Source of the DNA: Haloarchaeobius amylolyticus
Lineage (GTDB): Archaea; Halobacteriota; Halobacteria; Halobacteriales; Natrialbaceae
Assembly (NCBI RefSeq): GCF_026616195.1
Contig: NZ_JANHDH010000001.1
Location: 2,108,001 to 2,172,000, forward strand
Reading direction: 5' to 3'
Length of the DNA stretch: 64,000 nucleotides
The position numbers and the translations under genes were made by a program. Numbering within the stretch: the stretch's first letter is position 1; every line of letters begins with the position of its first letter. The notes beneath the pieces are model-generated. The model did not search any database. It worked only from the letters and a program-made list of their open reading frames with translations, and was not told the DNA's origin. Of this stretch, positions 1 to 64,000 are shown in pieces.

Positions 1-2
1 AC

Positions 3-50
3 GACGACGGCGACGTGCACGCGCCGGTACACACGAGTCTGTTCTCCTGA
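3..50 (+). CDS. C-terminal end of an upstream gene (partial)
   Basis: The first bases keep one open frame that ends at TGA (48-50) and reads DDGDVHAPVHTSLFS. The acidic start of this fragment and its high G/C third positions fit the end of a haloarchaeal gene entering from the left. Too little is present to assign a family. It could be a chance open frame. Confidence 0.4.
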   Translation, partial: DDGDVHAPVHTSLFS

Positions 51-106
51 GGCCCGCTGGCCGCGCCCGTCGCTGCCCGGTTCGGTCCTCCGCCCGCCCC
101 CGAGGG

Positions 107-115
107 TTCAAATAC
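107..115 (+). promoter_or_regulatory. TATA-like box of the first complete gene
   Basis: TTCAAATAC is the only AT-rich patch in this G+C-rich leader. It lies about 26 bases before the ATG at 138, which fits a leaderless haloarchaeal transcript and supports that start. Confidence 0.5.
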
Positions 116-137
116 TGGGAGGGGGCCAGATGGGGCC

Positions 138-782
138 ATGACTGGGAAACGAGCTGGCGACGACACGAGCACGACACCGGGTCCCGCGACCGCCCACCGC
201 GACGGCGACCGGGTGGAGACGAGAGCGTCGACGACCGGGAGTGTGCTCTCGGAGCCGGCGGTCCGGAGCTACGTGAGATCGGTCGGGGGGTTGTACGCGG
301 TGCTGGGGGCCGGGTTCGGTCTCCTGTCGTTCCTCGCGGGGACGCTCGACTCCTCGGTGCTGCAGCCGTCCGGGGAGTCGGGACTGGGTGCCTCCTTCGG
401 CCTCGGCATCGTCCAGTCCGTCGGGACGGGCCTCGCGACGGTCGGCGTCCCCTTCCTCGCCGCGGTCCTCGCCGTCGCCGTCGGGTACTACGCGGGCCGA
501 ACGCTCGACGAGGCGGACGCCGTCACGTACGCCGCGGCCGGGTGCAGCACCCTCGTCGGCACCGTCGCGATGTGGGGGCTGTCGGCGTTCCTGACCCTGA
601 CGCAGGTCGAGGGCGTCTCGCTCTCGGTCGTGGACTTCGTGGTCCACGCTCTGCTCGCCGGCCTGGTCGTCGGTGCGGTCGCGGTGGGGACGGTTCGACT
701 GGTCCGCACCGACCCACCGAACGCCTACGAGTCCGGCCCACAGCCTGCCTCGACCCGGCAGCCTGCGCTCCGGGACGACTGA
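138..782 (+). CDS. four-helix membrane protein, unknown function
   Basis: This 214-residue protein has a polar, charged N-terminal tail of about 45 residues, then four predicted membrane helices (about 50-70, 88-118, 127-152 and 163-188), and a polar proline-rich C-terminal tail. I recognise no catalytic motif. The architecture matches the many uncharacterised haloarchaeal 4-TM proteins. The ATG at 138 is favoured because a TATA-like box lies about 26 bases upstream. The gene stands alone, and a T-rich stretch downstream (864-872) may end its transcript. Confidence 0.7.
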   Translation: MTGKRAGDDTSTTPGPATAHRDGDRVETRASTTGSVLSEPAVRSYVRSVGGLYAVLGAGFGLLSFLAGTLDSSVLQPSGESGLGASFGLGIVQSVGTGLATVGVPFLAAVLAVAVGYYAGRTLDEADAVTYAAAGCSTLVGTVAMWGLSAFLTLTQVEGVSLSVVDFVVHALLAGLVVGAVAVGTVRLVRTDPPNAYESGPQPASTRQPALRDD

Positions 783-1146
783 GTGGGTCCCGACCGACTC
801 AGCTGACGCGCTCGCCGTGTCGGACGGGACGAGCGGCCGGGCCTGCTGGGGAATCCTCCACCCTTCTTTTTTAGGTATCCCTGATAGCACATGCCAGATA
901 TATATGACCGAACATGTCAGCGCCGGTCGCGGCGGCGAACGCCCGTTTCTCACTTACTGCAGCGGTCCGGAGTCGCTGTCTGGAGAGCGTTGCTGCCCCG
1001 GTCTACTCCCCGTCCCCGGTCGGACCCCCTGTCAGAGACGCGCATCCGGATGGCCGTTGACCATCACCAGTAGTGTCACTAAAGATGAGTTTTCAGCTGT
1101 TGCACAAGTTTCATATATTAGGCGTCCTACGTGTTGAGTTGCTGTA
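783..1146. other. intergenic region with a terminator-like T run and two TATA-like patches
   Basis: No convincing gene lies in these 364 bases. TTCTTTTTT at 864-872 is a plausible archaeal oligo-T terminator for the preceding gene. ATATATAT near 896-903 resembles a TATA box but has no good coding frame after it; the frame from the ATG at 904 is Cys- and Arg-rich and unlike a halophilic protein. A second TATA-like box at 1112-1120 belongs to the next gene. The interval is less G+C-rich than its surroundings, especially at its right end. Confidence 0.5.
1112..1120 (+). promoter_or_regulatory. TATA-like box of the beta-helix protein gene
   Basis: CATATATTA is centred about 31 bases before the ATG at 1147, the spacing expected for a transcript with no leader or a very short one. 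Confidence 0.55.
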
Positions 1147-4100
1147 ATGAAAGCCAAGGGTGGTTGGGGCCACCAGATAGGGGTATCGACAGCGGTATTA
1201 CTACTTACGCTCGCGCTCACCGTCGCAGCCGCCACAGGCCCTGCGGCAGCGACCGGTGCAGCAGCGACACTGACGGTGGACGCCGACGATACGTCCAACT
1301 ACGATACGATACAGAACGCTATCGACAACGCCAGTGATGGCGATACCATCGTCGTCCACGACGGGACGTACGACGCGTTTCTGCTGAACGAGAACGTGAC
1401 GGTCACAGCGGCCGACGGCGCGACGCCGACCGTCTCCGGGGACGGTCCCGCAGTCGTCCAGATCGAGCACCGGAACGGGAACCCGACGGGCGCGACCGTC
1501 GAGGGGCTCGAACTCACCGGGACTGCGACACTCGGTGTGGAGGTCCGTGCCGACGACGTGACGCTCCGTGACCTCTCTATCTCCGTTGCGAGTACGGGCG
1601 TCCAGGCGCAGGACGACTCCGGGAACGACGACGGTATCCAGGGACTCCGAGTGGAGAACGTCGACTTCACTGGCGGAAAGGTCGGCATCTCGATCACCCA
1701 GGCCAACACCACTGGCTCGATCGAGAACGTCACCGCGACCGACGTCACGGTCGAGGGGCTCGGCCTCACGTCCGACAACGTCAGTTACCAGAACGTGAGC
1801 GTCTCGGGTGCGACCGACGACGTCCCGGGTGCTCGTTACTACGGGTACACGCCGACCGAGGACGGCAGTGAGGCGAAGGCCGTCACCAGCGTCCTCGACG
1901 CGAACCCCGGCATCGAGTCGGTCGACGTCGACCAGACCGGCCACGACTACGACCGCGGCACGGCCACCGGCGACCTCTACTATCACTCCACGCAGGCGGC
2001 CGTGAACGCCGCCAGCGCTGGTGACACCGTGACCGTCTCCGGGACGGTCGATTCGGTCGTCCTGAACGAGTCCGTCATCCTCGCGGGCGAGGGTGACGCG
2101 GTCGTCGACGCCGGCGGCTCCGGTGTCGGCATCCAGCTCGCCGCCAGCGACGTGACGGTCCGCGACCTGACCGTGACGAACGCGACGAACGGCCTCGAGG
2201 CCGACGCGACCATCTCGAACGTCACCGTCGAGAACGTCACCGCGACCGGGAACGACGGAAGTGGGCTCGAGTTCCAGAACGCGGCCGACGTGACCGACGT
2301 GACGCTCGCTGGTGTGAACTTCAGCGAGAACGGGCTCGATTCGAACGGTGGGTCCGGCGTCGGCCTGGCCTCGACTGCCCAGGTCCAGGACCTGACCATC
2401 GCCGACAGCCAGTTGAACCGGAATGGCTACTTCGGACTCGAGTTCACGACGAACGGGAAGTCCGGCGTCCTCGATGGGATCGTCGTCACCGACACGACGG
2501 TCGAGGACAACGGCGTCAAGTCGAGCACGTGCTTCAGCACGAATGCGTACTGTTCCAAGGGACTCTACTTCGAGGCGCTCTCGAACGCGACGTTCGACGA
2601 CGTCACCGTCTCGGGGAGCCAGTACGGTATCGAACTCAACCTGAAGAACGGCAACTACGAGAACGTCACCGTCGTCGACTCGACGGTGTCGAAGGCCGGC
2701 GACCACTGGGCACCTGCGGTCTACGCCCAGCCGCGCCCGCCGTCCTACGAACACGCACCGCCGGCGAACCTCACCGACTTCGAGGTCCGGAACAACACCA
2801 TCGAGGGCGACACCTACGCACTCGCGATCCAGCACAACACGACCGACGTGGCGGTCACGAACAACACGATCCAGAACAGTTCGACCGGCTACGCGAACTG
2901 GGTGGACGACAGTTCGACCGTCACCGTCGAGGACAACACGTTCCGGAACAACGGCAAGCAGTTCTGGGACGCGACGACGAACCTGACGAGCGAGTTGGTC
3001 GCCGAGAACGATTTCGATGGTCTGGTCAACGTCTCTGCTCACGACCTCCGCCCTGGCGACCACGTCTTCGGTGACGTGGACGCCGCGGTCGCGGTCGCCA
3101 ACGAGAGCGCGACCGTCTCCGTCGGCCCGGGTACCTACCCGACCAACGTGACGGTCGATACGTCGGTGACCATCGAGGGGCCGAACGCTGGTGTCCACGG
3201 GAACGCCACCCGTGGGGCCGAAGCGGTCCTCGTGCCCGAGGACAAGAACCAGTCCGTCATCGTGGCGGTGAACGCGTCCGACGTCACCGTCCGCGGACTG
3301 ACGCTCGACGGGAACAACCCCGCCATCACGAGCGGGGTCGACGTCGGTGGCGTCGACAGTGACGCCGGTGCCGGCGTCTGGTACTGGGAGGACGCACGGA
3401 CGAACCTGAACCTCACCGTCGAGGACAACGTCGTCCGAAACGTCCAGTGGTACGGCGTGATGGCGTACAACGCCGACTACCAGGTCTCCAACGGGAACGC
3501 CATCGACGACAACCGCATCGAGAACGTGGGGTACGTCGGTGTCCTCCTCTACAACAACGCGTACGCCAGTGTCACCGACAACGTCATCGCCGGGACTGGA
3601 GCCGGTATCCAGACCGGGAACTACCGTAGTGCCGGTGGCCCGTCGCTCATCGCGAACAACACCATCCGTGCCGAGTCGGTCGGCATCTTCCACAACCTGC
3701 AGCGCCAGGACGCGAGCGAGTTCGTCATCCGTGACAACGACCTCGGCCCCCTCGCGAACGGGACGGGTCGGACCGGTATCGAACTCACGTCACTCAGTGT
3801 CGACGCGACGGTGACGGACAACGACATCGCAGGCACCGAGAACGGTATCGTCGCCTGGAACGACGCGCCGTCCGCGAACGTGACGGTCCAGGGCGGAACC
3901 ATCGCCGACGTCGAGACCGGTGTCGTCGCGACGAACTACATGGGTCGCTTCAACAGACCGGATGCCGACGGGTCCTACGTCACGCTCGACGGCGTCGCCA
4001 TCGAGGCGAACGAGACGGGCATCCTCGTCAACGACTCCATCGAGGCGAACGAGACGGACACGAAGAACGACGTCTCCCACGTCAACGTGACCGGTGGTAC

Positions 4101-4980
4101 GACCGTCAGCGGGAGCGACTACGGGGTCGTGCTCTGGGGTGCGAACGCCTCGGCCGACTTCCAGGCCGCAGGCGCACTCGATGTCGCGAGTGGCGTCGAC
4201 ACCATCGTGGACGTGCGGCCGAACGCGGACGAGTCCGGCGTGACCGGCACGGTTGACCTCGCGAACGTCACCGTCGACGGGACGCCCGTGACGGAGCTCT
4301 CGGCCACCGAGGTCGGCTCTGTGACCGGCATGCCTGTCGTGGTCGACGGCACCGCGTACGCGAGCTTCGACCAGGCTCGCGCCGCGAACCCCGACGCACA
4401 GGAGTTCGCCATCTCGCTGACCGTCCCCGGCGACGGCCAGCCGCACGCGGTCGGGTTCCCCGGCCCCGTGGACGCGACCGTCGGCGAGGTCTTCGGTGAC
4501 TTCGACGGCGTCGTCTGGGCGTTCGACGCGACCAACGAGACGTGGTACCGGCCGAACGCCTCGGACACCGTCGGCGCGCTCGACGCGATGGTCGTCGTGG
4601 CCGACGAAGAGACGAGCGTCACCGTCTCCTTCGAGAACGCGGGTTCGACGCCGGCCACGCCCGGCGAGCGCGCGCTCGAACCGGGCTGGAACTTCATCGC
4701 GGCACCGCAGGGCGGTGACGTCGACCAGGCCCTCTCGGCCTCGACGACGGACATCGCTCGCGTGGTGAACGCGTACGGCGCTCCGGGCAGCCTCCCGATC
4801 AGCAACCCGGACGACTTCGACCGTTACCAGGCCGGGTCGAGCGCGCAGCCGAACGTCAGCGCGTTCTCCGGCTACTGGGTCTACGCGACGGGCGAAGGGG
4901 AGATCGCCGTGAACGTCTACGAGGGCGTCACGGTGGACGAGCTCTACGACCTGCTCCACGACCAGACCGATGACGACTGA
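1147..4980 (+). CDS. giant secreted right-handed beta-helix (NosD-like) protein
   Basis: This 1277-residue exported protein opens with a Sec-type signal peptide (short basic N-terminus, hydrophobic core about 16-30, Ala-rich cleavage region near 33-36). Residues of about 45 to 1060 consist of repeated turns rich in Asn, Val and Thr, such as VTVENVTATG and VEDNTFRNNG, typical of parallel beta-helix repeats. The opening YDTIQNAIDNASDGDTI is the usual N-terminal cap of NosD/pectin-lyase-fold surface proteins. There are dozens of N-x-S/T sequons. The C-terminal part (from about 1178) contains LEPGWNFIAAP, a motif common in haloarchaeal secreted proteins. There is no anchor helix and no PGF-type sorting signal. 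The stop overlaps the next gene by 11 bases, so the two products probably act together at the surface. Ligand or substrate is unknown; polysaccharide binding or cleavage is only possible. Confidence 0.85.
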   Translation: MKAKGGWGHQIGVSTAVLLLTLALTVAAATGPAAATGAAATLTVDADDTSNYDTIQNAIDNASDGDTIVVHDGTYDAFLLNENVTVTAADGATPTVSGDGPAVVQIEHRNGNPTGATVEGLELTGTATLGVEVRADDVTLRDLSISVASTGVQAQDDSGNDDGIQGLRVENVDFTGGKVGISITQANTTGSIENVTATDVTVEGLGLTSDNVSYQNVSVSGATDDVPGARYYGYTPTEDGSEAKAVTSVLDANPGIESVDVDQTGHDYDRGTATGDLYYHSTQAAVNAASAGDTVTVSGTVDSVVLNESVILAGEGDAVVDAGGSGVGIQLAASDVTVRDLTVTNATNGLEADATISNVTVENVTATGNDGSGLEFQNAADVTDVTLAGVNFSENGLDSNGGSGVGLASTAQVQDLTIADSQLNRNGYFGLEFTTNGKSGVLDGIVVTDTTVEDNGVKSSTCFSTNAYCSKGLYFEALSNATFDDVTVSGSQYGIELNLKNGNYENVTVVDSTVSKAGDHWAPAVYAQPRPPSYEHAPPANLTDFEVRNNTIEGDTYALAIQHNTTDVAVTNNTIQNSSTGYANWVDDSSTVTVEDNTFRNNGKQFWDATTNLTSELVAENDFDGLVNVSAHDLRPGDHVFGDVDAAVAVANESATVSVGPGTYPTNVTVDTSVTIEGPNAGVHGNATRGAEAVLVPEDKNQSVIVAVNASDVTVRGLTLDGNNPAITSGVDVGGVDSDAGAGVWYWEDARTNLNLTVEDNVVRNVQWYGVMAYNADYQVSNGNAIDDNRIENVGYVGVLLYNNAYASVTDNVIAGTGAGIQTGNYRSAGGPSLIANNTIRAESVGIFHNLQRQDASEFVIRDNDLGPLANGTGRTGIELTSLSVDATVTDNDIAGTENGIVAWNDAPSANVTVQGGTIADVETGVVATNYMGRFNRPDADGSYVTLDGVAIEANETGILVNDSIEANETDTKNDVSHVNVTGGTTVSGSDYGVVLWGANASADFQAAGALDVASGVDTIVDVRPNADESGVTGTVDLANVTVDGTPVTELSATEVGSVTGMPVVVDGTAYASFDQARAANPDAQEFAISLTVPGDGQPHAVGFPGPVDATVGEVFGDFDGVVWAFDATNETWYRPNASDTVGALDAMVVVADEETSVTVSFENAGSTPATPGERALEPGWNFIAAPQGGDVDQALSASTTDIARVVNAYGAPGSLPISNPDDFDRYQAGSSAQPNVSAFSGYWVYATGEGEIAVNVYEGVTVDELYDLLHDQTDDD

Positions 4981-6172
4981 GGACACCGGCAGCCGGCTCG
5001 CACTCGGGCTGTTGCTGCTCGCGCTCGTGCTGGCCCCGGTCGTGGGGGCAGCCACCGTGAGCGCCGGCTCGACAGCACCGCCGAGCCCACCCGCGGCCTA
5101 CTACGGGCAGGTGCTGGTCGACGGTGAGCCGGCGCCCGCCGGCGTGGAACTCGTCGCGGTGGTCGACGGTGAGGTCCGTGGCACCATCACGACCGACGAG
5201 AACGGGACCTACGGCGGCTCCGAGTCGTTCGACGAGAAACTGGAGGTCTCGGGCAACAGCAGCGAGGACGCCGGTGCGACCGTGAGCTTCCGGGTCGCCG
5301 GTGCGTCGGCGGACACCACGGTCGCGTGGGAGTCCGGTGACCACCGGGAGGTCGACGTCTCGCTCAGCGACAGCGGGGCACCGACCGCAGCCCTCGGCAG
5401 CGACCGTGAGGCTGCGGCCGGCGAGACGCTCGCGTTCGACGGGAGCAACTCGACCGACGATACCGCAATCGCACGGTACGAGTGGTCGGTCGACGGCCAG
5501 ACGAAGACCGGTGAGAGCGCCGCCTTCACCTTCGAGGAGGCCGGCGAGTACGAGGTGTCGCTGACCGTCACGGACCTCGCCGGGCGGACCGACACTGCGA
5601 CCGCGACCGTCACCGTGGGTGACGGGGGCGGTGCCGGCGGTGGCGGCGCCGGCGGTGGTGGCCAGGGCGGTGACGAGCAGGAAGGGACGGTGAAGATCGC
5701 GAACTGGTCGGTCACGCCAACGTCGCCCGAGCCTGGCGAGGAGATCACGATGACCGTCACCGTGGTCAACACCGCGGACGACACCCGTGAGATCACGCCC
5801 GCGCTCTACGTCGACGGTGAGTTGATCGAGGGCAAGCGCATCTCCGTCCTCAGCGGGACCGAGCGCTCGGTCCAGTTCACCTACGTCTTCGAGGAGGCGG
5901 GCACCCACACGCTGAGTCCGGACACGCTGGACGTCCGGACGATCCAGGTGGGTGGTGAGACGACCACGACCGACCCGGGGACCACGGCAACGACGACCGA
6001 CCCCGGTACGACGGACCGGCCGACCACCACGGCCGGGTCCGATACGAGCACGAGTACGACCCGACCGCCGATCCAGGAGACCGGCGGCGGGCTGGAACTC
6101 TGGCAGATCGGGATGATCGCCGTGCTCGCGGCGGCAGCAGCCGTCGCCGCCCTGCTGGTCCGCTGGGCCTGA
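4970..6172 (+). CDS. membrane-anchored surface protein with PKD and CARDB-like domains
   Basis: This 400-residue protein has an N-terminal signal peptide (hydrophobic 9-27), an Ig-like segment (about 40-125), a PKD domain (about 128-212, containing FDGSNSTDD and YEWSVDG), a Gly-rich linker, a CARDB-like beta-sandwich (about 238-325), a Thr-rich stalk suited to O-glycosylation (about 327-365), and a C-terminal membrane helix ending in RWA. The outside domains would be held to the cell by that helix. It overlaps the end of the beta-helix gene by 11 bases, indicating translational coupling and probably a shared surface assembly. It lacks a PGF motif, so anchoring is by the helix itself rather than by archaeosortase. 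Confidence 0.8.
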   Translation: MTTEDTGSRLALGLLLLALVLAPVVGAATVSAGSTAPPSPPAAYYGQVLVDGEPAPAGVELVAVVDGEVRGTITTDENGTYGGSESFDEKLEVSGNSSEDAGATVSFRVAGASADTTVAWESGDHREVDVSLSDSGAPTAALGSDREAAAGETLAFDGSNSTDDTAIARYEWSVDGQTKTGESAAFTFEEAGEYEVSLTVTDLAGRTDTATATVTVGDGGGAGGGGAGGGGQGGDEQEGTVKIANWSVTPTSPEPGEEITMTVTVVNTADDTREITPALYVDGELIEGKRISVLSGTERSVQFTYVFEEAGTHTLSPDTLDVRTIQVGGETTTTDPGTTATTTDPGTTDRPTTTAGSDTSTSTTRPPIQETGGGLELWQIGMIAVLAAAAAVAALLVRWA

Positions 6173-6297
6173 GCCCTCTCTGACCGGTTCTCTTCTCGCG
6201 ACTCACTCGCCGAGTCGAGCGTCGTGTCTGCCGTGAGACTGAAACCCGTCCGGGACCTTCTCTCGACCGAGACGCGGTCGAACCTGGACTGGTACGA

Positions 6298-7146
6298 ATG
6301 GAGACGACGCACACCGCAGAGCGAGACGTGGAGGGCGCCGACCCGACACTGGGCGGGACCGCCCACGTGAGCGACCTGCTCGCGCTGATGGCGGTCCCGG
6401 CGGCGCTGTGGACGGCGTTCGCCCTCCCCGCGGAGACGCGGCGGGACCTGGCGCTCTCGCACGCCGACCCCGAGCTGGCCCAGACGTTCCTCTCGCACTA
6501 CGTCCACCTCTCGGCCGGGCACTTCCTCTCGAACCTCGGGCTCTACCTGCTGGTCGCGCCGCTGTCGTACCTGCTCTGTGCCGTCGCGGGCCGACACCGG
6601 GAGTTCCGGGTCGCCTTCGTCACGTACCTGCTGGTGTTCCCGTTCGTCCTCTCCGGGCTCAACGTCCTGCTCGCGCGCCCGACGGTGGGGCTCGGGTTCT
6701 CCGGCATCGGGATGGCCTTCGTCGGGCTGTTACCGTGGGCGCTGTTCGCCTACCTGCAGGACCGGATGCCAGAGACCTTCCAGACCGAGCGAGCACCGGC
6801 GCTGTTCTTCGTGGGTGCGGTCGTCATCGGGACCATCGTCATCCCCCCGAACCCGTTGACGATGGCCGGGGTGGCGATCTCGTCGCTCGGGCTGGTCGCG
6901 TACGTCGGCGCCCTCGTGTTCCGTCGGTCGCCGCGGCTCCCGGCGCAGGTCCGGCGGGCGGTGGCGACTCCGGGCTACCTCGAGATCGCGGCGGTCTCCA
7001 TCGTGGTGTTCGTCGGGGTCGCAGTACTCGTCTTCTCGATGCCCGCGATACAGGGCGGGGCGGTGGTCAACCACTACACGCACGTCGTCGGCTACTGCCT
7101 GGGGTTCGTCGTCCCCTACACCGTGTTCGACGCGCTCGGTCGGTAG
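6298..7146 (+). CDS. rhomboid-family intramembrane serine protease
   Basis: This 282-residue multi-spanning protein carries the rhomboid signature. GHFLSNLGLY (His75, Asn79) in an early helix matches the HxxxN motif, GLGFSGIGMAF supplies the GxSG nucleophile (Ser135), and NHYTHVVGY in the last helices supplies the partner histidine (His262, with His258 nearby). The family cuts single-pass membrane proteins inside the bilayer. The substrate here is unknown. The gene stands alone, 125 bases after the surface-protein pair and convergent with serB. Confidence 0.8.
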   Translation: METTHTAERDVEGADPTLGGTAHVSDLLALMAVPAALWTAFALPAETRRDLALSHADPELAQTFLSHYVHLSAGHFLSNLGLYLLVAPLSYLLCAVAGRHREFRVAFVTYLLVFPFVLSGLNVLLARPTVGLGFSGIGMAFVGLLPWALFAYLQDRMPETFQTERAPALFFVGAVVIGTIVIPPNPLTMAGVAISSLGLVAYVGALVFRRSPRLPAQVRRAVATPGYLEIAAVSIVVFVGVAVLVFSMPAIQGGAVVNHYTHVVGYCLGFVVPYTVFDALGR

Positions 7147-7158
7147 GCGCGGGCGGCC

Positions 7159-7794
7159 TCAGAAGACGCCCTGTTCCTCGAACAGCGCCTGCAGTTCCGC
7201 CATCGTCTTGACGGTCTCGTCACAGGCGGGGGCGACCGCGGGCTTGGGTTCGAAGCCGACCGCCAGCCCGGCGACCTCCAGCATCGGCAGGTCGTTCGCG
7301 CCGTCGCCGACCGCGACGGTGTCCGCGATGTCGATGGCCATCTCGTCGGCGTAGTTGCGCAGCGCGGTGTCCTTGGTGCCCTCGATGAGTGGGCCCTCGA
7401 CGCCGCCGGTGAGGGCGCCGTCCTCGACGGGGAGGCGGTTCGAGACGATGGCGTCGACGCTGACGCCCTCGCGTTCGAGGGCGGCCTTCACGCCGCGCTG
7501 GAAGCCGCCGGTGAAGATGGCGACGACCACGTCGTGGTCGTTCAGTTCGCGGATGAGGTCGGCCGCGCCCTCGCGGAGTTCCACCTCGTCGAAGGCGGCC
7601 TGGGCGTCCTCGTCGGCGAGGTCGGCCAGCAGGCCGGCGCGCTGGCGGAGGCTCTCGGCGTAGCCGATCTCGTCGTTCATGGCGCGCTGGGTGATCTCGG
7701 TCATCTGGTCGGCGACGCCCTTGCGCTGGCCGAGCAGGACCGTCATCTCCGAGTCAGAGAGGGTACCGTCGAAGTCGAACGCGACGAGTGTCAT
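7159..7794 (-). CDS. serB: phosphoserine phosphatase
   Basis: This 211-residue HAD-superfamily enzyme would hydrolyse O-phospho-L-serine to serine, the last step of the phosphorylated serine pathway. The N-terminus has the nucleophile motif DFDGTLSDSE (Asp7, acid/base Asp9), and VAVGDGANDLPML near the C-terminus is the Mg-binding motif III typical of SerB. The reading frame extends further upstream, but the ATG at 7794 is chosen because it places DFDGT six residues in and because TTTTCATG, a TATA-like stretch, lies about 27 bases upstream. serA, the first enzyme of the pathway, lies 2.5 kb away on the other strand. Related HAD phosphatases with other substrates cannot be fully excluded. Confidence 0.85.
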   Translation of the reverse strand: MTLVAFDFDGTLSDSEMTVLLGQRKGVADQMTEITQRAMNDEIGYAESLRQRAGLLADLADEDAQAAFDEVELREGAADLIRELNDHDVVVAIFTGGFQRGVKAALEREGVSVDAIVSNRLPVEDGALTGGVEGPLIEGTKDTALRNYADEMAIDIADTVAVGDGANDLPMLEVAGLAVGFEPKPAVAPACDETVKTMAELQALFEEQGVF

Positions 7795-7900
7795 GTCCGC
7801 CTCTGTGTCGCCGGGGTGCATGAAAACCCCGGTCCCGGCGACGTTTCCCAGGGTTCGGTGCCGGACACGCTTAAGAGCCCACACCCGGAACGTCCTGCCG

Positions 7901-8287
7901 ATGGACGACACGCTGGAGGGGGTCGAGGACCGCGACCTCCGCCGACTGGTCGAGCGCATCGACGAGGCGACCGAGACGACGCTCCGGCTCGTCTTCCGGT
8001 ACGAGGGCGACGAGCGCGAGGTCGTCCACGTCCGCGAGGACATCCGCGAGCAGTTCACCGACCACGAACTCGACGAGCGCGTGAAGACGCTGACGATGAA
8101 GGGACTGGGCGACCCGCCGACCGAGCAGTCGCTGTACGACTTCGGCGAGTTGAACGCGACCCTGCGCTTCTTCGAGGAGGTCGTCGTCGCGGTGTTCCCA
8201 GACGGGGAGTGGGCGGGCGTGGTCGTCGTCACGGACCGGCAGGCGTCGCCGCTGGTGGATACGACGCTCGACTTCCTCGGGGAGTAG
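7901..8287 (+). CDS. haloarchaeal conserved protein, unknown function
   Basis: This is a 128-residue soluble, acidic protein with no signal or membrane segment. The N-terminal half is helical and rich in charged residues (for example EDRDLRRLVERIDEAT). The second half alternates strands and helices, ending in VVVVTDRQASPLVDTTLDFL. It resembles small proteins that haloarchaea commonly encode next to putative RecA-like or signalling ATPases, and here it abuts such a gene tail to tail. The ATG at 7901 follows a TTAAGA box at 7871-7876 by about 26 bases, so a leaderless mRNA is likely. No function is recognised. Confidence 0.75.
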   Translation: MDDTLEGVEDRDLRRLVERIDEATETTLRLVFRYEGDEREVVHVREDIREQFTDHELDERVKTLTMKGLGDPPTEQSLYDFGELNATLRFFEEVVVAVFPDGEWAGVVVVTDRQASPLVDTTLDFLGE

Positions 8288-8932
8288 TCAAAACCCCGTC
8301 CACTGCCGCGGCCCGGCCTCGATACCCCGCACCCGGAGCTGGCGGCCGTCCTCGGATTCTCTGACCTCGACGAGCCCGTCGAACAGCTGTTTCAACACGG
8401 CGAGTGCGTTGTCGGCGGTCGGCGTGTCGATGACGAAGACGCCGGTGTAGCCCGCGGACTCGACGCGGCCGGTCATGACGTGGTAGAACTGGAAGACGCG
8501 CCGGAGCTCCGTGTACATCAGCACCGTCGAGGAGGTGTGCAGCCCGACGCTGGCGGTGTCGACGGTGTCGTCCGCCTGGAACCGGCGCATGAACTCGCTG
8601 GTCCGGATGCCGATACCGGTCAGGTCGCCGGCGTTGCCGACGTACCGGCGGGTCGGGGACTCCTCGACGGTACCGAACCCGCGCTGGCGGCTCACGCAGT
8701 CGACGATGCCGAGCCGGGTCACGTCGGGGTCGACGGCCCGGTACTCGCGTTCGACCGTGTCGGCGGCCTTCCGGGTGGTGACGATGCTGGTCGCGTGGTC
8801 GGCCTCGCCCGAGTGTCCGAGCAGGTGGTACAGCAGCTGGCGCTTCCCGGTCATCGCGGGGCCGGCGACGAGGAGGTTCGTCCCGGGGGCCAGCGACGCG
8901 GCGTCCAGCGGTACCTCGGCGCGTTCGCTCAC
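8288..8932 (-). CDS. RecA/KaiC-like P-loop protein of the haloarchaeal signalling type
   Basis: This is a protein of about 214 residues whose N-terminus has a degenerate P-loop (GPAMTGKRQLL). A mixed alpha/beta body follows, with a hydrophobic strand VFVIDTP in the place of Walker B. This is the layout of short RecA-superfamily proteins that haloarchaea carry in many copies, often near signal-transduction genes; several are probably non-catalytic. The GTG at 8932 is chosen because an AT-rich box (AAATATCA) lies about 25 bases upstream; TTG at 8962 is an alternative. It converges on the preceding gene with no gap. Confidence 0.65.
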   Translation of the reverse strand: MSERAEVPLDAASLAPGTNLLVAGPAMTGKRQLLYHLLGHSGEADHATSIVTTRKAADTVEREYRAVDPDVTRLGIVDCVSRQRGFGTVEESPTRRYVGNAGDLTGIGIRTSEFMRRFQADDTVDTASVGLHTSSTVLMYTELRRVFQFYHVMTGRVESAGYTGVFVIDTPTADNALAVLKQLFDGLVEVRESEDGRQLRVRGIEAGPRQWTGF

Positions 8933-9097
8933 TGGCGAGCATTTGGACCGATGATATTTCAACCCTCTTCCTGCCCGGTCCCGTAATCCGGGACCCCAGT
9001 CCTCGGCCGATTGAGTGCTGTGAGGCGTTATCCGCGTCGGTCGCCTAGTGCTGGCCGTGTCCGACCGGCCGGGACGCTCCGGCCGGATGGGGGGAGT

Positions 9098-10225
9098 ATG
9101 CCACTACGACGACTCACGACGCGGCTGCATCGAATCGTCCACTGGTCGCCCGACGACGCACAGGTCGGTCGGGAGCCGACCCGGGCGCTCGGCGACGAGC
9201 GCGACCTCTACGAGGTGTCGACCTGGGAACCACGGAGCGTGCTCGACCGGGTCGCGCTGGCAGCCGGGCGGGGCATCGGTGGGTACTGGAAGGTCCTGCT
9301 CGTGGCCGTCCTGTTCGTCGTCGCGACGGCCTCGGCCGGGGCGACGCTCGTCGTCCTCTGGCTCGTGCCCGGACTCGGGGCGTACACCCTGCTGTCGGTC
9401 GTCCTCGCGGCCGGCATCACGGTCTCGCTCTGGGCCGTCTTCGCGCCCGGACTGGCACTGCGGTCGCTGGTCGTCACCTTCGCGCTCGGCGTCCTCCTGG
9501 CGGCGCTGGCGGTCACCTGGAACACGGCGCTGGGTGGCGTCGAGTCCCTGCCACTGGTCGGGGTCGTCCTCTACGCCTTCCTCGTCGTCGCACCCGGCGA
9601 GGAGGTGGCGAAACTGCTGGCGGTGCGCCTGTACGCCTACACCGACGACCGGCAGTTCGGCCGGGTCGTCGACGGGGCGGTCTACGGCGCCGTGGCCGGC
9701 CTGGCCTTCGCGACCTACGAGAACGTCGGCTTCCTCATGCAGGAGGCGCTGGTCGCCCTCCAGCAGCCGTACACCCCACTCGCGTTCGTGCTGGGGGACG
9801 TGGCGGCGACCCGCCTGCTCAGCGCGCCGGGGCACGTCCTCTACACCGCGTTCGCGGGCTACTACCTCGGGCTGGCCCGGTTCAACCGCGAGCACGCGGG
9901 CGCCATCGTCCTGAAGGGCCTGCTCGTCGTCGTGGTCGTCCACGCGACGTTCAACGTCCTCATCGCCGAGGCGTTGCCGGACCTGCTCGGCCTCGGCGAC
10001 ATCGGCTGGTCGCTGCTGGTGCTGACCTACGACGGCGCCTTCGGGTACGTGCTCTACCGGAAACTGGCGCGCTACCGCGACGCCTACCGGGCCGCCACCG
10101 AGCAGGGTGGGGAACCACCGGGCGTCCCGCCGACCGCCGCCCCGCCCGGGGCGCCACCCGACCCGGCGGTCGAGACAGTGTCGGGTGGTGGGGGACCACC
10201 GGACGACGACGCACCGCCGCACTGA
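9098..10225 (+). CDS. PrsW-family intramembrane metalloprotease
   Basis: This 375-residue protein has about eight membrane helices and all PrsW/CAAX-protease-like motifs: GEEVAKLL (Glu168, Glu169, Lys172), FATYENVGF (Glu208, Asn209) and PGHVLYTAFAGYYLG (His246). A further His lies in HATFNVL. PrsW enzymes cleave membrane proteins in site-1 style; the founding bacterial member acts on an anti-sigma factor, so its archaeal substrate must differ and is unknown. The C-terminal 40 residues are a Pro/Gly-rich cytoplasmic tail. The ATG at 9098 is preferred over upstream in-frame starts because the residues before it are low-complexity. Confidence 0.85.
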   Translation: MPLRRLTTRLHRIVHWSPDDAQVGREPTRALGDERDLYEVSTWEPRSVLDRVALAAGRGIGGYWKVLLVAVLFVVATASAGATLVVLWLVPGLGAYTLLSVVLAAGITVSLWAVFAPGLALRSLVVTFALGVLLAALAVTWNTALGGVESLPLVGVVLYAFLVVAPGEEVAKLLAVRLYAYTDDRQFGRVVDGAVYGAVAGLAFATYENVGFLMQEALVALQQPYTPLAFVLGDVAATRLLSAPGHVLYTAFAGYYLGLARFNREHAGAIVLKGLLVVVVVHATFNVLIAEALPDLLGLGDIGWSLLVLTYDGAFGYVLYRKLARYRDAYRAATEQGGEPPGVPPTAAPPGAPPDPAVETVSGGGGPPDDDAPPH

Positions 10226-10318
10226 GGTGAGTTCACATCACGCGTGCTAGAACCTCTCATTCTACGAAATTCAACCGTTACAGGAAGCGTTAACACCGCC
10301 GAGGTGGTTGCCACGCGC

Positions 10319-11905
10319 ATGAAGGTACTCGTGACCGACCCCATCGCGGACGCCGGCCTGGCCGTGCTCCGGGATGCGGGCCACGAGGTCGAGACAGCGT
10401 ACGACGTGGAGGGCGAGGCCCTCCTCGAAGCAGTGGCCGACGCCAACGGGCTCATCGTCCGCTCCGGGACGGACGTCTCCCGCGAGGTGTTCGAGGCCGC
10501 AGACGACCTCGTCATCGTCGGGCGTGCCGGCATCGGCGTCGACAACATCGACATCGAGGCCGCGACCGACCACGGGGTCATCGTCGCGAACGCGCCCGAG
10601 GGCAACGTCCGCGCCGCCTCCGAGCACACGGTCGCGATGGCGTTCGCCGCCGCGCGCTCCATCCCGCAGGCCCACGTCCGCCTCAAGGGCGGCGAGTGGG
10701 CCAAGGGCGACTACCTCGGGACCGAGGTCAACGGGAAGACCCTGGGCGTCGTCGGCCTCGGCCGCGTCGGCCAGGAGGTCGCGAAGAAGTTCCACAGTCT
10801 CGGCATGGACCTCGTCGCGTTCGACCCGTACATCTCCGAGGAGCGCGCCGAACAGCTCGGCGCCGAACTCGTCGACCTCGAGGAGTGTCTCGAACGCGCC
10901 GACTTCCTCACCGTCCACGTCCCGCTGACCGACGAGACGGCGAACATGATCTCCGACGACGAACTCGCCAAGCTCGCGGGCGGCTACGTCGTCAACTGCG
11001 CCCGCGGTGGCGTCGTCGACGAGGACGCGCTCGCCCGCGCCGTCGAGGACGACGTGCTCGCCGGGGCTGCGGTCGACGTGTTCGCCGAGGAGCCCGTCCC
11101 CGAGGACAACCCGCTGCTCGACATCGACGACGTCGTCGTCACGCCCCACCTCGGCGCGTCCACCGAGGCCGCCCAGGAGAACGTGGCCGTCTCGACCGCC
11201 GAGCAGGTCGTCGCCGCGTTCGCCGGCGAACCCGTGATGAACGCGCTGAACGCCCCGTCCATCGACGAGACGGCGTTCCCACGCCTGAAGCCGTACGTCG
11301 AACTCGCCGAGACCGCCGGCAAGGTCGCCGCCCAGCTGCTCGACGACCGCATCGAGAACATCTCCGTGGTCTACCAGGGCGACATCGCCGACGAGGAGGT
11401 CGACTTCGTCACCGCCAGCGCGCTCAAGGGCGTCTTCGAGCCGCTGGAGTGGCAGGTCAACGCGGTCAACGCCCCGCGCATCGCCGAGGAGCGCGGCGTC
11501 GAGGTCACCGAGTCCAAGACCCGTTCGGCCGAGGACTTCCAGAGCCTCATCACGGTGAAGGTCTCCGACGGCGACGACGAGGTCTCGGTCTGTGGAACCC
11601 TGTTCGCGGGCGACGACCCGCGCATCGTCCGCGTCGACGGCTACCGCGTCGACGCCATCCCGCACGGCCGCATGGTCGTCGCGCGCAACGCCGACGAGCC
11701 CGGCGTCATCGGCCTCATCGGCAGCGTCATGGGTGACTACGACGTGAACATCGCCGGCATGTTCAACGCCCGCGAGACCATCGGCGGGGAGGCACTCACC
11801 GTCTACAACGTCGACAGCGAGGTGCCCGAGGCGGCCATCCAGGCGCTCCACGACGACGACCGCATCATCGAGGTGCGCCAGATCGTCCTGAACGGCGGCG
11901 AGTAA
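10319..11905 (+). CDS. serA: D-3-phosphoglycerate dehydrogenase
   Basis: This 528-residue enzyme oxidises 3-phosphoglycerate to 3-phosphohydroxypyruvate with NAD, the first step of serine synthesis. The N-terminal catalytic domain wraps a Rossmann fold with GLGRVGQEVA. The substrate-binding segment ARGGVVDEDAL and the catalytic His in TPHLGAST are present. The length shows the long form, with an intervening allosteric-substrate-binding domain (about 315-450) and a C-terminal ACT domain (about 455-528, containing NADEPGVIGLIGSVMG) that binds serine for feedback control. The ATG at 10319 starts MKVLVTDP, the usual N-terminus. serB lies nearby on the opposite strand. Confidence 0.95.
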   Translation: MKVLVTDPIADAGLAVLRDAGHEVETAYDVEGEALLEAVADANGLIVRSGTDVSREVFEAADDLVIVGRAGIGVDNIDIEAATDHGVIVANAPEGNVRAASEHTVAMAFAAARSIPQAHVRLKGGEWAKGDYLGTEVNGKTLGVVGLGRVGQEVAKKFHSLGMDLVAFDPYISEERAEQLGAELVDLEECLERADFLTVHVPLTDETANMISDDELAKLAGGYVVNCARGGVVDEDALARAVEDDVLAGAAVDVFAEEPVPEDNPLLDIDDVVVTPHLGASTEAAQENVAVSTAEQVVAAFAGEPVMNALNAPSIDETAFPRLKPYVELAETAGKVAAQLLDDRIENISVVYQGDIADEEVDFVTASALKGVFEPLEWQVNAVNAPRIAEERGVEVTESKTRSAEDFQSLITVKVSDGDDEVSVCGTLFAGDDPRIVRVDGYRVDAIPHGRMVVARNADEPGVIGLIGSVMGDYDVNIAGMFNARETIGGEALTVYNVDSEVPEAAIQALHDDDRIIEVRQIVLNGGE

Positions 11906-12008
11906 CCGCCACGAACCGGTTCTTCTCCCGGCGCCGACCCGTCTTGGTCGGCACATCTTCTGACCTGTCTTCACTTCGACAGCAAGGCGCACAGATATCA
12001 CGTCCCGC

Positions 12009-12152
12009 GTGGCGGTACTGGCATGTCCGAAGCGATGGCAGAACCGGTGGCGGGAGCGGCCGGTCTTCCTCGTCGGTCTCCTGCTGTTCTTCGCGCTCCC
12101 GCTGTTCGACCTCGGTGCGGCGGTCGACGCGTCCATGCAGGCGACGAAGTAG
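12009..12152 (+). CDS. possible small single-helix membrane protein
   Basis: This is a 47-codon frame from a GTG start. After a basic N-terminus (KRWQNRWRERP) it encodes one hydrophobic helix, VFLVGLLLFFALPLFDL, and a short tail. Nearly every third position is G or C, so this frame looks coding, unlike the overlapping frame from the ATG at 12023. A TATA-like AGATATCA at 11993-12000 lies close upstream. The start is uncertain because the box is nearer than usual to the GTG. No family is recognised. Confidence 0.45.
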   Translation: MAVLACPKRWQNRWRERPVFLVGLLLFFALPLFDLGAAVDASMQATK

Positions 12153-12182
12153 GGGGGAGCAGAAGGAGGAGAAGCCCGCTGG

Positions 12183-12467
12183 TCAGGAGAGGAGCGCTTG
12201 CAATCGCGTCAGCAGGGTCTGTACCAGGCCCGGTCGTGTCGACTGGGGTGACGACGACCGGTCCTGCTGGCGTTCGTCCAGGACCGTCTCGTAGCGTTGT
12301 CTGAGTGCCTGTACCTGCGTCTCTCTGGCCGAGAGCTCGCGTTCGAGTTCGTCGATGCGCTCTCTGAGGGCGTCGGCGTCCGGCTCGTCCGCGGCGCGGT
12401 CGTCCGCGGCCTGCGACTGCTCGGTGTGGGTCGCGCCACGCGGCGCTGAGGTGGCGTACTGTGACAC
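12183..12467 (-). CDS. small coiled-coil protein
   Basis: This is a 94-residue acidic protein. After a Ser/Ala/Asp-rich N-terminus it forms one long charged heptad-like helix (about residues 32-66, with ALRERIDELERELSARETQ) and ends in a short hydrophobic stretch, LVQTLLTRLQALL. This would suit a dimeric coiled coil. The GTG at 12467 is the only reasonable start. It faces the small membrane ORF tail to tail. No function is recognised. Confidence 0.6.
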   Translation of the reverse strand: MSQYATSAPRGATHTEQSQAADDRAADEPDADALRERIDELERELSARETQVQALRQRYETVLDERQQDRSSSPQSTRPGLVQTLLTRLQALLS

Positions 12468-12572
12468 GTATGGTACGAGGTACCACGACTACAAGAAACG
12501 CCGGCAGACCGGTGACGGACGAGCGTCAGACGCGGCGGCCGGCCGGCGGACGGGTGTCAGACGCGACCGGCG

Positions 12573-13832
12573 TCACTCGGCGAGGTGGTCGAGCACGCCC
12601 TCGGTGTCGCCGGGGACGGGCTCGGGGTCGGCACCGGCCTCGGCGGCCGCGTCGGGGTCCTTGAGCAGGTGGCCGGTGGTCAGGCAGACGACGCGCTCGT
12701 CGGCGGCGATCTCGCCCTGTTCGCGGAGCTTGCGCAGGCCGGCGACGCTGGCGGCGGAGGCGGGTTCGACGCCGACACCCTCGCCGGCGAGGTCGCGCTG
12801 TGCCGCGGTGATCTCCTCGTCGCTGACGGCGACGGCGGTGCCGCCGGTCTCGCGGATGCCCGGCAGGGCCTTCGGCGCGTTCACCGGGTTGCCGATGCGG
12901 ATGGCGGTCGCGATGGTCTCGACCTCGTCCCAGCGGCGGGTGTCCGCGGCGCCCGCCTCGATGGCTTCGACCATCGGGGCCGCACCTTCGGCCTGGACGC
13001 CGGTGAGCTTCGGGACCTCCTCGGGTTCGAGGGCGCCGGCCTGCACGAGTTCGCGGAAGCACTTGTACAGCGCCGAGGTGTTGCCCGCGTTGCCGACGGG
13101 GAGGACGATGCGGTCCGGGTACTCGCCGTAATCGTCCCTGTGGGCCTCGAGAATCTCCAGCCCGATGGTCTTCTGACCCTCCAGCCGGAAGGGGTTGAGC
13201 GAGTTGAGCAGGTACGCCTCGCCACGCGATGCGAGGTCCTGGACGATGTCGAGGCAGGTGTCGAAGTTCCCGTCGACCTCGAGGATGCGGGCGCCGTGCA
13301 GGGAGGCCTGTGCGACCTTGCCGGCGGCGACCTTGCCGGCGGGCAGGAGCACGAGCGTCTCCAGCCCGGCACGCGCGCCGTAGGCGGCGAGCGCGGCCGA
13401 GGTGTTCCCGGTCGAGGCGCAGGCGAGGCGGTCCACGCCGAGTTCCTGGGCGACGCGGACGCCCATGGTCATGCCGCGGTCCTTGAACGAGCCGGTCGGG
13501 TTCATCCCCTCGTGCTTGACGCGCAGGCTCTCGATGCCGATGTCGTCCTCCAGCCGGGGGACCCGGTGCAGGGGGGTGTCACCCTCTGGCAGGGTGACCC
13601 CGACCTCGAAGGGGAGCGCCGCCGAGTACCGCCAGACGCCGCGGCCCTCGAACTCGTCCCAGGTGGGCAGGTCGGCGTAGCGGACCTCCAGCAGCGCGTC
13701 GCAGTCACAGGTGTAGCGGATGTCGTCGAACGGTGCGTAGGTGTCGCCGCAGTCGATGCATTCGAGCCAGACGCCGTCGTCGGCCTCGGCCGGCTCGGCC
13801 GGCGCCTCCGCGTGCAGCGGGAGAGAACTCAT
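12573..13832 (-). CDS. thrC: threonine synthase
   Basis: This 419-residue PLP enzyme converts O-phospho-L-homoserine to L-threonine. The PLP lysine lies in NPTGSFKDRGM (Lys117), and the glycine-rich phosphate loop is LPVGNAGNTSALY. The N-terminus holds two Cys pairs (Cys25/Cys28 and Cys42/Cys44), a zinc-ribbon-like addition seen in many archaeal threonine synthases. The ATG at 13832 has a T-rich box (CTTTTTGCC) about 25 bases upstream, consistent with a leaderless mRNA. Cysteate or cystathionine synthases are relatives, but length and motifs fit ThrC. Confidence 0.92.
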   Translation of the reverse strand: MSSLPLHAEAPAEPAEADDGVWLECIDCGDTYAPFDDIRYTCDCDALLEVRYADLPTWDEFEGRGVWRYSAALPFEVGVTLPEGDTPLHRVPRLEDDIGIESLRVKHEGMNPTGSFKDRGMTMGVRVAQELGVDRLACASTGNTSAALAAYGARAGLETLVLLPAGKVAAGKVAQASLHGARILEVDGNFDTCLDIVQDLASRGEAYLLNSLNPFRLEGQKTIGLEILEAHRDDYGEYPDRIVLPVGNAGNTSALYKCFRELVQAGALEPEEVPKLTGVQAEGAAPMVEAIEAGAADTRRWDEVETIATAIRIGNPVNAPKALPGIRETGGTAVAVSDEEITAAQRDLAGEGVGVEPASAASVAGLRKLREQGEIAADERVVCLTTGHLLKDPDAAAEAGADPEPVPGDTEGVLDHLAE

Positions 13833-13894
13833 TATCGGCGGATTGCGCTACGCGGGCAAAAAGACGCAGGTTTCCGCGAAGGCTGCCGATTCGA

Positions 13895-14281
13895 CTACTC
13901 CGGCAGTTCCCCGTCGAACTCCTCGATGACCTCGTGGACGTTCTCGGTCCACTCGTCGAGCGCCTGGTGGAGCATCTCCTTGGCCTCGGGGAGGGACTCG
14001 GCGGTGTACTGGTAGACGTAGCCACCGGAGTCGAGCAGGCGGCGTTCCCGCGAGGCGAGGCCGCGTTCGAGCAGCGTCGACAGCGACCGGTTGACGTTGC
14101 TGCGGTCCCGTTCGAGTTCCGCCGCGAGTTCCTCGACGGTGCTGCCGGGCTGGTCGATGAGCGCGAGGTACGTCCGCGTCTCGTGCTGGTGGATGCCGAA
14201 GACGCAGCTCATGACCTCGCGGAAGCCGGGGTCTGGCTGTTCCATGAGGTCGCCGAGGTCGTCCGGCGTCGCGTCTGCCAT
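13895..14281 (-). CDS. TrmB-like winged-helix transcription regulator
   Basis: This 128-residue protein has a winged helix-turn-helix over about residues 33-95 (ETRTYLALIDQPGSTVEELA, then DRSNVNRSLSTLLERGL), followed by a wing (LLDSGGYVYQYTA) and a C-terminal helix that could dimerise. It lacks the sugar-binding domain of full TrmB proteins. Haloarchaea have many such one-domain regulators. It lies between thrC and another minus-strand orphan, about 60 bases upstream of the thrC start, so local control is possible but not shown. Confidence 0.75.
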   Translation of the reverse strand: MADATPDDLGDLMEQPDPGFREVMSCVFGIHQHETRTYLALIDQPGSTVEELAAELERDRSNVNRSLSTLLERGLASRERRLLDSGGYVYQYTAESLPEAKEMLHQALDEWTENVHEVIEEFDGELPE

Positions 14282-14312
14282 AGCGTGAGAATGGAGGTGT
14301 GGCGCCTAAAGA

Positions 14313-14561
14313 CTACTCCTCGCGGTCGATGTCGATGTAGCCCTGCTTCTCGATGCACATGCGCATCTCGTCCTCGGACTCGTGTTTGTGCAGCGTGGTC
14401 GGCGTGTCGCAGTAGAAGATCCGGCCGTCGTGGCGCAGCGTGACCTCGTGGTCGACGCCGAGCATCTCGGTGGTGATGACGACGCGCCGTCCCTCCCGCA
14501 ACGCGTCGAGTATCTCGTCGGCGCTGAGTTCCCCCGCCCGTGCTCGCAGTGGCTCCGGCAT
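14313..14561 (-). CDS. small haloarchaeal protein, unknown function
   Basis: This 82-residue soluble protein starts MPEPLRARAGELSADEI. It contains a strand-rich core (RRVVITTEMLGVDHEVTLRH, then GRIFYCDTPTT) and an acidic C-terminus with two cysteines overall (in FYCDT and MCIEK). The ATG at 14561 is preferred because residues before it are Arg-rich and non-halophilic. It lies 31 bases upstream of the winged-helix regulator and may be co-transcribed with it. Confidence 0.7.
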   Translation of the reverse strand: MPEPLRARAGELSADEILDALREGRRVVITTEMLGVDHEVTLRHDGRIFYCDTPTTLHKHESEDEMRMCIEKQGYIDIDREE

Positions 14562-14703
14562 TGTCGTTCGATTCGTACTCCGGCGGCGCTCTACCTGATT
14601 CTTTCGACACCGTCTGTCACGGTAACGTTCCACTCACCTGGGGAGTGCATGGCCCGTGCCAACAAGCACCAGTGCTATTCCGTCCTGACCCATATCTTAT
14701 ACT

Positions 14704-15216
14704 ATGGCACCCGAAACCACAACACCCACAGACGTTGAAACTACCAACAAACTGAAAGCATGGCAGGGCGGGGTCGTCGGCGGACTCGTCGGGGGTGCCG
14801 TCTTCGGCATCCTGCTGACCCTGCAGGCCCCCGGCGTCATCGAGAACGGCATCCCGGCGCTGCTCGGGCTCTCCGGCGGGCTGGCCGGCTGGACCATCCA
14901 CATGTCCATCTCGGCGGTCCTCGGGGTGGCCTTCGCCGCGCTCCACGAGCAACTGCCCCAGGTCGGGGCGGACGTCCAGAAGAACATCGCCGCAGGAATC
15001 GTGTTCGGTATCGTACTCTGGGCGATACTCGCGGTCACGGTGATGCCGTTCTGGCTGCAGGCCGTCGGCTTCGCCGGCGCCCCGGCCTTCCCGAACATCA
15101 GCACCACCAGCCTCGTCGGGCACCTCGCCTTCGGCGGCGTCCTCGGCGCGGTGTACCCGCTCGTGACCTTCACGACCGGGGCCGTCGAGGCCGAGACCGG
15201 GACGCAACCGCAGTGA
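14704..15216 (+). CDS. membrane protein, first of a tandem paralogous pair
   Basis: This 170-residue protein has a polar Thr-rich N-terminus, then four to five membrane helices starting at VVGGLVGGAVFGILLTLQ. The core pattern (Gly-rich first helix, a conserved MPFWLQAVGF loop, and VGHLAFGGVLGAVYPLV at the end) is repeated in the next gene, which has LWPLWLNNVGF and VGHVVYGLLLGLVLAML at the same positions. AT-rich sequence (CATATCTTATACT) lies directly before the ATG, closer than a normal TATA box. Function unknown. Confidence 0.75.
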   Translation: MAPETTTPTDVETTNKLKAWQGGVVGGLVGGAVFGILLTLQAPGVIENGIPALLGLSGGLAGWTIHMSISAVLGVAFAALHEQLPQVGADVQKNIAAGIVFGIVLWAILAVTVMPFWLQAVGFAGAPAFPNISTTSLVGHLAFGGVLGAVYPLVTFTTGAVEAETGTQPQ

Positions 15217-15299
15217 CGTGGTGGTGATAGCCACCAACGCGTGCATCCCGGACACACGACCGGGGCATCGCTTTTTATACGGGCAGGGACGTTGCGGGT

Positions 15300-15785
15300 A
15301 TGTCCACGTCGACCGACACGACCGACCCGATACAGAACCGTAACGCGATGGCGCTGGGGGGTGGCATCGGCGGCCTCGTCGCCGGGCTCGTCTTCGGCGT
15401 GCTCATCCAGTTCCAGCTCGGCCGGATGACCGCCATCGGCGCGATGTACACCCTCGGCGAGCCGAGCCTGAGCGTGGGCTGGATGGCACACCTCGCCCAC
15501 AGCGTCCTGTTCGGCGCGCTGTTCGGGGTCGCCGTCGACCGGGAACCGCTCCGCGAGACGGTAGGTGCCTACCACGTCGGCATCGGCACGGCGGTCGCCT
15601 TCGGCGTCGCACTGTGGGCACTCAACATCGTGTTCCTGTGGCCGCTCTGGCTGAACAACGTCGGCTTCGGGCCGGGGCTCCCGCTCCCGAATCTCGCCGT
15701 CATGCCCCTCGTCGGGCACGTCGTCTACGGACTCCTGCTCGGACTCGTGCTGGCGATGCTGGTCAGAACCCGCGCACTACACTAG
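15300..15785 (+). CDS. membrane protein, second of a tandem paralogous pair
   Basis: This 161-residue protein shares topology and motifs with the upstream neighbour: a Gly-rich first helix (GGGIGGLVAGLVFGVLIQFQ), a W-rich loop ending NNVGF, and a final VGH-containing helix. The two probably arose by duplication. A TTTTTATACG box at 15271-15280 lies about 26 bases before the ATG, so this copy has its own promoter. Its last 23 bases overlap the end of argF on the other strand. Confidence 0.75.
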   Translation: MSTSTDTTDPIQNRNAMALGGGIGGLVAGLVFGVLIQFQLGRMTAIGAMYTLGEPSLSVGWMAHLAHSVLFGALFGVAVDREPLRETVGAYHVGIGTAVAFGVALWALNIVFLWPLWLNNVGFGPGLPLPNLAVMPLVGHVVYGLLLGLVLAMLVRTRALH

Positions 15786-16713
15786 TCAGGAGCGCCTTCT
15801 GGGCGTGCATGCGGTTCTCGGCCTGCTGCCAGACCAGCGAGCGCTCGCCCTCGATGGTCTCGTCGTCGACCTCCTCGCCGCGGTGGGCGGGCAGGCAGTG
15901 CATGACCTTCGCGTCGGTGCCCGCGAGCAGGTCGCCGTTGAGCTGGAAGCCGTCGAAGGCGGCGACCTTCTCCTCGCGCTCGTCCTCCTCGCCCATGCTG
16001 ACCCACACGTCGGTGTACACCACGTCGGATTGGGCGACGGCCTCGGCCGGGTCGGTGGTGACGGCCGGCTCGTCGCCGAGGTCGGCACAGGCGTCGAGCG
16101 TCTCGTCGCTGAGCCCGTAGCCCTCGGGGGTCGCCACGGTCAGGTCGACGCCGGTCATGGCACAGCCCTTCGCGAACGACTGGGCGACGTTGTTGCCGTC
16201 GCCGACCCAGGCCGCCGACACCTCCGAGAGGTCGCCGAATGTCTCCTGGATGGTCTGCAGGTCCGCGAGCGTCTGGCAGGGATGGGCGTCGTCCGTGAGG
16301 CCGTTGACGACCGGTACGTCGGCATATGCCGCGAGTTCGGTGAGGTCGTCGTGGTCGAACAGGCGGGCCATGATGACGTCGACGTAGCCCGAGAGGGCAC
16401 GCGCCGTGTCCTTGATGGGTTCGCCGCGGTCGAGTTGCGTGTCGTCCGGGCCGAGGAAGACGGCGTGCCCGCCGAGCTGGGTCATCCCCGTCTCGAAGGA
16501 GACGCGGGTGCGCGTCGAGGGCTTCTCGAAGAGCATGGCCAGCGTCTTGCCGGCGAGGTCCGCGTGGGACTCGCCCGCATCGAGCTGTTGCTTGTACGTC
16601 GCCGCCTGCTCGAGGACAGCGTCGAGTTCGGCTGTGCTCAGGTCGTCGACGGTCAGGAAGTGCTTCGTGGTCTGTGCTGGCATCGGTGTGGTGGAGTCGG
16701 TGTGGGTGCTCAT
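15763..16713 (-). CDS. argF: ornithine carbamoyltransferase
   Basis: This 316-residue enzyme joins carbamoyl phosphate and ornithine to citrulline. The carbamoyl-phosphate loop KPSTRTRVSF, the HPCQTLAD motif and the ornithine-loop HCLPAHRG are all present. The ATG at 16713 overlaps the TGA of argE (ATGA), which argues for translational coupling; a second in-frame ATG at 16683 would give a more usual N-terminus. It is the last gene of the argW-to-argF unit. Its 3' end overlaps a convergent membrane-protein gene by 23 bases. Confidence 0.93.
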   Translation of the reverse strand: MSTHTDSTTPMPAQTTKHFLTVDDLSTAELDAVLEQAATYKQQLDAGESHADLAGKTLAMLFEKPSTRTRVSFETGMTQLGGHAVFLGPDDTQLDRGEPIKDTARALSGYVDVIMARLFDHDDLTELAAYADVPVVNGLTDDAHPCQTLADLQTIQETFGDLSEVSAAWVGDGNNVAQSFAKGCAMTGVDLTVATPEGYGLSDETLDACADLGDEPAVTTDPAEAVAQSDVVYTDVWVSMGEEDEREEKVAAFDGFQLNGDLLAGTDAKVMHCLPAHRGEEVDDETIEGERSLVWQQAENRMHAQKALLTSVVRGF

Positions 16714-17765
16714 TGCAGTTCGTCGGAGACGGTCTCTAAGACCGCGATGGCGTCGTCGTAGTCGGACAGCGCGATACGTTCGTCCGGCGCGTGGTCCAGT
16801 GCGGAGTCGCCCGGGCCGTAGGTGGCCATCGGGCAGTCCCACGCGGCGGCGTACAGGTTCACGTCGGCGGTGCCGGTCTTGCGGAGGAGGCGGGGGTCGC
16901 CCCCTCGTCGGCGTATCGCGACGCGGAACGCTCGCGCGACCTCGCTTCGCGGGCTCACCATCACGGGCGGGATGTGGTCGTCCCACTCGATGGAACCCGC
17001 AGCCAGCGCGGCTTCGACCGTCTCGCGGATGGCCGCGGCGTCGGTGCCGGGCGGAATCCGGAACTGTGCGTCGATCGTCGCCTCGTAGGCGAGGCCGTCC
17101 GCGGTGACGCCCCCGTCGATGGCGACGGGTTTCGCCGTCACGGAGTCGAACACCTCGCCGTCGGCGGCCGGCGGGTACGCGTCCTCGACGCGCTCCCACC
17201 AGGCCATCGCGTCCTGGATGGCGTTGGGCTCGGGGCGCGAGGTGTGCGCCGAGTCGGTGTGGGCCGTGTACTGCGCGGTGAGGAAGCCGCGGTAGCCGAG
17301 CGTCACGCCGTCCCAGCCCGAGGGTTCGCCGTTGATGACGGCGTCGGGCTCTGCACGGTCCTCGACGAGGTAGCGCGCCCCGCGGGAGTCGGACTCCTCG
17401 CCGACGACGCCGACGAAGGAGACGCCGGTGCGGACCGCCGCGACGGCCATAGCACACAGCGGGCCGGTCGCGTCGACGGTCCCGCGGCCCCAGAGGACCG
17501 TCTCGCCGTCCTCCTCCTCGATGCGGACCGGGATGTCGCCGGGCACCGTGTCGATGTGGGAGGTCAGCAGGACCGAGTCGTCGGCCGGGGCGCGGACGTT
17601 CCCGACCTCGTCGATGTACGCCTCGCGGTCGTGTTCCTGGAAGAAGTTGCGCAGGCGCTCGGCGGCGGCCGTCTCCTCGCCCGAGGGCGAGGGGATGGAG
17701 ACCATGGATTCGAGCAGTTCGCGGGCGACCCCGTCGCTGACTGCGGTTGCCATGCTCGTGCTCAT
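16710..17765 (-). CDS. argE: [LysW]-ornithine (or -lysine) hydrolase, M20 peptidase family
   Basis: This 351-residue zinc peptidase releases ornithine from the C-terminal glutamate of the carrier protein ArgW/LysW. Visible M20 motifs are SHIDTVPG (metal His and Asp), GRGTVDATG (bridging Asp), GEESDSRG (catalytic Glu) and the late metal His in ALDHAPDE. This short LysK/ArgE type lacks signals for export. It overlaps both neighbours by ATGA-type junctions. Because haloarchaea are generally thought to make lysine by the diaminopimelate route, ornithine release is the more likely role. Confidence 0.88.
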   Translation of the reverse strand: MSTSMATAVSDGVARELLESMVSIPSPSGEETAAAERLRNFFQEHDREAYIDEVGNVRAPADDSVLLTSHIDTVPGDIPVRIEEEDGETVLWGRGTVDATGPLCAMAVAAVRTGVSFVGVVGEESDSRGARYLVEDRAEPDAVINGEPSGWDGVTLGYRGFLTAQYTAHTDSAHTSRPEPNAIQDAMAWWERVEDAYPPAADGEVFDSVTAKPVAIDGGVTADGLAYEATIDAQFRIPPGTDAAAIRETVEAALAAGSIEWDDHIPPVMVSPRSEVARAFRVAIRRRGGDPRLLRKTGTADVNLYAAAWDCPMATYGPGDSALDHAPDERIALSDYDDAIAVLETVSDELQ

Positions 17766-18898
17766 TCCTCCGTCCCCAGGATGTCGACCAGTGCCTCGAC
17801 GACCTCGTCGGCGTGCGCCTCCGTCATCGTCAGCGGCGGGAGCAGCCGGACCACGGTGCGCCCCGCGGGGAGCGCGAGTATCTGGTGCTCCATCGCGAGG
17901 TCGCGCAGGACCCTGTTCGCCTTGCGGCCGACCTCGATACCGACGAGCAGGCCGGCGTTGCGGACCTCACGCACCGGCAGGTCGGCGGCTTCGAGTTCCG
18001 AGACCAGATAGTCGCCGACCGCCTGCGCGTTCCCGGGCAGGTCCTCGTCCACGATGACGTCGAGCGTCGCAGCGGCAGCCGCGGAGACGACCGGGCCGCC
18101 CGAGAACGTCGAGCCGTGGGGGCCCGCGTCCTCGGCGATCCAGTCGGCACACAGCGTCGCGCCCAGCGGGAGCCCATTTGCAAGGCCCTTCGCACTCGTC
18201 ACGATGTCGGGCGTGACCCCCGCGGCCTCGCAGGCCCAGAACGAGCCGGTCCGGCCGAGGCCGGTCTGGACCTCGTCGAAGACCAGTGCGGCACCGTTCT
18301 CCTCGGTGGCCTCGCGGGCCGCTTCGAGGAATTCGGTCGTACTCGGATTGACGCCACCCTCGCCCTGGACGGGTTCGAGGATGACCGCGGCGGTGTCGTC
18401 GTCGACCGCCTCGGCGAGTTCTTCCGAATCGCCGTAGCTCACGAACTCCACGTCGTCCAGCAGCGGCTCGAAGGGCTTGCGGTACTTCGGTTTCCACGTG
18501 GCCGAGAGCGCGCCCATGGTGCGGCCGTGGAAGCCGCGCTTCGTGGCGACGATCTTCGTGTTCTCGGTCGCGCTCCGGGCGAACTTCAGCGCCGCCTCGT
18601 TCGCTTCGGTCCCGGAGTTGCAGAGCCAGACGTTGCTGACCTCGCCGGGTGCGAGCGCCCCGAGTTTCTCGTACAGTTCGTCGCGCGAACTCGTCGGGTA
18701 CGAGCCCTGGACGAACGTGAGGTCTGCGACCTGCTCCTGGACTGCCCCGACCACGTCCGGATGGGAGTGGCCGGCGGGCGTGCAGGCGTAGCTCGCGCCC
18801 ATGTCGAGGTACTCGGTGCCGTCGTCGGCGTAGAGGAACACGTCCTCGCCGCGTTCGATGCTGATGGGTTTGCGTGAGAAGACGAAGTCGTTGGACAT
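17762..18898 (-). CDS. argD: [LysW]-glutamate-semialdehyde aminotransferase
   Basis: This 378-residue class-III PLP aminotransferase converts carrier-bound glutamate semialdehyde to carrier-bound ornithine. The PLP lysine is in TSAKGLANG, and VFDEVQTGLGRTG is the family signature before it. It matches the LysJ/ArgD clade in length and operon position. The start overlaps nothing upstream (the argB stop is directly adjacent) and its stop overlaps the argE start by four bases. Dual use in lysine synthesis cannot be ruled out from sequence. Confidence 0.9.
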   Translation of the reverse strand: MSNDFVFSRKPISIERGEDVFLYADDGTEYLDMGASYACTPAGHSHPDVVGAVQEQVADLTFVQGSYPTSSRDELYEKLGALAPGEVSNVWLCNSGTEANEAALKFARSATENTKIVATKRGFHGRTMGALSATWKPKYRKPFEPLLDDVEFVSYGDSEELAEAVDDDTAAVILEPVQGEGGVNPSTTEFLEAAREATEENGAALVFDEVQTGLGRTGSFWACEAAGVTPDIVTSAKGLANGLPLGATLCADWIAEDAGPHGSTFSGGPVVSAAAAATLDVIVDEDLPGNAQAVGDYLVSELEAADLPVREVRNAGLLVGIEVGRKANRVLRDLAMEHQILALPAGRTVVRLLPPLTMTEAHADEVVEALVDILGTEE

Positions 18899-19765
18899 CT
18901 ACTGCGTCACCTCCTGCTGGTCGTCGTTGGAGAGCCCGAGGGCACTCGGGAGAATCGTCGTGCCGTCGCCCGCGAGCGCGGACTGGATGGGCTCGTCGGC
19001 GTTCGCGGTGGCGACGACGACAGAGCTTGCACCCGTTTCGAGGGCTTCCTTCGTCGCCATCACCTTCTTCGTCATGAAGCCCTCCGCGGCGGCTTCGAGG
19101 GCGTCCCAGCCCTCGGAATCTTCGACCGTGTCGATGCGGGTCGAGGCGTCCTCGGGGTCGGCGTAGACGCCGGAGACGTCGGTCAGGACCACGAGGGCCG
19201 CGCCGAGTGCGCCCGCGACGTGGGCCGCGGCGCGGTCGGCGTCGGCGTTCACCGCGGTCAGGCTGCCGTCACGCTCCTCGCCGAGCATCGGGACGGTCAC
19301 GACCGGCGTGTAGCCGCCCGAGAGCAGGGTGTCGAGGAGGTCGGTGTTCACGGCCTCGAGCTTGCCGGAGTGGTCACCGCGCTTGATCTTCTTCTTCCCG
19401 TCCTCGAGGACGCGGACCGCGGACTTGCGCTTGCCCGTGAGGAGGCCGCCGTCGACCCCGGAGAGGCCGACCGCGTTCACGCCCTGGTTCTGGAGCCCCT
19501 CGACCAGTTGCGTGTTGAGCTTGCCCGGCATGACCATCTGGAACACCTCCATGGTCTCCGCATCGGTGAAGCGGCCGACGACGCCGCCGGGCGTCTCGAC
19601 GTAGGTCGGCTCCTTGCCGAGGGCCTTGAGCGTCTCGTCGACCGCGGTCGAGCCGCCGTGGACGACCACGACCTGCTCGCCGGAGGCGACGAGGTCCTGC
19701 ACGTCGGCGAGTGCCCCTGCCGGGTTGACGGCGCGGGCACCGCCGATTTTCACGACTACCGTCAT
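18899..19765 (-). CDS. argB: [LysW]-glutamate kinase
   Basis: This 288-residue amino-acid-kinase-family enzyme phosphorylates the side-chain carboxylate of glutamate attached to ArgW/LysW. The N-terminus VVVKIGGARAVNP is the phosphate-binding strand-loop, VVHGGSTAVDETL is the second glycine-rich loop, and LVVLTDVSGVYADP marks the nucleotide site. These features fit LysZ-type kinases rather than the bacterial N-acetylglutamate kinase, in line with argW and argX upstream. The stop and the argD start are immediately adjacent. Confidence 0.9.
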   Translation of the reverse strand: MTVVVKIGGARAVNPAGALADVQDLVASGEQVVVVHGGSTAVDETLKALGKEPTYVETPGGVVGRFTDAETMEVFQMVMPGKLNTQLVEGLQNQGVNAVGLSGVDGGLLTGKRKSAVRVLEDGKKKIKRGDHSGKLEAVNTDLLDTLLSGGYTPVVTVPMLGEERDGSLTAVNADADRAAAHVAGALGAALVVLTDVSGVYADPEDASTRIDTVEDSEGWDALEAAAEGFMTKKVMATKEALETGASSVVVATANADEPIQSALAGDGTTILPSALGLSNDDQQEVTQ

Positions 19766-20833
19766 TCAGGGACTCCCCACGGGGTGCAGCCCCGTGAACT
19801 CCAGTCCAGCAGTCTCCTCGAATCCCAGCGCGACGTTCGCGGCGTGGACGGCCTGCCCGGCCGACCCCTTCATCATGTTGTCGATGGCCGAGAACACGAC
19901 GACGCGCTTGTTCGCGGCGTCGAGTTCGAAGCCGACGTCGCCGTAGTTCGTGCCGGCGACGGCCTTGGGTTCGGGGTAGCGGTACGAGCCGGAGCCGCCG
20001 GCGACGAGGCGCATGAAGGGTTCGTCCTCGTAGGCCTCGCGGTAGGCGGTCCAGAGGTCGCGCTTCGAGACCGGCCCATCCGGGAAGACGTGGCAGGTCG
20101 CGCTCGCGCCGCGGACCATGTCCACGGCGTGGCAGGTGAACGACACCGAGAGCCCGAGCCACTGCTCTATCTCCGCCTCGTGGCGGTGGCCCGTCGGCGC
20201 GTAGGGGCGGACGACGCCCGAGCGCTCGGCGTGGCTGGACGCCTCGCCGCCGCCCGCGCCGCCCTCGCTACTGCCGACCTTCACGTCCACGACGACGTGC
20301 GCGTCGTCGAGGACACCCGTGTCGGCCAGCGGCTTCAGCCCGAGGATGGTGGCCGTCGCGTTGCAGCCGCCGGAGGCGATGATGTCGGCTCCGGGCAGGT
20401 TCTCGCGGTTCACCTCGGGGAGTGCGTACTCCGCTTTCTCCAGTTTCTCCGGGCAACTGTGCCCGTCGTACCAGTCGTCGTACTGTCCCTCGGTGGCGAG
20501 GCGGAAGTCCGCCGAGAGGTCGACGACCGTGTCTGCCGCGTCCTCGAACGCGTCGATGTGCTCCATCGTGACGCCGTGGGGCGTCGCGGCGAACAGCACG
20601 TCGACCGAGTCGAGGTCGTCCGGTTCGGTGAAACGGAGCTCGGAGCCGCGGAAGTTCGGGTGGATGCTCCCGATGGACTTGCCCGAGTACTGGCGACTCG
20701 TCGCCTGCGTCAACTCGAAGTTGGGGTGGCCGGCGATGAGGCGGAGGAGTTCCCCGCCGGTGAAGCCGGAGCCGCCGACGACGCTGGCGGAGACGGTCTC
20801 GGTCGCCTCGTCCGTGGCCGTCGTCACACCCAT
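19766..20833 (-). CDS. argC: [LysW]-glutamyl-phosphate reductase
   Basis: This 355-residue NADPH-dependent reductase turns carrier-bound glutamyl phosphate into the semialdehyde. The Rossmann motif is VVGGSGFTGGELLRL near the N-terminus, and the active-site cysteine is in SGGCNATATILGL. The ATG at 20833 shares a base with the TGA of argX (TGATG), a typical coupled junction. A longer in-frame extension upstream reads as low-complexity Arg-rich sequence and is rejected. Confidence 0.92.
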   Translation of the reverse strand: MGVTTATDEATETVSASVVGGSGFTGGELLRLIAGHPNFELTQATSRQYSGKSIGSIHPNFRGSELRFTEPDDLDSVDVLFAATPHGVTMEHIDAFEDAADTVVDLSADFRLATEGQYDDWYDGHSCPEKLEKAEYALPEVNRENLPGADIIASGGCNATATILGLKPLADTGVLDDAHVVVDVKVGSSEGGAGGGEASSHAERSGVVRPYAPTGHRHEAEIEQWLGLSVSFTCHAVDMVRGASATCHVFPDGPVSKRDLWTAYREAYEDEPFMRLVAGGSGSYRYPEPKAVAGTNYGDVGFELDAANKRVVVFSAIDNMMKGSAGQAVHAANVALGFEETAGLEFTGLHPVGSP

Positions 20834-21717
20834 CAGGCTGTCACCTCGGCCACGTCGTCCGTCTCCGCGTCGGTGCCGACGACGGATTCGAGCCAGTCGA
20901 CGACCTTCGCGGGCACGTCGATGGCCGTCGCGTCGTTCAGCGACTTGAACTCGACCGTGTGGTTGACCTCGTGGACGGTGTAGCCCTCCTCGGTCTCCAT
21001 GAGGTCGATGCCGAGCAGGCCGCCGCCGACCGCCGCCGAGGCCTTCTTGACGAGTTCCTTCGCCTCGTCGTCGAGTTCGAACTCCTGGGTCTCGGCGCCC
21101 TTGGCGGCGTTCGTGAGCCAGTGCTCGGAGGAGCGCGCCATCGCCGCGACCGGCTCGCCGTCGGTGGCGAGCACGCGGATGTCGCGGTCCGGCTTGGCGA
21201 CGAACTCCTGGATGTAGAACACCTTGTGCTCGTAGTGCCCGAGCGTGGCCTTGTGTTCGAGGATGGCCTCGGCGGCCGAGCGCGAGTCGATCTTCGCCAT
21301 CAGGCGCCCCCACGAGCCCACGACGGGCTTGAGGACGCAGGGGTAGCCGAACTCCTCGATGGCCTCGAGGGCCGCGTCCGTGGTGAACGCGACCTTCGTC
21401 TCGGGCGTGGGGACGCCCGCCCCGGCCAGCGCGAGGCTGTTCTGGGCCTTGTCGGCGCAGATCTCGGCGGTCTCGGCCGAGTTCACGACCGGGATGCCGT
21501 AGGCCTCGCAGAACTTCGTGATGTAGAGGCTGCGCGAGGTCGCGACACAGCGGTCGAGCACCACGTCCAGGCCCTCGAAGACGGCTGGCGGTTCGGTGAG
21601 GCCGAACTGCTGGGTCCGGACGTCGATCTTGACGACCTCGTGGCCACGCTCGCGCAGTTCCGAGAGGAGTAGCTTCTCGTCCCTGCGGATCCGGGAGTAG
21701 AGCAGTCCGACCTTCAT
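20833..21717 (-). CDS. argX: glutamate-[LysW] ligase, ATP-grasp
   Basis: This 294-residue LysX/ArgX/RimK-like ligase attaches the alpha-amino group of glutamate to the C-terminal glutamate of the carrier protein, protecting it for later steps. ATP-grasp features are seen: CVLKPVVGSWGRLM (central nucleotide-binding lysine), FYIQEFV and the late metal-binding GIDLMETEEGYTVHEVNHT. The start MKVGLLYSRIR is the typical LysX N-terminus. It lies four bases after the argW stop. Whether it accepts glutamate only, or aminoadipate too, depends on a short specificity segment I cannot judge safely. Confidence 0.9.
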   Translation of the reverse strand: MKVGLLYSRIRRDEKLLLSELRERGHEVVKIDVRTQQFGLTEPPAVFEGLDVVLDRCVATSRSLYITKFCEAYGIPVVNSAETAEICADKAQNSLALAGAGVPTPETKVAFTTDAALEAIEEFGYPCVLKPVVGSWGRLMAKIDSRSAAEAILEHKATLGHYEHKVFYIQEFVAKPDRDIRVLATDGEPVAAMARSSEHWLTNAAKGAETQEFELDDEAKELVKKASAAVGGGLLGIDLMETEEGYTVHEVNHTVEFKSLNDATAIDVPAKVVDWLESVVGTDAETDDVAEVTA

Positions 21718-21721
21718 CGGC

Positions 21722-21886
21722 TTATTCCCCCCAGTCCTCTTCGAGCTCGGGTGCCACGTCGAGTTCGACGGGGTCCGTGCTGAGCACTTCGAGCTCGGCA
21801 CCACAGGTGGTACAGTCGAGGATCTCTCCGGCTTCGATGTCGTCGTGCAGGGTCACGTCGGCCCCGCACTCGATGCATTCTGTCAT
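21722..21886 (-). CDS. argW: alpha-aminoadipate/glutamate carrier protein LysW
   Basis: This 54-residue acidic protein is the amino-group carrier of the pathway. Two CxxC pairs (CIECG and CTTCG) form a small zinc ribbon, and the C-terminus ends EEDWGE, whose final glutamate accepts the substrate. The conserved E-D/E-W-G-E tail identifies the LysW family. The ATG at 21886 follows a TTTTAAG box by about 25 bases, giving a leaderless mRNA. It heads the argW-X-C-B-D-E-F unit. Confidence 0.95.
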   Translation of the reverse strand: MTECIECGADVTLHDDIEAGEILDCTTCGAELEVLSTDPVELDVAPELEEDWGE

Positions 21887-21910
21887 CACGTGTCCATGGG
21901 CGATACACAC

Positions 21911-21942
21911 TCTTAAAACTTCCGAACTTACCAAAACTTTTA
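21911..21942 (-). promoter_or_regulatory. argW promoter with repeated AACTT elements
   Basis: On the minus strand GTTTTAAG (21912-21919) sits about 25 bases before the argW ATG and is the probable TATA box. On the plus strand AACTT occurs at 21917, 21925 and 21935, so three direct copies, 8 and 10 bases apart, run through and upstream of the box. Such spacing on one side of a promoter could be an operator for an arginine-responsive regulator of Lrp or ArgR-like type; this is inference. Confidence 0.45.
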
Positions 21943-22081
21943 CACAACTACTGATGGCTCTACGTGGTGAAAACGGTGCGATGAACCACATTCCCGAATT
22001 AAGTTATCGGATTTCGTTCATTTGTCCCGTGGTGGGACTCGTGGGAGAAGTCGTCGTGGTCGTGGTCGGGTGTGCTGTCCC

Positions 22082-23539
22082 TCAGACATACTCGTTCACC
22101 TCTGCCATCAGGTCGGTGTGGGCGTCGCCGAGGGCCCCCTGTTTCGACTCGAGTTCGTCGGTGTCGGTGGTGAGGGTCGCCTCGGCCGCTTCGAGCGCAG
22201 CGGCGACCGCCCCGGGCGCGGGGCCGCCGACCGAGTCGCGCATCGCCACGCTCTCGGCCGGGTCGAGTGCGGCCTCGACCGCCGACTGCTCGACGTAGGT
22301 GTCGAGCGATTCGCCGAGGACCGCCTGTGCCGCAGCATCGAGCGCCGCGTAGTCGGCGCCGGACTCGCCCGCCTTCGCCACGAGTTCGTGGGCGGTGCGG
22401 AAGGGGACGCCCTCCATCGCCAGCAGGTCCGCCACGCCGGTCGCGGTCGAGAAGTTCGAGCCGGCCGCCTCGGCCAGCGCCTCTTCCTCCCAGGTCGCGG
22501 TCGCGATGCCACCCGCGGCCACGCCGACCGCCTCGGTCACGGCATCGACCGAGTCCCAGACGTGCGGGGTCGCGTTCTGCAGGTCGCGGTTGTACGCGCG
22601 GGGCAGCCCCTTCAGCGTCGTCAGGATGCCCGTCAGCCCGCTGTTCGCCTCGCCCGCGACCGAGCGGACGAGTTCGAACGTGTCGGGGTTCTTCTTCTGG
22701 GGCATGATCGAGGAGGTCGAGGAGTAGTCGTCCGAGAGGTCCAGGTAGCCCTGGTTCGCGAAGATGACCACGTCCTCCGAGAGGCCCGAGAGGGTCGTCG
22801 CCAGGTTCGCCATCGCCGAGGCGACCTCCACGAGGAAGTCGCGCGCCGAGGAGGCGTCCATCGAGTTCGTCAGGACGCCGTCGAAGCCCAGCAGCTCCGC
22901 GGTGCGCTCGCGGTCCACGTCGAAGGGGGTGCCGGCGAACGCGGCCGCCCCGAGCGGGCTCTGGTTGACGCGCTCGAAGGCGTCGAACAGGCGCGCCGTG
23001 TCGCGGGCGAGGGCCTGCTCGTAGGAGAGCAGGTAGTGCCCGACCGTCGTCGGCTGCGCGTGTTGCAGATGCGTGAACCCGGGCATCACCGTGTCGGCGT
23101 GCTCTTCGGCGCCCGCGACGAGCGCGGCGCGCAGGTCACAGACCGCCTCGATGGCTTCCAGGACGTCCTCGCGCAGGCGCAGGCGGATGCAGGTCGCCAC
23201 CTCGTCGTTGCGCGAGCGCGCGGTGTGCATCTTGCCGCCCTCGGGGCCGACCTGCTCGATGACTGCACTCTCGATGGCCTCGTGGACGTCCTCGCCGTCG
23301 GGGAGCATCGCGTGCCCCTCGACCTCGACGACGTTCAGCGCCTGCAGGATGGTGCCCGCCGTCTCGGCGTCGACGATGCCCTGCTCGGCCAGCATGACCA
23401 CGTGGGCGCGGTCGACGGCCACGTCGGCCGCGAAGATGCGCTCGTCGTCGTCGAGCGAGGAGAGGAAGCCGCGGGCGGGGCCGCCGCTGAAGCGGTCGCC
23501 GCGGACGGCCGTCCCCTCGTCGCTCTCGTCGCCCGTCAT
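22082..23539 (-). CDS. argH: argininosuccinate lyase
   Basis: This 485-residue fumarase-superfamily enzyme splits argininosuccinate into arginine and fumarate. The superfamily signature is SSIMPQKKNPD, with the mobile-loop serine just before it. HTARSRNDEVAT and TPGFTHLQHAQP-like segments (seen as MPGFTHLQHAQPTT) form the other active-site regions. The start lies two bases after the argG stop, so the two are co-transcribed. Downstream, 195 bases separate it from argW, which has its own promoter. Confidence 0.94.
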   Translation of the reverse strand: MTGDESDEGTAVRGDRFSGGPARGFLSSLDDDERIFAADVAVDRAHVVMLAEQGIVDAETAGTILQALNVVEVEGHAMLPDGEDVHEAIESAVIEQVGPEGGKMHTARSRNDEVATCIRLRLREDVLEAIEAVCDLRAALVAGAEEHADTVMPGFTHLQHAQPTTVGHYLLSYEQALARDTARLFDAFERVNQSPLGAAAFAGTPFDVDRERTAELLGFDGVLTNSMDASSARDFLVEVASAMANLATTLSGLSEDVVIFANQGYLDLSDDYSSTSSIMPQKKNPDTFELVRSVAGEANSGLTGILTTLKGLPRAYNRDLQNATPHVWDSVDAVTEAVGVAAGGIATATWEEEALAEAAGSNFSTATGVADLLAMEGVPFRTAHELVAKAGESGADYAALDAAAQAVLGESLDTYVEQSAVEAALDPAESVAMRDSVGGPAPGAVAAALEAAEATLTTDTDELESKQGALGDAHTDLMAEVNEYV

Positions 23540-23540
23540 C

Positions 23541-24791
23541 TCAGTCGTCTGCGGGGAGTTCGACGTCGTCTGCCTCGGCCTGCTTCGCCACCGAGTTCGC
23601 GAGGCGCGACTGGAAGCCGTGGTACTTCGCCACGCCCGTCGCGTCCTCCTGTTCGATGCCGTCGACCGTCTCCGTGTTGAACGAGGCCGCGGACTCGGAG
23701 TAGACCGCGAACTCGGACTCGCGGGAGACCACGCGGACCATCCCGCCCTGGAGCTTGACGGTCACCTTCCCGGTGACCTTCGTCTGGCTCTGGTCGATGT
23801 ACGCGTTCAGGCTCTGCATGAGGGGCGCGTCGACGAGGCCCTCGTAGGCCTTCTGGGCCCACTGGTTCTCGACCTGGGGCTTGAAGTCGCGCTCCTCCTT
23901 CGTGAACACGAGCTGTTCGAGGCCCTCGTGAGCCTCGAGCAGGACCGTCGCGGCCGGGTGCTCGTAGTTCTCGCGTACCTTCAGGCCGAGCATGCGGTCC
24001 TCCATCATGTCGGTGCGGCCGACGCCGTACGCGCCCGCGAACTCGTTCAGGTACTCGATGAGTTCGACCGGCTCGTAGGACTCGCCGTCGACGGCGACCG
24101 GGTAGCCGTTCTCGAACGTGATGTCGATGGTGGTCGTCTCGCCCGTCGGGGCGTCGGTCCACTCGTAGATGTCCTCCGGCGGGACGTAGCTCGGGTCCTC
24201 GAGGTTCTTGCCCTCGACCGAGCGGCTCCAGAGGTTCGTGTCGATGGACCAGTCGCCCTCGTTGCCGCCCTCGACGGGGAGGCCCTTCTCGTCGGCGTAC
24301 TCCTTCTCCCACTTGCGGGTCAGGCCGAGTTCGCGGACCGGCGCGATGACCTCCAGCGAGGAGTCACGCCAGACCGCCTCGAAACGCAGCTGGTCGTTGC
24401 CCTTGCCCGTGCAGCCGTGGGCGATGCCGGTGCAGCCCTGTTCTTCCGCGACTTCGAGGATGGCCTTCGCGATGACCGGGCGGGCCATCGCCGTCCCCAG
24501 GGGGTAGCCCTGGTAGGTCGCGTTCGCCTTCACCGAGTCGAGACAGAGTGCCGCGAACTCGTCCTTGGCGTCGACGACGTAGTGTTCGAGGCCGAGCGCC
24601 TCGGCGGTCTCCTCCGCCTCGGCGAACTCCGCTTCCGGCTGGCCGACGTCGACCGTGACGCCGATGACCTCGTCGTACCCGTACTCCTCTTTGAGGAGCG
24701 GGACGCAGACCGTGGTGTCGAGGCCGCCCGAGAACGCGAGTGCTACCTTCTGGTTCGATTCCGTCGTGGTGTCCGATGTGTGCTGTGTCAT
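23541..24791 (-). CDS. argG: argininosuccinate synthase
   Basis: This 416-residue enzyme condenses citrulline and aspartate using ATP. The PP-loop motif AFSGGLDTTV near residue 20 binds pyrophosphate, and GIAHGCTGKGNDQ is the characteristic citrulline/ATP segment. The start MTQHTSDTT is the first ATG. Unlike most genes here it has no TATA box at leaderless distance. The nearest good one is about 205 bases upstream, so argG appears to have a long structured 5' leader with its own short ORF (24882-24968). No clear Shine-Dalgarno sequence precedes the ATG. Confidence 0.94.
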   Translation of the reverse strand: MTQHTSDTTTESNQKVALAFSGGLDTTVCVPLLKEEYGYDEVIGVTVDVGQPEAEFAEAEETAEALGLEHYVVDAKDEFAALCLDSVKANATYQGYPLGTAMARPVIAKAILEVAEEQGCTGIAHGCTGKGNDQLRFEAVWRDSSLEVIAPVRELGLTRKWEKEYADEKGLPVEGGNEGDWSIDTNLWSRSVEGKNLEDPSYVPPEDIYEWTDAPTGETTTIDITFENGYPVAVDGESYEPVELIEYLNEFAGAYGVGRTDMMEDRMLGLKVRENYEHPAATVLLEAHEGLEQLVFTKEERDFKPQVENQWAQKAYEGLVDAPLMQSLNAYIDQSQTKVTGKVTVKLQGGMVRVVSRESEFAVYSESAASFNTETVDGIEQEDATGVAKYHGFQSRLANSVAKQAEADDVELPADD

Positions 24792-24813
24792 TCCGTGTCC
24801 GTGTTGTGACCGA

Positions 24814-24827
24814 CGGACTACCGTCCG
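24814..24827 (-). promoter_or_regulatory. small hairpin just upstream of the argG start
   Basis: CGGAC and GTCCG form a perfect 5-bp stem with a four-base loop. It is 23 bases before the argG ATG in the putative leader RNA and could affect start-codon access. A hairpin this short can occur by chance in G+C-rich DNA. Confidence 0.35.
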
Positions 24828-24876
24828 CCGTCCGTGTGTAGTTGCAAACTGTGCGCCGCGATGGTGAGAATGTAGT

Positions 24877-24892
24877 AGGCCCTAACGGGCCG
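24877..24892 (-). promoter_or_regulatory. hairpin spanning the end of the argG leader ORF
   Basis: On the minus strand GGCCC-GTTA-GGGCC forms a perfect 5-bp stem with a tetraloop. The last arginine codon and the TAG of the leader ORF are in it. A ribosome stalled at the arginine codons just upstream would keep it from folding. No T run follows, so a simple intrinsic terminator is unlikely. Confidence 0.4.
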
Positions 24893-24968
24893 GTCGTCGT
24901 CGCGGTCGTCGGACAGCAACACCGCTCGCGGAGAACGAGTGCGCGAGGTGACTGCGGTGTTGCTTCAT
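24882..24968 (-). CDS. putative arginine-rich leader peptide of argG-argH
   Basis: This 28-codon ORF starts at the ATG at 24968, about 28 bases from a TATA box (24996-25001), so it would be the first frame read on a nearly leaderless mRNA. The peptide starts MKQHRSHLAH and ends AVRRPRRRPAR; five arginines in the final run are CGA codons and the last is CGT, directly before TAG. An arginine run in the leader of an arginine-synthesis gene is what ribosome-mediated attenuation would need. The stop codon lies within a GGCCC/GGGCC hairpin, and codons 2-18 form an 11-bp stem. Caution: haloarchaeal DNA often reads Arg-rich out of frame from GAC/GTC-rich sequence, so the run may be accidental. Confidence 0.5.
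   Translation of the reverse strand: MKQHRSHLAHSFSASGVAVRRPRRRPAR
24915..24964 (-). promoter_or_regulatory. large stem-loop inside the argG leader ORF
   Basis: AGCAACACCGC (24915-24925) and GCGGTGTTGCT (24954-24964) are perfect 11-base reverse complements separated by 28 bases. In the RNA this stem would begin at the second codon of the leader ORF and would be melted by a translating ribosome. Confidence 0.6.
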
Positions 24969-24995
24969 CGTACCCAGAGTTAGAATCATGTTGCT

Positions 24996-25001
24996 ATTAA
25001 A
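24996..25001 (-). promoter_or_regulatory. TATA-like box of the argG leader transcript
   Basis: TTTTAA on the minus strand (within GGTTTTAATAGC) is the best TATA match upstream of argG. It lies about 28 bases before the leader ORF start and about 205 before argG itself. Confidence 0.55.
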
Positions 25002-25096
25002 ACCTTGCGGGGCAGCAAAAGTTACAGGTGTGAGAATGACACGCACATTATCGGTTTGGAACTGGTTTTATGTCCAGCCGACCCCCACGATAGCGT

Positions 25097-25291
25097 ATGT
25101 TCGACAACCGAGCCGACCTCGATGTGGAGTCGCTGCTTCGCATCGTCCTCGTACTGGTGGTCATCTGGATCGGGCTGGAGGTCGTGGGCGAGATACTGGG
25201 CATCTTCGGCGCACTGCTGGGGCCGTTCCGGCCGCTGCTCGGGCTCGCCATCATCGCCCTCATCGTGCTCTGGCTGACCGACAACCTCTGA
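25097..25291 (+). CDS. small two-helix membrane protein
   Basis: This 64-residue protein has a short acidic N-terminus (MFDNRADLDVESLLR) followed by two hydrophobic helices (about 15-40 and 44-62). A TTTTA box at 25066-25070 lies about 27 bases upstream, giving a leaderless start. It belongs to a group of very short haloarchaeal membrane proteins with no known role. It is followed after 43 bases by the 2'-5' RNA ligase-like gene. Confidence 0.75.
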   Translation: MFDNRADLDVESLLRIVLVLVVIWIGLEVVGEILGIFGALLGPFRPLLGLAIIALIVLWLTDNL

Positions 25292-25334
25292 GCCGGACCG
25301 TCACGCTCTTTTCGCTCGCCGGCCGACTTCGACC

Positions 25335-25835
25335 GTGTACAGCGTCAACGTCCCGGTCCCCGGGTCGGTCGCCCGCCTCGCCAGCGACCTCCATCCCCTC
25401 CTCACCGAGTTCGACCGCGTCCGGGAGGACTACACGCTCCTCGCCAAGCGCATCGGTGACCCAGAGCACTTCGCGGTGCGCGAGCACGAGGTCCGCCGGG
25501 CCCTGCGCGGGCAACCCGCCTTCGAGGTGCAGGTGACCGGGCTGGGCTGCTTCGAGCAGCCCACGAAGGGCACCGCGCCCGTCGTCTACTTCGAGGTCGA
25601 GAGCCCCGGGCTCCAGCAGCTCCACGAGCGTCTGGTCGACGAGTTCGGCGCCATCGGCGGGCTGGAGGGCGAGGACTACGTCCCGCACGTCACCATCGCC
25701 CGGGACGCCCCGCAGTCGGCCGCCGACCGGCTGCTGGAGCAGGACATCGAGCCGGTGACGTGGACCGTCACCCAGCTGGAGTTCTTCGACTCGCGGTACC
25801 GGGAGGTTGCGGGCCGGGTCAGCCTGCCGGCGTGA
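25335..25835 (+). CDS. 2'-5' RNA ligase / 2H phosphoesterase-like protein
   Basis: This 166-residue protein starts at GTG and has the 2H-phosphoesterase fold pattern. A strong second motif, YVPHVTIAR, is present near residue 118. The first HxT motif is not evident: the expected region reads REDYTLLAKRIG, with Asp where the first catalytic His should stand. It may therefore be a ligand-binding or altered-activity member. A second protein of the superfamily, with its own intact second motif, lies at the right edge of the window. Confidence 0.75.
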   Translation: MYSVNVPVPGSVARLASDLHPLLTEFDRVREDYTLLAKRIGDPEHFAVREHEVRRALRGQPAFEVQVTGLGCFEQPTKGTAPVVYFEVESPGLQQLHERLVDEFGAIGGLEGEDYVPHVTIARDAPQSAADRLLEQDIEPVTWTVTQLEFFDSRYREVAGRVSLPA

Positions 25836-25857
25836 GTCGCGAATTTTCACGAATCGA

Positions 25858-26007
25858 GTGGCGTGCGCTTTCGAGTGTGCTGAGCGATAGCGAAGCCACG
25901 AGGTGAGGGCGCGCGAGGGACGACCGAAGTGAAACGAAGGGAGTCGGCTGGGGAGGGTGTGGTGTGGTGTGGTGCTGTGCGGTCATGGACGCTAGCGCAA
26001 GTGGTCT
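25858..26007 (+). repeat. dispersed intergenic repeat, copy 1
   Basis: This is one of four related intergenic sequences. The most constant part is CGGCTGGGGAGGGTGTGG (25945-25962), preceded by GCGCGCGAGGGA and an AGTGAAACGAAG-like purine-rich stretch and followed by CATGGACGCTAGCGC. The left part starts GTGGCGTGCGCTTTCGAGTG. This copy sits between convergent genes. Short frames crossing it (for example those including MDASASGLL) are not believed to be genes. Confidence 0.7.
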
Positions 26008-26047
26008 ACTCGTCGACACGAACAGCCTCAGTACCGTCTCTCGATTC

Positions 26048-26086
26048 TCACGGCTGCGGCGGCGCCCCGTCGTACACGTCCATCCA
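26048..26086 (-). repeat. relic copy of the helicase gene 3' end
   Basis: TCACGGCTGCGGCGGCGCCC and the following CGTCGTAC occur here and again at the helicase stop (from 26156). On the minus strand the relic still encodes MDVYDGAPPQP and a stop, against MEAYDGAPPQP in the gene. It is probably left by a short tandem duplication or by replacement of the gene end during insertion of about 110 bases. Confidence 0.6.
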
Positions 26087-26155
26087 CCTTTTGTCGCACT
26101 CGCCTGTCGGCTCGTTTGCAAAAGCTGGACCAAAATCGGAAATGCAGGAGCGCGT

Positions 26156-28342
26156 TCACGGCTGCGGCGGCGCCCCGTCGTACGCCTCCATGTCCTGATA
26201 GAAGTTCATCATCGCGAACTTCAACTTCTCGGGCTTGATGTCGAGCATCTCGTCGCGCTCCTCGGCCGGGAAGGTGTCCCGCACGCTGTACTTGCCCATC
26301 TCGCCCTTGCTTCTGGCCGTGTATCGCTCGTCCAGCAGCACCCGGACGCCGAAGTCGTCGGGCGACCGGATGACCCGCCCGAGCGCCTGTCTCGTCTTCC
26401 GGATCGTCGGAATCTCGACCGCGTACTTCCAGCCGGGGTCCTTGTCGCTGGGCCGGCCGAACGCCTTCCCGTACGCCTGCTGGACCGCCTCTGCTCTATC
26501 GTCGAGATGTGGGTAGGGGACGCCGAGGACGGCCACGGTGCGGGCGTCGTCGCCGTCGAAGCTCACGCCCTCGGCGAGGGTGCCCCACAGCGACGTGAGC
26601 AGGACGGCGTCGTCGTCGGCCGTGAAGTCCTCGCGGAGCTGGTCCGCGCTGACGCCGGCCTTGTCGAGGTAGACGTTCTGGTGACCCTCCTGTCGCAGGC
26701 GTTCGGCGTACCGGGCGGCCTCGGAGTAGTTCGGGGTGAACACGAGCGTGTTGCCGGGGGTGAACCGGGCCACGTCGTGCAGGGTCTCGCCGACCTCCTG
26801 CTGGACCGCGGGGTCGTCGCGGGCACTGGCGAACAGCGCCGGCGTCGAGACCGCGTAGGTCCGGCGGCGCTCCGACGGGAACTGGAGCCCGTAGGCCATG
26901 TTCACCGGGTTCGTGAGGCCGAGCACGTCCTCGGTGACGTGGAAGGGGCGCAGCGTCGCGCTCATCAGGACGGTCGCGTGGACCTCCTCGAACAGCTCCT
27001 TCGTGACCTCCTGCGGGATGCAGGTGTAGAGTTCTGCTCTTCCATAGACCTCGTCGGTGCCCTGGTCGCGCCGGACCGAGGCGACCGGGTGTAACCCTTC
27101 GTCGGTACCCTCGCGCATCCACGCGCCGACGAAGGCCGCGGCCTGCAGGGTCTGGCACTCCTGGCGGGTGGTCGCCTCGCCGTTCTTGTACGCCTCCTCG
27201 TACTGGTCGTCGAGTTCCTTGCCGAGCATCACCGCCGCCTCCAGGTCGGCCTTGTAGTCCAGCCCGTCGTAGTGCTCCTGGAGGAACGCCATCGTCAGGT
27301 CGTCCCGGCCGGAGTCGCTGGCGACCGCCACGTCCTCCCAGTCGTCGCCGACCTGCTCGCGCTCGCCGAAGGAGAACGAGTCCTCGTAGATATCGACGAG
27401 CGCGTCGCGGTACGCTCGGAGGACGGTCTCGGCGCGCTCGGCCCGCGCGTCCTCGCTCTCGTCGAGTTCCTCCAGCGCCTGGTCGAGCGTCTGCTCGGTG
27501 AGGGTGCGGGTCGCGTGGTCCCGGGCCGCCCCCTCGACGTTGTGCGCCTCGTCGAACACCGTGATGACGTCCTCGGGGTCGCGCCCGAGCCACCGGAAGA
27601 ACTGCTCGCGGATCATCGGGTCGAGCAGGTGGTGGTAGTTCGCCACCACGAGGTCGATGCCCTCCATGCTCTCCTTGAGCAACTCGTACCCGCACATCGT
27701 GCGCTCGTGTGCGTACTCGTACACGTCGTCGGGCGTGCGCACGTCGTCGAACAGCCACTGGTAGAACTCGTCGGTGTTCCCGGTCAGGTTGTTCCGGTAG
27801 TGGTCACAGACGTTCTTCTCCTCGCTGATGGCCTGCGCGCGGTCGCTCACCGACTCGAGTTCGTCCACGACCGCCTCGCGGGCCTCGACCGCCTTCTCCT
27901 CGCCCTCCTGGGCCGCCGAGAGGAGTTCGCGCTCGCGGTCGCGGAGCTGGGCCGCCTCCATGCGCGCGTCGACCAGTTCCCGGGTGTTGTCCCGCAGCAC
28001 CTGGCACTCCTCGTAGCCCACGTCGATGTGACACATCGAGGCCTTGCCCTTGAACACCACGGCGCGGATGGGCTCGTGTTTCGTGATGGCGCGCGCCTCC
28101 TGGACGAACTGGCGCATCTGCTGGTGGACGTCGGTCGTGATGACGACCGTCTTCTCCGTCTCGCGTGCGTACTCCAGCGCCGGCACCAGCGCCGACAGCG
28201 TCTTCCCCGTCCCGCAGGCCCCCTCGAACAGCACGTCCTGGCCCCGTTCGAGCGAGGTGTGGATGCGATCCATCGCCTCGCCCTGGTTCTCGTAGGGCTC
28301 GTCGTAGGGGAAGAAGCGGAGATACGCGTTGACCTCGGACAC
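26156..28342 (-). CDS. Rad3/XPD-type superfamily 2 DNA helicase
   Basis: This is a protein of about 728 residues. GACGTGKT (41-48) is the Walker A motif, VFDEAHN the DEAH box, and QALGRVIRSPDDFG motif VI. Four cysteines between motifs I and II (in SMCHID, EECQVL, NVCDHY and TMCGYE) match the Fe-S cluster domain of XPD/Rad3/DinG helicases. It would unwind DNA 5' to 3' in repair. The GTG at 28342 is chosen because TTTTGA lies about 26 bases upstream; a TTG nine codons earlier is the alternative. The last codons are duplicated 110 bases downstream. Confidence 0.9.
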   Translation of the reverse strand: MSEVNAYLRFFPYDEPYENQGEAMDRIHTSLERGQDVLFEGACGTGKTLSALVPALEYARETEKTVVITTDVHQQMRQFVQEARAITKHEPIRAVVFKGKASMCHIDVGYEECQVLRDNTRELVDARMEAAQLRDRERELLSAAQEGEEKAVEAREAVVDELESVSDRAQAISEEKNVCDHYRNNLTGNTDEFYQWLFDDVRTPDDVYEYAHERTMCGYELLKESMEGIDLVVANYHHLLDPMIREQFFRWLGRDPEDVITVFDEAHNVEGAARDHATRTLTEQTLDQALEELDESEDARAERAETVLRAYRDALVDIYEDSFSFGEREQVGDDWEDVAVASDSGRDDLTMAFLQEHYDGLDYKADLEAAVMLGKELDDQYEEAYKNGEATTRQECQTLQAAAFVGAWMREGTDEGLHPVASVRRDQGTDEVYGRAELYTCIPQEVTKELFEEVHATVLMSATLRPFHVTEDVLGLTNPVNMAYGLQFPSERRRTYAVSTPALFASARDDPAVQQEVGETLHDVARFTPGNTLVFTPNYSEAARYAERLRQEGHQNVYLDKAGVSADQLREDFTADDDAVLLTSLWGTLAEGVSFDGDDARTVAVLGVPYPHLDDRAEAVQQAYGKAFGRPSDKDPGWKYAVEIPTIRKTRQALGRVIRSPDDFGVRVLLDERYTARSKGEMGKYSVRDTFPAEERDEMLDIKPEKLKFAMMNFYQDMEAYDGAPPQP

Positions 28343-28450
28343 ACCGTGTGATTGCCCGTTCTGGGTCAAAAGGGTTCGGCCGCGGGTGCCTTCGACCTTG
28401 ATGAATTCGGGTGTAGTGATAAGGTAGCATGTACCATAGTTGTCCCTGTC

Positions 28451-28630
28451 ATGCCTGTCCCAGGATACGACCTCGACGACCTCGACGACGACCTGCGCGA
28501 GCGCATCGAGGAGAAGAAACTGGAGGAGATACTCACCGACGAGGACCGCCGACGGCTCGAGGAGGGGGAGAGCCTGCTGGACGTCCTCTCGGACGAGAAG
28601 ATAGAACAGTTGCTTGCCGACGACGACTGA
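28451..28630 (+). CDS. small, very acidic helical protein
   Basis: This 59-residue protein is rich in Asp, Glu, Leu and Lys (DLDDDLRERIEEKKLEEILT, ending EQLLADDD) and has no signal or membrane helix. It looks like one or two charged helices. A GTGATAAGG patch about 27 bases before the ATG may serve as its TATA box. It is divergent from the helicase and convergent with the subtilase. Function unknown. Confidence 0.65.
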   Translation: MPVPGYDLDDLDDDLRERIEEKKLEEILTDEDRRRLEEGESLLDVLSDEKIEQLLADDD

Positions 28631-28643
28631 TTCTCCCGCCGTT

Positions 28644-29960
28644 TCAGAGCGATTCGAGCGCCGCGTACGGGTTCAGGAACCCTGCGCCGTAGTACGTCTT
28701 GTCGTACCCGTCCGGCACGGACGCCGAGCGTTTGAGGATGCTCTCGACCTGGTTCGCGTTGAGTGTCGGCTCTGCGCTCTTGAGGAGCGCGACCGCACCC
28801 GCGACCTGCGGGGCGGCCATTGAGGTGCCTGCGGCCCAGCCGTAGCCGGTGCTCGAATTGAGGTAGTTCCCATCGTCGTCGAAGACAGGCTCAGAGACGG
28901 TGCTGAGCACGAGGTCGAGGTGCCAGGGAACGCCAGTCCCGATGGCAGAGAGGTCCGCGTCACCACCGGGTGCTGCCAGCGTGATTGCGTTGGTGCCGTA
29001 GTTGGTGTAGAACGACGGGGAGTGTGCGGGCGCTTCCATTCCCTCGTCTCCCCAGCCGAACCCGATGGGTCCGGTTGCGGCCACCGAGAGGGCCTGAGCA
29101 CCCTCGTTCGGGAGACTGATGAGGTTCTTGTCGTGCTGAAGGTTTGCTGCGTCGTTCCCGGCCGAGATAACGAGGAGCGTGCCCATGCTGTTCGCCCAGG
29201 TCATCACGCGGTTGAGCGCTTTCCCGTAGAACTGGCCGAGGGCCTGTCGGGGCACCGGGTAGGCGCCGAGGCTGAGGTTCGCTACGTCGCTCTCGATTTC
29301 GGTCGCGTGGGCGATCGCGGCGAGGATATCGGCGAAGCTCGCCAGCGCCTCCGGGGAGAACACGCGGCAGTCGACGAGTTCTGCCTCGGGAGCGACACCG
29401 ACGACGCCCTCGCTGTTGTTCGCCGTGGCGGCCGCGATGCCGGCGACGTGAGTCCCGTGGTAGCCACCTGCCGGGTTTCCAGCCCCGTAGTCGTCGTCGG
29501 TGAAGTTCTTCGAGAGCGTCGTGTTCACCTCGAGGTCTTTGTGGGTCGCGTCGATACCCGAGTCAATGATAGTGACACGCGCTTTCGTACCCGTGCACAT
29601 CGCGTGAACGTCGGACATTCCCATCGCCTGCTTGTCCCACTGGAGCCCGTACAACGGGTCGTCGTAGCCCGCGACTGCCGCAGGGCCGACGTACTCAGCA
29701 GCCGGCTTCGCCAGTTCCAGTTCGATGTCGGGCGCGTACGTCCCGAGCCGGCGAACGTCGCGCTCGCGGCCCTCCACGACCGCGAGCCCGACCTGTGAAA
29801 GGTCGTGTACCACGTTCACCGTCCCCAGTCGCGCGTTCGGCTTCAGGTCGACGAGGTAGCGCGTCGCGGATTCACGCGCTGTGACCGTGCCGCCTGCGGC
29901 GATGCCACCGAGCACTGCTCCACTGACTGTCAGAAATTCACGTCGGTTGTAACGAGTCAT
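28644..29960 (-). CDS. Tat-exported subtilisin-family serine protease (halolysin-like)
   Basis: This 438-residue exported protease starts with a twin-arginine signal, TRYNRREFLTVSGAVLGG. A propeptide of the inhibitor-I9 kind probably covers about 30-95. The catalytic triad is Asp133 in TIIDSGID, His168 in HGTHVAGIAAA and Ser380 in GTSMAAPQVAGA. It ends shortly after the catalytic domain and so lacks the C-terminal extension of some halolysins. The ATG at 29960 is chosen because it puts the RR motif at positions 6-7. It stands alone. Confidence 0.92.
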   Translation of the reverse strand: MTRYNRREFLTVSGAVLGGIAAGGTVTARESATRYLVDLKPNARLGTVNVVHDLSQVGLAVVEGRERDVRRLGTYAPDIELELAKPAAEYVGPAAVAGYDDPLYGLQWDKQAMGMSDVHAMCTGTKARVTIIDSGIDATHKDLEVNTTLSKNFTDDDYGAGNPAGGYHGTHVAGIAAATANNSEGVVGVAPEAELVDCRVFSPEALASFADILAAIAHATEIESDVANLSLGAYPVPRQALGQFYGKALNRVMTWANSMGTLLVISAGNDAANLQHDKNLISLPNEGAQALSVAATGPIGFGWGDEGMEAPAHSPSFYTNYGTNAITLAAPGGDADLSAIGTGVPWHLDLVLSTVSEPVFDDDGNYLNSSTGYGWAAGTSMAAPQVAGAVALLKSAEPTLNANQVESILKRSASVPDGYDKTYYGAGFLNPYAALESL

Positions 29961-30089
29961 CACCCCGCACCGATGCAGGGTGCCCACTAAGCTAATCACT
30001 CGTTCTCTGGGGGTAAGACCGTCCTATATCGGGGGTACGAATGGAATACCTATACCCGAAGGCGGCTACGCTCGTGCCCGGCCGCCGTG

Positions 30090-31049
30090 TTACACCGCGG
30101 GGGAACCCCTGACCTCGGGCTCGATGTAGACCTTCTTGATCTGGCCGTCGTGTGACTGGAGTTCCTTCTCGATGGCCGTGATGGTGTCGTCGATGGCTTC
30201 GGTGTCCATCTCGGGGTCGAAGGCCACGTCGGCGGTGACGATGGCGCGGCCGGGGCCGAAGTAGACCGTCCGGAAGTCCTCGACCTTCGTGACGCCGGTG
30301 TAGTCGCGGACGATGTCACGGAGCGGGCTCTCGGCGTCCTCGGGGAGGGACTCGCCGAGCAGCAGGCGCTTGTTCTCCCAGGCCAGCGCGATGGCGAAGC
30401 CCATCAGCATGAGGCCGATGAGGAACGCGGAGACGGCGTCGTAGATGCCGTTGCCGGTGACCCGCGAGAGGTAGATGCCGACGAGCGCGATGGCGGCACC
30501 CGCCAGGGCGATGGCGTCCTCGGTCAGGGCGGTCAGCGTCGTCACGTCACTGGTCTTGCGGAACGCCTCGCGAAAGCCCGACCACTCGTGCTTCTCGATC
30601 TGGAGCTTCATCGCCTTGTACGCCTTCGCCAGGGCGTACGTCTCGAAGACGATGGCGCCGATGAGGACCGCGTAGCTCACCCAGATGCCGGGGAACTCGT
30701 AGCCGGCGAGGGTGACCATCCCGAGGCTGGGCGGCTTCGGGTGGAGGATAGCGTGGTAGCCGTGCTTGGCGGACTCCCACCCGGCGATACCGAACAGGAG
30801 CACGCTGACGAGGAACGCGTAGAAGAACTGCGCCTTCCCGTACCCGAAGGGGTGGCTTCGCGTCGCCTCCTTCCCGGAGTACCGGATGCCGAAGAGGAGG
30901 AACACCTGGTTCCCGGTGTCGGAGATGGAGTGGTACGTCTCGGAGAGCATCGCCGGGCTCCCCGTCAGGGTGAACCCGATGAACTTCAGTATCGCGATGG
31001 CGCCGTTGGCGATGAGCGCCGCGATGACGACGGACTTGCTTGAGGCCAT
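30090..31049 (-). CDS. cation diffusion facilitator (CDF) metal exporter
   Basis: This 319-residue membrane protein has six helices and a C-terminal cytoplasmic domain. The first half of the metal site is in ETYHSISDTGN (His and Asp). In the second half the usual HxxxD reads TALTEDAIALAG, with Thr in place of His. Together with HPFGYGKAQFFYAF this suggests the ZnT9-like branch rather than typical zinc exporters. Metal specificity is uncertain. A signal-free N-terminus and an ATG at 31049 fit the family. Confidence 0.88.
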   Translation of the reverse strand: MASSKSVVIAALIANGAIAILKFIGFTLTGSPAMLSETYHSISDTGNQVFLLFGIRYSGKEATRSHPFGYGKAQFFYAFLVSVLLFGIAGWESAKHGYHAILHPKPPSLGMVTLAGYEFPGIWVSYAVLIGAIVFETYALAKAYKAMKLQIEKHEWSGFREAFRKTSDVTTLTALTEDAIALAGAAIALVGIYLSRVTGNGIYDAVSAFLIGLMLMGFAIALAWENKRLLLGESLPEDAESPLRDIVRDYTGVTKVEDFRTVYFGPGRAIVTADVAFDPEMDTEAIDDTITAIEKELQSHDGQIKKVYIEPEVRGSPAV

Positions 31050-31087
31050 TAGGTAGGCGCGCGAGGTCCAGCAAAAAAGCGTTTCCG

Positions 31088-31645
31088 CTACGCAGGCAGG
31101 TACTCCCAGGTGCTACCGTCCTCGCCGGGGCCGCTCACGCCGGGGAGCCGGGGGAGTCGCGGGCGCACGAACGACCACCACGCCTCGGCGTCGTCGTAGC
31201 CGGCGCGGTACTTGGGGAACACCTCGTGTTTGAACTCGCGGTCGGTGACGGTGCCCTCGTCGGCGAGGTGGTCCCACGCCGCCTGTATCGCGTCGCGCCG
31301 CCAGTCGATCATCATCTCGCTCACGCCGGGGACGTCCATCTCCGCGACGGCCTCCTCGACGGCGTCCTCGCGGGCCGTCTCGGGGTCCGCGCTGCTGGCC
31401 GTCCCGTGGAGCGACGCCGGCGTGTAGTAGGCCGTCAGCGTCGCCTCACCGTCGGTCAGCTCCTTCGCCCGGAGGTCGCCGGCCTCGGCGAGGCCGTCGA
31501 GGATGTCGGCGGCGGCCTCGGGTCCGATGTCCGTCTCGGCGGCGACCTCGGTGGCGGTCCGTGGGGCGGCGTCGTCGAACACGGTGAGGACGACCGCGTC
31601 GGCGACGGCCCGGGGTTGTTCCTGGCGCTCGCGCTCTTTCGACAT
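31088..31645 (-). CDS. helix-turn-helix protein with a C-terminal domain of unknown function
   Basis: This 185-residue acidic protein has a probable winged helix-turn-helix near residues 18-65 (VVLTVFDDAAPRTATEVAAE, then GPEAAADILDGLAEAGDL). The rest contains an unusual Trp-rich end (DAEAWWSFVRPRLPRLPG). The ATG at 31645 is preferred to an upstream GTG because residues before it look non-coding. It lies 38 bases upstream of the CDF gene, in the same direction, so a metal-linked role is possible but unproved. Confidence 0.65.
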   Translation of the reverse strand: MSKERERQEQPRAVADAVVLTVFDDAAPRTATEVAAETDIGPEAAADILDGLAEAGDLRAKELTDGEATLTAYYTPASLHGTASSADPETAREDAVEEAVAEMDVPGVSEMMIDWRRDAIQAAWDHLADEGTVTDREFKHEVFPKYRAGYDDAEAWWSFVRPRLPRLPGVSGPGEDGSTWEYLPA

Positions 31646-31725
31646 GTGTGCACATACTGGGGGTGGGCCCAAATCCGTTTTTGTCCGACGAAAATCACGT
31701 CACCCCTGCGGTCGTAGGACTCGCC

Positions 31726-32259
31726 ATGCTCGTCATCTGCTCTGATTCGCACGCCCGGTCCGGTCACGCCCTCTCTGGACGGACACTGGAGGCGGTCCGG
31801 GAAGCCGACCTCGTGGTCCACGCCGGAGATTTCACCACGACGACAGTACTGGACGCGTTCACCGAGGCGGCCGACCGGCTGCTCGCCGTCCACGGGAACG
31901 CCGACAACGAGGAGGTACGAGAGCGACTCCCGGGCGCCCGGGTGCTGGAGTACGAGGGCGTCACGGTCGCGGTGACGCACCGGCGCGACGGCGGCGACCT
32001 CGGACTGCGGATGTTCGGCCGCGAGCGGGGGGCCGACCTCGTCGTCTCGGGGCACACGCATCGCCCGCGGTTCCTCGAGACGCAGGACGTCTGCCTGCTC
32101 AACCCGGGGAGCCACGCCCAGCCGCGAGGGAACCGGCCGGCTCATGCCGAACTCGAGGCGACGGACCAGGGGCTCGCTGGCAGGTTGGTACAGCCCGACG
32201 GGACCGTCTTCGAACGGTTCGCGGTCCCGGCGGATGGCGCGCGTGAGGGGCAGCAGTGA
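31726..32259 (+). CDS. YfcE/MJ0936-type metallophosphoesterase
   Basis: This 177-residue calcineurin-like phosphoesterase contains all five family motifs: ICSDSHA (DxH), VVHAGDF (GD), VHGNADNEE (GNxD), VAVTHRRDG, and VSGHTHRP (GHTH) followed by LLNPGS. Proteins of this size hydrolyse phosphodiesters such as bis-p-nitrophenyl phosphate or cyclic nucleotides in vitro; the natural substrate is not known. The ATG at 31726 puts MLVICSDSH at the N-terminus as in relatives. Confidence 0.88.
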   Translation: MLVICSDSHARSGHALSGRTLEAVREADLVVHAGDFTTTTVLDAFTEAADRLLAVHGNADNEEVRERLPGARVLEYEGVTVAVTHRRDGGDLGLRMFGRERGADLVVSGHTHRPRFLETQDVCLLNPGSHAQPRGNRPAHAELEATDQGLAGRLVQPDGTVFERFAVPADGAREGQQ

Positions 32260-32437
32260 AAGCGGGGAGGGCGGCGCGTGACGGGCACGACACCCCAACC
32301 CCGGGCGGCTGTGTCATGACGGGTGGAGGGCCGAAGTCCCGGGGTGCACCTGTACGTACAGGGTACCACTCAAAATAGATACCGTAGGCTCAAACGTGTA
32401 TTTTACCTACGAGGCGTGGAAACGAGCCCTCGCGCGA

Positions 32438-33130
32438 CTACTGGTTCTCGGTGTACCAGTAGGCGAACCCGGCGACGAGGACGATGGCCCCACCCAGGAA
32501 GAACGCCAGGCCGGGCGAGACGGCGGCTGCGGCGGTGTCGGCGGCCGTGCTGGCGGCCTGTGTGGTCGTCTCGACGGCCGTCGTCGTCGCGTTGGTCGTG
32601 TTGTTCGCGTTGCCGGCGACGGGCTGTGTGCTCGGGCCCGGGGCGGGCGAGCCGGTCGGGCCGCGACCGCCGCCGAAGAAGGCGGCGAGGCCGTCGCCGA
32701 GGAACTCCTGGACGGCGGCGGCACCGATTGCGAGCAGCCCGAACGCGCCGAGGAGGCGGGAGAGCGCGGCCTTCAGGCCCGTCGAGTTCTCCTCGGAGCC
32801 GGCGAACACCACGAGTGGCTGGTTCGAGGGCGCGTACACCTTCATCTCGCGGCCCTTCGCCGAGTAGGCCGTGTCGACCACCTCGATGATGTCCGCGTCC
32901 TCGAGTTTCTCCAGGTGGTACTGTGTGTTCTGGAGGGAGGTGTCGACGGTGTCGGCGAGCTGTGACGGGGTCGCTGGCTCGTCGTGCAGTGCCGTCAGGA
33001 GTTTGCGAGCGGTCGACGACGATAACGCCCCGATGAGGTCGTCGGCGTCGTCACTGTCGAGGCCGATGACACGTGGTTCTGCGTCGTCAGCCGCCGACGT
33101 GTCCGGAGTGGAGGGCAACAGGTCGGCCAT
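32438..33130 (-). CDS. membrane-bound winged-helix regulator
   Basis: This 230-residue protein begins with an ArsR-like winged helix-turn-helix (about 35-95, with LLTALHDEPATPSQLADTVD and NTQYHLEKLEDADII). A short linker leads to a first membrane helix (about 122-145), a Gly/Pro/Thr/Asn-rich loop with sequons NTTNATT that would lie outside the cell, and a second helix (about 203-226) ending WYTENQ. The DNA-binding domain stays inside. Such one-component membrane regulators are common in haloarchaea; the signal sensed is unknown. Confidence 0.8.
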   Translation of the reverse strand: MADLLPSTPDTSAADDAEPRVIGLDSDDADDLIGALSSSTARKLLTALHDEPATPSQLADTVDTSLQNTQYHLEKLEDADIIEVVDTAYSAKGREMKVYAPSNQPLVVFAGSEENSTGLKAALSRLLGAFGLLAIGAAAVQEFLGDGLAAFFGGGRGPTGSPAPGPSTQPVAGNANNTTNATTTAVETTTQAASTAADTAAAAVSPGLAFFLGGAIVLVAGFAYWYTENQ

Positions 33131-33227
33131 ACAGTACGCCTAGTCATCGTTTGGCATGAAGGTTTGTATATGTTCCAGCAGGTCACCCGGCGAAACGCAT
33201 AAACGGCGGGCTACAGAACCTTCGCGT

Positions 33228-33395
33228 ATGCAGACACCGCTTCCGGCCCAGCTCGGCGGGCTCCTCGAGGACCCGTTCACCCTTCTCGTCGTCGGGTTCC
33301 TGCTCGCGCTCATCTTCTTCTTCTACCTGATGTTCCGCAAGACCATGCTCAGTTTCCGCGAGGGCATGGACAAGGGCTCGGGCAAGAAACGCTAG
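33228..33395 (+). CDS. small single-helix membrane protein
   Basis: This 55-residue protein has one hydrophobic helix (about 18-36, PFTLLVVGFLLALIFFFYL) followed by a basic tail, FREGMDKGSGKKR, so the C-terminus should face the cytoplasm. The ATG at 33228 follows GCATAAAC at 33198-33205 by about 27 bases. Upstream in-frame codons lack halophilic composition. It is divergent from the membrane regulator gene. Confidence 0.7.
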   Translation: MQTPLPAQLGGLLEDPFTLLVVGFLLALIFFFYLMFRKTMLSFREGMDKGSGKKR

Positions 33396-33416
33396 AACCG
33401 CCGCCTCTGCCCGATA

Positions 33417-34295
33417 CTACGCGACGCGTGCTCTGACCGCGATACCGTCGGGATCGTCGAACCGGAGTTCGTCGCCGACGGTCTCGACCGACTGGTCCCG
33501 CGCCGCGAGCCGGTCGCGAAGCGCCGCCAGCGCGGCCTCGTCGGGGACGACGAGTTCGTACCAGGCCAGCCCGCGGTCCTCGCCCGCGGGCGCGCTTCGC
33601 CCGTTCCAGCTGTTCAGCCCGAGGTGGTGGTGGTACCCGCCGGCCGCGACGAATGCCGCGCCGTCGTAGCCGTCGTTCTCCAGCGCGAAGCCGACGCCGT
33701 CGACGTAGAAGTCGGTGGCGCGGGCGAGGTCTGCGACCTCCAGGTGGACGTGTCCCACGTCGGTCCCGGCCGGGACGCGGGCGGGCGTTTCGCTCCCCGA
33801 CTCCCGGGCCCCCGCCAGGTCGTCGAGGTCAAGCGGCAGGGTCCGGATGTCGCGCTGGCCGTCGGCCGTCTCGGCCCACTCCTCGCGCGGCCTGTCGCGG
33901 TATATCTCGACGCCGTTGCCCTCCGGGTCGCGGAGGTACAGCGCCTCGCTGACGAGGTGGTCGGACGCGCCCGTCAGGGTGCCATGGTCCCGGACGCGCG
34001 CCAGTGCCCCGGCCAGCGCGGGGCGGTCGGGGACTCGGACCGCGAGGTGGAACAGCCCGGCCGCGTCGGCGGGTCGGGCGGGCGCGTCGGGGTCCTCGAT
34101 GAGCACCACGAGTGCCGCGCCGTCGGCGGCCAGGAGGCGGGCCTCCCCGGCCTGGTCGTCCCGGTCGACGGCGAGGCCGACCACGTCGCGGTAGAACGGG
34201 ACGGTCGCGTCGAGCGAGCCGACGCGCAGGGCGACCCGGTCGAGGTGGGTCCCGTCGGGCAGGCTGGCGGTCGTGTCCGCGGCGGTATCTGTCAC
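33417..34295 (-). CDS. catE: catechol-2,3-dioxygenase-like double-VOC protein
   Basis: This 292-residue protein has two vicinal-oxygen-chelate (glyoxalase-fold) modules. The first begins LDRVALRVGSLDATVPFYRD, and the second DVGHVHLEVADLARATDFYV. The metal ligands are probably His in VGHVHLEV, His in YHHHLGLNSW and Glu in AWYELVVP. This matches the CatE extradiol dioxygenase group widely present in haloarchaea, although the aromatic substrate is unproved. Translation probably starts at the GTG at 34295, with a TTTCTA patch about 25 bases upstream. Confidence 0.8.
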   Translation of the reverse strand: MTDTAADTTASLPDGTHLDRVALRVGSLDATVPFYRDVVGLAVDRDDQAGEARLLAADGAALVVLIEDPDAPARPADAAGLFHLAVRVPDRPALAGALARVRDHGTLTGASDHLVSEALYLRDPEGNGVEIYRDRPREEWAETADGQRDIRTLPLDLDDLAGARESGSETPARVPAGTDVGHVHLEVADLARATDFYVDGVGFALENDGYDGAAFVAAGGYHHHLGLNSWNGRSAPAGEDRGLAWYELVVPDEAALAALRDRLAARDQSVETVGDELRFDDPDGIAVRARVA

Positions 34296-34382
34296 ACGAG
34301 TATCGACGGAACCGCGGTAGAAACAGGTTGCGGGCGGTGGTGCGCCGGGCGCACACGCTCTCTGCAGAGTCCGGAAGTCGGC

Positions 34383-35399
<1,017 letters not shown>

Positions 35400-35471
35400 G
35401 TGTCGCGGGTTCGATTCCGGAGGAGAAATAGGCGGTGGTACAGCCACGGCTCGCCGGTTCGGGGCGGTCGC

Positions 35472-35882
35472 TCAGAGCGACTTCTCGATGACGTATCCCC
35501 AGCGCTCGTAGTCCATCTCCTCGTAGTACTCGTGGACGCCCTCCTTCGCCAGCGGCGAGGCGAGCGCGACGTGTGCGCAGTCCTGCTCGCGCGCCCAGTC
35601 CTCGACGAACCTTACGAGGGCACGCCCGTGCCCTGCGCCCCGGTGGGCCTCGTCGACGACGAGGTCGTACAGCCAGGCGTGGCGGTCGTGGTGGAGGACC
35701 TGTCGGACGAGCACGCCGGCGACCCCGACCAGTTCCTCGTCGGCGTACTGCCCGAACAGGTGGTAGTCGTCTGCACCGGTCCAGTCGAGCACATCTTTGG
35801 GGCGCTCGTCGGCCCAGAGCTGGCGGAGGATGGGGACGGCCTCGCGTCGCTCGGCCTCGGTGGTGAGTTCGCGGATGGGCAT
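35472..35882 (-). CDS. GNAT-family N-acetyltransferase
   Basis: This 136-residue protein has the acetyl-CoA-binding motif A in LYDLVVDEAHRGAGHGRALV (R-G-x-G-H-G-R pattern) and a C-terminal EYYEEMDYERWGYVIEKSL typical of the fold's last strands. The substrate is unknown. The ATG at 35882 begins MPIRELTTEAER. A longer frame extends into the repeat upstream and is not trusted. Confidence 0.82.
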   Translation of the reverse strand: MPIRELTTEAERREAVPILRQLWADERPKDVLDWTGADDYHLFGQYADEELVGVAGVLVRQVLHHDRHAWLYDLVVDEAHRGAGHGRALVRFVEDWAREQDCAHVALASPLAKEGVHEYYEEMDYERWGYVIEKSL

Positions 35883-36015
35883 GGGCTGGCTTGCCGGGGT
35901 GGCGTGATGAAGGTTGGCGGTGGTGTGGGAGTCGGGCTGGTCGGGTGGCGTCGGTTTCGGGTGTGGTTTTCGGCTGTCACGTCGGGCTGACGAGTCCGCT
36001 GTCGGTACAGTTCGG

Positions 36016-36177
36016 AGCAGCCGACTCGCGCTAGCGTCCATGACCGCCACAGCACCGCAGCCACACCCTCCCCAGCCGACTCCCTCCGGAACGCTTCGCG
36101 TCCCTCCGGTCGCCCCTCGCACGATGCTGACGGCAGCCACTCGCTCCGCTCGGGACTGCCGTCAGCGCGCGCCACCC
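36016..36177 (-). repeat. dispersed intergenic repeat, copy 2
   Basis: This copy is in reverse orientation. The core CCACACCCTCCCCAGCCG is at 36061-36078 and GCGCTAGCGTCCATGACCGC flanks it on the left. It holds a perfect 11-bp inverted repeat, GCTGACGGCAG (36126-36136) and CTGCCGTCAGC (36156-36166), at the place where the other copies have less regular sequence. It sits between the divergent GNAT and aminopeptidase genes, in a stretch of about 375 bases without other genes. Confidence 0.7.
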
Positions 36178-36258
36178 GGCTGTTGGGCTTCTGGCCCCCT
36201 CGACCCGCCGTGTTTCGCATCGAAAACCGTTTACAATCACTCGGCCGAATACTGGACC

Positions 36259-37356
36259 ATGGACCCACGAGTTCGTGAACACGCCCAGATCGTCGCCAGC
36301 CACTCCGCCGAACTCCAGGAGGGGGACAACGTGGTCATCGACGCCCACCCGGTCGCCGAGGACCTCGTCACCGCCCTGTTCGAGGAGTGCGCCGACGTGG
36401 ACGCGAACCCGCTGGCCATCAGCCAGCGAACCGGGACACGGTTCCGGCGCGCGTACCTGCGCAACAGCGACGGCGAGGACTTCGACCTCCCGAGCCACGA
36501 GATGGCCCTGTTCGAGGAGATGGACGTCTACATCGCCATCCGGGCCGGCGCGAACATGACCGAGACGGCCGACGTGGACCCCGAGGTCACCGCCGAGTAC
36601 GAGAAGGCCCGTCGCCCCCTGCTCGACGAGCGCCTCTCGAAGCGCTGGGTGCTCACGCAGTACCCGGCCGCCGCCAACGCCCAGCTCGCCGAGATGAGCA
36701 CCGAGGGCTACGAGAACTTCGTCTGGGACGCCGTCAACAAGGACTGGGACGAGCAGGGCGAGTTCCAGCAGCAGATGGTCGAGATCCTCGACCCCGCCGA
36801 CGAGGTCCGCATCGTCTCCGGCGAGACGACCGACGTGACGATGTCCGTGAAGGGCAACACGACCCTGAACGACACGGGCAAGCGCAACCTCCCCGGCGGC
36901 GAGGTGTTCACCGCCCCCGTCCCCGATTCGGTCGAGGGCGAGGTGCTGTTCGACAAGCCGCTGTACCACCAGGGCCGCGAGGTCACCGGCGTCCGCCTCG
37001 TCTTCGAGGGCGGCGAGGTCGTCGAGTACGAGGCCGAGAAGAACGAGGAGGTGCTGAAGAACGTGCTGGAGGCCGACGAGGGCGCAAAGCGCCTCGGTGA
37101 ACTCGGCATCGGGATGAACCGCGACATCGACCAGTTCACCTACAACATGCTGTTCGACGAGAAGATGGGCGACACCGTCCACATGGCCGTGGGGCGTGCC
37201 TACGGCGACACCGTCGGCGAGGACAACGAGCAGAACGAGTCGTCGGTCCACGTGGACATGATCGTCGACATGAGCGAGGACTCGTACATCGAGGTCGACG
37301 GGGACGTGGTGCAGCGCAACGGGACGTTCAGGTTCGAGGACGGGTTCGAGGAGTAG
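36259..37356 (+). CDS. M29-family (thermophilic type) metallo-aminopeptidase
   Basis: This 365-residue protein removes N-terminal amino acids from peptides in the cytoplasm. M29 features are LPGGEVFTAP (metal Glu), a second Glu after strand LVFEGGEVVEYEAE, the late metal cluster GDTVHMAVGRAYG, and SSVHVDMIVDM near the C-terminus. The length is usual for the family. The ATG at 36259 is supported by TTTACAATC about 27 bases upstream. The 3' end is followed directly by a hairpin. Confidence 0.88.
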   Translation: MDPRVREHAQIVASHSAELQEGDNVVIDAHPVAEDLVTALFEECADVDANPLAISQRTGTRFRRAYLRNSDGEDFDLPSHEMALFEEMDVYIAIRAGANMTETADVDPEVTAEYEKARRPLLDERLSKRWVLTQYPAAANAQLAEMSTEGYENFVWDAVNKDWDEQGEFQQQMVEILDPADEVRIVSGETTDVTMSVKGNTTLNDTGKRNLPGGEVFTAPVPDSVEGEVLFDKPLYHQGREVTGVRLVFEGGEVVEYEAEKNEEVLKNVLEADEGAKRLGELGIGMNRDIDQFTYNMLFDEKMGDTVHMAVGRAYGDTVGEDNEQNESSVHVDMIVDMSEDSYIEVDGDVVQRNGTFRFEDGFEE

Positions 37357-37392
37357 GGTGATTCGGAGCGAGCGTAGCGAGCGAGAATCACC
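37357..37392. terminator. hairpin between convergent genes
   Basis: GGTGATTC (37357-37364) and GAATCACC (37385-37392) pair perfectly around a GAGCGAGCG-TAG-CGAGCG loop that can itself pair partly. It begins directly after the aminopeptidase stop codon. It may end transcripts from both sides or act as an RNA-stabilising structure; no T run follows. Confidence 0.4.
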
Positions 37393-37443
37393 TATCTGCG
37401 AGCGGCGGAGCCGCGAGCAGCAGCGAGAACCTCGTTTCGACCG

Positions 37444-37941
37444 TTACGACTCCTGTTCTGGCCGTTCGCCCTCTTCTGCCCGGTCGCTCTCGGCTGTCTC
37501 GCGAGCCCGCTCGAACATCTCGCCGTGGGTGAGGGCCCCCACGCTGGCGACCGCGACGACGGCGTGCATCAGCACCAGCAGGACGAGCACGCCGGGCCCG
37601 ACGCCCTCGGCCAGCGTCGGCGCGACGACGAACACCGGCACCAGCGACAGTATCAGCACGAACGAGGCGATGCCGGTCATGAGCCGGTCCGTCTCGGTGA
37701 CGAGCCGGTCGAGGACGGCGTAGACGACGGTGGCGGCGACTGCGCCGGCGGCAGAGGCCGTGACGACGGAGCCGATGCTCAGCGGGTCGAACCCGACAGG
37801 GATGTCGACGAACCGCTGTCCGACGACGAGCAGGAGGGTGTTGACGATGACGGCGAGGCCGGCACCTGTCGCCCCCCGCTCCGCGATGGCGCGGATCGGC
37901 TGGACCGACCGCGTCGGCGCGCGAACGGTGGTTGTTCCCAT
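37444..37941 (-). CDS. four-helix membrane protein (DUF6069-like)
   Basis: This 165-residue protein has a short N-terminus with an amphipathic segment, then four helices (about 22-44, 58-80, 92-112 and 118-142), and a charged C-terminal tail. The order and spacing, with GFDPLSIGSVV between helices one and two, resemble the DUF6069 family. No activity is known. The ATG at 37941 is chosen over an upstream GTG. Confidence 0.65.
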   Translation of the reverse strand: MGTTTVRAPTRSVQPIRAIAERGATGAGLAVIVNTLLLVVGQRFVDIPVGFDPLSIGSVVTASAAGAVAATVVYAVLDRLVTETDRLMTGIASFVLILSLVPVFVVAPTLAEGVGPGVLVLLVLMHAVVAVASVGALTHGEMFERARETAESDRAEEGERPEQES

Positions 37942-38078
37942 GGCACACTGTACGGTGGCTGGCACGATAACGCTGTTCTGAACCCTCGTCTCACGGGATT
38001 CTCCGGTCGGCTGGGGAGCGGAACCGCTCGTTCGGGCTGTCGCGGGGCGAGAACGTCAGGGCAGGACCGGGGGCACCG

Positions 38079-38516
38079 TCACTCGCGCTGCTCGTACATG
38101 ACCCGGCCGACGAAGGACTGTTTCACCTCGCCGCCTTCGTCTTTCGTCTCGACGCGGCTCAGGACGAGGCCGACGCCGGGGCGGTAGTCCGCCTGCTTCT
38201 CCAGCACCTCCGTCTCGACGTGGAGTTCGTCGCCCGGGCGGGTCGGGTTGGGCCACCGGAGCTCGTCGACGCCGACCGCGCCGAGGGCGGCCGTGTCGGG
38301 GAAGATACCCTCGACGAGCAGTCGCATCGTCATCGCGCCGGTGTGCCAGCCGCTGGCGACGAGGCCGCCGAAGAAGGACTGTGCGGCGGCCTCGGCGTCG
38401 GTGTGGAACGGCTGCGGGTCGTACTGCTGGCCGAAGTCGGTTATCTCCTCGCCGTCGACGACGTAGCTGCCGTATTCGCGGGTATCACCGACCGAGATGT
38501 CCTCGAAGTACTCCAT
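38079..38516 (-). CDS. MaoC/hot-dog-fold (R)-specific enoyl-CoA hydratase-like protein
   Basis: This 145-residue protein has the hot-dog fold hydratase motif FGQQYDPQPFHTDAEAA (catalytic Asp and His) and GLVASGWHTGAM. This family hydrates enoyl-CoA or acts on related thioesters. Some haloarchaeal members support polyhydroxyalkanoate monomer supply, but no PHA gene is seen here. TTTAGTC about 28 bases upstream on the minus strand supports a leaderless start at 38516. Confidence 0.85.
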   Translation of the reverse strand: MEYFEDISVGDTREYGSYVVDGEEITDFGQQYDPQPFHTDAEAAAQSFFGGLVASGWHTGAMTMRLLVEGIFPDTAALGAVGVDELRWPNPTRPGDELHVETEVLEKQADYRPGVGLVLSRVETKDEGGEVKQSFVGRVMYEQRE

Positions 38517-38683
38517 GCGGGACGGTCACGCCGTCGCGACTAAAGTCTCGGTGTCGGTGGCGACACGCGAAAGAAGAACGACCGACTGGCATAACGGACT
38601 GGCGAGCGATGACTACCGACGCTGCAGTGCGGGCGGACCGACCGCGATGGCCGCCCGCGGCCGACGGGTGCAGGGCTCGGTGA

Positions 38684-39049
38684 TCAGCCCTCGACCTCGA
38701 TGGTCACGCCCTGCGTCTCGCGACCCTCGATGGGGAGCGTCACCTCCAGGACGCCGTTCTCGTACTGGGCTTCGATGCCGTCCTCGTCGACGGTCTTCGG
38801 GAAGCGGAAGCTCCGATGGTAGGTCCGCTTCCGGCCGAACTGCTCGTCTGCGTGCTCGGCCGAGATGGTGAGCTGGTGTTCGTACCAGGAGACGTCGATC
38901 TCGTCGGGCTCGAAGCCCGGCATCTCGACGCCGAGGACGAAGGCGTCGCCCTCCTCGTACAGTTCGTAGTCACGCTCACCACCGAACAGTTTGCTTGGCA
39001 GTTCGAGACCTTGCATCCACGTGTCAGCTGTCGTGGTCGGGAGCACCAT
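38684..39049 (-). CDS. Hsp20 / alpha-crystallin family small heat-shock protein
   Basis: This 121-residue ATP-independent chaperone holds unfolding proteins. The alpha-crystallin domain covers about 25-118 and includes FRFPKTVDEDGIEAQYENGV and the conserved NGVLEVTLP. The C-terminus lacks an obvious I-x-I oligomer motif; it ends VTIEVEG. The ATG at 39049 is supported by a nearly perfect Shine-Dalgarno sequence, GAGGTGATC (39054-39062), four bases upstream. This is unusual among the mostly leaderless genes here, and it disfavours the internal ATG at 39016. Confidence 0.9.
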   Translation of the reverse strand: MVLPTTTADTWMQGLELPSKLFGGERDYELYEEGDAFVLGVEMPGFEPDEIDVSWYEHQLTISAEHADEQFGRKRTYHRSFRFPKTVDEDGIEAQYENGVLEVTLPIEGRETQGVTIEVEG

Positions 39050-39053
39050 CGCT

Positions 39054-39062
39054 GATCACCTC
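39054..39062 (-). promoter_or_regulatory. strong Shine-Dalgarno sequence of the Hsp20 gene
   Basis: GAGGTGATC on the minus strand matches the anti-Shine-Dalgarno end of archaeal 16S rRNA. A TAAAATTC patch near 39096-39103 could be the TATA box, giving a leader of about 24 bases. Confidence 0.6.
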
Positions 39063-39133
39063 GATGCAGTCGGATGTTGGGCGTGGTCGACAACGAATTT
39101 TACGCCTGAAGAATCAACGATTCAAAGGTCTTC

Positions 39134-39559
39134 TCAGCCGGTCGAGACGAGGTAGACCGACACGCCAGCGAGCGCGATGCCGGCGAGCTTCCGAGCCGAC
39201 GCGGGCTCGTCGAGGACGAGGATGCCGACGATGGAACTCGTCACGAGGAACATCGCGAAGATGGGCGAGACGACGCTCACCGGCCCCTGCGAGAGCGCCT
39301 TGTAGTACGCGAGGATGCCGATGCCGAGACACGCCCCGGCCGTGTAGACGAACCCCGCCTTCGGGTGCGTGAGGTACTGCGTCGGGTTCTCGCCTGTGTA
39401 GGTCACCACGCCCATCGTGATGGCGACCAGTATCCCGTTGCCGAGCAGGGTCGCCACGTTGCTCGGGATGGAGGCCTGCCCGTTCGTCGCGATGCTCATC
39501 AGTGGCGCGACCAGCGTGTACGCCACCAGCGCCAGAATCGCCCAGAGGAGATAGCTCAT
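39134..39559 (-). CDS. EamA-domain (drug/metabolite) transporter, half-size
   Basis: This 141-residue protein has five predicted helices and one EamA-type unit: GGxx-like loops, the ALSQGPVSVVSPIFAM motif and a final GIALAGVSVYLVS helix. Full EamA carriers have two units, so this protein should pair with itself as small multidrug-type proteins do. The substrate is unknown. Confidence 0.82.
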   Translation of the reverse strand: MSYLLWAILALVAYTLVAPLMSIATNGQASIPSNVATLLGNGILVAITMGVVTYTGENPTQYLTHPKAGFVYTAGACLGIGILAYYKALSQGPVSVVSPIFAMFLVTSSIVGILVLDEPASARKLAGIALAGVSVYLVSTG

Positions 39560-39641
39560 TGACGGTGGTCAGAGTCCGGGATGGCTAACGGTTTCGAAGT
39601 GGGAAGCGTGCGGGAGCGGGTGGCAGATGGAAGCGAGAGGC

Positions 39642-39700
39642 TCTGTTGAAGCCTCATTCGCTGATATGTCGGTGGGGACGTGCTGGATACAGGGCGCAGC
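39642..39700 (+). mobile_element. possible insertion-sequence end (remnant)
   Basis: AGGCTCTGTTGAAGCCTC (starting near 39645), followed by GTCGGTGGGGACGTGCTGGA, resembles, from memory, the terminal region of haloarchaeal ISH elements. No transposase frame remains. The sequence could be a solo end or a MITE. The identification is unverified. Confidence 0.25.
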
Positions 39701-39735
39701 TGATGACGGACCGAACACCGGTATCGAGACACGAC

Positions 39736-40158
39736 TCAACAGTCGACGAGGAATTGGAAATAGACCCGTCCATCGTCAGCAGAGTCGACTTCGATCACGA
39801 GGCTTTCATCAGGCCCGTCGCAACCCGGGTAGAAATGATATGGAGCGATTCGCCGTTCCACATCATACAGATCTATCTGGACGATGTATGGATGTCTTTC
39901 AGCGACGCCGTCCCGCGTTACTTCGGTGGGTTCGCCTGAACTTCCTGCTGGAAGATTCACCTGCCCGCTGTAGACACGTGCTTCGTTATAATCGTCAGCG
40001 TTTGGTCTCAGAAGCTTGATTCCAACCCTGTGTGACGTCTCATCACGATTGAGAACGACCAGGCCGAGGTTCTTCTCCTGAGAAGAGAGGGCCGAACACC
40101 CGGAAAGCAATGTACCGACCGCAGTTCCAGTACCAGCGAGGAACGTTCGCCGATTCAT
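39736..40158 (-). CDS. Tat-exported lipoprotein, unknown function
   Basis: This 140-residue protein has a twin-arginine signal with lipobox, MNRRTFLAGTGTAVGTLLSG followed by Cys21, so it would be lipid-anchored outside. The mature part is beta-rich (GLVVLNRDETSHRVGIKL, IVQIDLYDVERR) with a Cys near the end (FLVDC) and another in YPGCDGPD, possibly a disulfide. Base composition is less G+C-rich than its neighbours. It sits between an IS-like end and the duplicated tRNA fragment, suggesting arrival by transfer. Confidence 0.75.
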   Translation of the reverse strand: MNRRTFLAGTGTAVGTLLSGCSALSSQEKNLGLVVLNRDETSHRVGIKLLRPNADDYNEARVYSGQVNLPAGSSGEPTEVTRDGVAERHPYIVQIDLYDVERRIAPYHFYPGCDGPDESLVIEVDSADDGRVYFQFLVDC

Positions 40159-40303
40159 ATACTCGCATATCTGAAAGTAGTCTAATGTGTCTTGTGTCGT
40201 ACTGACTAGGTATCTCCTCTGTATGTTGCACGCACTCCACGTCACGTTCTGAGGGGTTCCATAGAGCCAACCGAGCGTGTGGACTGGGAATCGACCGGTT
40301 GGA

Positions 40304-40324
40304 GAGCACGATGGGATTTGAACC
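40304..40324 (-). repeat. duplicated 3' end of tRNA-Arg (att-like)
   Basis: These 21 bases repeat exactly the T-arm and 3' acceptor strand of the tRNA gene (40413-40433). The second copy is 109 bases away and in the same orientation. Direct repeats of tRNA 3' ends are typical scars of tRNA-targeting integrative elements. Confidence 0.65.
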
Positions 40325-40363
40325 TCACTCGCTCCGTTTCACTTCGCTCGCTGGTTCAAATCC
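40314..40363. repeat. inverted repeat of a tRNA T-arm sequence
   Basis: GGATTTGAACC (40314-40324) and GGTTCAAATCC (40353-40363) are perfect 11-base reverse complements, so the T-arm fragment is present in both orientations around a purine/pyrimidine loop containing CACTCGCTCCG. Confidence 0.55.
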
Positions 40364-40411
40364 ATCTCTGTTGGTCGATTCACTCGTCACGTCCGTTCCT
40401 CGCAGAATCGA

Positions 40412-40486
40412 CGAGCACGATGGGATTTGAACCCACGGCCATCGGATTAGAAGTCCGACGCTCTATCCTGGCTGAGCTACGTGCCC
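40412..40486 (-). tRNA. tRNA-Arg (anticodon TCT)
   Basis: The minus strand folds as a full cloverleaf: acceptor GGGCACG with CGTGCTC (one G-U pair), D arm with AGCTCAGCCAGGATAGAGC, anticodon stem TCGGA/TCCGA with loop CTTCTAA (anticodon TCT, reading AGA), and T loop TTCAAAT. CCA is not encoded and there is no intron. Its 3' end is duplicated downstream. Confidence 0.95.
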
Positions 40487-40613
40487 TCGGAACCGGCTAC
40501 GTCGTCCTCGTAAAAAAGCAGTCTGGATTCGGTGCCCGTCTCCGGGTTCGACAACTGGTACCGTCTCACAATCGAGTGCAACTGTTTTTGCACGACCGGC
40601 CCTCGCACGTCCC

Positions 40614-41330
40614 ATGGCACTCGACCCGGGGACCGAACACGAGTTGCGGAGCTACTGGGCCGCCGAGCTCGGCGTCACCGCCGACGCCTTCGCGGACGAG
40701 GGCGTCACCGTCGGCGCGTCGGCAGGGGCCGATATCGAGCTGCTCGCCGGTGATGGGTCACTCGTGGTCGGGGCACCGGAGTCGCTCGTCCCGGAACTTC
40801 GGAATCGTCGCGAGGAACTCGGCGCCCTCGACCTCTCGGACCCCGACGCGATTCGAGAGGTGGTCGCGTCGCTCGCGTCGATCTCCGAGGTACACGGCCC
40901 GGCGTTCCTCGGCTACACCGACGAGTCTTCGTTCGACCCAGTCGAGTCCGGCGCTCGGCTGCTGACCCGCGTCGACAGGCCCGCCTTCGACCGATTCCGC
41001 GAGGCGGTTCCCGACTCGGACTGGGACGCCGGCGGCCCCGAGTTCGTCCCCGACAGGACGGTCGGCCTGTTCCACGAGGACCGACTCGTCGCGGCTGCCG
41101 GCTGCGAGGTCTGGGACGACCGAATCGCCCACATCGGGGTCGTCACGCACCCGGCCCACCGCGGGGAAGGCAACGGTCGCGCCGTCGTCTCGCGGGCGAC
41201 CGAGCAGGCGCTGGCGGCAGACCTGCTGGCGCAGTACCGGACGCTGGACGCGTGGCCGTGGTCGGTCGCGCTCGCAGAAGGACTGGGGTTCGAGCGGTTC
41301 GCCACCTCGGTCCTGGCCGAGACCGGGTGA
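40614..41330 (+). CDS. GNAT-family N-acetyltransferase with N-terminal extension
   Basis: This 238-residue protein has its acetyltransferase domain in the C-terminal half. Motif A is HIGVVTHPAHRGEGNGRAVV, and LAEGLGFERFATS is the final part. Residues 1-115 form an alpha/beta extension that may shape the substrate site. The substrate is unknown. The ATG at 40614 is preceded by GTTTTTGC at 40583-40590, about 27 bases upstream. Confidence 0.8.
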   Translation: MALDPGTEHELRSYWAAELGVTADAFADEGVTVGASAGADIELLAGDGSLVVGAPESLVPELRNRREELGALDLSDPDAIREVVASLASISEVHGPAFLGYTDESSFDPVESGARLLTRVDRPAFDRFREAVPDSDWDAGGPEFVPDRTVGLFHEDRLVAAAGCEVWDDRIAHIGVVTHPAHRGEGNGRAVVSRATEQALAADLLAQYRTLDAWPWSVALAEGLGFERFATSVLAETG

Positions 41331-41331
41331 T

Positions 41332-41709
41332 TCAGCCGTCGAAGCGGTACAGCGACGTGACGTAGGGCAGGTAGTTGAACATGATGACGCCGATGGGCAG
41401 GCCGATGATGGAGGCCGAGAAGGCCCACGCGACGTTGGCCCACAGGAGGCTGAGCCACCAGCCGACGAACACGAAGTAGACCGCGCGGACCAGCAGGCCG
41501 CGCTGGCTGCGCCCGTCTTCGTCGGGGTCCATGACCGTCCTTCGCTCTTTCAGCGTGAGGACGGTCGGGACGCGGTTGATGAGCTTGATACCGAGGGGAA
41601 GGCCGATTATCGTGACGTTCAGGAACCACGCGACGTTGATGACGATGAACGTGAGCCACCAGCCCACGAGGAGGAACCAGAGTGCACGGACGGGAAACGA
41701 ACGAGCCAT
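41332..41709 (-). CDS. YccF-domain membrane protein
   Basis: This 125-residue protein has two copies of the YccF unit. The first contains LWFLLVGWWLTFIVINVAWF and IIGLPLGIKLINRVP; the second contains VYFVFVGWWLSLLWANVAWA and IIGLPIGVIMFNYLP. Each gives a hairpin in the membrane. Function is unknown across the family. The ATG at 41709 starts MARSFPVRALW. It converges on the GNAT gene with one base between. Confidence 0.85.
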   Translation of the reverse strand: MARSFPVRALWFLLVGWWLTFIVINVAWFLNVTIIGLPLGIKLINRVPTVLTLKERRTVMDPDEDGRSQRGLLVRAVYFVFVGWWLSLLWANVAWAFSASIIGLPIGVIMFNYLPYVTSLYRFDG

Positions 41710-41823
41710 GTCGGCAGTGACGCACGCGAGGTGCAAAACGCTAGCGGGAGCAGACGTGTCCGGGAGCACCCTGCAGGGGCGAGAGCGGTGGGGTTAAGCC
41801 GCCGTCACGAATAGGCTCCCCCG

Positions 41824-42396
41824 ATGACCGTCATCGGCACCGTCGGCCTGCCCGGCAGCGGCAAAGGTGAGGCGGCCACCGTCGCCCGCGAGCACGACAT
41901 CCCGGTCGTGACGATGGGCGACGTCATCCGCCAGGAGTGTCGCGACCGCGGGCTGGACCCGGCCACGCACCACGGCGAGATCGCCACCGCGCTCCGCGAG
42001 GAGAACGGCCCGGCCGCCATCGCGGAGCGCTCGCTCCCGATGATCCGCGAGGAACTCGAGGACAGCGACACCGTCCTCGTCGACGGCCTCCGCTCCGGCG
42101 TCGAACTCGACGCCTTCCGCGAGGAGTTCGGTGACGACTTCGTCCTCGTCAGCATCGAGGCGCCCTTCGAGGTCCGCAAGGAACGCCTGGCCGACCGCGG
42201 CCGCGACAAGGGCGAGGACGAGGGCGGCGAGAGCCTCGAAGCCCGCGACGAGCGCGAGCGCGGCTTCGGCATGGACGACGCGATGGCCCGGGCGGACGTC
42301 GTCATCGACAACACGGACACGCTGGCGACGTTCCGGACCAAGATAACGGCCCTGCTGGAGGAGGGCCCCGAGGCGGTCCGGGAGGTGGAGCGATGA
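41824..42396 (+). CDS. UPF0200-type P-loop kinase (dephospho-CoA-kinase-like)
   Basis: This 190-residue protein has the Walker A motif GLPGSGKGEAA and a lid-like basic region (ERLADRGRDKGEDEGGESLE). It belongs to the archaeal UPF0200 group related to adenylate, cytidylate and dephospho-CoA kinases. The acceptor substrate is not established here. It overlaps the next gene by four bases (ATGA); the pairing with UPF0201 is conserved in archaea. A TTAAGCC box at 41794 lies about 28 bases upstream. Confidence 0.85.
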   Translation: MTVIGTVGLPGSGKGEAATVAREHDIPVVTMGDVIRQECRDRGLDPATHHGEIATALREENGPAAIAERSLPMIREELEDSDTVLVDGLRSGVELDAFREEFGDDFVLVSIEAPFEVRKERLADRGRDKGEDEGGESLEARDERERGFGMDDAMARADVVIDNTDTLATFRTKITALLEEGPEAVREVER

Positions 42397-42815
42397 TATA
42401 CAGCGTCGACGTCCAGATCACGGCACCCGTCAACGACACCGAGGTCACCGACCGGGTGGCCGACGCCATCACGAACCTGTTCCCCGAGGCCGAGGTCGAG
42501 GAGTACCCCGGCGAACTCATGGCGACGACCCACCAGCTGGAGCACTTCTCCGAGCGCCTCCACGAGCAGGAGATCCTCGACACCGCCCGCGGACAGTTCT
42601 TCGACGGCCAGGAGGGCGACACCTTCGAGTTCGACCTGAAGAAGCAGGCCGCCTTCCAGGGCCGGGTCAACTTCGCGGTCGGCAATCCCGACGAGCTGGG
42701 CGACATCCACGTCAGGGTTCGGGTGAAAGACCCCAGTGTGGACGAGTTCGTCGACTACGTCGCCCCGCCGACGCAGGACGGGAAGCCCCTCGAATCCGGC
42801 GACGACGGGCGGTAA
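42393..42815 (+). CDS. UPF0201 family protein (RNA-binding-like fold)
   Basis: This 140-residue acidic protein matches the archaeal UPF0201 group, whose fold resembles ribosomal protein L5-type RNA binders. Strand-rich parts are MIYSVDVQITAPV, EFDLKKQAAFQGRVNFAVG and HVRVRVKDPSVDEFVDYVAP. A Shine-Dalgarno-like GGAGGTGGA precedes the ATG, fitting its position as the second gene of a coupled pair with UPF0200. Confidence 0.85.
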   Translation: MIYSVDVQITAPVNDTEVTDRVADAITNLFPEAEVEEYPGELMATTHQLEHFSERLHEQEILDTARGQFFDGQEGDTFEFDLKKQAAFQGRVNFAVGNPDELGDIHVRVRVKDPSVDEFVDYVAPPTQDGKPLESGDDGR

Positions 42816-42847
42816 CGTTCGACTCGCTTCTTGCGATCTCGGTACCG

Positions 42848-43008
42848 GGTGGCGCGTGCTTTCGAGTATGTCGAGCGGTAGTGAGACTGCGAGACAAGCC
42901 GCGCGAGGGATGAGCACCGCAGTGAAACGTAGTGAAGCGAGGAGCGCAATCGGCTGGGGAGGGTGTGGTGCGGTTTCCACTGCCATCGGCGCTAGTATCC
43001 CTGCTCTC
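42848..43008 (+). repeat. dispersed intergenic repeat, copy 3
   Basis: The core CGGCTGGGGAGGGTGTGG is at 42951-42968. The left end is GGTGGCGCGTGCTTTCGAGT, and GCGCGAGGGATGAGCACCGC and AGTGAAACGTAGTGAAGCGA lie between. This copy has GGCGCTAGTATC where copy 1 has GACGCTAGCGC. It occupies most of the gap between two plus-strand genes. Confidence 0.7.
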
Positions 43009-43104
43009 GACACAGCCACCACCGTTCATCCTGGACAGAGCGCGTGTCACGAACAGACACACCACCGGTACCGACTTATCCCGAACCCGACAATCCAACA
43101 CAAC

Positions 43105-43749
43105 ATGTCGACAGCCGTCTTCTTCGACCTCGACGGGACCGTCGTCGAGTTCACCCGCGACTACGGCGACGTCATCGCGGACGCCCTCACCGACCACTTC
43201 GGCCACGCCCCGGACGACCTCATCGAGACCTACGACGAGGCGTTCTACCGCCGGTTCCAGGCGGTCGGGCCGGAGCCGGTCCTCGGCGCGATGGAGGAGG
43301 TGTGCGAGGAGGCCGACGCCGATGCCGACCCGGCGGCCCTCCGGGACAGCCTGCAGGAGCACGAACTCGCGATGACCCACGTCTCCGCGGAGGCACGAAC
43401 CCTGTTCGAGGCGCTCTGGGAGCGCCACCACCTCGGGGTGCTCACGAACGGGGTGCCCGAGTGGCAGCGAAGCAAGCTCGCCCACCACGACCTCGGCGGG
43501 CTGTTCGACACCGTGGTCACCTCCTACGAGGCCGGTGCGCACAAGCCCGACCCGGCGGTGTTCGACCTCGCGAGGGAGCGCGCTCCCGACGATATCGACC
43601 AGTTCGTCATGGTCGGGGACGACTACGAACCGGACGTGCAGGGCGCCCGCGAGGCCGGCTTCCGCGCCGTCCACCTCGACCGCGGGAGCGCCGGGGCGCG
43701 GGTCGCCAGTCTGGAGGAACTGGGGTCGCTGCTGTCGCTGCTCGGCTGA
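43105..43749 (+). CDS. HAD-superfamily hydrolase
   Basis: This 214-residue protein carries motif I FFDLDGTVVEF (nucleophile Asp and acid Asp), motif II VLTNGVPEWQ, motif III Lys in EAGAHKPDPAVF, and motif IV MVGDDYEPDVQGA. The helical cap between I and II puts it in the phosphoglycolate-phosphatase/haloacid-dehalogenase group. The substrate is unknown. The ATG at 43105 starts MSTAVFFDLDG. Confidence 0.88.
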   Translation: MSTAVFFDLDGTVVEFTRDYGDVIADALTDHFGHAPDDLIETYDEAFYRRFQAVGPEPVLGAMEEVCEEADADADPAALRDSLQEHELAMTHVSAEARTLFEALWERHHLGVLTNGVPEWQRSKLAHHDLGGLFDTVVTSYEAGAHKPDPAVFDLARERAPDDIDQFVMVGDDYEPDVQGAREAGFRAVHLDRGSAGARVASLEELGSLLSLLG

Positions 43750-43765
43750 GGCTGCGTCCTCTTCG

Positions 43766-44824
43766 TCAGTCGAACCCGGACACCAGCGTCGCCAGCCACT
43801 GCGCCGGGTCGTTCTGGTACCGCACCTCGACGGCCTCGACCCACTTCACCCACTGGAACCCCCGCCGGTCCGGGGCGACCAGCCGGGCCGGGAAGCCGTG
43901 GCCGTGGCTCAGTCGCTCGCCGTCGACGTGGGTCGCCAGCAGGGCCTCACGTGCCTCCTCTGCCGGCAGGGACCACCGGTAGCCCGTCACGGACCGGAAG
44001 CGAACCCAGCCCGCATCCGGGTCCGCGCCCGCAGAATCGAGCAGGTCGCCGACGCGGACGCCCTGCCAGTCGTGCTCGGAGTACCAGCCGCTGGTGCAGT
44101 CGAGCAGGGCACGGGTCTCGCCCGCCTCGCCCTCACTCGGTTTCGGCAGGTCCTCGTACCGGAGTTCGCGGGGTGTCTCGACCGCCCCGCGGACCGCCAG
44201 CCGCCAATCGTCGACTGCAACCGGGTCGGGGTCGTCCGCGACCCAGCTCGTCACCGGGAAGGCGTTGCCCTCGTCGCTCCCGTCCTCGCGCGAGCCGGTG
44301 AACCGCCGGCTCGGGACGAGGTCCGTCGCGACCCCCTGCTGGAGCCGCCAGACCGCGGCCCCGCCGACCAGCAGCCCGCCCATCTTGAGGGCGTTCCGGC
44401 GCTCCGCGACGGTCTCGCGGTCCGGCAGCCGGAACCGGGCGAGCAGGTGGACGAGCAGCACGGGCAGGAGGAGCGCGCCGAGATACCCATGCAGGACGAG
44501 CAAGGTCACCCCCGGCACCGGCGAGGTCCCGCCGAGGGTCCAGGCGACCCCCGTCACGAGGGCCGTCACGGCCAGCACCGAGAGGAGGATGGAGACCGCG
44601 ACGGTGCGGGTCAGCGTGCCGGTGACACGTCGCCACACCCGCCAGAACTTCAGCCCGAGCAGCACCACGAGCACCAGCCCCACGACGCCGTGCACGACGA
44701 ACAGCCAGCCGTCGTCGGGCCGGGCCGTCAGGCTCAGCAGGCCCGTGGCGGCCTCCGCGAGGACCGCGACGAGGATGCCCGCGTCGACCACGCTGGGCGA
44801 GGGGGCGAGGGACCGGCGCGACAT
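43766..44824 (-). CDS. fused cytochrome b-like / molybdopterin oxidoreductase
   Basis: This 352-residue protein has four membrane helices in its first 135 residues with His in VVHGVVGLV, VLHGYLGALL and LVHLLARF that could bind haem. The second half (about 185-345) is the sulfite-oxidase-type Moco domain, with the metal-binding cysteine at 243 in LDCTSGWYSEHDW, then GFPARLVAPDRRGFQWVKWVE. The bacterial MsrP/MsrQ pair separates such functions into two genes; here they are on one chain. Substrate and electron partner are not known. A twin-arginine signal is absent, so the side of the membrane is uncertain. Confidence 0.82.
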   Translation of the reverse strand: MSRRSLAPSPSVVDAGILVAVLAEAATGLLSLTARPDDGWLFVVHGVVGLVLVVLLGLKFWRVWRRVTGTLTRTVAVSILLSVLAVTALVTGVAWTLGGTSPVPGVTLLVLHGYLGALLLPVLLVHLLARFRLPDRETVAERRNALKMGGLLVGGAAVWRLQQGVATDLVPSRRFTGSREDGSDEGNAFPVTSWVADDPDPVAVDDWRLAVRGAVETPRELRYEDLPKPSEGEAGETRALLDCTSGWYSEHDWQGVRVGDLLDSAGADPDAGWVRFRSVTGYRWSLPAEEAREALLATHVDGERLSHGHGFPARLVAPDRRGFQWVKWVEAVEVRYQNDPAQWLATLVSGFD

Positions 44825-44877
44825 TGGGTTGGGCTAGGGAGTGCAGGAAGATGAGCGTGGGGGCGAGTGAACAGCTG

Positions 44878-45042
44878 CGGTGGCGCGTGCTGGTGAGCGT
44901 GACGAGTGAAACGAGTCCGCGAACAGGACGCGCGAGGGATGAGGAGCGCAGGGAGCGGAACGTAGTGGAGCGGACGAGCACCGGAATCGGCTGGGGAGGC
45001 TGTGGTGCGGTCTCCATGCCGCCAGCGCGAGCTCGCTGCTCT
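44878..45042 (+). repeat. dispersed intergenic repeat, copy 4
   Basis: This copy begins GTGGCGCGTGCTGGTGAGCG; the middle contains GCGCGAGGGATGAGGAGCGC and the core CGGCTGGGGAGGCTGTGG (one mismatch, 44988-45005), and the right end is CCGCCAGCGCGAG. It is the most diverged copy, and it lies between two minus-strand genes. Confidence 0.6.
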
Positions 45043-45116
45043 TCTCACAGACACCCGAAACACGAAACAGGAATCTCACGCCCTCAGTGATACCGACGGC
45101 CGGCGCCACCCTGAAT

Positions 45117-46085
45117 TCACGGCACCAGCAGGAACACCAGCGCCACCGCGATGAACACCACCTTCAGCACGGTGTTCACGACCACGACCTTCGTCCCGAA
45201 CTCGGCGCCCCAGATGCCGAACTGGAAGGGGATGGAGCGCTTGAACGTCGACACCGCGAAGGAGACGATACCGCCGACGAGCATGGTCGCAACGGCGGTC
45301 TGGGGCGTGAACACGTCCTCGAGCATGGGTGCGATGACCAGCGCGCCGCTGGTGGTGTCGATGGCGAAGACGGCGATGACGGCCGCGGCCGCCCCCGGCA
45401 ACCCGATCAGCGAGGTCACCGGCTCCGCCACCCCGGTCACGGCCGTCAGGTCGGTCGTCTCGGTCACGACGGCGACGAGGGTGTAGACGACGAGCAGGCG
45501 CGGGAGGATGTCCAGTATCTTGTCCTTCGTGCTGGCGAGCGCGTCGGTGACCTTCTCGCGGCGGGGTTTGACCGCCTCCTCGCCGCCGTCGGAGGCCACG
45601 TCGCTGGGCATGGAGTCGGGGTCGACGTTGTCCGGCGAGAGCAAGAGCGCACCCGCCGCGACGCCCGTCAGGGTGATGGCGAGCGAGATGGCCGCCCGGG
45701 CACCGACGTACAGCAGGCCCACCTTCAGGCCGAGGATGGGAATCAGGACCGGGGCGTAGAACGTCACGATGTGCTGGGCGAAGCCGAAGAAGGTGTTGAC
45801 GGTGACCGCGACGAGGGTCGCCCGGTCGTCGAGGGTGCCGGCCTCGCGGAACTCCGCGAGCATGCCGTACCCGGCGGTCGGGGAGGCGGTCGTCGCGAGG
45901 ATGGCCGTCCCGACCTCGTCGGGGAGGTTCGCCGGGCGGGTCAGCGGCCGGGCGAACCGGGCGATGGCGTCCACCGCGCCGAACTCGACGGCGAGGTTCG
46001 CCAGCGTCACGCCGATGCCGAGGAACACCGCGATGTAGAGCACGCGGCGCAGGACCGTCACCAGCAGGTCGACCGGGAGGTTCAC
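45117..46085 (-). CDS. nucleoside-recognition (Gate) domain membrane protein
   Basis: This 322-residue protein has about eight helices with two Gate-type halves separated by an acidic/basic cytoplasmic loop (SDVASDGGEEAVKPRREK). Motifs such as ATTASPTAGYGMLAEF and AIDTTSGALVIAPML appear at matching places. The domain is found in nucleoside transporters and spore-maturation proteins, and in many haloarchaeal proteins of unknown cargo. It starts MNLPVDLLVTVLRRVLY. No neighbour clarifies the role. Confidence 0.78.
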   Translation of the reverse strand: MNLPVDLLVTVLRRVLYIAVFLGIGVTLANLAVEFGAVDAIARFARPLTRPANLPDEVGTAILATTASPTAGYGMLAEFREAGTLDDRATLVAVTVNTFFGFAQHIVTFYAPVLIPILGLKVGLLYVGARAAISLAITLTGVAAGALLLSPDNVDPDSMPSDVASDGGEEAVKPRREKVTDALASTKDKILDILPRLLVVYTLVAVVTETTDLTAVTGVAEPVTSLIGLPGAAAAVIAVFAIDTTSGALVIAPMLEDVFTPQTAVATMLVGGIVSFAVSTFKRSIPFQFGIWGAEFGTKVVVVNTVLKVVFIAVALVFLLVP

Positions 46086-46157
46086 GTCGCCGCGTTCGTA
46101 CCGCAGGGAAAAAGCCCCGTCGGGTTCGGGGTCGCTTGCCCGCTCCTGTCCCGGCCG

Positions 46158-47186
46158 TCAGCAGTCGTTGACCTTCTGGAGGTCCGCCTTGCCGGCGTCG
46201 CGCTCCTGGCTGGCGGTGAGGGGGTCGTTGTCCTGGAACGCCTCGGCGGCCTGCTGGAAGTGCTCGGTCGCCGCGACGAGGTGGCCGGCCTGACAGCGCG
46301 CACGTTCGAGGTGGCCGCTGATGTCCTCGGGGGCGTCGCTCCCCATGCTGTCGAACGTCGACTGCGAGGACGTGAAGTGCGTCTTGGCCTTCTGGAGGTC
46401 CTCCTCGGCCGCGGCGGCCTCCTTGTTCTCCAGGTGTGCCTCGGCGGCCGCGAGGTCCTCGCGCCCGAGCAGCATCTGCTCGAAGCCGGTCGCGAGCGTG
46501 ATGAACGCGTCCACCTGCCGGTCGATGGTCTCGAGGGGCGGCCGGACCTGCGAGAGCTCGACCGCGTTCAGCGCCTTCAGGCGCTCGCCGTCGACCTCGG
46601 CCGCGGCCGCGAGCGCCTCGTCGACGTGGTCGGCGGTCGTCTGGAGCGTCTCCTTCGACTCCCGGAGCATCGTCAGCGCCGTCTCGTACTCCTCGTTCTC
46701 GATGGTGCTCTGTATCTCCTCGAGGCGGGCGTTCGGGTCGGTGCTCTGCAGCGTCTCGACCGCGTTCGCCATCGCGGCGATGATGGTCGCGAGGTGGCGC
46801 AGCGCCTGCACGTCCTTCGTCTGCTCGGCGGTCGCGAGGTCGGCTGCCGCGTCGAGGTCGCTCCGGGCGGACTCGACCATCGCGCGGGTCGCCTCGACGT
46901 CGAACTCGACGCTCGAGGGGTCCTCCTGCAGCTGGTCCTCCAGTTCCTGGAGCTTGAACCCGACCTTGTTCAGGGCGCCGACGGCCTCCTTGATGTGGGT
47001 CTCGGCGCGTTCCTCGGGCGTCTGTGTCGCCGTCTCGGTCGACTCGCCGCCACCGTCGTCGTCTCCGCCGCCACCGCCGCCGGCCTCGTCGCCGCCGGAG
47101 ATGTCGTTCTCGTTACATCCGGCGAGGACAGGGGAGAGCGCCGTCGCGGTCACCGCGAGCGAGCGGAGGTACGAACGTCGATTCAT
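46158..47186 (-). CDS. exported helical lipoprotein, unknown function
   Basis: This 342-residue protein has a Tat-like signal with lipobox (RR at 3-4, LAG followed by Cys24), a Gly/Asp-rich linker of about 45 residues, and then a fully helical body of charged and Ala-rich heptads to the end. No catalytic motif is seen. It should be lipid-anchored on the outer face. The pattern resembles a long bundle or coiled coil. The single late Cys (VNDC at the very end) could form a disulfide. Confidence 0.75.
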   Translation of the reverse strand: MNRRSYLRSLAVTATALSPVLAGCNENDISGGDEAGGGGGGDDDGGGESTETATQTPEERAETHIKEAVGALNKVGFKLQELEDQLQEDPSSVEFDVEATRAMVESARSDLDAAADLATAEQTKDVQALRHLATIIAAMANAVETLQSTDPNARLEEIQSTIENEEYETALTMLRESKETLQTTADHVDEALAAAAEVDGERLKALNAVELSQVRPPLETIDRQVDAFITLATGFEQMLLGREDLAAAEAHLENKEAAAAEEDLQKAKTHFTSSQSTFDSMGSDAPEDISGHLERARCQAGHLVAATEHFQQAAEAFQDNDPLTASQERDAGKADLQKVNDC

Positions 47187-47231
47187 GTTCGGTACTTCCG
47201 GTGACCGGACTTGACCTTTTGGGCTCCATGG

Positions 47232-47789
47232 CTAGAGGAGGACGGCGACGACCCCGAAGAGGACGAGCACCCCGAGCACGTCACAGGTGTTCGTCACGAC
47301 GGGGATGACCACGTCGTCGGGGTCGAGCCCGAGCCGGTAGGCGGCGTAGGTCGCGGTCAGCGTGACCGCGATGGCGAGGACGGCCAGCACCGCCCCGGCG
47401 GAGAACGCGACGAGCACCACGTCCAGCGGGCCCAGCACCGCTCCGACCGTCAGCTCCGTCAGCACCCAGGCTCCCGCGCCCACGATGGGGAAGACCGAGA
47501 GCGCCAGTGCGACCGTGGCGAGGGCGTTCCCCGCGAGGGTGTCGTCGGTCGGTTCGAACTCGACGGTCCCGAGGTGGACCGCGGTCGAGAGCCGGGCCGC
47601 GAGGATGGAGCCGAGGTTCCCGGCGGTCCCGATGGTGACGGGCACCAGCACCAGCAACGCGGGTTTCGCGAGCAGGATGTCCTCGATGCTGCCCAGCACG
47701 AGCCCGGAGGCGATCTCCACGGTCGAGAGCGCGAGCAGCAGGGGGAGCATCGCCCGCGAGATGTCCCGGACGGTCCATTGCTCCGGCAT
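47232..47789 (-). CDS. MgtE-type divalent cation transporter, half protein (second of pair)
   Basis: This 185-residue protein consists of one MgtE integral-membrane unit with five helices. Conserved GTAGNLGSILAARLSTAVHLG forms the pore region, and YRLGLDPDDVVIPVVTNTCDV lies near the end. It lacks the cytoplasmic N and CBS domains of full MgtE. It starts directly after the stop of the other half, so the two probably form one channel for Mg or a similar ion. Confidence 0.85.
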   Translation of the reverse strand: MPEQWTVRDISRAMLPLLLALSTVEIASGLVLGSIEDILLAKPALLVLVPVTIGTAGNLGSILAARLSTAVHLGTVEFEPTDDTLAGNALATVALALSVFPIVGAGAWVLTELTVGAVLGPLDVVLVAFSAGAVLAVLAIAVTLTATYAAYRLGLDPDDVVIPVVTNTCDVLGVLVLFGVVAVLL

Positions 47790-48368
47790 CTATCCCCCTC
47801 CCAGTCCGAGGACGATTCGCACGGCGAGCAGGAGGAAGGCGACGCCGAAGACGTCGCCCGTGGTCGTCACGAGCGGGCCGACGAGCGTGTCGGGGTTGCG
47901 CCCCCGGCGGTAGCCGGCGAAGACGACGCCGACGACCGCGATGGTCAGGGCGGTCCCCGAGAACAGGCCGGCGAGGGTGGCGATGGCCAGGAGCGTCGGC
48001 AGCGGCGCGACCGGGGCCGAGAGCAGCGTGAGGACGACGAACACCGCGGTCGCGGAGAACATGCTGACGAAGATGCCGTTCGAGAGCGCGGCCGCGACCG
48101 CGCCCCGGAGCCGGTCGTCCGAGAGGTCGACGTAGGGGTCGACCAGCCCCTGGTGGAGGCCGGTCGAGAGGCGCGCGCCGAGCGACCCGAACACGTTCCC
48201 GCGGGTCGCCAGCAGGGCAGGGACGAGCACGAGCAGGCCCTGCACGGCCTCGAGCTCGCTGCGCATGCCGCCCAGCACGACGCCCGCGAACAGCCCGCCC
48301 ACGATGCTGGCGGCGAGTGCGGGCACCGCCTCGCGGTAGGCTTCCAGCGCGACCTCGCGGACACTCAT
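47790..48368 (-). CDS. MgtE-type divalent cation transporter, half protein (first of pair)
   Basis: This 192-residue protein has five helices. ATRGNVFGSLGARLSTGLHQG is the pore-region counterpart of the motif in the next gene, and RGRNPDTLVGPLVTTTGDVFG is the closing motif. The ATG at 48368 starts MSVREVALEAYREAVPAL; earlier codons lack a good context. Its stop and the start of the second half touch with no spacer. Confidence 0.85.
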   Translation of the reverse strand: MSVREVALEAYREAVPALAASIVGGLFAGVVLGGMRSELEAVQGLLVLVPALLATRGNVFGSLGARLSTGLHQGLVDPYVDLSDDRLRGAVAAALSNGIFVSMFSATAVFVVLTLLSAPVAPLPTLLAIATLAGLFSGTALTIAVVGVVFAGYRRGRNPDTLVGPLVTTTGDVFGVAFLLLAVRIVLGLGGG

Positions 48369-48494
48369 GTCTGTCGAGTTGCAGGCCGGCGGCATAAAAA
48401 CAGGTCACGCGGCGAATGCCGCGAGCCGGACGGCGGACCCGACACCGTGGCACACCGGCACATGATTTTTGGCACGACCCACGAACGTTCGGGT

Positions 48495-49094
48495 ATGGAC
48501 GCTGTCGACCGCCGCGCCATCGCCGACGCCCTCCGAGAGCGTGCTCGCGGCATGCGCGAGGACGCCTGCGAGGGGTTCGACGAGGCGCCCGAACTGGACC
48601 CCCTCGTCACCGAACCGGCGTACTACCAGCCCGACTCGTTCCCCGGCTCCATCGAGGAGCAACTGGACCGCCTCGCTGGCTCCGCGGGCATCGTCGTCGT
48701 CGACGACGGGCAGGTGCTCTGTACCGAGATCGGCTACAAGGACGGCTGGATGACCCCCGGCGGGGCACAGGACCCCGGCGAGACGCTGGCCGAGACCGCG
48801 GTCCGGGAGGTCTACGAGGAGACGAACATCGAGGCCGAGATAACGGGAATCTTCTACCACCGCGACTTCGCCTACGACTACGGCCACGACGAACTGATCC
48901 GCATCCCACTCGTGGTGTACACCGGCCGGAAGGTCGGTGGGCGGCGGGCCGCGCCGGCTCACAAGGTGCCCAGTGGTGAACCCGAGATCACCGACGTGGA
49001 CTGGTTCGGGCCAGAGGAGCTGCCCGAGAACATGCTCGACAGGGAGCGGATCCGTGACCTGCTCGTCGAGCACGACGGCGAGGACGACCGATAA
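48495..49094 (+). CDS. NUDIX hydrolase
   Basis: This 199-residue protein has a helical N-terminal extension (about 1-65) followed by the NUDIX fold. The NUDIX box GGAQDPGETLAETAVREVYE-ETN is complete (the RE-x-x-EE core binds Mg). Such enzymes split nucleoside diphosphates linked to another group; the substrate is not deducible. A GATTTTTGG box (48463-48471) is about 28 bases before the ATG at 48495. Confidence 0.87.
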   Translation: MDAVDRRAIADALRERARGMREDACEGFDEAPELDPLVTEPAYYQPDSFPGSIEEQLDRLAGSAGIVVVDDGQVLCTEIGYKDGWMTPGGAQDPGETLAETAVREVYEETNIEAEITGIFYHRDFAYDYGHDELIRIPLVVYTGRKVGGRRAAPAHKVPSGEPEITDVDWFGPEELPENMLDRERIRDLLVEHDGEDDR

Positions 49095-49151
49095 CGCGAC
49101 ACGCCCGGACTCCCGAAGACTTACTCTCCCCCGAGCGAATCCGCAACCACC

Positions 49152-50003
49152 GTGCGCGACCTCGATATCCTCCTGACGAACGACGACGGCATCACGGGCG
49201 CGGGGCTGGCCGCCATCCGCCGCGAACTGACCGAACTCGGCGACGTGACGGTCGTCGCGCCCGCCGACAACCAGTCCGGCGTCGGCCGGAAGCGGACGAC
49301 GTACACCACCCGGACCGAGCACGAGTGGGGCTACGCCATCGCCGGCACCCCGGCGGACTGCGTGGCCTACGGGCTTCGCGGCCTCGACACCGACTTCGAC
49401 CTCGTCGTCTCCGGCATCAACCACGGCCCGAACATGGGCGCGTACGTCCTCGGGCGCTCGGGGACGGTCGGTGCGGCGATGGAGGCCGCCTTCCTCGGCA
49501 CCCCCGCGGTGGCCGCCTCGGCGTACCACAACGTCGAGTTCTACACCCACCCGCCCGAGGAGTACGACTTCTCCACCCCCGCGCGCATCACCCGCGAGCT
49601 CGTCGAGGACTGCCTCGACGCGGACGTCTTCGAGGCGGTCGACATCCTCAACGTGAACGGGCCGGTCGACGCGACCGACCCGCGCATCCGGGTCACCCAC
49701 CCCCACGGCGACTTCGACGTGCGCGTCGAACACAACCAGGTCGACCCCGCGGACGCCGACCTCCCGGTCGAGGTCGGCGAGGACGGCGAGGTCATCGCCC
49801 TGCGCGACAAGTTCTGGCCCCACGTCGAGGGCTACGAGAACCCCTTCCCGGACATCGACGAGGTGCGCGAGCGCTACCCCGTCGGGAGCGACCGGCGGGC
49901 CGTCGCCGACGGCGAGGTCAGCGTCTCGCCCCTGACCGCGCCCCGCGAGGCCACCCACCACGAGAAACTCGACGCCATCGTCGAGCAGCTGAACCTCACC
50001 TGA
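49152..50003 (+). CDS. surE: 5'/3'-nucleotidase SurE
   Basis: This 283-residue metal-dependent phosphatase acts on nucleoside monophosphates. LTNDDGITGAGL (metal-binding Asp pair), PADNQSGVGR (Asn/Ser region) and SGINHGPNMGAYVLGRSGTVGAA are the SurE hallmarks. The GTG at 49152 starts MRDLDILLTNDDG, the usual N-terminus. It follows the NUDIX gene by 57 bases, so both may share a transcript for nucleotide clean-up. Confidence 0.9.
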   Translation: MRDLDILLTNDDGITGAGLAAIRRELTELGDVTVVAPADNQSGVGRKRTTYTTRTEHEWGYAIAGTPADCVAYGLRGLDTDFDLVVSGINHGPNMGAYVLGRSGTVGAAMEAAFLGTPAVAASAYHNVEFYTHPPEEYDFSTPARITRELVEDCLDADVFEAVDILNVNGPVDATDPRIRVTHPHGDFDVRVEHNQVDPADADLPVEVGEDGEVIALRDKFWPHVEGYENPFPDIDEVRERYPVGSDRRAVADGEVSVSPLTAPREATHHEKLDAIVEQLNLT

Positions 50004-50092
50004 TACCGGTAAAGGTCGCCGATGTGTAACCGGCCGCGATAACCGCTGAGTGGCCCAAAATGAAAGGAATCGATTAAAAAATGCGGGAAAGC

Positions 50093-50100
50093 TATTTGAA
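50093..50100 (+). promoter_or_regulatory. TATA-like box of the Liv-type ABC operon
   Basis: TATTTGAA lies about 26 bases before the ATG of the binding-protein gene. A further AT-rich stretch, CGATTAAAAAATG (50071-50083), is directly upstream and could be a regulator site or BRE extension. Confidence 0.5.
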
Positions 50101-50121
50101 CGACCAGTGTAACCTTGTCCC

Positions 50122-51417
50122 ATGGTTGGAAATGGCAAGCGGTCGGTGGACCGGAGAACGTTCCTGAAGATCGGCGGCGCGGGCAGTCTCGCGGCGACTG
50201 CGGGGTGTCTCGGACTCGGTGGTGGTGGCGGTGGTGGCGCCATCACCTTCGGGCAACCGGCGGCACAGACCGGCCAGTGGGACTTCCTGCAGCCGGGCGT
50301 CTCGAAGGCGACCGACGTCGCGGTACAGCAGATCAACGACGCGGGTGGACCACTCGGACGCGAACTCGTGCTCGAACGCTCCGACACGGCGGTGAACCCA
50401 CAGCAGGCACGCACCGTCGTCACGCAACTCACGGAGAACGAGGACGCCATCGCGTTGCTCGGGCTGTTCTCGAGCGAACTCGAACCGCTGTTCGAGTTCC
50501 TGCAGGAGCAGGAGACGCCGGTGGTGACGCCGTGGCCGGGGTCGAACTTCCTCGACACCCGCGGCGGCGACCACGGCACGCCGGACGACGTGAGCGACGA
50601 CGAGTGGATCTGGCGGACCGTCATCAGCGACACCGTCCACACCGCGGGTGCGGCGCTGCGCGCGCTCGACCAGGGCCACGACACGGTCGGCGTCATCAAC
50701 GGCACCACCTCCGGCGCACGGAGCTGGGCGAGCGGGTTCACGAGCGCCTACGAGGCCAACGGCGGCACCGTCGCCGAGCAGGTCGAGGTGGCCCAGGGCG
50801 AGTCGAACTACCAGTCCGCGCTCGACCGGCTGTTCCAGGCCGAATTCAGCGCGTTCGCGGTGAGCCTCCCGCTGGAGGACGCCATCACGCTCATGAGCGA
50901 CTGGTCCGACGGCGGCTACGGGCGCCAGCCCATCCTCTCGGACCCACTGGCCCAGAACGACCTCGCCGAGCAGGTCGGGAGCGACCTGAACGGGGCGTGG
51001 GCGGCCAGCCCGGGCGAGTCCGGCCCGAGCTACGGCACCTTCGAGAGCGCCTACAACAGCGCCGAGGGCGACGCCGAGATCAACGCCTGGACGCCGCCAG
51101 CGTGGGACGCCACGATGGTCACCGCGCTGGCGCTCGAACGCGCCGGCGAGGCGACGCCGGAGGCCATCGAACAGAACCTCGGCCCGGTGTCGCGCGGCCC
51201 CGGGACGGAGGTCTCGACCTTCGCCGAGGGGAAGGAGGCCCTCGACAACGGCGACGAGATCAAGTACATGGGTGCCGCGACGCCCGTGACGTTCACCCAG
51301 TTCGGCAACGTCGTCGGGTCGGTCGTCATCAACGAGGTCCAGAACGGCCAGTTCGGCCAGGTCGAGACCATCCCGGCGGAGGACCTCCGGGAGTTCGTGC
51401 CGGAGGGCGAGTACTGA
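50122..51417 (+). CDS. ABC transporter substrate-binding lipoprotein (branched-chain amino acid/amide type)
   Basis: This 431-residue lipoprotein captures the solute outside. The N-terminus is a Tat signal (DRRTFLKIGGAGSLAATAG) with lipobox Cys29. The two-lobe periplasmic-binding fold of the LivK type follows, with FGQPAAQTGQWDFLQPG at the start. Ligand choice (leucine-type amino acids, urea or amides) cannot be read safely. It is the first gene of a five-gene operon; the permease begins three bases later. Confidence 0.9.
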   Translation: MVGNGKRSVDRRTFLKIGGAGSLAATAGCLGLGGGGGGGAITFGQPAAQTGQWDFLQPGVSKATDVAVQQINDAGGPLGRELVLERSDTAVNPQQARTVVTQLTENEDAIALLGLFSSELEPLFEFLQEQETPVVTPWPGSNFLDTRGGDHGTPDDVSDDEWIWRTVISDTVHTAGAALRALDQGHDTVGVINGTTSGARSWASGFTSAYEANGGTVAEQVEVAQGESNYQSALDRLFQAEFSAFAVSLPLEDAITLMSDWSDGGYGRQPILSDPLAQNDLAEQVGSDLNGAWAASPGESGPSYGTFESAYNSAEGDAEINAWTPPAWDATMVTALALERAGEATPEAIEQNLGPVSRGPGTEVSTFAEGKEALDNGDEIKYMGAATPVTFTQFGNVVGSVVINEVQNGQFGQVETIPAEDLREFVPEGEY

Positions 51418-51420
51418 TCG

Positions 51421-52335
51421 ATGGGGCTCGCACAGAACCTCATCTTCGGGCTGGTCACCGGCTCGTACATCGCCATCGCGGCCATCGGGTTCACCCTCAT
51501 CTACGGCATCGTGGACATGATCAACTTCGCCTACGGCGAGTACATCACCGTCGGGGCGTTCATCGGGCTGCTCACGGCGAGTGCGCTCCCGCTCCCGCTG
51601 CCGGTGGCGGTGCTCGTCGCGATGGCCGGCGGGGGCATCGCGAGCCTCCTGCTCGCGAAGGTCTTCTTCACGCCCATCAATCACACCGGCCCCATCCCGA
51701 TGCTGCTGACGTCCATCGGGCTCGGGCTCATCCTCCGCAACGCCATCCGGCTGTTCGCGGGGCGGAGCGCCCGGTACTACGACACCGAGACGGCGACGTG
51801 GCGGTTCCAGGGCGTGCCCGACCTCGCGGTCGGGCCGGTCGACCTGCTCGGGAGCTTCTTCGTGACCTCCCAGCAGCTCGTCGTCGTCGGCTGTGCCCTC
51901 GCCGTGTTCCTCGTCCTGCACGCGGTCCTGACCCGGACCGACGTCGGCATCGCGATGCGGGCGATGAGCGACGACGAGGCGCTCGCCCGCGTCCGGGGCG
52001 TCGACACCCAGTTCATCCGCAACAGCGTCTGGGTGCTCGCCGGCGTACTGGCGGGACTGGCCGGCGTGTTGCTCGGCATCCAGACGAACGTCAGCGTCAC
52101 GACGGGGTTCAGCCAGATACTCCAGATACTCTCGGCCGCCATCCTCGGCGGGGCGGGCAGCCCCTACGGCGCCATCGCCGGCTCGTACGTCATCGGGGTC
52201 GTACTCGCGCTCTCGACGGCGTTCCTCCCCTCGGGGATGACCGGCATCTCGTCGGCGGTGGCCTTCGTCATCCTCGTCGTCGTCCTGCTCGTCAGACCGA
52301 GCGGTATCGCCGGCCGGGAGGTGCGTAAGGCATGA
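51421..52335 (+). CDS. livH: ABC transporter permease, LivH type
   Basis: This 304-residue membrane protein has about eight helices. YGIVDMINFAYGEYITVGAF is the LivH signature, and the coupling region is AMSDDEALARVRGVDTQFIR. It would form half of the membrane channel with LivM. The stop overlaps the livM start by four bases. The symbol reflects the family, not a proven substrate. Confidence 0.9.
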   Translation: MGLAQNLIFGLVTGSYIAIAAIGFTLIYGIVDMINFAYGEYITVGAFIGLLTASALPLPLPVAVLVAMAGGGIASLLLAKVFFTPINHTGPIPMLLTSIGLGLILRNAIRLFAGRSARYYDTETATWRFQGVPDLAVGPVDLLGSFFVTSQQLVVVGCALAVFLVLHAVLTRTDVGIAMRAMSDDEALARVRGVDTQFIRNSVWVLAGVLAGLAGVLLGIQTNVSVTTGFSQILQILSAAILGGAGSPYGAIAGSYVIGVVLALSTAFLPSGMTGISSAVAFVILVVVLLVRPSGIAGREVRKA

Positions 52336-53375
52336 GCCTCCGCGACTCGCTCCCCGACCACGACTCCGACCGGGCACTGGTCATCGGCGTCGTCGCCATC
52401 GTGCTGGGGCTCGCCATCGCGGCCACCCCGGTCACGGTGACGATTCCGGGTGACCTCTACGTGTTCTTCGAGGTCGGCATCCTGTTCGTCGTCTACGGCA
52501 TCCTCGTGCTGGGGCTCGACCTCCAGTACGGCCACACGGGGCTCGTGAACTTCGGGCACGTCGTGTTCTTCGCGGCCGGCGCGTACACGGTGGCGATGCT
52601 CTCGGCGGTCGACTCCTTCGAGGGTATCGCGCTGGGTTACCCGTGGCCGCTCGGCCTCCTCGCGGGCGTCCTCGTCGCCGCGCTCCTCGGCGCGTTCGTC
52701 GGAGCGACCTCGCTGCGCCTGCGCGGGGACTTCCTCGCCATCGCGACGCTCGCGACCGCCGAGATCTTCCACTCGCTGTTCATCAACTTCACCGACGTCT
52801 TCGGCGGGTCGACCGGCATCTTCGGCGTCCCGACGCCCCTCGGCGACCTCGCGGGTAGCCGCGACGCGACGCTGGTGGCGACGCTGCTGGTGTTCGGCGG
52901 CTTCGCGGCGCTGACGTTCGCCGTCGTCGCCCGGCTCACCGAGGCACCCTACGGCCGGGTGCTGCGCGCCATCCGGGCCGACGAGCTGGTCACCCGGTCG
53001 GTCGGCAAGACGACGTTCAGCTACAAGATGCAGTCGTTCGTCTACGGCGCCGCCCTCGCCGGCTTCGCGGGCGGCATCTTCGCGATGTACAACGGGGCCA
53101 TCTCGCCGGACTTCTTCGAGCTCCAGGTGACCGTGACCGTCTGGATCGGGATGTTGCTCGGCGGCGCGTCGAAGCACCGGGCGGTGCTCGGCGGCCTCGC
53201 CATCATCATGGGGCTGCGGCTGTTCTCGCGGTTCGCACAGGGCGCCGCCCCCGTCAGCGCCGGCGAGTTCGCGTCCATCCGGCTCATCGTCGTCGGCCTC
53301 ATCCTCGTGCTCGTCATCCGGTACCGGCCGGCCGGCATCTGGGGCGACGAACGCGAACTGGAGGTGGACTCGTGA
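52332..53375 (+). CDS. livM: ABC transporter permease, LivM type
   Basis: This 347-residue membrane protein has about ten helices. LDLQYGHTGLVNFGHVVFFA matches the LivM signature, and the cytoplasmic coupling segment is RAIRADELVTRSVGKTTF. A GGAGGTG Shine-Dalgarno sequence precedes the ATG, within the end of livH. Its stop overlaps the livG start (GTGA). Confidence 0.9.
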   Translation: MSLRDSLPDHDSDRALVIGVVAIVLGLAIAATPVTVTIPGDLYVFFEVGILFVVYGILVLGLDLQYGHTGLVNFGHVVFFAAGAYTVAMLSAVDSFEGIALGYPWPLGLLAGVLVAALLGAFVGATSLRLRGDFLAIATLATAEIFHSLFINFTDVFGGSTGIFGVPTPLGDLAGSRDATLVATLLVFGGFAALTFAVVARLTEAPYGRVLRAIRADELVTRSVGKTTFSYKMQSFVYGAALAGFAGGIFAMYNGAISPDFFELQVTVTVWIGMLLGGASKHRAVLGGLAIIMGLRLFSRFAQGAAPVSAGEFASIRLIVVGLILVLVIRYRPAGIWGDERELEVDS

Positions 53376-54127
53376 GCCTGCTCGACGTCGACGGCCTCGA
53401 CAAGGAGTTCGGGGGGCTCGTCGCCATCGACGACCTCTCGCTCTCGGTCGAGGCGGGCGAGCTGGTCGGCGTCATGGGTCCGAACGGCGCCGGCAAGTCG
53501 ACGTTCTTCAACTGCGTGAGCGGCGTCGTCCAGCCCGACGGCGGGACGGTCCGCTTCGACGGCGAGGACGTGACCGGCGCGGACACCGCCACGCTCGCCC
53601 GCGAGGGGCTGGTCCGGACGTTCCAGCACACCCGCCAGCTCGACACGATGACCGTCCGGGAGAACGTCAGGCTCGCCGCGCCGGACCAGCCCGGCGAGCA
53701 GACGCTCTCGGCACTGCTCCGGACCGACGAGATGCAGGCCACGGAGGCCGAGGTGGCCGCCCGGGCCGACGACCTCATCGAGACGTTCGAGCTGACACGG
53801 CTCGCCGACGAGTACGCGAGCAGCCTCTCGGGCGGCCAGCGCAAACTGCTCGAACTGGCCCGCGTGCTGATGCTCGAGCCCGACCTGCTGTTGCTCGACG
53901 AGCCCTTCGCCGGCGTGAACCCCACGCTCACGAACGAGATCGCGGCCCACATCCGCGACCTGAACGACGACGGGATGACCGTGGTCGTCATCGAGCACGA
54001 ACTCGAGACGCTGACCGACCTCGTCGACCGGCTGGTCGTGCTCCAGCAGGGCAGCCTGCTCGTGGAGGGCGACCCGGAGACGGTATTGAACGACGAGCGC
54101 GTCATCGACGCCTACCTCGGAAGTTGA
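53372..54127 (+). CDS. livG: ABC transporter ATP-binding protein, LivG type
   Basis: This 251-residue ATPase has Walker A GPNGAGKST, signature LSGGQRK, Walker B LLLLDEPFAGVNP and switch His in VIEHELETL. The long insertion QLDTMTVRENVRLA and the family-typical order identify LivG rather than LivF. It starts at GTG after a GGAGGTG Shine-Dalgarno sequence. It would pair with LivF to drive import. Confidence 0.92.
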   Translation: MSLLDVDGLDKEFGGLVAIDDLSLSVEAGELVGVMGPNGAGKSTFFNCVSGVVQPDGGTVRFDGEDVTGADTATLAREGLVRTFQHTRQLDTMTVRENVRLAAPDQPGEQTLSALLRTDEMQATEAEVAARADDLIETFELTRLADEYASSLSGGQRKLLELARVLMLEPDLLLLDEPFAGVNPTLTNEIAAHIRDLNDDGMTVVVIEHELETLTDLVDRLVVLQQGSLLVEGDPETVLNDERVIDAYLGS

Positions 54128-54129
54128 CC

Positions 54130-54885
54130 ATGGAACAGACGACGACACACGACGACGACACGGACGCAGACAGCCGCACCGACCACCTGCTCGACGTCTC
54201 TGCCCTCGACGCGGGCTACGGCGACCTGCAGGTCCTCTCCGGGGTCGACCTGCACGTCGACGAGGGCGAGTACGTCGCGGTCGTCGGCCCGAACGGGGCC
54301 GGCAAGTCGACGGTGATGAAGTCGGTCTTCGGGCTCGCCGACCGCATGGGCGGCAGCATCACCTTCGACGGGACCGATATCACCGACCTCCCGCCCGAGG
54401 ACGTCATCTCGGTCGGGATGAGCTACGTCCCCCAGACCGAGAACGTCTTCCCGTCGCTCACGGTCGGGGAGAACCTCCGCATCGGGGCGTACATCCTCGA
54501 CGAGGTGCCCGAGGCCCGCCGGCAGGCGGTGTTCGACCGCTTCCCGGTCCTCGAAGAGCGCGTCGACCAGGACGCCGGCACCCTCTCCGGCGGGCAACAG
54601 CAGATGCTCGCGATGGGCTGTGCGCTCATGCTCGACCCCGACCTGCTCCTGCTCGACGAGCCGTCGGCCGGGCTCGCGCCCGACCTCGTCGCGGACATGT
54701 TCGACCGCATCGACCAGGTGAACGACGCCGGGACGGCCGTCCTCATGGTCGAGCAGAACGCCAAGGAGGCGCTGCGGCGCTGCGACCGCGGCTACGTGCT
54801 CGCACAGGGCGAGAACCGCTACGAGGGCCGGGGCGACGAACTCCTCGGCGACGACGAGGTGCGCCGGCAGTTCCTCGGCGGCTGA
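54130..54885 (+). CDS. livF: ABC transporter ATP-binding protein, LivF type
   Basis: This 251-residue ATPase has a polar Asp-rich N-terminal tail, Walker A GPNGAGKST, YVPQTENVFPSLTV, signature LSGGQQQ, Walker B LLLLDEPSAGLAP and switch His replaced by Gln in MVEQNAKEAL, all as in LivF. It is the last gene of the operon and lies two bases after livG. The ATG at 54130 is preferred over a TTG two codons earlier. Confidence 0.92.
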   Translation: MEQTTTHDDDTDADSRTDHLLDVSALDAGYGDLQVLSGVDLHVDEGEYVAVVGPNGAGKSTVMKSVFGLADRMGGSITFDGTDITDLPPEDVISVGMSYVPQTENVFPSLTVGENLRIGAYILDEVPEARRQAVFDRFPVLEERVDQDAGTLSGGQQQMLAMGCALMLDPDLLLLDEPSAGLAPDLVADMFDRIDQVNDAGTAVLMVEQNAKEALRRCDRGYVLAQGENRYEGRGDELLGDDEVRRQFLGG

Positions 54886-54908
54886 CCGGCTCCACCCACC
54901 CGTCTCGA

Positions 54909-55628
54909 CTACTTCTCCAGTTTCGCCTTGTAGTACACCTCGCCCTCGTCCACGTCGGTCACCGACCACGGCGTCCCGACGCAGGCGTCCCGCAGTCGGT
55001 CGGGGGCGACCAGCAGGAAGTGCAGCGTCTCGCCGACCAGTCGCTCGCCGTCGCGGTCGTACTCGAAGTGGAACGTCCGGTGGGCCACGCCCTCGCGTGG
55101 GTCGGGCCGGTAGCCGAACATCTCGCCGGTGTCGTCGAGCTTCGCGGGGTCGTACTCGTCGACCCACGCGGTCGCGTCGCTGGTCGTGACGCGGGCGAAC
55201 TCACAGAGCAGGTCCCGGATTCCTGGGATGGAGCCGCCGAGGCCGAGCTGGGTCCCGTTCGCCAGCAGGCCGGGGAACGCGCTCTCGGGGTAGGGCATGT
55301 CGAACATGTCCGCGACGTGGGCGTCCTCGACCCCGCGGTCGCGGGCCGCCTCGACCGCGCCGGGGCTCACGTCGAAGGGGACGACGTCCCTGCCGTGGCC
55401 CTGCAGCCACAGGGCGTACTGGCCGCTGCCACAGCCCACGTCGAGGACCGGCTCCCCGAGCGCCAGGAGTGCCTGTTCCCATGCCTCGTCCATGTCGCGC
55501 ATGTCGCGGAAGTAGTTCGCCTGGATGTGGCCGTCGGCGGTCTCCGGGCCGTCGACGTATCGACACTCGCCGCGGAGGCCGCCGCGCTGGTAGTCCAGCA
55601 TGGCGGCCCCCAGTGGGTCTCCGTCCAT
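54909..55628 (-). CDS. SAM-dependent methyltransferase, class I
   Basis: This 239-residue protein binds S-adenosylmethionine through VLDVGCGSGQYALWL and the acidic VVPFDVSPGAVEAA. The later GLLANGTQLGLGG replaces the usual post-motif region. The C-terminal half, with EYDRDGERLVGETLHFLL, should hold the acceptor site; no acceptor can be named. The ATG at 55628 is used. A palindrome lies over its promoter (55650-55669). Confidence 0.82.
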   Translation of the reverse strand: MDGDPLGAAMLDYQRGGLRGECRYVDGPETADGHIQANYFRDMRDMDEAWEQALLALGEPVLDVGCGSGQYALWLQGHGRDVVPFDVSPGAVEAARDRGVEDAHVADMFDMPYPESAFPGLLANGTQLGLGGSIPGIRDLLCEFARVTTSDATAWVDEYDPAKLDDTGEMFGYRPDPREGVAHRTFHFEYDRDGERLVGETLHFLLVAPDRLRDACVGTPWSVTDVDEGEVYYKAKLEK

Positions 55629-55649
55629 CAGTCTAGCTAACACTGCCCA

Positions 55650-55669
55650 CATTACAAAAATCTGTAATG
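55650..55669 (-). promoter_or_regulatory. palindrome at the methyltransferase promoter
   Basis: CATTACA (55650-55656) and TGTAATG (55663-55669) are perfect 7-base reverse complements six bases apart, and the middle is AT-rich. The site lies 22-41 bases before the methyltransferase start and covers the expected TATA position, as an operator for a dimeric repressor would. Confidence 0.5.
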
Positions 55670-55736
55670 AAATGTGGTAACACCTAGCGTCGCCGACCTG
55701 GCGCGGGGTTCCCACCGTCGCAACCTGTCCCGACAG

Positions 55737-55940
55737 TCAGGCGTCCCCACCTTCCTCGGCCGCGGTCGCGACGTACCAGGGGAGCGACACCACCAGCCCG
55801 GCGACGACGACGAGCAGCGAGAGCGACGCGAGGTTCGCGGCCGTCAGCCCGTCGAGCCCACCGAGGAACGACACCAGCGCCAGCGCGGCGGACGTCACCG
55901 CCCCGACCGCCAGCAGCAGGTACCCGGTTCGACTGCGCAT
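55737..55940 (-). CDS. small two-helix membrane protein
   Basis: This 67-residue protein has a basic start (MRSRTGY), two hydrophobic helices (about 7-28 and 36-58) and a short acidic C-terminus, AAEEGGDA. Membrane orientation would put both ends inside. It is one of several tiny membrane proteins in the window. Function unknown. Confidence 0.7.
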   Translation of the reverse strand: MRSRTGYLLLAVGAVTSAALALVSFLGGLDGLTAANLASLSLLVVVAGLVVSLPWYVATAAEEGGDA

Positions 55941-56032
55941 ACGCTGGCTACGGCGTCGCGGCTAAAACCGTCGCAGTCGACTCCCAGCCGATGGGAACGG
56001 TGGCCGTCGGGCGGGAGTCCTTCACCCACCCG

Positions 56033-57217
56033 TCACTGCCCGACCGCGAGCACCCCGACCAGCGCCAGCCCGGCGGCCAGCGACGCCAGCAACACCGCGA
56101 AGGCGAGCTGGAACCCCGCGAGGTCGGAGACGATGCCGACGACCGCGGGCGCGACCGCCCCGACGCCCATGAGGGCGGTCCGGACCACGCCGAGGCCCCC
56201 GCCCGCGACGGACTCGGGGATCAACTCGACGAGGTAGGCGCCCCGGACCGGCCGGAAGCCGTGGCTGCCGAGGCCGAAGGCGACGACGCTCGCGGCGACG
56301 ACCGGCAGGGGACTCTCCGGCACCGCGACGACCAGTGCCAGTCCCGCGGTCGCCAGCGCCAGCGTCCCGCCGATGACCGTCAGCCGGCCGAGGCGGTCGC
56401 TCAGGTCGCCGGTGACGACCTGCACGAGGCTCACGAGGAACAGGCCCGAGTAGAGGGTCCCGGCGGTCGCCGGCGACAGCCCGGCCGCCTCCTCGAGGTA
56501 CAGGGGCAGGAACGCCACCGCGCCGTTGTAGGTGAACGAGAACAGGACCGTGACGGCGACGAAGACGAGGAACCAGCGGTCCGAGAAGAGGGCGCGGTAG
56601 GCGCTCGCACCGCCACCGCCACTATCGCGGTCCGGCTCGTCGGGCAGCCGCCGCGGGACGCGCCACTGGAACAGGCCCGCGAGGGCGAGCCCGACGACGC
56701 CGCCACCGAGGAACACGACGTGCCAGTCCGGGCCGCCGCCGGCCAGCGCCCAGACCACGGCGGCCGGGGCGACCACGCCGCCGAAGGCCCCGAAGGTGTC
56801 CATCACGCCGAGGGCCCGTCCCGTCCTGCTGGGGTACACCCGCGAGAGCAGGCGGACCGCGACCGTCTTGTGCGCGCCCGTGCCGAGCCCGACGAACACC
56901 ATCACGCCGACGAGGGCGGCGAAGGGGAGCGATATCGAGAGCGCGAGCGCGGCGACGGCTGCGACGATGGCCCCAGCAGTCACGACCCGGACGCCGCCGA
57001 CCCGGTCCGCGAGCAGCCCCGAGGGAAATTGCATCGCGGCGTAGGCCAGCATCAGCGCGGTGAAGGCGCTCCCGACCACCGCGTTCGAGACGCCGTAGGT
57101 ACTCTGGAGCGTCCCGAACAGCGGTGGGAACGCGTATCGAAGGAACTTCGCGAGGAACCAGATGCACGCTGTCAGGACGAGCGCGTCGTAGCTGGCGAGG
57201 TCGCGGAGGCGGGCCAC
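56033..57217 (-). CDS. major facilitator superfamily transporter
   Basis: This 394-residue protein has twelve predicted helices in two halves. The loop GLLADRVGGVRVVTAGA between helices 2 and 3 and GDLSDRLGRLTVIGG between helices 8 and 9 match the MFS motif A. The cargo is unknown. Translation probably starts at the GTG at 57217, immediately after the srp54 stop, giving MARLRDLASYDAL; a longer in-frame extension overlaps srp54 and is rejected. Confidence 0.85.
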   Translation of the reverse strand: MARLRDLASYDALVLTACIWFLAKFLRYAFPPLFGTLQSTYGVSNAVVGSAFTALMLAYAAMQFPSGLLADRVGGVRVVTAGAIVAAVAALALSISLPFAALVGVMVFVGLGTGAHKTVAVRLLSRVYPSRTGRALGVMDTFGAFGGVVAPAAVVWALAGGGPDWHVVFLGGGVVGLALAGLFQWRVPRRLPDEPDRDSGGGGASAYRALFSDRWFLVFVAVTVLFSFTYNGAVAFLPLYLEEAAGLSPATAGTLYSGLFLVSLVQVVTGDLSDRLGRLTVIGGTLALATAGLALVVAVPESPLPVVAASVVAFGLGSHGFRPVRGAYLVELIPESVAGGGLGVVRTALMGVGAVAPAVVGIVSDLAGFQLAFAVLLASLAAGLALVGVLAVGQ

Positions 57218-57218
57218 T

Positions 57219-58622
57219 CTATCCGAACGGGCCGCCACCACCGCCGCCGAGGCCGCCCATGCCGCCACCGCCGCCCTGCTGTTGCATCTTCTTCATCATG
57301 CGCTGCATGTCGCCGTCCATGCCGCCCTGGAACTGCTTCAGGGTGCGCTCCATCATCTTGTGCTGCTGGAGGAGTTCGCGCACCTTCTCCTCGGGCTGGC
57401 CGGAGCCGCGGGCGATGCGTTCGACCTGCTTCTGCCCGATGCCCCGGGGGTTCTCCATCTCCTTGTCGGTCATGGAGTCCATGATGACCTCGAAGCTCCG
57501 CATGCGCTCCTGGGTCACGTCCATGGCGTCGTCGGGCAGCTGGTCCTTGATGCCGCCGCCGAAGCCCGGGATCATGTCCATGATCTGGTCGAGGGGCCCC
57601 ATCTTGTTCATCGCGTCCATCTGCTTCTTCATGTCCTTCAGGGTGAAGTTCCCCTTCAGCATGTCCTCGGGGTCCCAGTCCTCGTCGTCCTCGGCCTGGG
57701 TCTCCTGCATGGCGCGCTCGACGCGCTCGGTGAGCTGCTTGAGGTCGCCCATGCCGAGCAGGCGCGAGATGAAGCCGTCGGGCTCGAAGCGCTCGACGTC
57801 CTTGACCTCCTCGCCGGTCCCGAGGAACGCGATGGACGAGCCGGTCTCGTTGACGGCCGCGAGGGCGCCACCACCCTTCGCGGTCCCGTCGAGCTTCGTG
57901 ATGACGACCCCGTCGATACCGATGGACTCCTCGAACTTCTGGGCCTGCTCCTTGGCGGACTGGCCCATCGCGGCGTCGATGACGAGCAGGTTCCGGTCGG
58001 GGTTCGCCTCGTTCTCGATGCGCTCGATCTGGTCGATGAGCTCCTGGTTCAGGCCGTCACGACCCGCCGTGTCGACGATGCGGATGTCGGCGTCCTCGGT
58101 GGCCGCCATCCCGTCGCGGACGATCTGGACCGGGTCGTCGGCGTCCTCGTCGCCGTAGAAGTCGACCTCGGCGCGCCGGGCCATCTCCTTGGACTGGTCG
58201 TAGGCACCGGGGCGGTCCGTGTCGGTCTGGATGATGGCCGGGCGCATCCCCTTCTTCGAGAACCACCACGCGATCTTCGCCGCGCTCGTGGTCTTCCCGG
58301 ACCCGTACAGCCCGGCGAGGAGGATGGTCTGGTTCTCCAGTGGCAGCTCCGTGGAGTCGCCGACGAGGCCGACCAGCTCCTCGTACACGATGCGGAGCAC
58401 GAAGTCCCGCGCCGGCGTCCCCTTCGGAGGCTCCTCCTCCAGGGCGCGCGTCTTGATGTTGTCCGAGAGGTCCATCACGAGGGAGACGTCGACGTCGGCC
58501 TGCAGGAGCGAGCGCTGGATCTCCTTGACGATCTCCTCGACGTCTTCTTCGGAGAGACGGGACTTCCCGCGGAGCTTGTCGAGCGTGCCCCGCAACGAAC
58601 TCCCGAGGTCATCGAGTACCAT
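57219..58622 (-). CDS. srp54: signal recognition particle GTPase SRP54
   Basis: This 467-residue protein binds signal sequences and 7S RNA and delivers ribosomes to FtsY. The N domain (about 1-90) is followed by the G domain with [13 protein letters not shown] (G1), DTAGRDG (G3) and [10 protein letters not shown] (G4). The Met-rich M domain has [14 protein letters not shown], then [17 protein letters not shown] (RNA-binding helix-turn-helix) and a Gly/Met tail. A GCTTTAAC box lies about 29 bases upstream. ftsY is 1.1 kb away on the same strand. Confidence 0.97.
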
Positions 58623-58915
58623 TTACTGTCCGCTAGTCGCGTCGCGCGTTAAAGCCTTTTTCTCGCCGCTCGCACGACAGGAAACCGTTCGTGTTGGTCC
58701 AGCGACGGTAACTGGTTGCTGCAGAGCTTTATGCTGTGGCACCGTGTATCACGTGCTGTGACTGCGTAGCACACCACGAGCTGTCATCCCACTTCCGCAG
58801 TCACTCACCGCCGTCAGAGCGACCGCCCCGGCAGGGGGCGCTCTCGACCCATCGCGTCGGCTACAGGAACTCGTTGCAGCGGGCGCTTTTGCCCGTCCGG
58901 GCCCACGCCCCGAGC
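58623..58915. other. intergenic region between divergent srp54 and SDR genes
   Basis: These 293 bases hold TATA-like boxes at each end: GTTAAAGC (58648-58655) for srp54 and CGCTTTTGC (58884-58892) for the SDR gene. I looked for a 7S (SRP) RNA because of the neighbour and saw no long self-complementary arms or the conserved GNAR-type loop context. No coding frame is convincing. Confidence 0.4.
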
Positions 58916-59587
58916 ATGCCCGAGACAGCCATCGTCGCCGGCGTCGGTCCCTCCCTCGGCGAGGCCGTCGTCCGCGAGTTCGCCGACCGCGGCTGCACCG
59001 TCGGCGCCATCGCCCGCTCGACCGACTACCTGCACGACCTCGCGGACGAGGTCGACGGCGTGGTCCCGTTGCCCGCGGACATCACGGACCCCGAGGCGGT
59101 CGCGGCCGCGGTCGCCGACTTCCACGACGCGGCCGGCCCGGTCGAGTGCCTCGTCCTGAACGCCTTCTTCACCGATACCCGTCCCGGTGGCGTCCGCGAG
59201 GTCGACCTCGACACCCTCGTCGGCGACTGGGAGGTGAACGTCTACGGCGCGGTCGCCTGCGTGAAGGCCTGCCTGGACGACCTCGCGGACCGGCGGGGGA
59301 CCGTCGTGTTCACCGGGTCGCCGTACGCCCACCGCCCGACCGGGGACAGCCTCGCCTGGGACTCGACCACCCCCGCGGTCCACGGGCTCGCCGGCTCGCT
59401 GGCGCGCGACCTCGCCCCGGCGGTCCACGTCGCCTACGCCGTCGTCGACGGCGGCATCGGGACCGCGAGCGGGGCCCTCGACCCTCGCCACGTCGCACAG
59501 GAGTACTGGCACCTCGCCGAGCAACCGCCGGACGCCCGGACGTTCGAACTCGACCTGCGGCCCACCGAGGAGTCCGTCCGGACGTAG
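58916..59587 (+). CDS. short-chain dehydrogenase/reductase-like protein
   Basis: This 223-residue protein starts with TAIVAGVGPSLGEAVVREFA, a variant of the TGxxxGxG dinucleotide-binding motif. LVLNAFFTD stands in the place of the NNAG motif, and the YxxxK catalytic pair is not evident (the region reads GSPYAHRPTGDSLAWDS). It may be a divergent or non-reductase SDR. It lies alone on the plus strand between srp54 and ftsY. Confidence 0.75.
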   Translation: MPETAIVAGVGPSLGEAVVREFADRGCTVGAIARSTDYLHDLADEVDGVVPLPADITDPEAVAAAVADFHDAAGPVECLVLNAFFTDTRPGGVREVDLDTLVGDWEVNVYGAVACVKACLDDLADRRGTVVFTGSPYAHRPTGDSLAWDSTTPAVHGLAGSLARDLAPAVHVAYAVVDGGIGTASGALDPRHVAQEYWHLAEQPPDARTFELDLRPTEESVRT

Positions 59588-59721
59588 GGGTCGGTCGACG
59601 AACCGACCCTGACGACGAATGCCGCACCCGAAACGGGAGCCTTGCCGTGGCTGGTCCGAGTCCGCGGTTCCGGCGTCGAGAACGACCCTGAAGAAGAGGT
59701 TCCGGTTGGCTTCGACTGCAG

Positions 59722-60936
59722 CTACGCCTCGTCCTCCTCGAGCAGGCGCGCGACCATCTCGTCGGGGTCGAACCGTTCGAGGTCGTCGTAGTCCTGGCCC
59801 ACCCCGAGGAAGAGGATGGGCTTGCCCGTGACGTGGGCGATGGAGATGGCCGCGCCGCCGTTGGAGTCGGCGTCGGCCTTCGTGAGGATGGCGCCGTCGA
59901 TGGCGGCCGCCTCGTTGAACTTCTTCGCGCGCTGGACCGCGTCCTGACCGGCGACGGCCTCGTCGACGAAGAGGGTCATGTCCGGGCCGACGACACGGTC
60001 GATCTTCTCGAGCTGGTCCATCAGCCCCTCGTTCGTGTGCAGGCGACCGGCGGTGTCGCCCAGCACCACGTCGATGTCGTGGGCCTCGGCGTACTCGACG
60101 GCGTCGTAGATGACCGCCGCCGGGTCGCCGCCCTGTTCGTGGGCGATGAGCTTCGTGTCGAGGTTGTCGGCGTGCTGCTGTATCTGCTCGTTCGCGCCGG
60201 CACGGTAGGTGTCGCCGTTCGCCATGACCGACGAGAGCCCGCGCTCCTCGAAGTACTGCGAGAGCTTCGCGATGCTCGTCGTCTTCCCGACGCCGTTGAC
60301 GCCGGTGAAGATGATGACGACGGGCTTGTCGGCCTCGGCGACGCGCGCATCGAAGTCGAACTGCCCGACCGAGATGACGTCGTACAGGGCGTCGGCGAGG
60401 GCCTCCTCGACGATGTCGCCCGTCGACTCGGTGAACTTCCGGCGCTCGCCGACGAGCTCCTCCTTGATGTTCTCGAGGATCTCCTCGGCGACGCTCATCT
60501 CCACGTCGGATTCGAGCAGCGCCATCTCGAGCTCCCAGAGCGGGTCCTCGAGGTCCTCCTCCTCGATGACGAACTTGCCCGTGGCGGCCGCCTTCAGTTT
60601 GGAGCCGAAGCCGGTCGAGTTGTTGCCCGACGCTTCCTGCTCCGCCTCGCGGGGGTCGGCCTCGGGGACCGACTCCTCGGCGTCGCCGGCGTCGTCGACG
60701 GGCTCGGCGGCCGGCTCCTCGGGTTCGGCCTCGGGGTCGCTGTCGACTGCGGCGGACGCCTCCGCAGCCGCCGGGTCGGTTGACGCCTCGGGTCGGGCCG
60801 CAGCCACGTCCTCCGCGGCTGCCGCCTCCGCCTCGGCTTCGGGTTCCTCCGCCTCGGCCGCTTCGGCCTTCTCGTCGGCCGTCTCCTCGACGTCCTTGCG
60901 GAAGCTACCCAGTTTCTCCTTCAGGTTGTCGAACAT
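59722..60936 (-). CDS. ftsY: signal recognition particle receptor FtsY
   Basis: This 404-residue protein docks SRP at the membrane. About the first 110 residues are an acidic Ala/Glu-rich domain, usual in halophiles. The NG domain follows with GVNGVGKTTSIAKL (G1), VLGDTAGRL (G3) and TKADADSNGG (G4). The N-terminal MFDNLKEKLGSFRKDVEE may form an amphipathic helix. It is nine bases downstream of pfdA and co-directional, as in many archaea. Confidence 0.96.
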   Translation of the reverse strand: MFDNLKEKLGSFRKDVEETADEKAEAAEAEEPEAEAEAAAAEDVAAARPEASTDPAAAEASAAVDSDPEAEPEEPAAEPVDDAGDAEESVPEADPREAEQEASGNNSTGFGSKLKAAATGKFVIEEEDLEDPLWELEMALLESDVEMSVAEEILENIKEELVGERRKFTESTGDIVEEALADALYDVISVGQFDFDARVAEADKPVVIIFTGVNGVGKTTSIAKLSQYFEERGLSSVMANGDTYRAGANEQIQQHADNLDTKLIAHEQGGDPAAVIYDAVEYAEAHDIDVVLGDTAGRLHTNEGLMDQLEKIDRVVGPDMTLFVDEAVAGQDAVQRAKKFNEAAAIDGAILTKADADSNGGAAISIAHVTGKPILFLGVGQDYDDLERFDPDEMVARLLEEDEA

Positions 60937-60945
60937 CGATATCGG

Positions 60946-61416
60946 TTACTCGTCGTCGCCTTCTTCCTCTTCCGCCTGCTGTTGCATCTGCTGCATCTGC
61001 TGTTGCATCTGCTGTTGCTGCATCTGCTGGACCTGGGCCTCGATCTCGTCGCTCTCGTCCTCGAGCTCGTCGATCTCCTCTTCGAGCTCGTCGATGTAGT
61101 CGTCGAGCGACTCCTGCTTGTTCTCGAGGGTCTCGATGGCACCGTCGCGGTCGCGCTCTGCGGCGTAGCCGCCGCCGAGGCCGACGATGATCTCGTCGAT
61201 GTCCTGGACCTCGGCGCGGACGTAGGCGTCGCCGCCGAGGGGGACCTGCACGATGGACTCGGACTCGAGGGTGTTCAGCGCCTCGATGGCCTCGTCGATC
61301 TCCGTCTTCTCCTCGCGGACCTCCTCGATCTCCTCTTCGATCTCCTCGATCTCGGCCTGGATCGCCTGCATCTCCTGCTGGAGCTGCTGGGCCTGCCCGC
61401 CACCACCGCCCATCAT
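60946..61416 (-). CDS. pfdA: prefoldin alpha subunit
   Basis: This 156-residue chaperone subunit has two long coiled coils (about 8-55 and 95-140) linked by beta strands (SIVQVPLGGDAYVRAEV, then IIVGLGGGYAAERD). This is the layout of prefoldin alpha, which with beta makes a hexamer delivering proteins to the thermosome. The C-terminus is an extra Gln/Met-rich repeat (QQQMQQQMQQ) followed by an acidic end. The start ATGATG contains the stop of the ribosomal gene before it. Confidence 0.93.
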   Translation of the reverse strand: MMGGGGGQAQQLQQEMQAIQAEIEEIEEEIEEVREEKTEIDEAIEALNTLESESIVQVPLGGDAYVRAEVQDIDEIIVGLGGGYAAERDRDGAIETLENKQESLDDYIDELEEEIDELEDESDEIEAQVQQMQQQQMQQQMQQMQQQAEEEEGDDE

Positions 61417-61589
61417 TGTGCCTCGACCTCCGAGATCTCGACCTGCGTACGCTTGACGTTGTGCTTGCTCCCGAAGTTCGCGTAGGTGTGCTCGCGTGCG
61501 ACGTTCTCGTTCGCTGCCTCGATTGTCGTCTCGAACGGGCTCGGCCCGTGACGCGTCTCGAACGTCCCGCGGATAGTAAACTGACTCAT
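61413..61589 (-). CDS. rpl18a: 50S ribosomal protein L18Ae/LX
   Basis: This 58-residue protein begins SQFTIRGTFETRHGPSPFET and ends VKRTQVEISEVEAQ, the pattern of archaeal LX (L18Ae/L20e) proteins. KHNVKR is the basic rRNA-contact part. It has its own upstream gap of 142 bases after aif6, so a separate promoter is likely, and its stop overlaps the pfdA start (ATGA within ATGATG). Confidence 0.95.
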   Translation of the reverse strand: MSQFTIRGTFETRHGPSPFETTIEAANENVAREHTYANFGSKHNVKRTQVEISEVEAQ

Positions 61590-61731
61590 GCCCGAGAGTG
61601 CGGGAGCGAGATGGAAGAATCTTCCCTTCTGGACTGCCACGGCTCGTGACCGGTTCACACATGGCTCTGCCGTGACACCTGACTGTACGGCGTGACGGTC
61701 GTGAAGAAGACAGGTCGACCGGATACGGGAC

Positions 61732-62397
61732 TCAGTCGATGAGACCGAGTGCGTCCTCGATGCGACCCAGCTCGGGCCCGGTCGTGTCCTCGCCGGCGAC
61801 GTAGCCGTTGTCGTTGACGACCAGCCCGGAGCCGACGAGCGGCGCACCGTAGTTGATGGTGCCCACGTCGGCGGGGACGCCGAGGAGGTCCTCGAGGTAG
61901 TCGAGTTCGGCGTCGGTCGACTTGGGGTGACAGAGCACCCCGTTGTTCGTCGCGACGGCGGCGGTCCCGACCGTGCGGACCCCGGCGAGGTCGCCGCGTT
62001 CGGTGGGCACCCCGAGGGTGTCCTCGACGACGGCGACGGCCTCGTCGGAGAGTTCCGGGTGGACGTACGCCCCGGTGTCGTTGGCGAGCACGATGTTGCC
62101 GGCGGCGTTGCGCCGCCCGGGGAGTTCGCCGATGGGGAGGTCGACGACCTCGGCGATGCGGTCGCGCTCGCGCTGCGTGACGCGGCTCGACACGACGAGC
62201 CCGTTGGAGTTACCGGCGGCTAGCGCGCCGACGGTGGACGAACCGGCGATCGTCGTCGGGATTGCGGGCACCTCGAGTTCGTCGGCCATGGCCTCCTGGA
62301 CGGACGATTCGATGTCTGGACGGCAGAGGAGACATTCGTTCGTCGCCCGCGCGAAGACGCCGACGTACGGTGACCCGGCGAACGCGGTACGGAGCAA
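61732..62397 (-). CDS. eif6: translation initiation factor aIF6
   Basis: This 221-residue anti-association factor binds the large ribosomal subunit and keeps it from the small one. Five pseudo-repeats form the propeller; [35 protein letters not shown] and [15 protein letters not shown] show the repeated core. Translation seems to begin at TTG (62397), two bases after the L31e stop codon, giving [13 protein letters not shown], which matches relatives; no ATG is available at that point. Confidence 0.94.
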
Positions 62398-62399
62398 CG

Positions 62400-62678
62400 T
62401 TACTCCGCGTGTTCGGCTTCCACGACGGCCTCGCCTTCCTCGTCGAAGCGGGCGGCACGGACGCGGAGCTTGCTCGGGGGCTTCTTCCGGCCGCGCGACC
62501 AGACCGCTTCGTTGATGGAGGGGTCGAGTCGGACCGCGTCCTCGTCGACCTTGAAGTGCTGTGCGAGGTGCTCGCGGATGAGCGTCATCGCCTTGTCTGC
62601 ACGCTTGTGCTTCGCTTCTGCGTTCACGTCGCGGAGCGGGACGGTGACGACGCGCTCCTCGAAATCACTGGAACTCAT
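62400..62678 (-). CDS. rpl31e: 50S ribosomal protein L31e
   Basis: This 92-residue protein has [20 protein letters not shown] at the front and [20 protein letters not shown], the conserved rRNA-binding W-x-R-G region. The C-terminus is acidic as in other haloarchaea. Its ATG overlaps the L39e stop (TAATG), and aif6 begins two bases after it ends. Confidence 0.96.
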
Positions 62679-62830
62679 TATTCGTCGGTGTCGTTACGTC
62701 GCCAGTTGCGGCGCTTGTAGTTCCGCTGGACTTCCATGTCGGTCTTGAGCATGACCCACGCCGGCACGCGACTGTTCTGTCGCTCGAGCTTGGCGAGGCG
62801 CTTTTTCTTGGCCTTCGATTTCTTACCCAT
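62678..62830 (-). CDS. rpl39e: 50S ribosomal protein L39e
   Basis: This 50-residue basic protein begins [19 protein letters not shown] and contains [12 protein letters not shown] and NYKRRNWRR, the complete L39e pattern. It lines the exit tunnel of the large subunit. It heads the cluster rpl39e-rpl31e-aif6, and a TTTAAAA box lies about 29 bases upstream. Its last base pairs overlap the rpl31e start. Confidence 0.97.
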
Positions 62831-62855
62831 AGTGGCCGGAAGTACCTCTGCCGAG

Positions 62856-62862
62856 TTTAAAA
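62856..62862 (-). promoter_or_regulatory. TATA box of the rpl39e-rpl31e-aif6 operon
   Basis: TTTTAAA on the minus strand (in ACATTTTAAACTCGG) lies about 29 bases before the L39e ATG and is the clearest TATA match in this part of the window. Confidence 0.65.
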
Positions 62863-62946
62863 TGTTGTTCTTTTCTGTCGCTCGGGGCTGGCACTAGCTG
62901 TCTTGGCCAGAGGGTTTCCCGTCTCCTGTTCGTACCGCCGCCCACG

Positions 62947-63576
62947 ATGACCGAAGCCAGCCGTCACGACCAGCGGACGCGTCGAACCGTCCTGACGAGC
63001 GTGGCCGCGACACTCGGGTCGGCCGCCGTCGGGACCGCCGCCGCGACGGGCGGCAGCGGCGCCGAGACGACCACCACCGGGTCCACGTCCGGTGGCGGGT
63101 CGGGGATCCGTCGCGAGATGGCGTTCGAGGCGCCCGAGGACTTCGAGGGGGACTACGTCGGGAACTACCTCGTGATCGCCGACGAGGTCACGAGCGAGGT
63201 GGACACGAGCGCGGTCGAGCAGTGCGGGCTCACCTCGTGGGACCCGTCGAACACCGTCGTCTACGAGGCGGTGCTCTCGAAGAAACTCGCCACCGACCCG
63301 CCGGGTGCCGAGGTCCGGATTCTCACGAACGGCGAGAAGGACCACCTCGAGGCCGGTTCCGTCTTCATCGTCAGCGACGCCGAGACCTGCGGGAACGGGT
63401 ACGTCGGCGTCGACACCGAGGCCGTCTCCGAGGCGCGCATCCCCGAGGGGACGGAGACGACCGCCCCGCCGTCGGGCGACGAGAGCGGGAGCGCGCTCCC
63501 CGGCTTCGAGACCCCCGGTGCCGTGGCCGGCATCGCGAGCCTGCTCGCCCTCGCCAGGTGGCGGGCCGAGGACTGA
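62947..63576 (+). CDS. exported PGF-CTERM-like surface protein
   Basis: This 209-residue protein has a twin-arginine-like N-terminus (QRTRRTVLTSVAATLGSAA), a Gly/Thr-rich linker, and a beta-rich core with two cysteines (VEQCGLTSWD and AETCGNGY). A Ser/Pro-rich stalk leads to PGFETPGAVAGIASLLALAR and a short basic end, WRAED. PGF, then a hydrophobic stretch and arginines, is the sorting signal that archaeosortase A processes and replaces with a lipid anchor. Ligand and role are unknown. Confidence 0.78.
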   Translation: MTEASRHDQRTRRTVLTSVAATLGSAAVGTAAATGGSGAETTTTGSTSGGGSGIRREMAFEAPEDFEGDYVGNYLVIADEVTSEVDTSAVEQCGLTSWDPSNTVVYEAVLSKKLATDPPGAEVRILTNGEKDHLEAGSVFIVSDAETCGNGYVGVDTEAVSEARIPEGTETTAPPSGDESGSALPGFETPGAVAGIASLLALARWRAED

Positions 63577-63587
63577 CGCGGGCGTAC

Positions 63588-64000
63588 TCAGAGCCGGAAC
63601 CGCTCGACGGTCCGGTACTCCGGGCCGTCGGGTGTGAGGACGCTCTCGGTCAGGCGGACCTCCTCGACCTGCATCGACCCCGCCTCGGGGTCGTTGTCCC
63701 TGACACACGCCTGGACCGTCTCCTTGCCGCCGGCGTGCTCCATCCGGGCGAGCGTGACGTGGGGGGTGAACTCGTGTGACTCCGGGGAGAACCCGATGGC
63801 GGTCGTCTCGGCCTCGATGCCCTCGTGCAGGGTCGTCATCTCGTCGGCGCCGTCGCGGACGCCGAGCCACAGGACGTTGATGTAATCGAGCGAGGGGAAG
63901 ACGCCGAGGCCGCCGAAGGTCGCCTCGAACGGGGGGACTTCGGCGTCTCGCACGCCCGCCTCGACGGCCTCCTCGACGGCCGGCAGGCGGGCCTTGCTCA
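63588..64000 (-). CDS. thpR: RNA 2',3'-cyclic phosphodiesterase / 2'-5' RNA ligase (5' part cut off)
   Basis: The frame enters from the right edge (…SKARLPAVEEAVEAGVRDAE) and ends at TGA 63588-63590. The visible part of about 137 residues has the second 2H motif in EFTPHVTLARMEHA and the strands FGGLGVFPSLDYINVLWLGV of the ThpR family. The first HxT motif would lie before the window edge. The enzyme opens 2',3'-cyclic phosphates on RNA. Confidence 0.85.
   Translation of the reverse strand, partial: SKARLPAVEEAVEAGVRDAEVPPFEATFGGLGVFPSLDYINVLWLGVRDGADEMTTLHEGIEAETTAIGFSPESHEFTPHVTLARMEHAGGKETVQACVRDNDPEAGSMQVEEVRLTESVLTPDGPEYRTVERFRL

Follow-up and report, generated by a model that had tools for sequence, protein, structure and literature searches.

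Does the short, arginine-rich open reading frame that precedes argG in the haloarchaeon Haloarchaeobius amylolyticus control its operon in the manner of a bacterial leader-peptide attenuator? The initial annotation of this locus proposed as much, which is of interest because attenuation is, to our knowledge, so far known only from bacteria. We addressed the question by computational analysis of a window of 64,000 nucleotides (contig NZ_JANHDH010000001.1, positions 2,108,001 to 2,172,000; all coordinates given for this locus are those of the window) and by comparison with other haloarchaea. On the evidence presented below, we consider it likely that the leader is an arginine-sensing leader-peptide attenuator of argGH.

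The gene argG, for argininosuccinate synthase (23541–24791, minus strand), is directly followed by argH, for argininosuccinate lyase (22082–23539, minus strand), both identified by matches far above curated cut-offs. The elements that had been described upstream, namely a TATA box, a 28-codon ORF ending in AVRRPRRRPAR, an 11-bp stem and a 5-bp hairpin at the stop codon, are all present on the minus strand, as are the further features described here. The TATA box of the leader promoter, TTTAATA, lies at 24995–25001, and the ORF, MKQHRSHLAHSFSASGVAVRRPRRRPAR with a TAG stop codon at 24884–24882, occupies 24882–24968 and is kept across the genus and the class. The ORF as such was thus correctly called, with the exception of a start placed near 24973; the actual ATG is at 24968. 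It follows the TATA box by about 33 nt, a spacing from which the leader transcript is predicted to start at or beside the ATG, that is, to be leaderless.

Two hairpins are associated with the ORF. Hairpin I is a perfect 11-bp stem within it, formed by a 5' arm in codons 2–5 (AGCAACACCGC, 24954–24964) and a 3' arm in codons 15–18 (GCGGTGTTGCT, 24915–24925), the latter just 5' of the arginine run. This run, CGA CGA CCG CGA CGA CGA CCG GCC CGT (RRPRRRPAR, 24885–24911), contains five CGA codons and one CGT. Hairpin II, GGCCC-GTTA-GGGCC (24878–24891), is a 5-bp GC stem located 91 bases 5' of argG, with the T and A of the stop codon in its loop. It is followed by a tail of 16 bases composed of C, U and A without any G (UACUACAUUCUCACCA, 24862–24877), a possible site of transcript release, cleavage or factor loading. 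The absence of a T run after this hairpin had already been pointed out and is confirmed. By contrast, the stems cannot be regarded as competing, as had been suggested: hairpins I and II do not overlap and therefore do not compete, and a conserved alternative pairing was not found.

Closer to argG, hairpin III (CGGCGGAC-GGTA-GTCCGTCG, 24811–24830) corresponds to the further hairpin of the initial annotation, except that it ends 19 rather than 23 bases 5' of the argG ATG (24791); it occurs genus-wide and is lineage-specific elsewhere. The whole leader in the window folds only moderately better than shuffled sequence (z −1.69). About 28 nt 3' of hairpin II lies a near-palindrome, AGTTTGCAACTA (24839–24850), kept in the genus with small changes. 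Opposite the argG leader, a divergent gene (25097–25291, plus strand) encodes a hydrophobic small protein of 64 amino acids with no NCBIfam match.

Conservation of the argG leader across Halobacteria

We compared the locus with five other Haloarchaeobius genomes and with 80 further haloarchaeal argG loci. Conservation in relatives, which the initial annotation had made the touchstone of its proposal, was indeed found, since Halobacteria as a class retain the ORF frame, the terminal arginine run, the two stems and the leaderless promoter spacing. Within the genus, the ORF, the arginine run and both stems persist at DNA identities down to 78%, and nearly all of the 80 further loci possess an ORF with a C-terminal arginine run; Haloferax is among the genera with the leader. 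The common layout comprises a predicted leaderless ORF, an internal hairpin, the arginine run, the stop hairpin and some 15 nt of G-free tail. Across the class the ORF ranges from 22 to 87 codons, the leader stop lies about 80–157 nt 5' of argG, and the N-terminal two thirds of the peptide are poorly conserved.

To assess the reading frame, all ATGs at promoter distance from a TATA box were listed regardless of frame. Among 80 such ATGs, from 79 loci, 76 were in the arginine frame (one third would be expected) and 74 ran open to the same stop; as related species are not independent, these and the conservation counts should not be taken as probabilities, but the pattern nonetheless recurs in many families. 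For the 74 that run open, the distance from the first T of the TATA box to the leader ATG is 28–34 nt. Gaps in the ORF 5' of hairpin II, as seen in clade alignments, measure 3, 6 or 9 bases. The caveat that the arginine run might be a mere shadow of GAC/GTC-rich DNA is answered by the frame bias, by indels of whole codons as far as the stop-codon hairpin and, as described in the next section, by the occurrence of other cognate amino acids in leaders 5' of ilvB, pheS and trpS. Like the ilvB leader described there, the argG leader thus has the first property expected of an attenuator, a short ORF that precedes the cognate operon within its 5' leader and has its frame under selection.

CGA accounts for 255 of the 369 arginine codons (69%) in the last 14 codons of the leaders, as opposed to 19 of 1288 (1.5%) within argG coding sequence at these loci; GC-driven drift would favour CGC or CGG, not CGA. 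In 77 of 78 loci, two to five arginine codons are no more than about 14 nt away from the hairpin II 5' arm, and the last of them starts exactly 5 nt 5' of the arm in 60 of the 77 loci measured. As the leading edge of a stalled ribosome extends about 12 nt, a ribosome halted on these codons could therefore cover the arm.

Hairpin II is always GC-rich and yet variable in sequence, its arms being GGGCC/GGCCC, GGCCC/GGGCC, GGGGC/GCCCC or GGGGTC/GACCCC. When pairs were counted directly on an alignment made without regard to structure, 88.9% of cells paired relative to 81.0% in shuffles, pairing dropped to about 63% or less on sliding by one column, and 20 cells were changed on both sides compared with 7.9 in shuffles. 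A covariation-supported hairpin therefore adjoins the regulatory codons, again as expected of an attenuator. The stop codon resides in the loop of hairpin II, although some few lineages have it slightly further on, by a few codons. RNAalifold run on the same MAFFT alignment predicted no consensus structure, probably because the stems shift by a column between lineages. The element CGACGACGACCGGGCC is strongly conserved as DNA.

Within the genus one stem pair of hairpin I has been replaced on both sides, from A-U to G-C, and in other lineages the ORF-internal hairpin is of unrelated sequence. In 40 representative loci this internal hairpin is more stable than dinucleotide shuffles (mean z −2.12, negative in 39 of 40), and in Natrialbales the main helix of its counterpart is paired in 96.3% of cells, three of its pairs having changed on both sides. 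Downstream of hairpin II, the G fraction is only 0.00–0.07 over 15 nt and then rises to 0.21–0.27. The sequence adjoining argG differs by lineage, and the part conserved class-wide is the stop-codon hairpin with its tail. A conserved pairing between the arginine run and the downstream leader was not found, such duplexes being only weakly above shuffles (mean z −1.11). Accordingly, two properties of classical attenuators are missing at argG: there are no mutually exclusive anti-terminator and terminator pairings, and the G-free C/U/A tail takes the place of the U-run of an intrinsic terminator.

A second TATA box is present about 30 nt 5' of the argG ATG in 48 of 85 loci, so that some argG mRNA there would be made without the leader, which would control the longer transcript only. 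In the other 37 loci, where no second promoter was found, argG appears from its sequence to depend on the leader promoter; these include Haloarchaeobius, a genus in which no TATA box of argG's own was found. Just 5' of the second promoter, loci of Haloferacales and Natrialbales (e.g. L007, L041 and L062) often carry a palindrome-like element, TAGAGTGCTCTA in L041 and L062 and TATAGG-ATCTCTA in Haloferax, which by its sequence looks like an operator. Motifs similar to the near-palindrome of the window, at a similar distance from hairpin II, occur in some loci without a second argG promoter.

Leaders at ilvB, pheS and trpS

We scanned the window and 2.0 Mb of its contig for a TATA box, an ATG, 5–65 codons and a GC hairpin over the stop codon. 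Six matches were obtained, and only two of them, at argG and ilvB, had a G-poor tail, so that the combination at argG is more than chance. The same scan of a further 0.79 Mb of the genome revealed no other amino-acid leader; together, the leader scans covered about 2.85 Mb of 4.6 Mb.

The ilvB gene heads an operon whose later genes resemble ilvC, leuC and leuD. Its leader peptide is MRQSPAADGARLASSGAVVRTLSIVGAV, closed by a stop codon, and the hairpin is TGTAGGGGC-CGTCTA-GCCCCTACA. In all 30 ilvB loci from across the class the peptide has IVG(A) at or close to its end, in the frame of the hairpin, and all 29 promoter-positioned ATGs are in frame. A counterpart of hairpin I recurs (mean z −1.81, negative in 29 of 30), and the G-poor trend after the stop hairpin is likewise seen. 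Isoleucine is encoded by ATT in 26 of 30 leaders and valine by GTA in 30 of 30; in sampled genes of the H. amylolyticus genome ATT amounts to about 0% and GTA to 1.4%. A run of often rare codons for the end-product amino acid, a further hallmark of attenuators, is therefore present at both argG and ilvB. The full haloarchaeal layout, with leaderless spacing, internal hairpin, rare cognate codons, stop hairpin and G-free tail, is found at these two operons.

Cognate leaders of a simpler kind precede two aminoacyl-tRNA synthetase genes of the same genome. Upstream of pheS lies a 26-residue ORF, MAAESSHRGIAQEHGDTPGFGFFFAV, that ends in FGFFFAV before its stop codon, and a trpS is preceded by MQSAPCWRWRSFPGADSIACGVDVA, also closed by a stop codon, with the cognate stretch CWRWR. 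When 59 haloarchaea were searched with the pheS peptide, its eleven best matches, and 13 altogether, lay 610–834 nt 5' of the pheS match on the same strand; the leader is thus co-located with pheS in 13 genomes, and the trpS peptide with that trpS in six. Neither the pheS nor the trpS leader shows a clear stop-codon hairpin, and they share only the ORF with cognate codons with argG and ilvB.

These two leaders have parallels elsewhere. A Phe-rich peptide, pheM, similarly precedes the phenylalanyl-tRNA synthetase genes pheST of E. coli, but the haloarchaeal leader belongs to another domain, is unrelated in sequence and lacks a clear hairpin at its stop. Among the uORFs of Haloferax volcanii transcripts with long 5'-UTRs, Table 2 of PMC4983044 lists one of 26 amino acids 5' of pheS and one of 23 amino acids 5' of the Trp-tRNA ligase gene, corresponding in gene and size to the leaders described here; argG and ilvB are absent from that table. 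The table gives only size, isoelectric point and mass, and the section concerned does not discuss cognate codons, amino-acid content or attenuation.

Proposed mechanism and alternative explanations

What comparison shows, at the level of sequence, is the ORF with its frame and its run of rare codons, the two hairpins and the G-free tail, as well as the spacing of these elements and the like layout at ilvB. From these we infer ribosome stalling, masking of the hairpin, and transcription, not translation or RNA stability, as the controlled step. Transcription would begin at the leader ATG, and as the start is predicted to be leaderless a ribosome could bind the 5' end as soon as it emerges and would translate through hairpin I. 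With charged tRNA-Arg plentiful, the ribosome would cross the rare CGA run, terminate inside hairpin II and depart, leaving the hairpin and the G-free tail exposed, so that most transcripts would stop or be cut before argG. With charged tRNA-Arg scarce, it would stall on the CGA run, its leading edge covering the 5' arm of hairpin II; the hairpin would be blocked and RNA polymerase would read into argGH. Such hairpin masking would make an anti-terminator stem unnecessary. As for hairpin I, right behind the ATG, our guess is that it may allow ribosomes to load only until its 3' arm has been transcribed, or may slow RNA polymerase.

In H. volcanii, 59% of transcripts were terminated in vivo at a hairpin preceding a 3' end (PMC7237163), and U-tracts bound by aCPSF1 are the best-supported archaeal termination signal (PMC8716108). 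Since a U-tract is absent after hairpin II, the output step, with its presumed termination at this place, is the weakest link of the model. This leaves some room for a ribosome-sensing switch that acts after transcription, an option already raised in the initial annotation, either on argG translation, by re-initiation or by opening of downstream structure, or on protection of the mRNA from cleavage at hairpin II and the tail. The missing U-run and the additional hairpin near argG in Haloarchaeobius would suit such a switch; the lineage-specific nature of the argG-proximal sequence, as opposed to the class-wide stop-codon hairpin and tail, and the failure to find a conserved pairing of the arginine run with the downstream leader argue against it. 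We regard it as unlikely, though as the most serious of the alternatives.

Attenuation might also be real and yet respond to the general rate of CGA elongation, set by one tRNA-Arg species or its modification, instead of to the arginine level. The very strong preference for CGA over the usual CGC favours this reading, but the ilvB leaders use rare codons of their own amino acids, as expected if rarity merely sharpens cognate sensing, and we find a CGA sensor highly improbable. Just as doubtful is that the ORF is an independent gene, encoding a small arginine-rich peptide, which happens to lie 5' of argG, the hairpin being its terminator. Such a gene would account for the separate promoter and the stop hairpin, and for the TATA box that argG itself has in 48 loci; it is at odds with the poor conservation of most of the peptide, with the lack of a detectable second promoter in 37 loci including those of the window genus, with the like layout at ilvB built on a different, cognate amino acid, and with rare codons, which conflict with selection for efficient peptide synthesis. 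Least credible of all is that only a DNA or RNA motif matters, an operator or structured RNA, with the ORF and arginine run as by-products of GAC-rich DNA: conservation of CGACGACGACCGGGCC speaks for it, whereas the 76 of 80 ATGs in the arginine frame (74 open to the same stop), the codon-sized indels, the placing of the stop codon in the loop or at most a few codons away despite changing stem sequences, and the cognate codons at other operons all speak against it.

Most likely, then, the argG leader acts by ribosome-mediated attenuation, with the attributes of a leader-peptide attenuator other than exclusive stems and a U-run. Like the bacterial trpL, hisL, leuL and ilv attenuators, it has a short leader ORF with cognate, often rare codons matching the operon, a GC hairpin beside these codons and a second, ORF-internal hairpin reminiscent of the pause hairpin. 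Unlike them, it is archaeal, its ORF is predicted to be leaderless instead of having a Shine-Dalgarno start, its stop codon lies inside the downstream hairpin, and the hairpin is followed by a G-free C/U/A tail. Having neither a U-run nor a competing, conserved anti-terminator pairing, it is set apart as a variant of ribosome-mediated attenuation.

Another parallel is E. coli tnaC, whose stalled ribosome masks a Rho loading site, the G-poor rut site; in the argG model the ribosome would likewise cover an adjoining downstream signal without refolding, and the run after hairpin II is also G-poor. The two differ in what is sensed, which for the argG leader would be charged tRNA, read at several cognate codons, and for tnaC is free tryptophan in the exit tunnel. 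They also differ in the factor: Archaea are not known to have Rho, and the one acting at argG, if any, would be aCPSF1/FttA. The fungal arginine attenuator peptide (AAP) of arg-2/CPA1 is similar in that a uORF controls an arginine biosynthesis gene; it stalls ribosomes at high arginine via the nascent peptide and has no run of arginine codons.

Range of the element and further candidate leaders

A covariance model of the arg element, R1, run over the sampled genomes, matched in 36 of about 53 Halobacteria, the misses being concentrated in one genus. In about 240 other genomes of the phylum it gave two marginal matches, near chance expectation, and in the H. amylolyticus genome the argG leader was its only strong match. 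Rfam 15 yielded no curated family at gathering score for the element; its one match, elsewhere in the searched region, was at chance level. According to a 2021 paper, neither transcription attenuation nor antitermination is known in archaea (PMC8448881), and we found no report of an archaeal leader-peptide attenuator in a literature search that covered mainly open-access journals. The archaeal leader-peptide attenuator is thus likely to be novel.

Because the argG leader is so widely kept and because cognate leaders also precede Ile/Val, Phe-tRNA and Trp-tRNA genes, archaea probably use a form of attenuation. More specifically, we think it fairly likely that amino-acid-specific, ribosome-mediated attenuation from leaderless ORFs operates class-wide in haloarchaea at argGH, ilvBNC-leuCDB, pheS and a trpS at least, with a ribosome-masked stop-codon hairpin and no anti-terminator as the core at argG and ilvB. 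If this is true, Archaea would have their first described attenuation mechanism, one that presumably evolved independently of its bacterial counterpart. Confirmation would mean that archaea link transcription with translation in order to sense amino acids, that attenuators can reside on leaderless mRNAs, and that a design as simple as the masking of a hairpin suffices. With a conserved set of cognate leaders at hand in haloarchaea that are genetically tractable, the question of archaeal attenuation can be tested directly.

No cognate leader was seen in the sampled sequence at hisD, hisB, trpD/E, thrC, ileS, tyrS, leuS, cysS or ilvC. Two putative Trp leaders, MHSDSTIKWW before nadA and MSKNVWW before an Lrp/AsnC gene, each ending at a stop codon, were rejected, their ORFs not being conserved within the genus. 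An Lrp/AsnC regulator gene (G000:C1:226217, minus strand) has a short 5' leader with a possible small hairpin, TGGTGG-TGAAT-CCACCA, and a mini-ORF that other genomes of the genus do not conserve. Upstream of valS (G000:C1:1328350, plus strand) lies a leaderless-type ORF, MEHPAAAVVRP followed by a stop codon, with two rare GTA codons; a search of the sampled genomes for this exact pattern matched in the H. amylolyticus genome only. Finally, at a leuA-like gene outside the window (G000:C1:688582, plus strand), a promoter-positioned ATG opens a 25-codon ORF, while the LeuA-like reading (IEFFQGTLNATTEFDTARVFDTTLRDG...) lies in the +1 frame and is not preceded by a start codon; the cause is a sequencing error, decay into a pseudogene or programmed frameshifting.
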